Shown here: piece after piece, positions 1 through 35,904 of the stretch
Layout of the letters: the number at the start of each line of letters is the position of its first letter
Numbering within the stretch: position 1 is the stretch's first letter
DNA from: Caldilineaceae bacterium
GTDB taxonomy: Bacteria; Chloroflexota; Anaerolineae; Caldilineales; Caldilineaceae
Direction of reading: 5' to 3'
DNA: 35,904 nucleotides
Assembly: GCA_020433455.1 (NCBI GenBank)
Contig: JAGRCP010000084.1
Coordinates: forward strand, 1-35,904
The notes under the pieces: model-generated
What the model saw: only the letters and a program-made list of their open reading frames with translations
What the model was told of the DNA's origin: nothing
The model's database searches: none
Made by a program: the position numbers and the translations under genes

Positions 1-60
1 CCAAAGTCTCGTTGTAGTATTAATCCTTAATCCTTAATCCTCACTCTCCATTTTTTACTT
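1..60. repeat. Pyrimidine arm of an intergenic tandem-repeat element (truncated by window edge)
   Basis: This stretch holds tandem TTAATCC units followed by CACTCTCC and a short T run, just before the SD of the first gene. It matches the pyrimidine-rich right arm of the inverted intergenic elements found elsewhere in the window, for example at 10937-10985. The purine-rich left arm would lie outside the window. No promoter could be defined here. Confidence 0.5.
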
Positions 61-82
61 CCCCCACCCACAAGGATCACCC

Positions 83-1960
83 ATGACCACTGTCCGTTTA
101 ACCATGGCCCAGGCGCTGGTGCGCTTCCTCAAAGAGCAGTACGTGGCGCGGGACGGCGTGCGGCAACCCTTCTTTGCCGGTGCGTTCGGCATCTTTGGCC
201 ATGGTTGTGTGGCGGGCGTGGGCGAGGCGCTGCTGGCCAATCCCGATTTTCGCTATTATCAGGTGCGCAACGAGCAGGGCGCGGTCCATGCCGCGGCGGC
301 CTATGCCAAAGTCAAAAATCGCCTGCAAACCTTCGCCTGCGTCACGTCCATCGGCCCTGGCGCGACCAACATGATCACCGGCGCGGCCGGCGCGACCATC
401 AACCGGCTGCCGGTACTCTTGCTGCCCGGCGACATCTTCGCCCGGCGCAACGTCGCCCCCGTGCTCCAGCAGCTGGAATCCGCCCACAGCCAGGATTTTT
501 CCGTCAATGACTGCTTCAGGCCGGTGAGCCGATATTGGGATCGCATCAACCGCTGCGACCAGCTCCTCACCGCCCTGCCCGAAGCCCTGCGCGTCCTCAC
601 CAGCCCCGGCGAAACCGGCGCGGTCACCCTGGCCCTGCCTCAGGACGTCCAGGCCGAGGCATTTGATTATCCCGTCGCCTTCTTCAACCAGCGGACCTGG
701 ATCGTCCCCCGCAACCGTCCCGACGCGGGCGTTCTGCAACAGGCGGCCGAGTTGATCCGCCAGGCCCAGCGTCCCATGATCGTGGCGGGCGGCGGCGTCA
801 TCTATTCCGAGGCCACGGATGCACTGGCGGCCTTCGTCGACGCCACGGGCATCCCCGTAGGCGAAACCATGGCGGGCAAGGGCAGCCTGCCGTGGGATCA
901 TCCCCTCAACCTGGGCGCGATCGGCGCGACGGGCACGCTGGCCGCCAACCGCATCGCGCGGGATGCCGATCTGGTCATCGGCATCGGCACCCGCTACAGC
1001 GACTTCACCACGGCCTCCAAAACCGCCTGGCAGCATCCCGACGTACGCTTCATCAACCTCAACGTCACCCCGTTTGACGCGGGCAAGCATCACGGCCTGC
1101 CCGTTATCGGCGACGCGCGGGAAGCGCTGACGGAGTTGACCGATCTGCTCAACGGCTATCGGGTAGCTGATGACTACCGGGCCCGGGCCCGGCGCCTCCA
1201 CGACCAGTGGGATGAAGAAGTCCAACGCATCTACGACATCCGCCTGGAGCCCCTGCCCAGCCAGGGCGAGCTCATCGGAGTGCTCAATGACGCGGGCGGG
1301 GACGCGATTCTGGTGAATGCGGCCGGCTCCATGCCCGGCGATCTCCACAAGCTCTGGCGCGCGGCCCACCCCAAGAACTTCCACATGGACTATGGCTATA
1401 GCTGCATGGGCTACGAGATTGCCGGTGGTTTGGGGGCCAAGCTGGCCGCGCCCGACCGGGAGGTCTTCGTCATCGTGGGCGACGGCTCGTGGCTCATGCT
1501 CTCGTCGGAACTGGTGACGGCCGTGCAGGAAGGCGTCAAGCTCATCGTGCTGCTGTGGGACAACGGAGGCTACAAGAGCATCGGCTCTCTTAGCCGCTTC
1601 CTGGGGCTGGACGGTTTCGGCACCCGCTACGCCGAGCCGCGCAACGGCGTGCTGCCCGGCGATTCAGCGGGCGACGACGTGACGCCCGTGCGCGTAGACT
1701 TTGCCATGAACGCCCGCAGTCTGGGTGCGGACGTCATCGAATGCGCCACCCGGAACGAATACGTGGACGCCATCGCCGCGGCCAAAGCCGCCACGCGCAC
1801 CACAGTCATCGTGATCCGCAACGATCGGCTCCACAGCGTGCCCGGCTACGAAAGCTGGTGGGATGTGCCCGTGCCCGAAGTCAGCGAACGGGACAGCGTA
1901 CGCGCCGCACGCGAGGAATACGAAGAAATGCGGGCGCAAGAGCGTCTGTTTTTGGGATGA
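83..1960 (+). CDS. iolD: IolD-like 3D-(3,5/4)-trihydroxycyclohexane-1,2-dione hydrolase (TPP enzyme)
   Basis: This is a 625-residue thiamine-diphosphate enzyme of the acetolactate synthase fold, the usual length for IolD. IolD hydrolytically opens the cyclohexanedione ring to 5-deoxyglucuronate in cytosolic myo-inositol breakdown. An N-terminal pyrimidine-binding domain has the E-QGAVHAA region near residue 70. A central NAD/FAD-like domain follows, then the C-terminal PP domain with the metal/TPP motif GDGS at about 466-469 and DNGG at 493-496. The ATG at 83 is preceded by AAGGA at SD distance. The IolA-, IolG- and IolE-like genes downstream on the same strand support IolD over a generic acetolactate synthase. 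Whether the product is strictly IolD or a close TPP-family relative cannot be proven by eye. Confidence 0.88.
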   Translation: MTTVRLTMAQALVRFLKEQYVARDGVRQPFFAGAFGIFGHGCVAGVGEALLANPDFRYYQVRNEQGAVHAAAAYAKVKNRLQTFACVTSIGPGATNMITGAAGATINRLPVLLLPGDIFARRNVAPVLQQLESAHSQDFSVNDCFRPVSRYWDRINRCDQLLTALPEALRVLTSPGETGAVTLALPQDVQAEAFDYPVAFFNQRTWIVPRNRPDAGVLQQAAELIRQAQRPMIVAGGGVIYSEATDALAAFVDATGIPVGETMAGKGSLPWDHPLNLGAIGATGTLAANRIARDADLVIGIGTRYSDFTTASKTAWQHPDVRFINLNVTPFDAGKHHGLPVIGDAREALTELTDLLNGYRVADDYRARARRLHDQWDEEVQRIYDIRLEPLPSQGELIGVLNDAGGDAILVNAAGSMPGDLHKLWRAAHPKNFHMDYGYSCMGYEIAGGLGAKLAAPDREVFVIVGDGSWLMLSSELVTAVQEGVKLIVLLWDNGGYKSIGSLSRFLGLDGFGTRYAEPRNGVLPGDSAGDDVTPVRVDFAMNARSLGADVIECATRNEYVDAIAAAKAATRTTVIVIRNDRLHSVPGYESWWDVPVPEVSERDSVRAAREEYEEMRAQERLFLG

Positions 1961-1969
1961 TGGAGCGGG

Positions 1970-2160
1970 GTTAGAAGATTAAAGAGTAAAGAGTAAAGAT
2001 TGAAGATTGGGAGATTGAAGATTGGGAGATTAGAGATTGGGAAATTACGGAATTGGAGATTATGAGATTGGCACGAGGACGGCCGTTACAGCGCCAATCT
2101 CCCAATCTCCCAATCTCCCAATCTCATAATCCCGTAATCTCTGTCTCCCCATCTCCTGCC
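1970..2160. repeat. Long imperfect inverted repeat of GATTnnn(n) units
   Basis: The left arm (about 1974-2073) is a run of GATT followed by 3-4 bases (AAA, GAA, GGGA, AGA, ATGA). After a GC-rich loop of about 20 bases, the right arm (about 2093-2156) carries the complement, repeated CCAATCT units then TCTCATAATCCCGTAATCTC. The arms can fold in several registers into a long hairpin. It fills the whole gap between the iolD- and iolA-like genes, with no gene in it. Confidence 0.85.
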
Positions 2161-2176
2161 ACAAAAAGGAATCATC

Positions 2177-3649
2177 ATGCACGAAAGACTTCTGAATTAC
2201 ATCAACGGCCAGTGGCGGGAATCCGCCGCGACGGCGTTTCAAGCCGTCGTCAACCCGGCGACAACCGAGACGCTGGCCCAAACGCCCCTCTCCCCGCCCG
2301 GGGAGGTGGACGAAGCCGCGCAAGCGGCCCTGGCGGCCTTCCCTGATTGGCGACGCACGCCGGCCACGGCGCGCATCCAATACCTCTTCAAGCTCAAAGC
2401 GCGCATGGAGGAAAACTTTGAGGAGTTGGCCCGGGCCATCACCCTGGAGAACGGCAAGACGCTGGATGACGCGCGGGGCGAAATGCGTCGGGCCATCGAG
2501 AATGTAGAAGTGGCATGCGGCATCCCCAGCATGATGCTGGGCGATTTCTCCGAGGACGTGGCCCGGGGCGTAGACGAATACATGATTCGCCAGCCCGTGG
2601 GCGTGGCGGCCATCATCTGCCCCTTCAATTTCCCGGGCATGATCCCCTTCTGGTATCTCCCCTATGCCCTGGCCTGCGGCAATACGGTCATCGTTAAGCC
2701 GTCGGAGCGCTGCCCCATTACCCTGCAAAAAGCCTTCCGCCTGCTGGATGAGATCGGCTTTCCGCCCGGCGTGGTCAACCTGGTTAACGGCGGCGCCGAG
2801 ACGGTCAACGCGGTCCTGGATCACCCGATCATCTCGGCCGTGACCTTCGTCGGCTCCACGCCGGTGGCCCGTCACGTCTACGCCCGGGCCGCGGCAAGCG
2901 GCAAGCGCGTTCAGGCCCAGGGCGGAGCAAAAAATCCCCTCATTCTGCTGCCCGATGCGGATGTGGAGTTGACCACCCAGATCGTCATTGACAGCGCCTT
3001 CGGCAATGCCGGCCAGCGCTGCCTGGCCGCTTCCCTGGCCGTGGCCGTAGGCGGCGCGGAGGAAATCTTCGTACCCGCGTTGGCCGAAGGCGCAGCCTCA
3101 CGCGTGGTGGGCAACGGCCTGGAAACGGGCGTACACATGGGCCCGGTGATCTCGCCCCAGAGCAAGACGCGCATTCAGGGTCTCATCGACCAGGGCATGC
3201 AGGAGGGCGGCGAGATGGTGCTGGACGGGCGCAACCCCACTATCCAAGGCTACGAAGAGGGCTACTTCCTGCGCCCCACCATCATCAGCGATATCCCGCC
3301 CGGCGGAACCATCGCCAGGACGGAGATATTCGGCCCGGTGCTGGGCGTCATGCGCGTCGCGACGGTGGAGGACGCCATTGCGCTGGTTAACGGCGGCGAG
3401 TACGGCAACATGGCCTGCGTCTTCACCGGCAGCGGCGCGGCCGCGCGCAAGTTCCGCTATGAGGCCAACGCGGGCAATATCGGCATCAACATCGGCGTGG
3501 CCGCGCCCATGGCCTTCTTCCCCTTCAGCGGCTGGAAAAACAGCTTTTTCGGCACGCTTCACGCCCAGGGCGCGCACGCGGTCGAGTTCTTCACTCAGAC
3601 CAAGGTGGTGGTGGAGCGCTGGCTCCAGTCGTGGGAGCGGAAATTTTAG
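2177..3649 (+). CDS. iolA: MmsA/IolA-type methylmalonate-semialdehyde dehydrogenase (CoA-acylating)
   Basis: This is a 490-residue aldehyde dehydrogenase of the MmsA/IolA family, normal length. The family converts malonate semialdehyde or methylmalonate semialdehyde to acetyl-CoA or propionyl-CoA with NAD and CoA, the last step of inositol catabolism. The catalytic cysteine is Cys282 in the GQRCLA motif. The N-terminal YINGQW and the [11 protein letters not shown] stretch near residue 150 are hallmarks of MmsA rather than other ALDHs. The ATG at 2177 has an AAGGAA SD. The position after iolD fits an inositol role, though valine degradation is the other usual setting for this enzyme. Confidence 0.9.
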
Positions 3650-3726
3650 TGGATAGGCGGTCATTTTCCGACTGCTGTCATATATCCTGTGTTTGTTCGA
3701 GTAGGCCCAACCCAAAGGAGGAAGCA

Positions 3727-4737
<1,011 letters not shown>

Positions 4738-4756
4738 GGTGGAGCGGGCAGGGGGT

Positions 4757-4813
4757 TGAGAGATTGGGGAGATTGGGGAGCGGGCGTCCGATCGCTTAGT
4801 CTCCCCAATCTCT
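4757..4813. repeat. GATTGGGG-type inverted repeat
   Basis: Two tandem copies of AGATTGGGGAG (the inner one at 4770-4780) face CTCCCCAATCT at 4801-4811. They form an 11-bp stem with a 20-nt loop just after the substrate-binding-protein gene. It is a member of the intergenic element family and probably acts as an mRNA 3' end or processing hairpin. Confidence 0.75.
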
Positions 4814-4830
4814 ACACGAACCCTGAGAGC

Positions 4831-4848
4831 GCCGGACTCCAGTCCGGC
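4831..4848. repeat. Perfect 8-bp hairpin
   Basis: GCCGGACT and AGTCCGGC are separated by two bases. There is no T run after it, so it is not a classical terminator. It lies in the 326-bp gap between the binding-protein and permease genes. Confidence 0.6.
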
Positions 4849-4934
4849 AATGCGGCAAAACGCAACGGGCGACCGCAAGGGTCACAGCTCAGCGTATCAA
4901 CCTGACGGATTTTTCTATGTCCCTTTGGTCCTTC

Positions 4935-4966
4935 GAAGGACAAAACCGTTAGTCCTTCCATTTTTT
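4935..4966 (+). terminator. Candidate intrinsic terminator between binding-protein and permease genes
   Basis: GAAGGAC (4935-4941) pairs with GTCCTTC (4952-4958) across a 10-nt loop and is followed by CA and six T (4961-4966). A third segment, GTCCTTC at 4928-4934, lies immediately upstream and could compete for the same arm. The layout could lower expression of the permease and ATPase relative to the binding protein, a common stoichiometry in ABC importers. A 14-base palindrome, GTCGGCGCGCCGAC, follows at 4969-4982. The rest of the 4738-5063 gap shows no gene. Confidence 0.5.
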
Positions 4967-5063
4967 GTGTCGGCGCGCCGACGCCAGATACTCAGCATGA
5001 CACATCGTGAAGGGCTGAGTTCGTAAACTACAGAGTTCAGAAAAAGCAATCATATCGAAAGAA

Positions 5064-6116
5064 ATGATTATGTCCGATAACCTCTCCCCGCCCGGCGATG
5101 AGCGCGTTGCCCGGGTCGGATGGATCAGACGATTGATAAGCCGCCCGGAGCTGGGCGCTCTGGGCGGAGCCGTCCTGGTGTGGCTCATCTTCGCCTTTTT
5201 GGCCGGCGATCGAGGGTTTCTCACGCCGCTGGGCGTCGCCTCCTATCTGGAAGTCTCGTCCTATTTGGGTATTTTGGCCGTGGCCATCGCCCTGCTCATG
5301 ATTGGCGGCGAGTTCGACCTCTCCATCGGCTCCATGATCGGCGCAGCGGGCGTCATGAGCGCTATCCTGGCGGTCGTCTACGGCATCCCCCTCTGGGCGG
5401 CGGCGCTCGTTGCGCTGCTCTTCGCGCTCCTGGTGGGGCTCATCAACGGCCTGCTGGTCATTCGCACCGGGCTCCCGTCCTTTATTATCACCCTGGGCAG
5501 CCTCTTCATTTTGCGCGGCTTGACCATTGCCTTTACCCGTCTGGCCACCGGACGCACCCAAATTGGAAGCCTGGATGAAGTGTCCGGCTACGGGCCGCTG
5601 CATTTCCTCTTCGGCGGCTCCATTACCCTGGGCGGCGCGCATTTCTCCGTTTCGATTCTTTGGTGGCTGGCCATCACCGTTCTGGCCACCTGGATTCTCC
5701 TGCGCACCCGCTTCGGCAACTGGATATTCGGCGTGGGCGGGAATGCCGACGCCGCCCGTAACGTAGGCGTGCCCGTTGCCCGGGTAAAAATCCTCCTCTT
5801 TATGACGACGGCCGCGGCTGCCTGGCTGGTTGCCGTGATTCAGCTGGTCACGGTCAAGTCGGTGGATACGCTGCGCGGAACGCAACAGGAATTTATTGCT
5901 ATTATCGCCGCGGTCATCGGCGGGAACCTGCTCACCGGCGGCTACGGGTCGGCTGTGGGCGCGGCGTTGGGCGCGCTGATTTTCGGCATGGTGCGTCAGG
6001 GCATCGTCTACGCGGGCATCGATGCCGACTGGTTTCAGGTTTTCCTGGGCGCCATGCTCATTGTGGCGGTGTTGGTCAATCAGTTTATCCGCCGACGCGC
6101 CGAAAAACGCCAATAA
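5064..6116 (+). CDS. Sugar ABC transporter permease (RbsC/BPD_transp_2 family)
   Basis: This 350-residue polytopic inner-membrane protein belongs to the ribose/xylose/inositol permease family. Many hydrophobic helices begin near residue 35 ([15 protein letters not shown]). It has the family signatures [13 protein letters not shown] (about 92-104), [25 protein letters not shown] (about 130-155) and [23 protein letters not shown] near the C terminus. It should form the channel for the substrate delivered by the upstream lipoprotein. The start is uncertain between ATG 5064 and ATG 5070, since no strong SD is present. The ATPase gene follows after 14 bp. Confidence 0.88.
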
Positions 6117-6130
6117 GAAGGGAGGACTCC

Positions 6131-6949
6131 ATGTCGCAAGCCACGTCCCAATCCAAGCCGCAATCGGCGCCCCTGCTGGCGGTGCGCAGCATCTCCAAAT
6201 TCTTCGGCAGCGTCATTGCCCTCAACGAAGTGTCCATGCACGTGAACGCGCACGAAGTTTTATGCCTGCTGGGCGATAACGGCGCGGGCAAATCCACCTT
6301 GATCAAGATCCTTTCCGGCGTGTACAGGCCCGATACGGGCGAGTACCTGGTGGAAGGGCAGGCCGTGGATTTCAACTCCCCCCGGGAGGCATTGGAGCAC
6401 GGCATCGCTACGGTCTATCAGGATTTGGCTATGATTCCCCTCATGAGCATTGCCCGCAATTTTTTTCTGGGGTCCGAACCCGTAAAGGGCCGGGGCGTTT
6501 TTAGACGCTTCGACATCGATTTTGCCGCGACAACGGCCCGGGAAGAAATGGCCAAAATGGGCATCGATATCCGGGATCCGTCCCAGCCGGTAGGCACCCT
6601 CTCCGGCGGGGAGCGTCAATCCGTCGCCATTGCCCGGGCCGTCTATTTCGGCGCAAAAGTGCTTATTCTGGACGAGCCCACGGCCGCGCTGGGCGTCAAG
6701 CAGGCGGGCGTGGTGCTGCGCTATGTGGCCCAGGCCCGGGCCCGGGGGCTCGGCGTTATCTTTATTACCCACAATCCCCATCATGCCCACGCGGTGGGCG
6801 ATCGCTTTACGATCCTCAAACGCGGCCGCGCAATCGGGACGTATACCAAGGCGGAGCTAAGCCGGGAAGAGATGATGCGCATGATGTCGGGCAGCGATGA
6901 GCTGGACGCGCTCAGCCATGAATTATCACAACTGGAACAAGCCCAATGA
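6131..6949 (+). CDS. Sugar ABC transporter ATP-binding protein (single-domain)
   Basis: This is a 272-residue single-NBD ATPase, unlike the fused two-domain RbsA/MglA type and resembling FrcA. Walker A is GDNGAGKST at 48-56, the signature [14 protein letters not shown] is near 157, and Walker [12 protein letters not shown] has Asp181/Glu182. The switch histidine lies in FITHNPHHA. The SD GGGAGG precedes the ATG at 6131. The stop overlaps the next gene's start in an ATGA arrangement, so translation is likely coupled. It should energise import by the upstream permease and lipoprotein. Confidence 0.9.
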
Positions 6950-7791
6950 CAAACCTCCATTCATTGGCCGGGAAAACCTCCGTCATTACCGGCAGCACCC
7001 AGGGATTGGGCGAAGCGACTGCACGGCTTTTTGCCGCACGCGGCTGCCGGGAGATCATCATCACCGGACGCAACCGAAGCCGGGGTGAAGCCGTTGCAGC
7101 CGATCTCGCCGCCGACGGCTGCCGGGCCGTCTTCATTCAGGCAGACCTGACCGACGCTGAAGCGTGCCGCCGCATCATTGGCGCAGCCGATGAGCATTTC
7201 GGCAAGCTGGACATCCTGGTCAACTGTGCGGCCCTCACCGAGCGAGGAACCATCTGGGACGCATCGCCCGATCTCTTCGACCGCATGATGGCCGTGAATG
7301 TGCGCGCACCCTTCTTCCTCATGCAGGAGTCTGTCAAACTCATGCAGCGCGACAACGTCAAAGGCGCCATCGTCAACGTCTCCAGCATCTCAGCGTACGG
7401 CAGCGTGCCCATGCTCTCGGTCTATGCCGCGTCCAAAGCTGCGCTGAACGTTCTGACTAAAAATGTCGCCTATTCAGTGATGCGGCGGCGCATCCGCGTC
7501 AACGCGCTCAACCTGGGGTGGATGGACACGCCGGGCGAGGAAATCATCCAGCGCCGCTACCACACGGACGATCCCGATTGGCTGGCGGCAGCAGAGGAGA
7601 CGCGGCCCTTTGGCCGCCTGCTCAAGCCGGCGGAAGTGGCCCGGACCATCGCGTTCCTGGCCTCGGACGAGTCCGGCATGATGACCGGCAGCATCGTCGA
7701 TTTTGACCAGTCGGTAGCGGGCGCGGGCCCGCCGCCGGTCCCGCCGCCCATGGAGACGTGGGATGTTGTGGAAGGAATCCGCTATGAGTAA
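6946..7791 (+). CDS. SDR-family NAD(P)-dependent oxidoreductase
   Basis: This is a 281-residue classical short-chain dehydrogenase. The Rossmann motif TGSTQGLG lies at 15-22, NCAAL follows near residue 90, a catalytic Ser at 146/147 lies in NVSSIS, and Tyr160-x-x-x-Lys164 is in YAASK. The C terminus has the usual [20 protein letters not shown]. It is translationally coupled to the ATPase (4-base overlap) and overlaps the next gene by 8 bases. In an inositol cluster it could oxidise or isomerise an inositol stereoisomer, an inosose or another polyol. The substrate cannot be read from sequence. Confidence 0.85.
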
Positions 7792-8824
7792 CCGGCTTTC
7801 TTCCTCCGGCCCGATTCGCGTCGGCGTCATCGGCACGGGCGGCATGGGCGGCCGCCACGTGCGCAACCTGACCGATGAAGTAACCGGCAGCCAGGTGGTT
7901 GCCCTCATGGATGTGGACGCGGCGCGCATGGCGGAAGTGGCCGCGGCGTGCGGCGCGAGCCATACGTTCAGTGACGCCCGGGCCCTCATCCGGCACCCGG
8001 CTGTAGATGCCGTCGTCATCGCCGCGCCGGATCGCTTTCACGCCGAACTGACCGCGGCTTGCCTTGCCGCGGGCAAGCCGGTCCTGTGCGAAAAGCCCCT
8101 GGCCGCTGACGCGGAAGAAGCCCGGCGAATTGTAGAAACCGAAATCACCGGCGGGCGTCGCCTGATCCAGGTGGGGCTCATGCGCCAGTTTGACCCGGCC
8201 CATCTCCGGGTCAAGGAACTCATAGCGAGCGGCGCGCTGGGTAAGGCCGTGGCTTTCCGGGGCATCCACATCAACAGCCTCCCCCATGCACCCCGCATGG
8301 CGGAGGAGGTCATCACCAACTCGGTAATCCACGATCTCCACTCGGCCCGCTGGATGATGAGCGACGAAGTGACACGGGTCTACGTGAGCTACGTCCCCTA
8401 TGCCGGCCATAGCCCCGAAACCGCGCGCCTGATCCTGATTCAGCTTCAGTACCGGAGCGGGGCCGTAGGGCAGATCGAATGCAACGCAGAGGCGGGTTAC
8501 GGCTATGAAGTCGATGTGCGGGTGACGGGGGAGAACGGTGCGGCAGAGACGAACTCGCTTCGCAGCCCTGTGGTCTCTTACAACAATCAGCGGGGACAAT
8601 GGGTGGAGGAAGATTGGCTGCAACGCTTCGATACGGCCTACATTCATGAAGTGCGGGCGTGGATTCGCGCCCTGCAGACGGGCGTTCCCATTGGCCCCAC
8701 GGCATGGGATGGTTACGTGTCCATGCTCCTGGCCGACGCCTGTATCGAATCGGCGAAAACGGGCAAACCGGTTGATGTAGACATCCCGCCCATGGCCGCT
8801 CTCTATGCCGCGGCCAACGGATAA
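7784..8824 (+). CDS. Gfo/Idh/MocA-family oxidoreductase, inositol 2-dehydrogenase-like
   Basis: The product is a 346-residue dehydrogenase with an N-terminal Rossmann motif [15 protein letters not shown] and the diagnostic CEKPLA motif near residue 100, where the Lys is catalytic. A C-terminal Gfo/Idh/MocA alpha/beta domain contains the FDPAH and [12 protein letters not shown] segments, whose His is typical of IolG-type active sites. The start at 7784 is preferred over the in-frame ATG at 7763 because GGAAGGA sits at SD distance and the ATG overlaps the upstream stop. The family oxidises myo- or scyllo-inositol to inosose. IolG is the likely role, IolX/IolW-like alternatives remain, so no symbol is given. 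Confidence 0.85.
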
Positions 8825-8874
8825 AGTGAGAAGATTTCCCTTTTCGCACTGCGAACCACAAAAAAGGACCAACT

Positions 8875-9783
8875 GTGGGCAAGGCAACTATTCAGCTGGG
8901 GAATGCGCCCTGTTCATGGGGCGTGATCGAAAATATTGGCGGCAAGCGCAGCGGCTATGCCAAAGTGCTGGATGAGATGGCCGCCGCCGGCTTTGCCGGA
9001 ACTGAGTTGGGCGACTGGGGCTTCATGCCCACGGACCCGATAGCGCTGCGCACCGAACTGGATACGCGGGGTCTGAAGCTGCTGGCTTCATGGGTCAGCG
9101 TAAGGCTCCACGATCCCGCCGGCCATGACGCGAGCGAAGCCGACGCTGTACGCACGGCCCGCCAGTTGGCCGCGGTCGGCGGACCGGACAACCTGATCGT
9201 ACTGGGCAATGATCCCTACACGGACCCCATGCGCACCCGGTACGCTGGCCGCATCACGCCGGAGCAGGCCATGAGCGAAACAGAGTGGCAGATCTTTACC
9301 CAGGGAGCCAATCGGGTGGCCCGGGCGGTCATGCGGGAAACCGGCTTGCGCACGGTCTTCCACCACCACATCGGTACGTGGATCGAGACGCCGGAAGAGA
9401 CGGCGCGGCTGCTGGACATGACCGATGCCGACGTACTGGGTCTCTGCTTTGACACCGGACATTACCGCTACGGCGGCGGCGATCCCCTTGCGGGGCTGGA
9501 CCGCCACGCCACCCGCATCTGGCACGTTCATTTCAAGGACCACGATCCTGTCGTGGCAGCCCAGGCCAGAGAGGGAATGTGGGACGCAGTTACCGCGGTC
9601 GGTCACGGCCTCTTCTGCGAGCTGGGCCAGGGCGACGTGGATTTTCCGGCCGTTCTGGCTAAGCTGAACACCATGAATTACCACGGCTGGGTCGTGGTGG
9701 AACAAGATGTTCTGCCCGGCATGGGCTCGCCCGGGGAGAGCGCGCAACGCAACCGCAGCTACCTGCGCAGCATAGGCCTGTAA
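8875..9783 (+). CDS. IolE-like TIM-barrel protein (inosose dehydratase / sugar isomerase family)
   Basis: This 302-residue AP-endonuclease-2-type TIM barrel is close to the usual IolE length. It begins with the IolE-like pattern [12 protein letters not shown]. Later strands carry [13 protein letters not shown], the metal-site [16 protein letters not shown] and the final VVVEQD, giving the usual Glu/Asp/His metal ligands. The start is GTG at 8875 with AAAAAGGA upstream. IolE dehydrates scyllo-inosose to the diketone that IolD opens, so the gene completes the dehydrogenase-dehydratase-hydrolase chain here. It could also be an inosose isomerase (IolI-like). It is the last gene of the cluster. 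Confidence 0.8.
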
Positions 9784-9823
9784 GGTCGGAAATCGATTCG
9801 GGCGAAGCGTCGGGGCATCCGCT

Positions 9824-9853
9824 TTGGCGGAAGAAGCAGGGTTGGTCTACAAT
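9824..9853 (+). promoter_or_regulatory. Candidate sigma70 promoter for the ABC-2 exporter genes
   Basis: TTGGCG (9824-9829) and TACAAT (9848-9853) are separated by 18 bases. Transcription would start about 30 bases before the ATG at 9893. There is no strong SD, so this is a moderate call. Confidence 0.4.
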
Positions 9854-9892
9854 CACTTCTTTGTCGCTTAATCCGACCATACCGATTTCGTC

Positions 9893-10888
9893 ATGTCCGC
9901 CGACCCGCTGATTACCGTCCGCAATCTTCGTAAAACCTACACCGTGAGCGAACGCCCGCCGGGCGTAGGCGCGGCCCTGCGCAGCCTGATTCGCCGCCAA
10001 AGTCGCGAAATTCACGCGGTGGACGGCATCTCCTTTGACGTAGCGCCGGGCGAGATTATCGGCTTTCTCGGCCCCAATGGCGCAGGTAAAACGACCACCC
10101 TCAAAATGCTGGCCGGCTTGCTCCATCCCACGGGCGGCGATGCCCGGGTGTTGGGCTTTCAGCCGTGGCGGCGGGAAAAAGAGTATCTCCGGCGTATGAC
10201 CCTGGTCATGGGCCAGCGTAATCAGCTCGTGTGGGATATCCCCGTTATCGACTCGTTCGAGCTGAATCGGGCCATCTACCAAATTCCCGACGGACAGTAT
10301 GCCGCCACGGTTGCGCTCCTCACCGATCTGCTGGAACTGGACCCTCTCCTCCACAAGCCGGTGCGCAATCTTTCGCTGGGTGAACGCATGAAGTGTGAGA
10401 TCGCCGGCGCTCTGCTCCATCAACCCCAGGTCCTCTTTCTGGACGAACCCACTATCGGCCTGGACGTAACCATGCAGCGGCGCATCCGCGGCTTTCTGGC
10501 CGAGTACAACCGGCGCACAAACGCTACCATCCTCCTTACCAGTCACTACATGGCCGACGTGGAGGCTCTCTGCAAGCGGGTGGTGGTTATCCACCACGGC
10601 ACGCTTCTCTATGACGGCGATTTGGCCGGACTGGCCGCGCGCTTCTCGCCCTTCAAAACGGTGGAGGTGGAAGTGCCCAAAGGCGCCGGCGCGGATTGGA
10701 GCCAATTCGGCGAGGTCATCGCGCGTACGGACGGCATGGTGAGCCTGCGCATCCCCAAAGGCGAGACCGCTGCGGTGACCGGTCGTCTTCTGGCCCAGTT
10801 CGACGTAGCCGATCTTACCGTTCAGGACCCGCCGATTGAGGACGTGATCGAGCAGGTTTTTCAGGAGAAGTTGAGGATTGAAGAGTGA
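9893..10888 (+). CDS. ABC-2 type exporter ATP-binding protein
   Basis: This is a 331-residue ABC ATPase of the COG4586 type. It has an N-terminal extension before the NBD (RKTYTVSERPPGVGAALRS), Walker A GPNGAGKTTT near residue 64, a variant signature LSLGERMKCEIAGALLH, Walker B VLFLDEPTIGLDV and switch LLTSHYMADVE. A C-terminal domain of about 80 residues follows. It is followed by two ABC-2 permeases, a triad used for export. In Synechocystis a homologous triad exports methyl viologen, but the substrate here is unknown. The last codons (RIEE and stop) are already part of the downstream repeat element. Confidence 0.85.
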   Translation: MSADPLITVRNLRKTYTVSERPPGVGAALRSLIRRQSREIHAVDGISFDVAPGEIIGFLGPNGAGKTTTLKMLAGLLHPTGGDARVLGFQPWRREKEYLRRMTLVMGQRNQLVWDIPVIDSFELNRAIYQIPDGQYAATVALLTDLLELDPLLHKPVRNLSLGERMKCEIAGALLHQPQVLFLDEPTIGLDVTMQRRIRGFLAEYNRRTNATILLTSHYMADVEALCKRVVVIHHGTLLYDGDLAGLAARFSPFKTVEVEVPKGAGADWSQFGEVIARTDGMVSLRIPKGETAAVTGRLLAQFDVADLTVQDPPIEDVIEQVFQEKLRIEE

Positions 10889-10985
10889 AGATTAAAGATT
10901 GGGTGGATTGCCCCTCGCCAACGCTCTCCCCCCCCCCAATCTTCAATCTTTAATCTTCAATCTTTAATCCTCACTCTTCACTTCC
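10868..10985. repeat. GATTnnn-type inverted repeat with a C10 run
   Basis: The left arm (about 10870-10908) has GAGGATTGAAGAGTGAAGATT and AAAGATTGGG. The right arm (about 10931-10985) has CCCAATCTTCAATCTTTAATC repeated, then CTCACTCTTCACTTCC. The loop contains a run of ten C (10928-10937). The left arm starts inside the last codons of the ATPase gene. Confidence 0.8.
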
Positions 10986-11001
10986 AGGTTACTCTACCAC
11001 C

Positions 11002-11805
11002 ATGTCGCACCTGTTAAGCGTCTACAAAGGCTATTTCCGCACGTCGCTGGCGGTTCAGTTTCAATATCGCGCGGCCATGTTTATCTGGCTGTTGGGCGCA
11101 ATTATGGAGCCGCTGGTCTATCTGGTGGTCTGGCGCACGGTAGCCTTGCAGCAGGGCGGCAGCGTAGGCGGCTACGATGTGGGCGGTTTTGCCGCGTATT
11201 ACCTGACCATGATGCTGGTCAATCACTTCACCTTTTCGTGGATCATGTGGGAGTATGACTACCGCATCCGTTCGGGCGAATTTTCGAGCCTGCTGCTCAA
11301 GCCCGTTCACCCCATCCACAGCGATATGGCCGACAATTGGGCTTACAAGCTCTTCACCCTTACGCTCTACGTTCCCGTAGCGATTGGGCTGGCATGGCTC
11401 TTCCGACCGACGTGGAACGTGGAAGGCTGGGCCCTGCTCGTCTTGCCGGTCGCCTTAATCCTGGCTTTTCTGACCCGCTTCTTCCTGGACTGGTCGCTGG
11501 CCATGAGCGCATTTTGGACAACCCGGGTCCAGGCCATCAACCAGGCCTATTTTGTGGCCATGCTCTTTTTCTCAGGGCGATTGGCTCCGTTGACCCTTTT
11601 TCCCCCGTGGTTCCAGCGCATTGCCGACTTTCTGCCCTTTCGCTGGGTGATGGCCTTCCCTGTGGAACTGGCCTTGGGACGCTTGACGCCCGGACAGGCG
11701 CTCATAGGCTTCGGCGTGCAGCTGGGCTGGATGGCGGCGGGTCTTCTCCTGCTCAACCTCGTTTATCGGGCGGGCATTCGCCGCTATGCGGCGTTTGGAG
11801 GCTGA
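11002..11805 (+). CDS. ABC-2 type exporter permease 1
   Basis: This is a 267-residue membrane protein with about six hydrophobic helices, starting near residue 25 (AAMFIWLLGAIMEPLVYLVVW). It matches the COG4587/COG3694 pattern of ABC-2 permeases that follow COG4586 ATPases. The conserved EFSSLLLKPVHPI loop lies near residue 93 and LFFSGRLAPLTLFPPW near 190. It should form half of the export channel with the next gene, whose SD overlaps its 3' end. The start ATG 11002 follows the repeat element and has only a weak SD. Confidence 0.8.
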   Translation: MSHLLSVYKGYFRTSLAVQFQYRAAMFIWLLGAIMEPLVYLVVWRTVALQQGGSVGGYDVGGFAAYYLTMMLVNHFTFSWIMWEYDYRIRSGEFSSLLLKPVHPIHSDMADNWAYKLFTLTLYVPVAIGLAWLFRPTWNVEGWALLVLPVALILAFLTRFFLDWSLAMSAFWTTRVQAINQAYFVAMLFFSGRLAPLTLFPPWFQRIADFLPFRWVMAFPVELALGRLTPGQALIGFGVQLGWMAAGLLLLNLVYRAGIRRYAAFGG

Positions 11806-11806
11806 C

Positions 11807-12592
11807 GTGCATCTCTGGCAGATTTTCCGCAGCTACCTGCGCGTGGGTCTCCTCACTGAAATGGAGTACCGCATCAACTTCTGGATCAACCTGATTCAGA
11901 GCCTGCTGAGCGCAGCCGTCGCCCTGGGTGCGCTGGCCGTGGTCTTCGGCCAAACCGACAATCTGGGCGGTTGGACCCCGGCGGAGATGATAGCGCTGCT
12001 GGGCGTTTACTACATCATCGGCGCGCTGATCCGGGTGATCATCCGGCCGTCTATGACTCAATTCATGGAAGATGTGCGGAAAGGAACGCTGGACTTTACC
12101 CTGGTTAAGCCGGCCGACGCCCAATGGCTCATCAGCGTGCAAAAAGTTGAGATTTGGCAGCTCATGGATCTGGTGATAGGCATAGGGTTGCTGGGCCTGG
12201 CCCTGCAGCGCATGGGCGAACGCGTCGGCCTGCAGCAGGCTTTTATCTTCGGCGTGACCCTCCTGGCAGGCGGCCTCATCGTCTACAGCTTCTGGCTGAT
12301 TCTGAGCACCTTCGCTTTTTGGTTCGTGCGCGTAGACAACATTCAGGTCATCTTTACCAGCCTTTACGAAGCAGGACGTTGGCCCATCACCATCTATCCC
12401 GGCTGGCTGCGCATGATGCTCACCTTTCTCGTGCCCGTGGCCTTCGCTACCACCGTGCCTGCGCAGGCTTTTACCGGTCGCCTGGAGCCGGGACTTATGC
12501 TGGGCGCGCTGGCGCTGGCCGCGTTCATGCTCATCGTCGCGCGTCTTTTCTGGCGCTACGGCCTGCGCGCCTACTCCGGTGCATCGGCATAA
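11807..12592 (+). CDS. ABC-2 type exporter permease 2
   Basis: This 261-residue polytopic permease is paired with the preceding gene. The start chosen is GTG 11807, one base after the upstream stop, because GGAGG (11797-11801) lies five bases before it. An in-frame ATG at 11786 would give 268 residues but has no SD. It shares the loop FMEDVRKGTLDFTLVKPAD with permease 1, showing that the two are paralogues. Hydrophobic helices include LLSAAVALGALAVVFG, LIVYSFWLILSTFAFWF and LALAAFMLIVARLFW. The substrate is unknown. Confidence 0.8.
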   Translation: MHLWQIFRSYLRVGLLTEMEYRINFWINLIQSLLSAAVALGALAVVFGQTDNLGGWTPAEMIALLGVYYIIGALIRVIIRPSMTQFMEDVRKGTLDFTLVKPADAQWLISVQKVEIWQLMDLVIGIGLLGLALQRMGERVGLQQAFIFGVTLLAGGLIVYSFWLILSTFAFWFVRVDNIQVIFTSLYEAGRWPITIYPGWLRMMLTFLVPVAFATTVPAQAFTGRLEPGLMLGALALAAFMLIVARLFWRYGLRAYSGASA

Positions 12593-12656
12593 GGCCATTG
12601 GAGAGCGTCAGGCGCGGGCGTGTTGCCGATAACTGAACACAGCAGGCACAGGCATG

Positions 12657-12665
12657 TGGTATAAT
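12657..12665 (+). promoter_or_regulatory. Extended -10 promoter upstream of the GH3 gene
   Basis: TG-G-TATAAT at 12657-12665 is a perfect extended -10 box. No good -35 hexamer lies at 16-18 bases. It would start transcription near 12672, leaving a leader of about 80 bases before the GH3 start. Confidence 0.6.
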
Positions 12666-12754
12666 CTTTTTCTGCCAAACTACCCCATTCAAACGCAGAA
12701 AAACCGAAAACGAATCGTTGTCACCTATCATTCCATCACCTAATGAGGGTTGCC

Positions 12755-15040
12755 ATGACTGACCAACAATCTACCGTTCAAGCCATGATCAGCAAGATGA
12801 CGTTGGAAGAAAAAGCCGCGCTCTGCACAGGAGCCGGGCCGTGGGCCACCACGCCCGTCGCCCATGCCGATGTGCCGGAGATGATCGTCACCGACGGCCC
12901 GCACGGCGTGCGCCGCGTGGGCAATCTGGAAGAGATGGGGTCCCAAAGCCTGCCGGCCACCTGCTTCCCCTCGGCTGCATCCCTGGCCGCGACGTGGAAC
13001 CCCGGACTCCTGGAAGAAATGGGACGCGCCCTGGCCGAAGAGGCCGTCGCGCTGGAGGTGGATGTGCTGCTGGGGCCGGGCGTCAACATGAAGCGCACGC
13101 CCCTTTGCGGCCGCAATTTTGAATACTTCTCCGAAGACCCCTATCTGGCGGGCAAGCTGGCCGCCGCGCTCATCAACGGCATCCAGGGCGGAGGCGTGGG
13201 CACGTCCCTCAAGCACTTTGCCGCCAACAATCAGGAGTACCAGCGCTTCAGCATAAACGCTGAAATAGACGAGCGTACGCTGCGGGAGATTTACCTGGCC
13301 GCGTTTGAGACGGCAGTCAAAGAGAGCCGGCCGTGGACGGTCATGTGCTCGTACAACAAAATCAACGGCTTCTACGGCTCCGAACAGCACTATCTGCTCA
13401 CCGACATTCTCAAGGACGAGTGGGGCTTTGAAGGGCTGGTCGTGTCGGACTGGGGCGCGGTCCATGATCGGGTCGCGGCGCTGAAAGCCGGGCTGGACCT
13501 GGAGATGCCCGGTCCCAAGCCGAGCCGCACCCAGGCGGTCATTGATGCGGTAGAGGGCGGCGAGATGGACGAAGCCGTACTGGATGAAGCGGTGCGGCGC
13601 ATTCTCACGATCATCATGCAGGCCCAGGCAACGGCCAAGGGCGGCAGCTTTGACCAGGACGCCCATCACGCCCTGGCCCGCAAGGTCGCGGCCGAGAGCA
13701 TGGTCTTGCTCAAAAATGAAGAGGTTCTGCCCCTGAGCAATCCCCGCCGCGTAGCCGTTATCGGCCGCGCCGCGCAGCACGCCCACTTCCAGGGCGGCGG
13801 CAGCAGCCACATCAACCCCACCCGGGTGGATGCCCCCCTGGATGCGCTCAAAGCCGTCCTGCCCGACAGCGAAATCACCTACAGCGAAGGGTATGCCGCG
13901 GACCTCTCCCAGGACCAGGCGCTCATTGCTGCGGCGGCGGATGCAGCGGCCGCCGCGGATGTAGCGGTCATCTTTATCGCCCTGCCCGCGTCGGTGGAGT
14001 CGGAAGGCTATGATCGGGCCAATCTCCTGCTCACCGCCCAGCAGGAAGCTCTCATCGGTGCGGTGACCAAGGCCCAATCTCAATGCGTGGTCGTCCTCAA
14101 CACCAGTTCGGCCGTGGACATGCGGGCGTGGGTTGACGATACGGCCGGAATCATCCAGGCGGGCTTCATGGGCCAGGCCGGAGGCAGCGCGGTGGCCGAT
14201 GTCCTCACCGGCGCGGTCAATCCGTCGGCCAAGCTGGCCGAGAGTTTCCCCCTCAAGCTGGAAGATACGCCGGCCTACATCAACTTCCCCGGCGACCGGG
14301 GCACGGTCCACTACGGTGAGGGACTTTATATCGGCTATCGCTATTATGACGCCAAGCAGATACCCGTCCTCTTCCCCTTTGGCCACGGTCTGAGCTACAC
14401 GACCTTTGCCTACACGAACCCGGCCGTCTCCGCCACGGAGTTCACCGATGCGGACGGCGTCATCGTCTCCGTAGACGTGACCAACACCGGCAAGCAAGCA
14501 GGCCAGGAGATCGTCCAGGTCTACGTACACGATCAAAAGTCAACGCTCCACCGGCCGGAGAAGGAACTCAAGGGCTTTGCCAAGGTCGCACTAGAGCCGG
14601 GCGAGACGAAGACGGTGGAAATCCCCCTGGACTTCCGGGCCTTCGCTTATTACCATCCCGACCATCAACAGTGGATCACAGAAGACGGCGAGTTTGATCT
14701 GCTGATTGGCGCATCGGCCGCGGACATCAACGAGCAGCTGACCGTTAGTCTGAAATCAAGCCTCGACCTGCCCAGCCTGCTGCATGAAGAATCCACCCTG
14801 CAGGAGTGGCTGGATGATGACAAAGGCAAGGCTGTCATCGCAGAGACCATCGTCCTGATCCAGGACGGCATTGCCGGCTCCTTCGGCATTTCGGATGAGG
14901 CGGAAGGCGGCATCGGCATGGACGTCATGGGGTTCCTTATGGACATGCCCTTGCTCAGCGTACTCCACTTCAACGATGCCGCCCTGCCCCAGACGCCGGA
15001 AGAGATTGTGGCGGGGTTGGTTGATTTGTTGCATGGTTGA
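12755..15040 (+). CDS. Glycoside hydrolase family 3 beta-glycosidase (beta-glucosidase-like)
   Basis: The product is a 761-residue GH3 enzyme without a signal peptide, so probably cytosolic. The N-terminal TIM barrel contains TDGPHGVRR, GPGVNMKRTPLCGRNFEYFSEDP, KHFAANNQE and the nucleophile Asp232 in VVSDWGAVHD. A C-terminal alpha/beta sandwich begins near LARKVAAESMVLLKNE, and a fibronectin-III-like domain covers VSVDVTNTGKQAGQEIVQVYV. A Leu/Met-rich helical tail of roughly 90 residues follows (SLLHEESTLQEWLDDDKG onward). GH3 enzymes release beta-linked glucose, xylose or related sugars from short saccharides. ATG 12755 is preferred over 12743 because GAGGG lies five bases upstream. It is a single-gene unit with its own promoter. 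Confidence 0.9.
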   Translation: MTDQQSTVQAMISKMTLEEKAALCTGAGPWATTPVAHADVPEMIVTDGPHGVRRVGNLEEMGSQSLPATCFPSAASLAATWNPGLLEEMGRALAEEAVALEVDVLLGPGVNMKRTPLCGRNFEYFSEDPYLAGKLAAALINGIQGGGVGTSLKHFAANNQEYQRFSINAEIDERTLREIYLAAFETAVKESRPWTVMCSYNKINGFYGSEQHYLLTDILKDEWGFEGLVVSDWGAVHDRVAALKAGLDLEMPGPKPSRTQAVIDAVEGGEMDEAVLDEAVRRILTIIMQAQATAKGGSFDQDAHHALARKVAAESMVLLKNEEVLPLSNPRRVAVIGRAAQHAHFQGGGSSHINPTRVDAPLDALKAVLPDSEITYSEGYAADLSQDQALIAAAADAAAAADVAVIFIALPASVESEGYDRANLLLTAQQEALIGAVTKAQSQCVVVLNTSSAVDMRAWVDDTAGIIQAGFMGQAGGSAVADVLTGAVNPSAKLAESFPLKLEDTPAYINFPGDRGTVHYGEGLYIGYRYYDAKQIPVLFPFGHGLSYTTFAYTNPAVSATEFTDADGVIVSVDVTNTGKQAGQEIVQVYVHDQKSTLHRPEKELKGFAKVALEPGETKTVEIPLDFRAFAYYHPDHQQWITEDGEFDLLIGASAADINEQLTVSLKSSLDLPSLLHEESTLQEWLDDDKGKAVIAETIVLIQDGIAGSFGISDEAEGGIGMDVMGFLMDMPLLSVLHFNDAALPQTPEEIVAGLVDLLHG

Positions 15041-15127
15041 TTGGGTGACTTGTTGATTGGGAAGATTAGGAGATTGAGAGATTGGCGTCGCATTGCACAA
15101 TCTCCCAATCTCTTAATCTCCAATCCC
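15040..15127. repeat. GATTnnn-type inverted repeat at a convergent gene junction
   Basis: The left arm (15052-15084) is GATTGGGAAGATTAGGAGATT plus GAGAGATTGG. The right arm (about 15099-15126) is CAATCTCCCAATCTCTTAATC then TCCAATCCCC. It lies between two converging genes, where the hairpin could end transcription from both sides. Confidence 0.8.
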
Positions 15128-15136
15128 CTCCTCTAC

Positions 15137-16873
15137 TCAAATCCGCGCTTCCGTTGCGTAGAGCCGGGCGAATGCCCCGTTCTGCGCCAGCAACTCGGCA
15201 AACGTTCCCTCTTCGACAATGCCCTCCGCGTCCAGTACGACGATGCGGCGTGCGTTGCGCACCGTCTCCAGGCGGTGGGCGATGACGATGGTTGTGCGGC
15301 CCTGGGCCAAGTCCTCCAGCGACTGTTGCACCTTGCGCTCGCTGTGGTTATCCAGCGCGCTGGTGGCCTCATCCAGAATGAGCACCGGCGGATTCTTGAG
15401 AAAGACCCGGGCAATGCTCAACCGCTGGCGCTGACCGCCCGACAGCTTGATGCCCCGCTGGCCAATTTCCGTTGCATAGCCGTCAGGCAGGGCCGTGATG
15501 AAGTCGTGGGCATTGGCGCGCCGAGCCGCAGCAATGATTGCGTCCCGGGGCGCGTCCGGGCGGCCGTAGGCAATATTCTCCGCCACCGTTCCGGCGAAAA
15601 GATAGACTTCCTGCTGCACCACGCCAATCCCGCGGCGCAGCGCGTGTACGTCCAGGCAGCGCACATCCACCCCGTCAAACAGGACGCAGCCGTCGGTTAC
15701 GTCGTAGAAGCGGGGAATGAGCGCACACAGCGTGCTCTTCCCCACGCCCGATGCGCCCACCAGCGCCACGTATTCGCCGGGCGCAATGTCCAGCGAGACG
15801 TTGCGCAATACGGCCGGACCGTTCGCCTGATAGCGGAAGGTTACATCGCACAGGCGGATGGCGCCGCGCGCAGCAGACGGAACCAGTGCATTCGGCGCAT
15901 TCCGGATCCCGGGCTGGACCTCCAACATCTCCATGAAGCGCTCGAAGCCGGTGATCCCTTCCTGATAGAGACGCGTGAAGTTGCTGAAGCGCTGGATGGG
16001 TTCGGTGAGGATGGCGACATAGAGAAGAAAGGCAATCATGTCCGCCGGATCCAGACTGGTGCGGGAAATCGCCGCGGCGCCGAAGACGATGACGGCGATG
16101 GGCATAAGCTGCATAAACGTCTGCATACCTTCATAGAAATAGGCTTCGCTCAGATAATCCCGGCGGCGGCTCTCCAGGAAAGCTTCATTTTCGTAGGCGA
16201 ACTTGCGCTGCTCAAGCGGCTCGTTGCCAAAGGATTTAACGACGCGGATACCGTTGAGAGAGTCCTCAACCTGGGCATTCATAATCCCGATCCTGTCTCT
16301 GCACAATCGCATAGCCCGCCGCATCTTCCGGTTAAAATAGACGGCATAGACGGCCATTACCGGCAGAAAGGCAAAGATTATCAGCGCCAAATCCCGGTCA
16401 ATGGTCAGCATGATGATGAAGGCCCCGACGAAGTTGAGCAGTGAGATCACAATATCTTCCGGCCCATGGTGATAGAGTTCCGACATATTGAAGGTGTCAT
16501 GGGTGAGGCGCGTCATCAACTGACCCGTCTTCTGCTCATCAAAGAAGCCAAAGGAGAGAGTCTGGTAGTGGGCGAAAAGTTCGTCGCGCATGTCCCGCTC
16601 CATCTTTGCGCCCATCATGTGGCCCTGGTAGTCCACGAAAAAATGGCACGCGGCATGGAGCGCCACCAACCCCAGCATGACCAGACCCATGGCGTAAATC
16701 TGGCTGATCGTATCGGCCGTGACGCCGGCCAGCACGGTTTTGGTGACGGAGCGCGCGCAGAGGGGGATGAGCAACAGTGCGACCGACACCATCACCGCGC
16801 AGAAAAGATCGGCCAACAGCAGCCCCGTGTAGGGCCGGTAGTATGAAAAAAACTTCTTACGGCGAACGTGCAT
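15137..16873 (-). CDS. Multidrug-type ABC exporter (fused TMD-NBD)
   Basis: This is a 578-residue half-transporter with an ABC_membrane domain and a C-terminal NBD. Six membrane helices begin near YTGLLLADLFCAVMVSVALLLIP and include FVGAFIIMLTIDRDLALIIFAFLPVMAVYAVYF. The NBD (about 340-578) has Walker A GASGVGKSTLC, Q-loop VVQQEVYLFAGTVAENI, signature LSGGQRQRLSIAR, Walker B VLILDEATSALD and switch His in VIAHRLETV. It should work as a homodimer, exporting drugs, lipids or peptides. The start at 16873 follows GAGGA by five bases. A longer in-frame reading to 16954 runs through a terminator hairpin and is not favoured. The leader peptide and terminators upstream suggest attenuation control. 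Confidence 0.88.
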   Translation of the reverse strand: MHVRRKKFFSYYRPYTGLLLADLFCAVMVSVALLLIPLCARSVTKTVLAGVTADTISQIYAMGLVMLGLVALHAACHFFVDYQGHMMGAKMERDMRDELFAHYQTLSFGFFDEQKTGQLMTRLTHDTFNMSELYHHGPEDIVISLLNFVGAFIIMLTIDRDLALIIFAFLPVMAVYAVYFNRKMRRAMRLCRDRIGIMNAQVEDSLNGIRVVKSFGNEPLEQRKFAYENEAFLESRRRDYLSEAYFYEGMQTFMQLMPIAVIVFGAAAISRTSLDPADMIAFLLYVAILTEPIQRFSNFTRLYQEGITGFERFMEMLEVQPGIRNAPNALVPSAARGAIRLCDVTFRYQANGPAVLRNVSLDIAPGEYVALVGASGVGKSTLCALIPRFYDVTDGCVLFDGVDVRCLDVHALRRGIGVVQQEVYLFAGTVAENIAYGRPDAPRDAIIAAARRANAHDFITALPDGYATEIGQRGIKLSGGQRQRLSIARVFLKNPPVLILDEATSALDNHSERKVQQSLEDLAQGRTTIVIAHRLETVRNARRIVVLDAEGIVEEGTFAELLAQNGAFARLYATEARI

Positions 16874-16910
16874 GAAAATCCTCATCTCATAAACAATGGG
16901 TTTCAGGATC

Positions 16911-16938
16911 AAAAAAGCCGCGGGCGTCTGCCCGCGAC
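16911..16938 (-). terminator. Second intrinsic terminator in the ABC exporter leader
   Basis: On the minus strand CGCGGGC pairs with GCCCGCG around an AGAC loop, extended by a wobble and a G-C pair to nine pairs, and is followed by six T. It lies 37 bases before the exporter start, so unregulated transcripts should stop here. Confidence 0.7.
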
Positions 16939-17000
16939 TCTTACCGAACGCCATATGACATCACGGGGCAGACGAATCCATCCCGTGGCTGTAGCAGCAG

Positions 17001-17054
17001 AATCTCCCAATCTCGAACCTCATTCATCTACGATGATTAAGAGATTGGGAGATT
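17001..17054. repeat. GATTGGGA-type inverted repeat inside the exporter leader
   Basis: AATCTCCCAATCTC (17001-17014) pairs perfectly with GAGATTGGGAGATT (17041-17054), a 14-bp stem with a 26-base loop. It belongs to the intergenic element family but sits inside a 5' leader between two terminators. Confidence 0.8.
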
Positions 17055-17064
17055 ATCCTCCAAC

Positions 17065-17094
17065 AAAAAAGCCGCGGGGCATATGCCCCGCGGC
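17065..17094 (-). terminator. First intrinsic terminator (attenuator) after the leader peptide
   Basis: GCCGCGGGGC (17071-17080) and GCCCCGCGGC (17085-17094) form a perfect 10-bp GC stem with an ATAT loop. On the minus strand this is followed by six T (17065-17070). It begins 27 bases after the stop of the leader peptide, with no other gene to terminate, so an attenuator role is likely. Confidence 0.8.
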
Positions 17095-17109
17095 CGAATC
17101 ATCTGTGTA

Positions 17110-17128
17110 AGCGTAAACGGCTTACGCT
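17110..17128 (-). promoter_or_regulatory. Hairpin overlapping the leader-peptide stop codon
   Basis: AGCGTAA and TTACGCT form a 7-bp stem with a 5-base loop. The leader stop codon (17122-17124) is inside one arm, so a ribosome paused near the end of the leader would open this hairpin. It is a candidate pause or antitermination element. Confidence 0.45.
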
Positions 17129-17205
17129 GCCGTAAACGAAAGGCAGGCAAGATGCGGACGTGCGACGATGCCCTGCTGACGGGATCGAACTTGTCGCTTT
17201 GCCAT
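17122..17205 (-). CDS. 27-residue leader peptide upstream of the ABC exporter
   Basis: This small ORF starts at ATG 17205 with a perfect AGGAGG SD (17213-17218) seven bases upstream, and ends at TAA 17122-17124. The peptide begins MAKRQVRSRQQG, is basic in its first half (Arg at 4, 7, 9 and 16), and ends PHLACLSFTAA. It is the only ORF between the consensus promoter and two intrinsic terminators that precede the exporter gene. This matches known ribosome-mediated attenuation leaders of drug-export genes such as bmrB upstream of bmrCD. Expression is inferred from the SD and layout. No homologue is recognised. Confidence 0.6.
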   Translation of the reverse strand: MAKRQVRSRQQGIVARPHLACLSFTAA

Positions 17206-17269
17206 CCGACTGCCTCCTTTCATACTGATTCATGGCGCATGCTGCGCTGATACGCAGAGAATAACGGCA

Positions 17270-17298
17270 ATCATAAACAATATGAAGCCGCTTGTCAA
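17270..17298 (-). promoter_or_regulatory. Consensus sigma70 promoter for the leader/ABC exporter unit
   Basis: On the minus strand TTGACA (17293-17298) and TATGAT (17270-17275) are separated by exactly 17 bases. Transcription should start near 17263, about 58 bases before the leader-peptide start. It is the best promoter match in the window, so control is likely to act after initiation. Confidence 0.85.
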
Positions 17299-17411
17299 AG
17301 GCAGCGCCCGCGTCCAAACGCGGGAACATTCCGCCCTACCACTCGTTTTATGATAAAGACGGCGGATGAGCCGCCTTCCCTAACCGACAACACAATACAA
17401 GGAGACCTGTT

Positions 17412-18185
17412 ATGCAAGTTAAACGAATGTGGTTGATTGGCAGCGCGCTGCTGACCCTGCTGGCCCTCTTTGCCTTCGCCCAGCTTAGCCCTGCCGGCGT
17501 GCAGGCCCAGGCCACCATCCCCGCCCCCGCGGTTCCCGCCCGCACGGTGACCGTCGTGGGCGAGGGCACGGTCACAATCAGCCCGGACATCGCCCAGCTC
17601 AGCGTGGGCGTGGAGGTGATACAACCCTCGGTGCAGGAGGCCAGCGCAGAGGCCCGGAAGATCATGGATGCGGTGCTGACCGCGCTGGCCGATCAGGGCA
17701 TTGCCGAGAAGGATATCCAGACCAGCGGCTACAGCATCTGGGCCGAGCGCATGGGGGGAGACCCCATGATGGGCGAGGACGGGACCATGCCGGATCGCTA
17801 TCGCGTTAACAATATGGTGAACGTGACCGTGCGCAATCTGGAGAGCGTGACCGACGTGCTGGAGGCCACCATTGATGCCGGCGCCAACAACATCTACGGC
17901 GTCACCTTCAGCCTGGATGATCCGACCACCGTAGAGGCCGACGCCCGGGCCAAGGCCGTGGAGAATGCCAAGGCCAAAGCGGATGAGCTGGCCATGCTGA
18001 CCGGCGCGTCGGTGGGCGGCGTAGTCTCCATCAGCGAGGTCATCGGCCAGGGCGGCGGTTACTTCGGCGGCAACTTCGCCCGCTCCGCGGCCTATGACAG
18101 CATGGGCGGAGGCGGCGGCCCCATCGCGGCCGGCGAACTGAGTCTGACCATGCAGGTGCAGATTACGTATGAGCTGGCGCAGTAG
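17412..18185 (+). CDS. SIMPL-domain (DUF541) secreted protein
   Basis: This is a 257-residue protein with an N-terminal signal peptide (MWLIGSALLTLLALFAFAQ, cleavage near VQAQA). A SIMPL/DUF541 domain follows, starting RTVTVVGEGTVTISPDIAQLSVGVE and containing KDIQTSGYSI, YRVNNMVNVTVRNLESVTDVLEATIDAGANNIYGVTFSLDDP and ARAKAVENAKAKADELA. The Gly-rich segment GGGYFGGNFARS precedes the last strand. The family is exported and its biochemical role is poorly defined. The SD AAGGAGA precedes ATG 17412. It is divergent from the exporter leader, and a lone TATGAT at 17349-17354 may be its -10. Confidence 0.85.
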   Translation: MQVKRMWLIGSALLTLLALFAFAQLSPAGVQAQATIPAPAVPARTVTVVGEGTVTISPDIAQLSVGVEVIQPSVQEASAEARKIMDAVLTALADQGIAEKDIQTSGYSIWAERMGGDPMMGEDGTMPDRYRVNNMVNVTVRNLESVTDVLEATIDAGANNIYGVTFSLDDPTTVEADARAKAVENAKAKADELAMLTGASVGGVVSISEVIGQGGGYFGGNFARSAAYDSMGGGGGPIAAGELSLTMQVQITYELAQ

Positions 18186-18187
18186 GG

Positions 18188-18300
18188 GAGGTGGAGATTA
18201 AGAGATTAAGAGATTGGAGATTGGGAGATTGGTTTCCACATTACCCAATCTCCTAATCTCTCCAATCTCCCCAATCAACAAGTCATCAAGTCACCCAATC
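18188..18300. repeat. GATTnnn-type inverted repeat at a convergent junction
   Basis: The left arm has GAGATTAAGAGATTAAGAGA, then TTGGAGATTGGGAGATTGG (to 18232). The right arm (18244-18300) has CCCAATCTCCTAATCTC, TCCAATCTCCCC and further AATCA/AGTCA units. The right arm runs into the last codons of the minus-strand aminotransferase gene. Confidence 0.8.
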
Positions 18301-19370
18301 ACCCCCGCCAACACGTCCATGCCCCGGGCCACCAAATCCACGTCGGCCTGGTAGCCCATATGGCCGATGCGGAAGGTGCGTTCGGCCAGGGGACCGTAGT
18401 TGCCGCCCACGACCATGCCCCGGCTGCGTAAGGCCGCGTCCAGGTCGGACCAGGTCCAGCCGTCAGGCACGTAGGCCGTGGTCACGGTGGGCGAGGAGTA
18501 GGCTTCATCCCGGGGGAAGAGGCGCACGTTTAGCTCATGCAGGCGCGTGCGGCAGAGGGCGGCCGCTTCAGTGTGGCGCTGATAAACCGCATCCAGCCCC
18601 TCATCAAAAAGCGCATCCAGCGCGACGCGCAGGCCGGCCAGGGCGTGCCAGTTCGGCGTATAGGGGAAGTACCGATCGGCCAGAGCCGTACGCCACGGCT
18701 GCAGCGCATCATAGCCGGGATAATCGGTCTCGGCCGCAGCGGCCCACGCCCGTTCGCTCACGCTGATCATGGAAAGGTCGGGCATGAGGCTCAGGGCTTT
18801 CTGGCTGCCTAACAGGCCCAGATCGATGTGCCACGCATCCACCGGCACGGGCGCGCCCCCCGCGCTGGCCACAAAATCCACGTAAAAGAGCGCGTCAACT
18901 TCCCGACAAATTGCGCCCACGGCCGCCAGCGGATTGAGGACGCCGCTGGGCGTCTCGCAGTGGACCGCGGTAATGAGGCGGGGACGGATGCGCCGGGCCG
19001 CGTCCTGGACAACATCCGCGTCGATGACGCCGTCATGACCGAAATCCACGATCTCCGCCTGGGCGCCGCAGCGTTGGGCCATCTCGCCGATGCCCGTGCC
19101 GAAAAGCCCGGTGGAAAGGGCCAGCACCCGGTCGCCCGGTCGCAATACGCTTTTGAGCGCCCCCCAAAGGGCCAACATCCCCTCGCCGCTCTGGATGGTG
19201 ACCGCGTTCTCCGTCGCGAGCAGGCGCTGCAAGCCCGCCTCACAGCTTGCGTACAGCCCGAAAAATTCATCTTCCATATCTGCGCTGCCGTAGTCCACGG
19301 CGTAAGCCGCCAGCACCGCCGGGGGGATCGACACCGGCCCGGGCACAAGGGGAATCTCATAGCGCTCCAT
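18291..19370 (-). CDS. Class V aminotransferase (alanine/serine-glyoxylate aminotransferase-like)
   Basis: This 359-residue PLP enzyme is of the class V (AGXT/PucG-like) group. It begins with the family hallmark PLVPGPVSIPP, has the GLFGTG segment near residue 88, the VHCETPSGVLNP motif, the PLP Asp in FYVDFVASAGG and the Schiff-base Lys191 in GSQKALS. The C-terminal domain contains the TVTTAYVPDG and FRIGHMGY segments. It transfers amino groups between alanine or serine and glyoxylate or a related oxo-acid; the substrates are not certain. SD AGGAG is seven bases before ATG 19370. The last residues (GVIG and stop) are encoded by the repeat element downstream. Confidence 0.85.
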   Translation of the reverse strand: MERYEIPLVPGPVSIPPAVLAAYAVDYGSADMEDEFFGLYASCEAGLQRLLATENAVTIQSGEGMLALWGALKSVLRPGDRVLALSTGLFGTGIGEMAQRCGAQAEIVDFGHDGVIDADVVQDAARRIRPRLITAVHCETPSGVLNPLAAVGAICREVDALFYVDFVASAGGAPVPVDAWHIDLGLLGSQKALSLMPDLSMISVSERAWAAAAETDYPGYDALQPWRTALADRYFPYTPNWHALAGLRVALDALFDEGLDAVYQRHTEAAALCRTRLHELNVRLFPRDEAYSSPTVTTAYVPDGWTWSDLDAALRSRGMVVGGNYGPLAERTFRIGHMGYQADVDLVARGMDVLAGVIG

Positions 19371-19382
19371 CTCAATCTCCTG

Positions 19383-19469
19383 TTGTGCGGACGGAACGCG
19401 GATTCAGCAGATTGGGCCGATCAAAGCGGATTCATTTAGAATCAGCGCACATCCGCCGCATCCGCACAA
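19383..19469. repeat. GCGGATT-type inverted repeat between divergent genes
   Basis: TTGTGCGGA (19383-19391) and TCCGCACAA (19461-19469) are perfect ends. Between them run units such as GCGGATTCA, GCAGATTGG, GCCGATCAAA and GCGGATTCA on one side and ATCCGCCGCATCCG on the other. It is a third sequence type of the same architecture and fills the divergent promoter region. Confidence 0.65.
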
Positions 19470-19485
19470 TTTACGTTCCATCTTC

Positions 19486-21639
19486 GTGAGTAACATGACC
19501 AACCGATTAGAATCACCCATTTTACCCGCCATTCGCAGCGCGACAAAACTCTTTCTCCACGGGCCCTTCGGCGCGGGCAAAACCGCCCTGGCCCTGGAGC
19601 GGGCCCGCTGGCTGCTGGAACAAGAGCGGGTGCGGGGCGACGACATCATTATCCTGACGCCCCAGCGCAGCCTCGCCCGGCCCTATCACGTCGCCCTGCG
19701 CAGCGCAGCATTGCCGCCCGGCTCGCCGCCCCTGATCACCACCGTGGCCAGCCTGGTGCGCCACGCGGTGGAACTCTATTGGCCCGTCATTGCGCGGGAT
19801 GCAGGCTTTGCCAGACCCGAACAGGAACCGACCTTTCTCACCTTGGAGACCAGCCAGTATCATATGGGCCGACTGGTGGATGAAGCCGTCGCCCAGGGTG
19901 CATTCGACGGCATCCGCGTGGCCCGCAATCGGGTCATCAGCCAGGTGCTGGATAATCTGAATAAAGCCGCGCTCAACCGTTTCACCATTGACGAAACCTA
20001 TGCCCGGCTGGAACTGGCCGTTCCCCTGGGCGAGCAGCGCACGGCCCGGCTCAACGCCCTGCGCGCGGCCCAGTCCATCAGCCGGGAATTCCGCGCCCTC
20101 TGTCTGGAGGAGGCGCTGCTGGATTTCAGCCTCCAGGTCACCCTCTTCAACCAGCAGGTACTGACCAATGAATGGAGCCGCGCCCACCTTTTCCGCAGCC
20201 ATCGCCACCTGATCTTCGATAACGTAGAAGAAGATACGCGCACCGCGCACGATTTGGTCAGCGCCTGGCTGCCGTCGCTGGAAAGCGCGCTGCTGCTCAT
20301 GGATGATGAGAGCGGGTTCCGGGTTTTTCTGGGCGCGGATCCGGCCGGCGCGCAGGAGATGCTGACGATGTGGGCTGACGCAACCGGCGGCGAGGTCGCG
20401 GCGCTGGACGGGCAACACATCATGGATGAGCAGGTGCGCGCCTTCCACGATTTGGTGGAATGGGAAACCCGCAGCGGGCCCAAAGGCCGCGCTCCCCAGG
20501 CCGGTGATCCCCTGGCGGCTATGACGCTGCCCCAGCAGGAATTTCGTTTTTATCCCCAGATGATCGACTGGGCGGTGGAGGAGAGCCGGCGCCTGGTGCA
20601 GGACGAGGGCATCCCGCCGGGCGAGATTGCGCTTCTTGCCCCCTTCGTGAGCGACGCCCTGCGCTTCAGCCTGGAGACGGGGCTGGCGCGCCACGCCATC
20701 AAGCTGACCACCCATCGCCCCAGCCGTGCGCTGGAAGACGAACCCGCAGCCCGCACCCTCATCACCCTGGCCGTGCTGGCCCACCCCGATTGGGGCATCC
20801 GCCCGGCCGAGGCCGACGTGACCGCGGCGTTGACCTTGAGCATAGAAGGGCTGGACCCTGTTCGCGGCCACTTGCTCGGGCGGGTCGTCTATCCGCCGCG
20901 GCGGCGGACCATCGAGCTGGGCCCCTTTGACAAGTTAGAGACGGCCTTGCAGGAGCGCATTACCTTCCGCGCCGGCGAACGCTACGCACGCCTACGGGAT
21001 TGGATCTACGCTTACCGGGCCGAAGGGGACCTTACCCCACTGGATCAATTTTTCGCCCGCTTCTTCGGCGAGGTGCTGAGCCAGCCCGGCTTCGGCCTGC
21101 ACAATGCGACGAGCGGCCCCCGGGTCGCCAAGCAATTGGTGGAGTCGGCGCGCAAGTTTCGCTGGGCCCTGGCCGATGCCCAACTGGAAGGCGGCGCGGC
21201 CGCGCTGGGTCGGGAGTACGTGCGTCTCTTTGACAGCGGCGCGCTGAGCGCGCTCTACGTGCCCGGCTGGCAGGAGCCGGACGACGCCGTCTTCCTGGCC
21301 CCCGCCTACACCTTTCTCATGCGCAACCGGCCGGTGAGCGTGCAATTCTGGCTGGACGTGGGATCATCCGGCTGGTGGGAACGTCTCTATCAGCCCCTGA
21401 CCCACCCCTACGTCCTCGCGCCGGGTTGGCCCCGCCACGAAGTGTGGAATGACTTCTACGAGTTCCAGACCCGCCAGGATGCCATGCGCCGCCTGCTGCT
21501 GGGCCTCATCCGCCGCACCCGCAGCCGCATCTACGTGGGCATGAGCAGCTACAGCGAAAGCGGCTTTGAACAGCAGGGCCCGCTGCTGAGTCTGATTAAT
21601 CGGTTGTTGGCGAAAGAGCTGGCCAGAAATAAGAAATAA
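19486..21639 (+). CDS. AddB/UvrD-like helicase-domain protein lacking a nuclease domain
   Basis: This 717-residue protein resembles superfamily 1 helicases of the AddB/PcrA kind. Walker A is HGPFGAGKT (25-33), motif Ia is IILTPQRSLARPYH, and a motif II-like IFDNVEED has Asp245 with Glu248/Glu249. An IALLAPFVSDALRFSLE segment fits motif IV, and RIYVGMSSYSESG near the C terminus fits motif VI. AddB subunits are about 1100 residues and end in a RecB-family nuclease with a four-Cys iron-sulfur site; neither is seen here. The role may be in recombination, repair or conflict, but this is not established. The start is GTG 19486 or ATG 19495; neither has a strong SD. Confidence 0.6.
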   Translation: MSNMTNRLESPILPAIRSATKLFLHGPFGAGKTALALERARWLLEQERVRGDDIIILTPQRSLARPYHVALRSAALPPGSPPLITTVASLVRHAVELYWPVIARDAGFARPEQEPTFLTLETSQYHMGRLVDEAVAQGAFDGIRVARNRVISQVLDNLNKAALNRFTIDETYARLELAVPLGEQRTARLNALRAAQSISREFRALCLEEALLDFSLQVTLFNQQVLTNEWSRAHLFRSHRHLIFDNVEEDTRTAHDLVSAWLPSLESALLLMDDESGFRVFLGADPAGAQEMLTMWADATGGEVAALDGQHIMDEQVRAFHDLVEWETRSGPKGRAPQAGDPLAAMTLPQQEFRFYPQMIDWAVEESRRLVQDEGIPPGEIALLAPFVSDALRFSLETGLARHAIKLTTHRPSRALEDEPAARTLITLAVLAHPDWGIRPAEADVTAALTLSIEGLDPVRGHLLGRVVYPPRRRTIELGPFDKLETALQERITFRAGERYARLRDWIYAYRAEGDLTPLDQFFARFFGEVLSQPGFGLHNATSGPRVAKQLVESARKFRWALADAQLEGGAAALGREYVRLFDSGALSALYVPGWQEPDDAVFLAPAYTFLMRNRPVSVQFWLDVGSSGWWERLYQPLTHPYVLAPGWPRHEVWNDFYEFQTRQDAMRRLLLGLIRRTRSRIYVGMSSYSESGFEQQGPLLSLINRLLAKELARNKK

Positions 21640-21680
21640 GAAAAGAGAAACGATCCGAGGTGGATAACGTTTCTCTTTTC
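21626..21680 (+). terminator. Long A/G-T/C hairpin after the helicase gene
   Basis: GAAAAGAGAAACG (21640-21652) pairs perfectly with CGTTTCTCTTTTC (21668-21680) around a 15-base loop. The left arm extends into tandem GAAATAA units that overlap the end of the coding region. It is a likely 3' end of the upstream gene. Confidence 0.7.
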
Positions 21681-21744
21681 CTGTTAGATTTAATCCTGAT
21701 CCTTTCATTTACTCAACGTTTGCCCTACAAAATCGAGAATCCCC

Positions 21745-21776
21745 TTGCCAAACACGGGGGGGGGGTATGCTACACT
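21745..21776 (+). promoter_or_regulatory. Promoter candidate with a G10 run in the spacer
   Basis: TTGCCA (21745-21750) is followed by ten G (21756-21765), then TATGCT (21766-21771) and the extended -10 TG-C-TACACT (21768-21776). The spacer is 15 bases to TATGCT and 20 to TACACT, so a change of G number would move the boxes toward or away from the best distance. The remaining leader to 21878 holds two small stems (CCCGT/ACGGG and GGACAA/TTGTCC) and no gene. Confidence 0.45.
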
Positions 21777-21877
21777 GGTACGGAACGATGAATTGTGAGG
21801 CGTAACCCGTGAAGACGGGTACGTCCTGGACAAGATTCAAGCGTTGTCCCTGATTCTCTGACCCCAGGAGAAGAACC

Positions 21878-23665
21878 ATGCAATCCTTTCCCTCCCGCAA
21901 GCTGATCGGTCCGACATTGGCCGGCCTGGCCCTGCTCCTCATCCTGACCATGCTGTGGATATCGCCCAACGCAACCGGCGCGTTCCAGTCTCCGCTGCCC
22001 GTGCCGACCGGGCCTTGCTACACCCAAACCACAGGCGGCTTCACGCTGGACGTTTGGGGCTACGTGACCAACGACGACGGCACGACGACTATCACCTATC
22101 GAGTGACCAACGACAATAAGAAGGATATCAGCTACGCCGCCTTCGGTCTGGGTGACTGGACGCCCGTCGCGCCGGCAGACGGCATCACGACGACCACAAC
22201 GCTGGGCGAATATGCGGTCGAGTGGACGAATGACCGAGGCAACCCCGGCTTTGCGAGCATCAAGTACGAAACCGAGTTTGACGGCTTCAGCCAGGGCGCG
22301 AGCGACTATTTTGTCGTGACCGTCTCCGGCTTTGATGCGGATGATTCGATTCAGGTGCAGCTCAAAGCAGGCAACGCCCGCACCACCTTTGATGTGGCCT
22401 TTGACGGAGCCGGATGCGACAAAACGCCGCCGCCCTTCAGTCCCCTGCCCACGCCCACCCCTACGCCTGAGGGCGGTGTGGTCCTGCCCGGCGAGCCGGT
22501 CGTCCCCGAATGCGTCTTTTCCCCGCCGCCGGGCGGGATTCCCGACGAGCCGGTGATTCCGCTGGATGCGTATTCATTCTCCGAGCCTCGGGTAGTGATG
22601 ACAGAGACCAATGGATTGATCGAGATTCAACAATGGTTGCCAGATAATGAGACACTGATGGTGACCAAAGATTTGATCATAGATCAGCAAGCATCTGTAA
22701 TATTAGTGAATATCAGAACAGGTGAAACTGAAGAGGTTGTTGAACCACGAAGCTACTTAGTTCAGCCGAAATGGATACCGATACAAAACACAGTGGCATG
22801 GGCGGCATTAGGGTCGCTTATACTTGAGAATCAGTTCGTGAATGAGCCAGGTTATTGGGTTCGCTCTTTCGATCCTCCTCGGGAGTGGAGATTATCGGAT
22901 AATGGAAACACTTCTGTTAGTACCGTTCACGACATTTCTCCAGACGGGAAAGAAATACTTTTCATGGCACTGCCGTCTGGAACGCAACCCTTGATATGGA
23001 GCCAAGAAACGCAGGTTCTCAAAGCGGTGCCGATTGATCTGGCTCAATGGCGATATCAAAAGTCAGGGTATTACAATCGATTATGGCCTTTTTCACCCCA
23101 CTGGCAACCCGGAGGAAATCAAGTTCTCTTTGAGGATGGGACGTGGATTTTTCTTTACAATCTATCCACGGAGAGCGGCTGTGAGATCAATATGACGAGT
23201 CTCGTAGAGCGCAATCAATATATAAGCGAGGCAGAGTGGTCGCCCAGTGGACGATATCTGCTCTTCAAACAACGGAGTTTGCCACCATACGAAAGCATGG
23301 AAGGACCATATAATCAATTATTGATCCTTGACACCTATACGGGCAATGCAGCACCGTATACACTCGATACTACTGTATCTCATTTTTCCTGGGGGCCGGA
23401 CAGCCAAACGATTTTGATGAACGGGCTTACGGACGATTCTGTTGGGAACCTTAGTACGGTAGGGAACTACCTGTTAAACATCCACAGTGGTGAATTTATT
23501 CGGGTTATGCCCGATTACAAAACGACTCTTGGAATGGGGGGGATGCTCAAATGGTCACCGGATGGAAGCTCTGTGGCGTTTCAATGTATGAATGAGAGGA
23601 GAGACTTCTTCGGCAATGGAATAACAGATCGCATCTGTGTCAGCCAGGTTACTGTCAACCCTTGA
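21878..23665 (+). CDS. Secreted protein: beta-sandwich domain, SPLPTPTPT linker, beta-propeller domain
   Basis: This is a 595-residue exported protein. A signal peptide or anchor (GPTLAGLALLLILTMLWI) is followed by a Thr-rich beta domain of about 150 residues (GPCYTQTTGGFTLDVWGYV to DVAFDGAGC). A Pro/Thr linker FSPLPTPTPTPEGG comes next, then about 380 residues with PD40/WD40-like blades such as ISPDGKEILFMA, WSPSGRYLLFK, WGPDSQTILMNG and WSPDGSSVAF. No catalytic motif was recognised. The N-terminal third has the GC-rich codons of the region. From about 22590 the codons become AT-rich, as if two histories were joined. It has SD AGGAGAAG and is followed by a SpoIID-like gene after 17 bp. Confidence 0.7.
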   Translation: MQSFPSRKLIGPTLAGLALLLILTMLWISPNATGAFQSPLPVPTGPCYTQTTGGFTLDVWGYVTNDDGTTTITYRVTNDNKKDISYAAFGLGDWTPVAPADGITTTTTLGEYAVEWTNDRGNPGFASIKYETEFDGFSQGASDYFVVTVSGFDADDSIQVQLKAGNARTTFDVAFDGAGCDKTPPPFSPLPTPTPTPEGGVVLPGEPVVPECVFSPPPGGIPDEPVIPLDAYSFSEPRVVMTETNGLIEIQQWLPDNETLMVTKDLIIDQQASVILVNIRTGETEEVVEPRSYLVQPKWIPIQNTVAWAALGSLILENQFVNEPGYWVRSFDPPREWRLSDNGNTSVSTVHDISPDGKEILFMALPSGTQPLIWSQETQVLKAVPIDLAQWRYQKSGYYNRLWPFSPHWQPGGNQVLFEDGTWIFLYNLSTESGCEINMTSLVERNQYISEAEWSPSGRYLLFKQRSLPPYESMEGPYNQLLILDTYTGNAAPYTLDTTVSHFSWGPDSQTILMNGLTDDSVGNLSTVGNYLLNIHSGEFIRVMPDYKTTLGMGGMLKWSPDGSSVAFQCMNERRDFFGNGITDRICVSQVTVNP

Positions 23666-23682
23666 GGAAAGGTGAATGAATA

Positions 23683-25050
23683 ATGTCGCATCCGAGAATC
23701 TTGATGGCTTTAATATTATTCGGGGGAGTGAGTTGCCTACTTCTGAGACCCACAGATGTCTTTGCACAGTATAGCCCTCCTCAAACGATTACTCTCTCTA
23801 TGTATGCGTTAGATCGAGATCGTGGTGGTGCTGCTTTTGATGACATTCCATGCTTCCTTGGCTCTCAGCTGTACGGTTGTACAATGGATCAAAGTAATAT
23901 AGCTTATGCCTACCCGTTCCCATCGAGCACAATCACCATCGGTATCGACGACATCAGTGGGTCGGACAATGCGTACTATGCATATCCCTATCTGTGGGAT
24001 CTTGTAACAACCGAACTCGGCGTTTACCTGAAAGGGGGAAGTTCATTGCCTGACAACGGCAACGTTCCTCTTGCGGCTATTGAGGCTCAGGCGATTGCGT
24101 CGCGTACTTTCACCTATCATAGAGATGAATATGTCGGCGTTATTGATAATTCAACTCGTTATCACGCCTACATCCCTTTCAGTTATGAGGTTTTGCTGGA
24201 TGAAAGTCAAAAGGAAGATGTTCGCAATGGGACTCTGCGACGTTTTTACCTGACTGAAAGCAACACATCATACCCAATCGACGCACAATACGGTGCAGAT
24301 TCTCCAGACCCAACGGTAGAAGGATTGCCGACGCTCGTAAGCGATATTAACTATTTGCAGAGCGTTGCAGACCCAATCAGTGCCGCGGAAGGAATATTGA
24401 GTGGAAACGGCCAAGGCCTGTCATCAAGAGGAAGTCGCCGCTGGAGCTATGGCTACCAATCATGGGTGCCAACAGAGGCAGACGATTTCTGGTCCGTCCG
24501 CTGGGATGATGCTTTCCAAAGCTTGACCCACTACTACACGGGCATCCACATCCGAGACGCAAACAGCGGCAACGCCATCCTCACGCCTACGCGCCGCTGG
24601 GTTCCATTGCGTATTGCACAGCTCAACACGCCCACCGATACAATTCGGCTATGTGACAATGGGCCGACTACCCTCATCGCGACCGTGCAAAACACAGGCG
24701 TATACAACTGGGGGCCGGAGGCCTTCGATCTCAGCTATCAGCCGACATGGTCGACGGAAACGCTGCCCCGAGAGCTCCCCGATAACATCAATTATGTACC
24801 AGCCACGGATGCCGGCGACTCAGCGACAACGGCCGTCACGATTATGGTTCCCGATAACGCAGAAAAGGGAAGTGCAATCATCCGCCTGGATATGCGCGCG
24901 TATAACGCGGATGGCAGCGATTATGAGTGGTTCAGCGAGGGCGGATGGCCGGGGTATGCCATCAATGCAGAGGTCGTCGAATGTGGAAACAATATCGAAT
25001 TAGGCGTCTTCCTGCCCATCGTCACATTAGGCGGACCAGTCGTCCAATAG
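23683..25050 (+). CDS. Secreted SpoIID/LytB-like protein with a VFLPIV tail
   Basis: This is a 455-residue exported protein with a signal peptide (ILMALILFGGVSCLLL). A SpoIID-like core has the signature IEAQAIASRTFTYHR from about residue 133, and GNGQGLSSRGSRRWSYGYQSW corresponds to the family's GHGVGMSQ-GA segment. The C-terminal 130 residues form a beta domain (TTLIATVQNTGVYNWGPEAF), and the protein ends GVFLPIVTLGGPVVQ. SpoIID proteins are peptidoglycan lytic transglycosylases or amidase enhancers; whether the catalytic residues are kept here is unclear. The ATG at 23683 has GAGGAAAGG upstream; an earlier ATG lies in the gap. The first 800 bases are AT-rich, the rest GC-rich. Confidence 0.65.
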   Translation: MSHPRILMALILFGGVSCLLLRPTDVFAQYSPPQTITLSMYALDRDRGGAAFDDIPCFLGSQLYGCTMDQSNIAYAYPFPSSTITIGIDDISGSDNAYYAYPYLWDLVTTELGVYLKGGSSLPDNGNVPLAAIEAQAIASRTFTYHRDEYVGVIDNSTRYHAYIPFSYEVLLDESQKEDVRNGTLRRFYLTESNTSYPIDAQYGADSPDPTVEGLPTLVSDINYLQSVADPISAAEGILSGNGQGLSSRGSRRWSYGYQSWVPTEADDFWSVRWDDAFQSLTHYYTGIHIRDANSGNAILTPTRRWVPLRIAQLNTPTDTIRLCDNGPTTLIATVQNTGVYNWGPEAFDLSYQPTWSTETLPRELPDNINYVPATDAGDSATTAVTIMVPDNAEKGSAIIRLDMRAYNADGSDYEWFSEGGWPGYAINAEVVECGNNIELGVFLPIVTLGGPVVQ

Positions 25051-25070
25051 CATCCGAAGGAATTGCTGAA

Positions 25071-25123
25071 GAAAGAGGAAGCAGGAACGGCCTAAGGTCG
25101 GCAACATTCCTGCTTCCTCTTTC
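25071..25123. terminator. Bidirectional terminator hairpin at a convergent junction
   Basis: GAAAGAGGAAGCAGGAA (25071-25087) pairs perfectly over 17 bases with TTCCTGCTTCCTCTTTC (25107-25123). The loop carries the smaller stem GCC/GGC. It lies between the converging SpoIID-like gene and the minus-strand bactofilin-like gene. Architecturally it matches the other intergenic inverted elements. Confidence 0.8.
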
Positions 25124-25143
25124 CTGTTTCTATTTCAACATTT

Positions 25144-26757
25144 CTAGCTTATCAGCGCTCGCGCCTGCTCCCGCATGCCGCTGAGCGTGACTTGCTCGGG
25201 CGTCCAGCCCAGGAGATCGGCGATCTGCTCGGGCGCGGCGGCCGCAAGGTCGGCATAGGTGCGAATGCCCGCAGCCTTAAGGCGCTGCTCGAAAACGGGG
25301 CCGATATCGGCAATCGCGGTCAAATCATCCGCGGGCGGCGGGCCTGCCTCAAAGGTAATCTCTATCGTCGGCTCCTCGACCGCGGGTTCGTCAACTCCGC
25401 CCACCTTGATCTCCCCTATCTCCTGTACAACCGCCTCAGACGGCTGCACGGGTGGGATGTCCCTCACCACCGGCGTCACCTCGGAAGGAGGTGTGGGAGG
25501 ACCTGATTCCGCCTCTGACGGCGCAGAGGAGGGAGCGGTTGCCCCACCCGGGCCCGGCGATCCGTCGTTATGGCGCGAGAATTGAACTTCCCCATTCTGC
25601 CAGCGCCGAATCCAGAGCAAGGCAAAAGCGCCGGAGCCAATCGCGCCCAACACCGAGAGCACCAGCCACACAATGCCCTGAAAGCAACCGCCCAGCGCCC
25701 AGAATGGGGCCGCGACAACGAAAATCCCGGCCATGCCCAGCCCCGCGGTAGCCGGCGGCTGGAGCGAGAGGTTAAAGCGCCGGCTCAGCTTGCGCCCGGC
25801 CATCTGGCCGATCCCCGTCCACCCCACCAGGTTGATCAAAAGCAGGGCCAGGAAGGGAATGGGCCAGAGGCAAATCGTAATCACCAAAATCAGCCCCAGG
25901 AGCGGCAGCCCCACATTCGCCGCGACGCCCGTAACCAGGCTCATGGCCGTCTCCTGCTGCACGCTCCGCTCGACCTCATCCGCCCAATCAGGCTTGACGG
26001 CCTTCATGAAGGCGACCGCCGCGCCGCTGACCAGAGCCAGCATAATCATGCCGAAGAAGCGGCCGATAGAGCGGCCCACTGCGCCAAAAAAGCCGCCCCG
26101 ACCAGAGGAGTGGGATTGGGCGTATGCTTCCGCCTGGGCCCGTTCCGCCTCGGCCGCAACCACCGCGGCTTCAGCATCATCCGGCGTTGTGGGGGAGTCC
26201 GGGCTTACGGCGCTGTCTTTCTGGGTAAAGCCGAAGGGAAACTTGCCGAACGCAAAGTCAAAATTCGGCCCGTGGGCCACGCTGCCCGCAATTTGGGCCG
26301 CGTCATCCTTGCGTAAATCGCCGCTGAGCAGGCTGATATCGCCGCCGACCCAGGCAGTGCTGTCCAGCCTCACATCGCCGCTCCACGAGGCGATATCGCC
26401 GGTAACGCGGCCGCTGAGAGAAACATCCCCGCTGAAGGTGAGGATATCGCCCTCCACCAGGCCGCCCTCTTCCACATCGATATCGCCGCTGTAGACGACC
26501 AGATCGCCGCGGATGACGCCGTCCTCCCGCACCCGCACGTCGCCCGAGTAGACGATGACGTCTTCCGTCAGCACAGTTCCGGCTTCGACATCCAGATCGT
26601 CGCCGAAAACCTGGGCCTCATCAGCCGGCGCCGCGGCCACGGCCGGCGGACCATCTCCCGCCTTGGCCGCAGGCCCCGGCCAGAGGAGCGCAATGCCGCC
26701 GAACAAGCAGAGCAGCAGCCATAGACGAATTGAAGTTGTCACCTTGCGCTGAATCAT
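25144..26757 (-). CDS. Membrane protein with bactofilin-like repeats and C-terminal helix-hairpin-helix domain
   Basis: This 537-residue protein starts with a signal or anchor (IRLWLLLCLFGGIALLW). About six tandem beta repeats follow, such as VIVYSGDVRVREDGVIRGD and LVVYSGDIDVEEGGLVEGD (polymer-forming, bactofilin-like). The middle has several hydrophobic segments (FGMIMLALVSGAAVAFM, VGLPLLGLILVITICLWPIPFLALLLI, LGMAGIFVVAAPFWALGG). A Pro/Glu-rich linker leads to a C-terminal DDLTAIADIGPVFEQRLKAAGIRTYADLAAAAPEQIADLLG, a HHH domain often found in ribosomal L21/topoisomerase-like tails. ATG 26757 is preferred over a TTG at 26769. It is the third gene behind an ECF sigma factor and so may be an envelope-stress output. 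Confidence 0.7.
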   Translation of the reverse strand: MIQRKVTTSIRLWLLLCLFGGIALLWPGPAAKAGDGPPAVAAAPADEAQVFGDDLDVEAGTVLTEDVIVYSGDVRVREDGVIRGDLVVYSGDIDVEEGGLVEGDILTFSGDVSLSGRVTGDIASWSGDVRLDSTAWVGGDISLLSGDLRKDDAAQIAGSVAHGPNFDFAFGKFPFGFTQKDSAVSPDSPTTPDDAEAAVVAAEAERAQAEAYAQSHSSGRGGFFGAVGRSIGRFFGMIMLALVSGAAVAFMKAVKPDWADEVERSVQQETAMSLVTGVAANVGLPLLGLILVITICLWPIPFLALLLINLVGWTGIGQMAGRKLSRRFNLSLQPPATAGLGMAGIFVVAAPFWALGGCFQGIVWLVLSVLGAIGSGAFALLWIRRWQNGEVQFSRHNDGSPGPGGATAPSSAPSEAESGPPTPPSEVTPVVRDIPPVQPSEAVVQEIGEIKVGGVDEPAVEEPTIEITFEAGPPPADDLTAIADIGPVFEQRLKAAGIRTYADLAAAAPEQIADLLGWTPEQVTLSGMREQARALIS

Positions 26758-26801
26758 ATGCGCACTCAATATCCTGTGTTCAAAATGGTTCGGGCGGATA
26801 T

Positions 26802-26880
26802 CATAATAAGAAATGAGAAATATGTAATACGTAATCGGGTTGCGCCTTACGCATTACTCATTACGTATTTCTCATTATCT
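26802..26880. repeat. AATGAGA-type inverted repeat
   Basis: AATGAGAAATA (26812-26822) pairs with TATTTCTCATT (26866-26876), with further GTAATACGTAAT against ATTACTCATTACG. It is the AT-rich sequence type of the intergenic element family and lies between the anti-sigma and bactofilin-like genes on the minus strand. Confidence 0.7.
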
Positions 26881-26909
26881 ACCCCATGAATCCCCAAAGT
26901 TTGATCAAT

Positions 26910-27533
26910 TTACGCCGTGCGGATAAAAACGGGCTCGGCCTTGGTCGTACGCCGCAGCAGGAGCACCCAGCCGGCCAGCATAGCCAGACCGGCAGCCAGA
27001 TAGCCCGCCATAAAAAGCCGCGCCTGTTCGGTGGAAAGCAGCATATCGGCCGCGCCCGCGGTAACGACCCACCAACTTTGAATCCCCGCCGCGGCGCGGG
27101 TGCTGAAGTGAATAAAGTTACTCAGCCATTCGGCCCGCTCGATGACCACAAAGGCGCCGAAGGAAACGGCTCCGGCCATGAGTCCCACCCAGAGCGCCAG
27201 CAGAATCACGCCGAATCCCAGCCCCCACATTAGACGCCGACGACGCTCATACTGGATGAGGCGGACCTGCGTGTCTGCCGCAAAGCCGGCGGGCGGCATG
27301 GCGGACGGTGTCGCCCGGAACATGTCATCCAGCTTCTGCCAACTTTGCCACTCCGCGGCCAGCGTCGGATAGACGTGCAGATAGCGCCGGAACCGAGCGC
27401 TCTCCTCATCGTCCAGGAGATCGTCCAGCGCCAGGGACATGAGCAACGTAAACTCATTCTCTATCGCTTCCGTAGGCGTCTCTGCAGAAGTCTCATGCCG
27501 ATTGAATTGCTCGGGGAAATTATCCGTCATCAT
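26910..27533 (-). CDS. Putative membrane anti-sigma factor
   Basis: This is a 207-residue protein with a cytosolic N-terminal helical domain (FTLLMSLALDDLLDDEESARFRRYLHVYPTLAAEWQSWQKLDDMF). Its layout is that of an anti-sigma domain but lacks the HxxxCxxC zinc site. Two hydrophobic segments (LGFGVILLALWVGLMAGAVSFGAFVVI and LFMAGYLAAGLAMLAGWVLLL) follow. It starts 66 bases after the ECF sigma gene, with GAGGA five bases before ATG 27533. Position and layout suggest it binds and restrains that sigma factor. This is inferred from context, not from a recognised signature. Confidence 0.65.
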   Translation of the reverse strand: MMTDNFPEQFNRHETSAETPTEAIENEFTLLMSLALDDLLDDEESARFRRYLHVYPTLAAEWQSWQKLDDMFRATPSAMPPAGFAADTQVRLIQYERRRRLMWGLGFGVILLALWVGLMAGAVSFGAFVVIERAEWLSNFIHFSTRAAAGIQSWWVVTAGAADMLLSTEQARLFMAGYLAAGLAMLAGWVLLLRRTTKAEPVFIRTA

Positions 27534-27599
27534 GATTATCCTCAGGTGCTTCTCTGCTTACTCATCTGCTACTTACATACCTCTGCGTGCCTCTGCGCG

Positions 27600-28256
27600 T
27601 CAAATGCCGGCCAGGGCCGTGCGCAGCATACGCGGTTCTTCATCCCGGATGCGGCTGAACTGTAGCACGGCCTGGGAGCCGCGTCCCGATGCCGGCGGAG
27701 TAGTGGCCGCTTCATGTTCGTTCACCAGTTGCGCCATCTGCTTGCGAGCGCGGAAGAGGCGACTCTTGACCGCAGAGACGGTGATGTCCATGGTCTGGGC
27801 AATCTCTTCGTAGCTGTATTCTTCCCAATACCGTAAAATCAGCGGCGTGCGATAGTCGGGATCCATCCGGGCAATAAGCATCTGCACTTCCCGATTGCGC
27901 TCCATGGTCACCGCGGTCGGCTCCGGCCGGGGCGCGTCGCCTTCCAGGTTTTGGAGCACCGGATTATCGTCAATCGAAATGAATGTCGCCCGTCGCTTGC
28001 GCAGGCGATCAATGCAGTGATGATTGGCGATGGAAAAGAGCCACGTACTAAACTTGCGCTGAGGGTCATATTGACCCAGGCGCGCATAGGCGCGCAGGAA
28101 CGCCTCCTGGGCCGCGTCCTCGGCTTCTTCAGGGTTGCCGAGCATGCGATACGTCAAGTTATAGACCGGGCGCTGATAGGCCTCCACCAGATGACCGAAG
28201 GCGACCTTATCGCCGCTTCGGGCCTTCTCCACCCAACGCTCTTCCTGTTCGTTCAT
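27600..28256 (-). CDS. ECF RNA polymerase sigma factor
   Basis: This 218-residue sigma70-family protein is of the ECF (RpoE/SigW-like) class. Region 2 includes FGHLVEAYQRPVYNLTYRMLGNPEEAEDAAQEAFLRAYARL and the -10-binding STWLFSIANHHCIDRLRKRR. Region 4 contains YRTPLILRYWEEYSYEEIAQTMDITVSAVKSRLFRARKQM, the helix-turn-helix for the -35 box. A 30-residue tail follows. The next two minus-strand genes encode a membrane anti-sigma candidate and an envelope protein, a common ECF operon order. An AAC-N16-CGTA promoter upstream suggests self-activation. Confidence 0.93.
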   Translation of the reverse strand: MNEQEERWVEKARSGDKVAFGHLVEAYQRPVYNLTYRMLGNPEEAEDAAQEAFLRAYARLGQYDPQRKFSTWLFSIANHHCIDRLRKRRATFISIDDNPVLQNLEGDAPRPEPTAVTMERNREVQMLIARMDPDYRTPLILRYWEEYSYEEIAQTMDITVSAVKSRLFRARKQMAQLVNEHEAATTPPASGRGSQAVLQFSRIRDEEPRMLRTALAGI

Positions 28257-28353
28257 CGAACAATGCCTTTACTGTTTGTCTGGTTGTCGCGCCTGTTGTC
28301 TGCGCCGTCGTTCGGGCTGCAATGGGCAGATACGCCGACTCGACAACCATTAT

Positions 28354-28376
28354 TACGCAGGGTTGATAAAAAAGTT
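28354..28376 (-). promoter_or_regulatory. ECF-type promoter upstream of the sigma factor gene
   Basis: On the minus strand AAC (28374-28376, in GCAACTTTTTT) and CGTA (28354-28357, in GCGTAATAAT) are separated by 16 bases, the hallmark spacing of SigW-like promoters. The T run after AAC is also typical. It lies about 98 bases from the sigma start. Confidence 0.65.
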
Positions 28377-28612
28377 GCGCGCCACGCAAAAAACGCGGTT
28401 CGACTTTTCCAGATCGCTATTCCATTACAGCGTAAATACCGCGGCGGGAACCGGGGGCTTCACCCTCCGGGAGGAACTATCGGCTTATCTCCGCGGGGAT
28501 TTACCATTTGCTTTACTACTTAATAGTGTATCACCAACGTCAGTTCCCAAACTGACCAATTGCCGATAAATCCATGACAACCCCCAGTTTATGCGCCCGC
28601 GTCACTCTCGTT

Positions 28613-28618
28613 TATAAT
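28613..28618 (+). promoter_or_regulatory. Candidate -10 box for the chelatase gene
   Basis: This is a perfect TATAAT 50 bases before the ATG at 28669. No clear -35 hexamer lies at 16-18 bases, so the call rests on the -10 alone. Confidence 0.4.
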
Positions 28619-28668
28619 CGAGCTTCGGACGATCAAGACCAACGAACGAGTTGGAAGGAACCTCACTT

Positions 28669-29778
28669 ATGCGATTAACCTATCCCTTTACCGCGCTGGT
28701 TGGCCAGGAACGCATGACCCGCGCGCTTATCCTCAACGCCATTAACCCCCTGATCGGCGGCGTTCTTATCCGCGGCGAGCGCGGCACAGCCAAGTCAACG
28801 GCCGCCCGCGCGCTGGCCGCTCTTCTCCCCGCTATTGAAGTCGTGGAAGGCTGCCGCTTCGGCTGCAATCCCGACCGGCCTGACGTCTATTGCGACGAAT
28901 GTCGCGAGCGGGTGGCCCGGGGCGAAGTCCTCCCCCGGGAGATGCGCCCCACGCCCTTTGTGGATTTGCCCGTCAGCGCAACCGAGGATCGGGTGGTGGG
29001 TACGCTGGACATCGAGAAGGCCATCCAGCACGGCGAACGTCATTTCGAGCCGGGGATATTGGCCGCGGCCAACCGGGGCGTGCTCTACGTGGATGAAGTG
29101 AACCTGCTGGACGATCACGTGGTCGATCTGCTGCTGGACAGCGCGGCCATGGGCGTTAACGTGGTGGAGCGGGAAGGCATCAGCTTCCAGCATCCGGCCC
29201 GGTTCGTGCTCGTGGGTTCCATGAATCCCGAAGAAGGCGATCTCCGGCCCCAGCTCCTGGACCGCTTCGCCCATTCCGTGGACGTAGTGGGGTTGACTGA
29301 CGCCCGGGACCGGGTGGAAATTCTGCGCCGGCGCGTCTTCTTCGAACAGGATCCCGACGATTTCACCGCTGCCTACGAGGCGGCCGAAGACGATTTGAGC
29401 GCCCGCATCATGGCCGCACGCAAACGCTATCCCCTGGTCACCTATACGGATAAGGACCTCTATACCATCGCTTCCCTGACCGCGAGCTTTAACGTGGACG
29501 GCCATCGGGCCGACATCGTCATCCTCAAGACGGCCCGGGCCCACGCGGCCTATGAGGGACGTCTCGCCATCAACGATCGGGACATCCTCCTGGCCGCGGA
29601 ATTGGCTCTGCCCCACCGCATGAAGAAGCAGCCCTTCCAGGATTCGGTCATGAGTCCCGAACAGCTCGAAAGCAATATGCGCCGCGCGCGTACCGAGGCT
29701 GAAGAAGCCATGGGCGAAGATGACGACACAGACTCGGAAGCCGAGGGCAGCGCTTCGACCGATGAAAAAAAAGTCTAG
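28669..29778 (+). CDS. Metal-chelatase AAA+ ATPase subunit (ChlI/BchI-like), zero-frame product
   Basis: This is a 369-residue AAA+ protein of the Mg/Co-chelatase I-subunit family. It starts MRLTYPFTALVGQE and has Walker A GERGTAKST near residue 36, a Cys-bearing insertion (GCRFGCNPDRPDVYCDEC), Walker B VLYVDEVNLLDD and the helix-2-insert-like HHVNV region. An arginine finger segment follows in PQLLDRFAHSV. It ends in an acidic tail (GEDDDTDSEAEGSASTDEKKV). ATG 28669 has GGAAGGA nine bases upstream; a TTG at 28651 is less likely. The stop lies just after an A8 run that can shift ribosomes by -1 into the VWA frame, so this would be the small subunit of a chlD-type frameshift gene. A partner CobN/ChlH is not in the window. 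Confidence 0.88.
   Translation: MRLTYPFTALVGQERMTRALILNAINPLIGGVLIRGERGTAKSTAARALAALLPAIEVVEGCRFGCNPDRPDVYCDECRERVARGEVLPREMRPTPFVDLPVSATEDRVVGTLDIEKAIQHGERHFEPGILAAANRGVLYVDEVNLLDDHVVDLLLDSAAMGVNVVEREGISFQHPARFVLVGSMNPEEGDLRPQLLDRFAHSVDVVGLTDARDRVEILRRRVFFEQDPDDFTAAYEAAEDDLSARIMAARKRYPLVTYTDKDLYTIASLTASFNVDGHRADIVILKTARAHAAYEGRLAINDRDILLAAELALPHRMKKQPFQDSVMSPEQLESNMRRARTEAEEAMGEDDDTDSEAEGSASTDEKKV
29766..29772 (+). other. Slippery heptamer A-AAA-AAA for -1 frameshifting
   Basis: The zero frame reads GAA-AAA-AAA-GTC-TAG with stop at 29776-29778. The A run (29765-29772) provides an A-AAA-AAA site followed by G, a classic bacterial -1 slippery sequence. A slip by one base gives AGT-CTA-GAG-GGC, which is open for 323 codons. 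An SD-like GAGGG at 29743-29747 lies 18 bases upstream, further than the usual 10-14. Confidence 0.75.
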
Positions 29779-30743
29779 AGGGCGATGAATCGGAGCTAAG
29801 CGACAGTGCAGAGGCGGGCGAGGGCGGCACGGCCCAACCCGACGCCTCGCCTCAGCAGAGTTCATCGCCCGGAGACAACAAAGGTGCACGTAAACCGGTT
29901 GAGATCGGCGACACGTTCGAGACCAAGCGGCTGGATTCTCCTCTGGATAAAATGACCCGGGAGCGCGCGGGCAAGCGCTCCTACACGCGCACGGATCGCA
30001 AACGCGGCCGCTACATCAAGGCGCGCCCTGCGGGAGAAAAGCGGGACGATATCGCATTCGACGCGACCCTGCGCGCGGCCGCGCCCTATCAGCGCAGCCG
30101 CATGGAGACGCGCAAAAATAACCTGGCGCTCCAGTTGCGCACGGGTGATCTGCAGCGCAAGGTGCGGGTGCGGCGCACGGGCAATCTCATCCTCTTTGCG
30201 GTGGATGCAAGCTGGTCCATGGCCGCAAGCGAGCGCATGGAGGCGACCAAGGGCGCGATTTTCAGCCTGCTGGTAGACGCCTACCAGCGTCGGGATCAGG
30301 TGGGGCTGGTGGTCTTCCAACGCGACAAGGCGCGCTTGGTCCTGCCGCCGACCAGCAGCGTGGATCTGGCCCAAAAGGCGCTGGCCAATCTGCCCGTAGG
30401 CGGCAAAACGCCCCTGAGCAGCGGCCTCTTTCTCTCCTGGCAGGTCATTGAGGGAGCCAAGCGCCGAGACCCTGAGATTCGCCCGCTCCTTATTCTGCTC
30501 ACCGACGGCGCGGGCAACGTCAGCATGACGGGCATGCCCGCGCAGGAAGAAGCCAATCGCATTGCCGATCTCTTCCACCAGGACGCGGCCATGCGGGCCA
30601 TCGTCATCAACATGGAGCACGCCGCGTTTGACCGGGGGCTGGCCCAGAAGCTGGCCGATGCCCTGGGCGGCGTCTGCTACAACCTGCCCGAACTGCGCGC
30701 GGATACCCTGCTCTCCACGGTACGGCGCGAGATTGACACGTAG
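29772..30743 (+). CDS. VWA-domain chelatase subunit (ChlD-like), reached by -1 frameshift
   Basis: This open frame has no good start of its own. It opens right after a stop at 29763-29765 and runs on from the slippery site. It encodes an acidic/Pro linker (LEGDESELSDSAEAGEGG, then SPQQSSSPGD), the basic segment FETKRLDSPLDKMTRERAGKRS typical of ChlD, and a von Willebrand A domain. The VWA domain has the MIDAS motif DASWS (from 30204), GKTPLSSG and LLTDGAGN. The preceding frame also ends in an acidic linker, so a fused protein would have the standard I-domain/linker/VWA plan of ChlD. An internal ATG at 29952 could give a shorter VWA protein but would cut into the basic segment. Confidence 0.8.
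   Translation, partial: SLEGDESELSDSAEAGEGGTAQPDASPQQSSSPGDNKGARKPVEIGDTFETKRLDSPLDKMTRERAGKRSYTRTDRKRGRYIKARPAGEKRDDIAFDATLRAAAPYQRSRMETRKNNLALQLRTGDLQRKVRVRRTGNLILFAVDASWSMAASERMEATKGAIFSLLVDAYQRRDQVGLVVFQRDKARLVLPPTSSVDLAQKALANLPVGGKTPLSSGLFLSWQVIEGAKRRDPEIRPLLILLTDGAGNVSMTGMPAQEEANRIADLFHQDAAMRAIVINMEHAAFDRGLAQKLADALGGVCYNLPELRADTLLSTVRREIDT
29780..29870 (+). promoter_or_regulatory. Frameshift-stimulating RNA structure
   Basis: GGGCGATGAA (29780-29789) pairs perfectly with TTCATCGCCC (29861-29870), a 10-bp closing stem that begins seven bases after the slippery site. Inside it GGCGAGG (29817-29823) can pair with CCTCGCC (29845-29851), and GAGGCG/CGCCTC is an alternative. The spacing is what is expected of a -1 frameshift stimulator. 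Confidence 0.7.
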
Positions 30744-30744
30744 A

Positions 30745-30848
30745 AGATAATGAGAAATGAGTGATGAGTGATCGGTTGCGTATCTGTCAGAATGTCCCGA
30801 TCTACGCACCGAACAGCCGGTTTCTCATTTCTCATTCCTCATTACGCC
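30745..30848. repeat. AATGAGA/GTGATGA-type inverted repeat
   Basis: The left arm (30745-30775) is AATGAGAAATGAGTGATGAG plus TGATCGG. The right arm (30817-30848) is CCGGTTTCTCATTTCTCATT plus CCTCATTACG. It lies between the VWA frame and the next gene and ends about 20 bases before that gene's start. Confidence 0.75.
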
Positions 30849-30868
30849 TTAACCACCTTGGAGGCCCT

Positions 30869-32053
30869 ATGACAACGCAACCGGACAACGCTCCCGCCAT
30901 CAAGGGCAGTTGGGAGAGTAAATTGGAGGAGGCGCAGCGGCTGGCGGAGGATTACAACCCCGCGGCTCTGCCCCTTTACGAGAGCCTTTTCATCCGGCTG
31001 GGCAAAATGCCCGCAAAGATACGCCAGGCTGCGGACGGACGCTTGCAGGATATTTTTGTGCAGGCAGGTTACGGGTATCAGAGAATACTGACCTGGGCCG
31101 GACAGTATGCCGATTCAATCGCGGTCGCCGATCGCCTGATCGACGAACTGCCGGAGGATGACCGGGGCGTCTGGATGGTTTATCAGATCAACCTGCTGGT
31201 GCGAGCGCAAAAATACGACCAGACATTTGAATATATGCGCCGGTATCACGATTGGGAAGAATACGATGAGATTGATGCGCTTAGACACACGGCAGTAGTT
31301 CAGCTGCGCATGGAGCGCCCCGATGATGCAGCAGCCACCCTGGCAACCCTCGACCAGGTGATTGCAGATCGGGACGTAAGTCGGGAGGCGCGTCAGCGGG
31401 ACGAAGCCTATGCGGCCCAAGTAGGCGTGGAACTGGCGCTGCTGGAAAAAGAGTTTGATCGGGCGGAGGAACTCTTTCAGAAGGCGATCCAGGATCCTGC
31501 CTACCGGGACTTTAGCCGGCTCTACACTGAGTTCATTCGTGCCGGGGAAGCAGAACGCGCCCTGCCCTACATCAAGCGGGACCAACAGCACCCCATCCGC
31601 GCCGGCTTCTGGCACGGCCTGGCCCTGCGCCGACTCGGCAACGAGGCGGGAGCCCAGGCCCGTTGGGAAGATCTACTTGAGTCGGACATCTCTGACAGTG
31701 ATGAAGAGAGCATCAGCGAGTATATTCTGGCTGATTATTATCTGAACGGCGCAGACGGTATGGGACTGGATATCTTGCTCGCAGCCCTGGCCGATGAAAG
31801 CAATGTCCCCTGGCAGGTTCATGCGCTCATCGGCGTGGGCTGGCTGTTGCGGAGGAATCTCCCCAACGCGCGGGTGAACCTGCGACGGGCTCATAACCAG
31901 TATCGTGAATTCTATGGCGATCGGCTGCCGTCTGCATTCTGGTATCACGTCACCGATTTGGTGACCGCGGAAGAGGCGGAAAAAATCGCCCAATACTTTG
32001 ACACTGTATCTGATACGGCATCTGATATCGCGTCCCAGGAGCAAACGGCGTGA
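30869..32053 (+). CDS. Helical-repeat (TPR-like) protein of unknown function
   Basis: This is a 394-residue soluble protein made of paired amphipathic helices. Segments such as YNPAALPLYESLFIRLGKMP, YADSIAVADRLIDELPEDD, FDRAEELFQKAIQDPAYRDFSRLYTEFIRAGEAERALPYI and LALRRLGNEAGAQARWEDLLE have the Ala/Leu/Tyr spacing of tetratricopeptide repeats. No catalytic motif is seen. The start at 30869 has GGAGG upstream; an in-frame ATG at 30761 lies in the repeat element. Its stop overlaps the GTG of the phosphatase gene, so the two are likely translated together. The function is not recognised. Confidence 0.75.
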   Translation: MTTQPDNAPAIKGSWESKLEEAQRLAEDYNPAALPLYESLFIRLGKMPAKIRQAADGRLQDIFVQAGYGYQRILTWAGQYADSIAVADRLIDELPEDDRGVWMVYQINLLVRAQKYDQTFEYMRRYHDWEEYDEIDALRHTAVVQLRMERPDDAAATLATLDQVIADRDVSREARQRDEAYAAQVGVELALLEKEFDRAEELFQKAIQDPAYRDFSRLYTEFIRAGEAERALPYIKRDQQHPIRAGFWHGLALRRLGNEAGAQARWEDLLESDISDSDEESISEYILADYYLNGADGMGLDILLAALADESNVPWQVHALIGVGWLLRRNLPNARVNLRRAHNQYREFYGDRLPSAFWYHVTDLVTAEEAEKIAQYFDTVSDTASDIASQEQTA

Positions 32054-32895
32054 GCAGCCTGCTACAATCGGGCGCTCAGCCTGTCCAAGACGACCTGGCG
32101 GAATTCACGACCTTCGCCCGGCTCCTGGCGCAGGAAAGCGGCGCCGTCATCCGACGCTACTTCCGGGCCGACTACACGGTGGAGACCAAAGCCGACGCCA
32201 CGCCCGTCACCATTGCCGACCGTCAGGCCGAGGAAACCATGCGCGTGCTCATCGATCGGGAATTCCCCGACCACGGCGTCTTCGGCGAGGAGTTCGGTCA
32301 CCACCAGCCCGACGCGGCCTACCAGTGGGTACTGGACCCCATTGACGGGACCAAAAACTTTGTGGCCGGCAGCTATCTTTTCGGCACCCTCATTGCGCTC
32401 CTTCACGACGGACGCCCCATTCTGGGCGTCATCAACCAGCCGCTTCTGAACGACTTCCTCCTGGGCGACGGCGCGGGCGCGTGGCTCAACGACCGGCCCG
32501 TGCACGTACGCGCCTGCGACCGCCTGGAAGGGGCCGTGCTCCTCAACACCCTGCACTGGAACGTAGAAAATTACCGCAACGGGCCGGCCTTCACCGCGCT
32601 CAGCCGCCGGGTGAGCCGCTACAACAACTGGGGCGACTGCCACGGCTATTACCTGGTCGCCACGGGCGGGGCCGACATCATGACTGATCCCATCATGAAT
32701 CCCTGGGACCTTATGGCGCTGATTCCCATCATTCAGGGCGCGGGCGGGACCATCACCGACTGGTACGGTAACGATCCCCTGCTGGCCGATCCCGCGGGCG
32801 ACACGGGCATCGTGGCCACAGGCGGCACGATTCACGCCGCGGTGATCGATGCATTGAATGGGGGGAGGGAATCAGAAATTAGAAATCAGGAATAA
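32050..32895 (+). CDS. Inositol-monophosphatase-family phosphatase, histidinol-phosphatase (HisN)-like
   Basis: This 281-residue Mg-dependent phosphatase carries the family motifs GEEF (first metal Glu), DPIDGTKNFV and the C-terminal NPWDLMALIPIIQGAGG. The WGDCHGYYLVATGGADIMTD segment is close to the histidinol-phosphate phosphatase branch, which removes the phosphate from histidinol phosphate in histidine synthesis. Inositol-1-phosphatase remains possible. GTG 32050 overlaps the upstream TGA (GTGA). The last residues (GGRESEIRNQE) come from a low-complexity repeat arm and are unlike the family, suggesting the stop has drifted into the intergenic element. Confidence 0.82.
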   Translation: MSSLLQSGAQPVQDDLAEFTTFARLLAQESGAVIRRYFRADYTVETKADATPVTIADRQAEETMRVLIDREFPDHGVFGEEFGHHQPDAAYQWVLDPIDGTKNFVAGSYLFGTLIALLHDGRPILGVINQPLLNDFLLGDGAGAWLNDRPVHVRACDRLEGAVLLNTLHWNVENYRNGPAFTALSRRVSRYNNWGDCHGYYLVATGGADIMTDPIMNPWDLMALIPIIQGAGGTITDWYGNDPLLADPAGDTGIVATGGTIHAAVIDALNGGRESEIRNQE

Positions 32896-32900
32896 GAAAC
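32860..32900. repeat. Purine-rich repeat arm at the phosphatase gene end
   Basis: Tandem units GAATCA, GAAATTA, GAAATCA and GGAATAA run across the stop codon of the phosphatase gene. No matching pyrimidine arm follows, so it is a half element. Confidence 0.5.
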
Positions 32901-32929
32901 GACCGGCTGCCTGCAGCTCCCCGGCACAG

Positions 32930-33078
32930 ACCAGACACGGAACACCCGCCGCAACGGGCGGGCACGGGGGCCCGCTACCGACGTCCCATCGTAGGGACCG
33001 GCCTCCGTGCCGGTCCGACCCCCCGCGACGAAACCAGACACGGAACACCCGACGCAACGGGCGGGCACGGGGGCCCGC
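32930..33078. repeat. Pair of 46-bp direct repeats with GC hairpins
   Basis: Two copies (32930-32975 and 33033-33078) start ACCAGACACGGAACACCC and differ at one base. Each ends in a hairpin with arms GGCGGGC and GCCCGC. Between them is a third stem, GACCGGC/GCCGGTC (32996-33015), preceded by CGTAGG. These look like dispersed GC-rich intergenic repeats. The region holds no gene. Confidence 0.8.
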
Positions 33079-33109
33079 CTCTACCATGCCCGTCATTCTG
33101 ATGTGGCAA

Positions 33110-33136
33110 AAAAACGGTGGGGGGACCCCCCCGTCA
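33110..33136 (-). terminator. G/C-run hairpin followed by T run downstream of the FGE tail
   Basis: On the minus strand a run of G is followed by TCCCCCC and ACCG, forming a G/C hairpin, and then seven T. It lies just after the stop of the frameshifted FGE tail and may end this gene. In retroelement-diversified genes a hairpin often follows the variable region, so it is noted also for that reason. Confidence 0.55.
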
Positions 33137-33148
33137 GAGCGCCGAGGA

Positions 33149-33400
33149 TCAGAGAGCAGAGCTTAGGAATAGGGACGGACCAACACACAACACAACCCGA
33201 CAACCCCTGTTGAAGCCCCGATGGCTCGGAACGTTCCAGCCGCGGCGGCGGGCGGACGCATCGACAGAGCCGTAGAGCCATGACCCGCCGCGGACGACGC
33301 GTATAGCCGAACCGCCGTCCTGAATATTTTCAGGATTTTCGTACTCATTGCGGCACCATTCCCACACGTTGCCGCTCAGGTCCAGAATGCCGTAGGGCGA
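33149..33400 (-). pseudogene. Out-of-frame C-terminal part of the FGE/C-type-lectin domain with a DGR-like variable region
   Basis: This frame reads SPYGILDLSGNVWEWCRNEYENPEN, then RVVRGGSW, and ends GCRVVLCVGPSLF before a TGA at 33149-33151. It is the canonical end of an FGE-sulfatase/C-type-lectin-like domain and is shifted relative to the upstream NTPase frame, which stops at 33376. Between the Trp of RGGSW and the AGG-GGT codons (33209-33277), 19 of 23 codons end in C or T. The four others encode Ala, Trp, Pro and Arg, residues that are normally fixed in this fold. This NNC/NNT pattern is what adenine mutagenesis of AAC/AAT codons gives in diversity-generating retroelement targets. No reverse transcriptase or template repeat lies in the window. 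Confidence 0.65.
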
Positions 33401-35700
33401 ATGCCCACAGGCGTCGTACTTTGCAAGTTATAGGGTCCAGCACTATTGAACGTCTCGTCTATGTTGGCATAGCCGGAAAGGTACTCGTCGCCCCACGGGT
33501 AGAGGCGACCATCATGGCCCCGAGCCGCCTTCTCCCACTGCCATTCGGTAGGCAGGGTGATCACCCATTCGCCATCCTGCACTTCGAGCGGCAGGAGGTC
33601 TACATGGGTGCGGGCCTGGGCGGTAAGCCAACGACAGAAGGCCACGGCCTGATACCAGGTAACATTATCCCGCGGGTGGTTGTCGTACTTGAATCGTTGC
33701 TCCGCCAAATCATCATTGTCCGTCCGGGCCAGGCCGTCCCACCATTGCGAATTACGTAGGCCGTCGTCCGCGTCCACAAAGGCTTGAAACTGACCATAGG
33801 TAACGAGATAGCGGGCCATCCAGAAGGTCGACTCAGTACGGAGCTCGCCGTCTTGGTAGATGAACTCTGTGCGTCCTTGCGCATCCGCCTGGGGAACCTT
33901 TACCCAGTCCATGTCGGGCAGGCCATCGGCGTTCAGCCCCACCCCCTTGCGGAGATCGCCCAGGCGGGCCAGAGCCTGGCCGGCTCCCGCCCGCACCACG
34001 GGCGACCGCTCCGTATCCGTTAAGACAGGCAGCAGAGATTGGACCATGCTTTGCCGCAAGGGTGCATTGGCCGCCGGCGCCTGATCCTCCACTTCGGCCA
34101 CTGCGTCCAGCACCCGCGCGCGATCGCCGCTGAGCATCGCGGCCAACAAATCGGCGGGCGCTTCGGGCAGATCCACCTCGACCTCCACCGTACCGGCCAG
34201 GCTGATATAGCGATAAATCTCTTCCCGCTTCAGGCCGGCAAAGCGGGCGCGCAGGCTTGGCGCATCACTCGGCTCTTCCTCGGGATAGCGCAACATCTGC
34301 TCCAGGAGGCTATAGGCAAACCGGTTCTCAAGGTAGGGCCGGAGCAGGCCGCCGGCGTCCTGCTCCGGCGCGACGGACGTCGAAGAGCGCCCGTAAATCA
34401 GCGCCTCCTCGTCCGTGGGTTGGGCGGCATAGGCTTCTTCCAAACGCAGCACCAAGGTGGGAAAGCGCCGCCATTGGCGATAGAGGTCAGGGTATTGGGC
34501 CTGGATAATGATGGTCTTGGCCAGCAGGGGCCAGGCAATCGCGTCCCGGGCCAGGGCCTCCCGGTCCATACGCGCCCGGGCAATCGCCTGGAGCAGGCGA
34601 AAAATATTGAGGCCGCGCTTGATCTGGCGCGGGCTGGGATGAATGCCCCGAGCAAAAACGGCGCGGGTGATGTCGTCCAGCCTGATTTCGGCGGGAAACT
34701 TCTCCTCAATCTTGCCGATAAAGCCTTCCACATCCTCCACGCCCAGGGGCGGCAACTGGAAGGGAATCTGAACGATCTTCTGGAGATAGGTGTCGCCGGT
34801 AATGGGCAGCGCGCTCTCCTCCTGTACGCTGTGGAAAAGCGCGCCGTAGCGGGCGTTGAGACCCCGCTTAATCACCTCCCGATCCATGCCCAGGACAAAG
34901 ACCGTACCCGGCACTTCCAGGAAGAGCTTGATGGCCTCCAATACCTCCAGCGCCTTCTCGGGCAGGCAGCGGTCCAGGTCATCCACAAAGACGATAAGAC
35001 GCCCTTCCTCGCCCAGCACCATTTCAATCGCCTGCCGAAAGCCGCGCTCGAACTGCTCCATGCCCAGCAGTTGATCCCGGTGATATTCGTGGACCTCCCG
35101 ACGGATGGCCTTGCTGTCCGGGTCTTTCTCCCCCCTGAGAAACTGGACCAAAGGCTTGATAACGCCCGGCACCGGCAGCAAGGCATCTGCAATTTCCAAG
35201 GCTGTATCGCTCTTTTCGCGCAGGAGCGTGAGCCAGTCCACCGTCAGCTTGCCCATCTCCTCCCAGTCCACGGGGCGGTAGACGCTCTCCTGCAGGCGTT
35301 CCAGGTGATCGACCTGCGCTTTTTGCTCATGGCTTAATTTATCGTAGTCAATCCGTTTGCGTGACTCGCGCGGCCCCTCGCCTTCTTCACGCGGGTAGAG
35401 TGCATCCAGCACGCTGAGGATAAAGGCGCGCCAGAGTGCGTCCTGGCGGTCATATTTCCAGGCCGTAAACCAGACCGTGCGCACGCCGGCAAGCCCCGCT
35501 GCCTCAATCCGTTGGCGCATCATGGACAGGAGGCTCGTCTTGCCCACACCCCACGCGCCGAAGACGCCCACGGTCAGCGGCGTCTGCCCGTGGCGGATGA
35601 TGCCTTCCAGCGCAGGGCGGAAGTCGTCAAAATTAAGATAGTCATCCAGAGAATGCAGATCGGAATGGTAGGCGTTGCCGGAAGCAGGGTTTGAAGGCAT
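33376..35700 (-). CDS. KAP-family P-loop NTPase with FGE-sulfatase-like domain (frameshifted at its 3' end)
   Basis: This is a 774-residue protein. The N-terminal KAP NTPase has Walker A GAWGVGKTS (48-56), the WFTAWKYDRQDALWRAF motif, and Walker B LIVFVDDLDRC with Asp240/Asp241/Asp243. It is followed by FLEVPGTVFVLGMDREVIK. Its KAP insert lacks clear membrane helices. A middle helical region includes HEAT-like SLLPVLTDTERSPVVRAGAGQALARLGDLR. From about residue 615 an FGE-sulfatase/C-type-lectin domain starts (MDWVKVPQ, FWMARYLVTYGQFQAFV, PRDNVTWYQAVAFCRWL, LPTEWQWEKAARG, YPWGDEY). It ends abruptly at TTPVGI, and the rest of the domain continues in another frame. NTPase-FGE fusions occur in predicted conflict or signalling systems of multicellular bacteria. 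Start ATG 35700 has a weak SD. Confidence 0.8.
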   Translation of the reverse strand: MPSNPASGNAYHSDLHSLDDYLNFDDFRPALEGIIRHGQTPLTVGVFGAWGVGKTSLLSMMRQRIEAAGLAGVRTVWFTAWKYDRQDALWRAFILSVLDALYPREEGEGPRESRKRIDYDKLSHEQKAQVDHLERLQESVYRPVDWEEMGKLTVDWLTLLREKSDTALEIADALLPVPGVIKPLVQFLRGEKDPDSKAIRREVHEYHRDQLLGMEQFERGFRQAIEMVLGEEGRLIVFVDDLDRCLPEKALEVLEAIKLFLEVPGTVFVLGMDREVIKRGLNARYGALFHSVQEESALPITGDTYLQKIVQIPFQLPPLGVEDVEGFIGKIEEKFPAEIRLDDITRAVFARGIHPSPRQIKRGLNIFRLLQAIARARMDREALARDAIAWPLLAKTIIIQAQYPDLYRQWRRFPTLVLRLEEAYAAQPTDEEALIYGRSSTSVAPEQDAGGLLRPYLENRFAYSLLEQMLRYPEEEPSDAPSLRARFAGLKREEIYRYISLAGTVEVEVDLPEAPADLLAAMLSGDRARVLDAVAEVEDQAPAANAPLRQSMVQSLLPVLTDTERSPVVRAGAGQALARLGDLRKGVGLNADGLPDMDWVKVPQADAQGRTEFIYQDGELRTESTFWMARYLVTYGQFQAFVDADDGLRNSQWWDGLARTDNDDLAEQRFKYDNHPRDNVTWYQAVAFCRWLTAQARTHVDLLPLEVQDGEWVITLPTEWQWEKAARGHDGRLYPWGDEYLSGYANIDETFNSAGPYNLQSTTPVGIRPTAFWT

Positions 35701-35785
35701 GGCGGCTCGGAGCAGGGAATGACGATGGAAAGTGAATTGGGATCATTCTACCATCAGGTTTTTTCTCGCGCTACCCGCGGCGTCC

Positions 35786-35903
35786 GCCCGGCCGTCAAAC
35801 GGCCGGGCTACAAAACAGCGCCCGCTAAACCGGGCTTGGGCATCCCAACGACTACGCGTATAAGCCCCATTCATGGGGTGTCGTTCTATAGCACCGGGGT
35901 TTG
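35786..35903. repeat. Cluster of hairpins at the window end
   Basis: GCCCGGCCGT-CAA-ACGGCCGGGC is a 10-bp hairpin near 35790-35815. It is followed by GCCCG/CGGGC (about 35820-35835), and by CCCCATTCATGGGG set within a longer CGAC...GTCG pairing up to about 35885. The series of stems with no ORF of quality suggests a dispersed repeat or the end of a small mobile element cut by the window edge. Confidence 0.5.
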
Positions 35904-35904
35904 A

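Follow-up and report, generated by a model that had tools for sequence, protein, structure and literature searches.

The window analysed here is the whole stretch of 35,904 nucleotides of a Caldilineaceae bacterium (contig JAGRCP010000084.1), and the locus of interest lies on its minus strand. A profile search assigned an open reading frame of 774 amino acids (33376-35700) to a KAP-family P-loop NTPase (residues 34-373; PF07693, E 1.6e-34), a linker and the first two thirds of a formylglycine-generating-enzyme-like (FGE) domain, which has a C-type-lectin fold (residues 623-766; PF03781, E 3.3e-22, profile positions 34-169 of 255), after which a frameshift leads the frame to a stop at 33376. 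The last third of the FGE domain is found in a different frame, read from 33400 to 33149 on the minus strand as 83 amino acids and a stop codon (PF03781, E 9.8e-13, profile positions 174-254 of 255). This frame translates to SPYGILDLSGNVWEWCRNEYENPENIQDGGSAIRVVRGGSWLYGSVDASARRRGWNVPSHRGFNRGCRVVLCVGPSLFLSSAL, in which GNVWEWCRNEYENPENIQDGGSAIRVVRGGSW, LYGSVDASARRRGWNVPSHRGFN and RGCRVVLCVGPSLFLSSAL follow one another up to the stop, and it ends in the variable region (VR). The VR proper (33209-33277, minus strand) comprises the 23 codons after RGGSW, 19 of which are NNC or NNT (NNY); our recount agrees exactly with the original prediction, including the four exceptions GCG, TGG, CCG and CGG, encoding Ala, Trp, Pro and Arg. 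That prediction also placed the VR in the FGE tail of an NTPase gene. The profile match bears out the FGE tail, and a C-terminal C-type-lectin/FGE fold, with PF03781 covering both of the halves that the frameshift divides, would carry the VR; the tail is, however, out of frame with the NTPase. Elsewhere in the window (28651-30743), a Mg-chelatase-like AAA ATPase is followed by a von Willebrand A (vWA) domain protein. MoxR-vWA pairs occur in conflict systems; the pair in the window looks chelatase-like.

The NTPase and the VR are out of frame because of a 16-nt deletion, the junction of which (33401-33406, minus strand) lies between TTPVGI and SPYG in the translated sequence. The deletion was located, and its length counted, by eye in a comparison with 12 relatives, including a paralogue in the same genome (on contig C121). 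Where relatives such as this paralogue read GGGCATGTATCCCCAGGGGCAGTCCCCC, the window reads GGGCATTCGCCC, and between the same conserved anchors there are 53 nt in the window and 69 nt in locus L029. The missing 16 nt fall between GGGCA and TTCGCCC, and their loss probably arose by slippage between short GGGCA repeats, judging from the sequence at the junction. Among all 12 relatives examined, the deletion is unique to the window. Both domains are thus present and contiguous, while an in-frame fusion of the NTPase to the C-type-lectin domain is absent. The paralogue itself is an EAD1-NACHT-FGE gene (C121:361-3491, L020), and its contig stops just before the expected VR. As C121 breaks off partway through 32 nt that it shares with the window without a mismatch, and this stretch lies near 33345, downstream of the deletion by about 55 nt, a chimeric assembly join is possible.

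Among 150 related genomes the FGE tail recurs, hypervariable exactly after RGGSW, whereas the sequence on either side of this part changes little. A diversity-generating retroelement (DGR) is a targeted-mutation system that reshuffles a recognition domain, and its signature is that an A in the template (TR) becomes any base in the VR, and not the reverse. Many of the recurring tails have such templates. The sister genome G032 has two VRs, on separate contigs, that share one TR located on yet another contig, from which they differ at 17 of 17 and 15 of 15 template A's. Differences between TR and VR likewise fall at a template A in three other genomes (16/17 in G145, 25/26 in G122 and 16/16 in G004) and in records labelled Zoogloea (18/19), Acidobacteria (17/18) and Verrucomicrobia (15/15). 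It should be noted that all of these counts come from ungapped local alignments in runs of more than 100 nt, with a score that tolerates mismatches at A, such that the share of A is somewhat favoured. In three further genomes, G006, G014 and G030 (L149, L146, L147 and L035), VR-type FGE genes are present and no reverse transcriptase (RT) was found; the assembly of G006, in 60 contigs, has a completeness rating of 100%.

The original prediction also described a G/T-rich segment followed by a G/C hairpin 3' of the VR, and both were located. The G/T-rich segment of conserved type (33177-33208, minus strand) lies where the VR has its IMH (initiation of mutagenic homing) side, and a genome search allowing up to 3 mismatches found it nowhere else. 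Three CTCTG units lie between the end of the VR and the hairpin (33135-33161, minus strand), as they do after the VRs of relatives. The hairpin, CGGGGGGGTCCCCCCACCG, followed by seven T's (33108-33133, minus strand), is by folding a candidate DGR target hairpin and/or terminator; the hairpin proper (33115-33133) folds at -8.5 kcal/mol (z -2.4), has a GGTC loop, which is off the GRNA consensus, and stands about 75 nt beyond the conserved Gly-Cys-Arg codons, with the CTCTG tract in between. The confirmed targets of relatives mostly share this order, with a CTCTG-type tract first and a G/C hairpin following at much the same distance, and tracts of 3-9 TCTG or CTCTG units between VR and hairpin are also found in L029, L060, L093, L145, L062 and others. 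Over 72 FGE tails, the 130 nt that follow contain a mean of 3.1 TCTG, as compared with 0.67 in shuffles, and in 13 pairs the count is higher after the VRs than after their TRs (Wilcoxon p 0.001), although these pairs are partly related, two are without any TCTG and one has equal counts. The open literature that we searched yielded no description of a CTCTG motif with DGRs, which does not show novelty. We tentatively suggest, while considering it rather doubtful, that the tract is an undescribed target-marking element that helps the DGR to tell target from template and that allows NTPase genes to become new targets across phyla. If functional, it would join the hairpin as a second signal that marks the target in cis.

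Further downstream, a repeat search revealed a 46-nt repeat with a palindromic core in two copies (32930-32975 and 33033-33078), within 32930-33078. A single further exact copy of the core exists in the genome, immediately 3' of a VR-like gene on contig C27. The last 420 bases of this contig (L021) hold a second VR-like FGE tail without a template (RGAAFDDPPVNVRCASRDGYNPNSRNYYIGFRVVASDF), again with a CTCTG tract and a hairpin, and the contig ends about 200 bases past this tail, just after the repeat that it has in common with the window. By analogy, the palindromic repeats resemble the MITE-like arrays described at degenerate DGR loci, and this resemblance should be taken as a lead rather than as a test.

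The genome (5.25 Mb in 172 contigs, 98.97% complete) was examined by pattern searches for the template and reverse transcriptase that the original prediction expected elsewhere in it. Two RT genes are present. The first, on contig C155 (L019:3306-9375), belongs to an intact DGR with an RT that has the DGR-type motif IGNLTSQ and the motif YADD, together with bAvd (PF22296), a TR and two FGE targets, one of which is an HTH-NACHT-FGE protein. The TR lies around L019:7783-7857, its tail reads GFRIA and is of a different family from the window VR, and it was ruled out as the cognate template, as it gives no alignment with this VR. The second, on contig C60 (L026:1007-3401), overlaps cas1 and is followed by cas2, which makes it a CRISPR adaptation module with RT; owing to the overlap and to its motif QGMPIAP in place of the DGR motif, it was ruled out as a DGR RT. 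A DGR RT that belongs to the window VR was thus not found in the genome, the RT of C155 serving its own TR and that of C60 being RT-Cas1-Cas2. Searched across the genome with up to 3 mismatches allowed, both ends of the window VR matched only themselves; an A-rich template-like pattern matched C155 alone in the whole genome, and no bAvd is found in the genome beyond C155. The expectation of an RT and a template elsewhere was therefore not borne out: no TR matching the VR except at A appeared at up to 3 mismatches at either end, and the sole DGR RT has a TR of another family. The cognate TR and RT are likely absent from the genome; as the assembly consists of 172 contigs and DGR loci break assemblies, this absence is likely rather than proven. 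A cognate template would be of the RGGSWNNN type, with a 3' side reading GGTTGTCGGGTTGTGTTGTG.

The leading alternative is that the gene is a live DGR target whose RT and TR lie in an unassembled gap and whose frameshift reflects either faulty assembly or a minority variant. Indeed, contigs C121 and C27 break off at a VR-type tail or directly behind one, which would be expected of an assembly interrupted by repeated or diversified VRs, the tail in the window is still free of stops over its 83 amino acids, and the TR of G032 sits on another contig than its VRs. Nonetheless, the genome is 99% complete and shows no RT, Avd or TR of the family of the window VR, and the deletion is of 16 nt and is no homopolymer slip. 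Moreover, intact relatives carry the TR about 170-300 nt beyond the VR; at that place the window instead holds the two copies of the palindromic-core repeat, and an inositol monophosphatase gene also lies 3' of the VR. We thus consider a live target unlikely.

As the window VR is without a cognate template, it was compared with templates of other genera. Against the non-cognate TR G027a, changes affect 21 of 30 A sites, as opposed to 12 of 42 others (Fisher p 5e-4). Of the 9 A's in the window VR, none faces a non-A of this template. In FGE tails with no sign of diversification (L053, L054, L045 and L114), by comparison, about half of the A's stand opposite a non-A. Other TRs gave p values of 7e-5 to 3e-3. 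These p values should be regarded as rough, because G027a performed best of the eight templates compared, and shared ancestry means that the test is not an independent one. The differences from non-cognate templates are strongly biased to A; the templates that served to gauge this A-specificity all come from other genera and contribute differences at non-A positions of their own. A DNA search with the VR in 46 relatives gave nothing beyond short chance matches, the relatives searched including no genome of the same genus, and the exact 20-mer of the IMH side was not found in viral contigs.

These comparisons also bear on the view that this is an ordinary FGE-type domain that was never a DGR target, with an NNY pattern that reflects GC-rich codon usage. 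The codon pattern alone is unremarkable, since NNY makes up 56% of the codons in the neighbouring open reading frames and 39 of the 2018 stretches of 23 codons in coding sequence here (about 2%) reach 19 NNY, and codon bias was accordingly dropped as proof of a DGR. However, the directional A-to-N pattern against several TRs, the homologues with TR/VR pairs and the presence of the CTCTG tract and hairpin all speak against an ordinary domain, which we regard as very improbable. Least credible of all is that the intact DGR on C155 acts in trans on the window VR as a remote target, as, for all that this locus has a complete set of parts, its template ends GFRIASS with no IMH-side sequence in common with the window VR, and a scan of this VR over the locus gave no alignment.

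We therefore hold with good confidence that the region is the C-terminal VR of a KAP NTPase-FGE target of a DGR, the cassette of which was probably lost or is unassembled, the gene itself probably being a decaying relic. The original prediction that the gene is, or was, a DGR target is supported by the relatives whose homologous FGE tails have TRs, and by the target-type signals 3' of the window VR, and it stands on firmer ground than the codon evidence first offered for it; of the two wordings, "was" is better supported than "is", because the gene carries the 16-nt frameshifting deletion. As the frame is broken and the template and RT were not found, the present copy is probably inactive. The ancestor would have been an intact NTPase sensor, the FGE face of which was diversified by A-mutagenic retrohoming, whereby A-rich (AAC/AAT) codons of the template would have led to the rewriting of the binding-face codons. 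Such a face would bind variable ligands, possibly of phages, and ligand binding would switch the KAP NTPase, which would pass on the signal. The cognate cassette would since have been lost, or may be unassembled, while the gene decays. The KAP NTPase part resembles QatA (E 1e-40) and PifA (E 2e-23) in PADLOC, a likeness that is limited to this part of the window protein; it fits a defence role and does not show it.

The architecture has been described before. The clade 5 DGR targets of multicellular bacteria (Thiohalocapsa PB-PSB1 and others) combine a STAND, NACHT or KAP NTPase with a C-terminal CLec/FGE domain that carries the VR (PNAS 2024, PMC10907252), and filamentous chloroflexi are among their hosts (PMC10907252). 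A sensor role has been proposed for these KAP- and STAND-NTPase targets, for which, according to the authors, experiment is still needed, and degenerate DGR loci without RT or TR exist, some with MITE-like arrays instead (PMC10907252). The window gene likewise joins a KAP NTPase to a C-terminal FGE domain carrying the VR, but here the target gene is itself frameshifted and the assembly retains no TR of its class. DGR-linked FGS domains are also known from ternary conflict systems (eLife 2020, PMC7159879). There, too, the FGE/FGS domain with its C-type lectin fold is the DGR-diversified part, whereas the FGS domains of ternary systems are mostly fused to vWA (VMAP) and the window FGE is fused to the KAP NTPase. 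BPP-1 requires a hairpin after its VR (PLoS Genet 2011, PMC3240598); a G/C hairpin lies downstream of the VR in both, with a loop of GGTC in the window as opposed to GRNA in BPP-1, and the window also has the CTCTG tract before the hairpin.

Taken together, the locus is probably best read as a DGR target that has been orphaned and is decaying, of the KAP/STAND-NTPase and FGE sensor class already described in multicellular bacteria. It would represent the apparent death phase of a DGR-diversified NTPase sensor, frameshifted and without a mutagenesis cassette, in a genome that retains a complete DGR of another class. Together with G006, G014 and G030, in which no RT was found, this suggests that such systems are often lost, or depend on parts supplied in trans, in this bacterial family.
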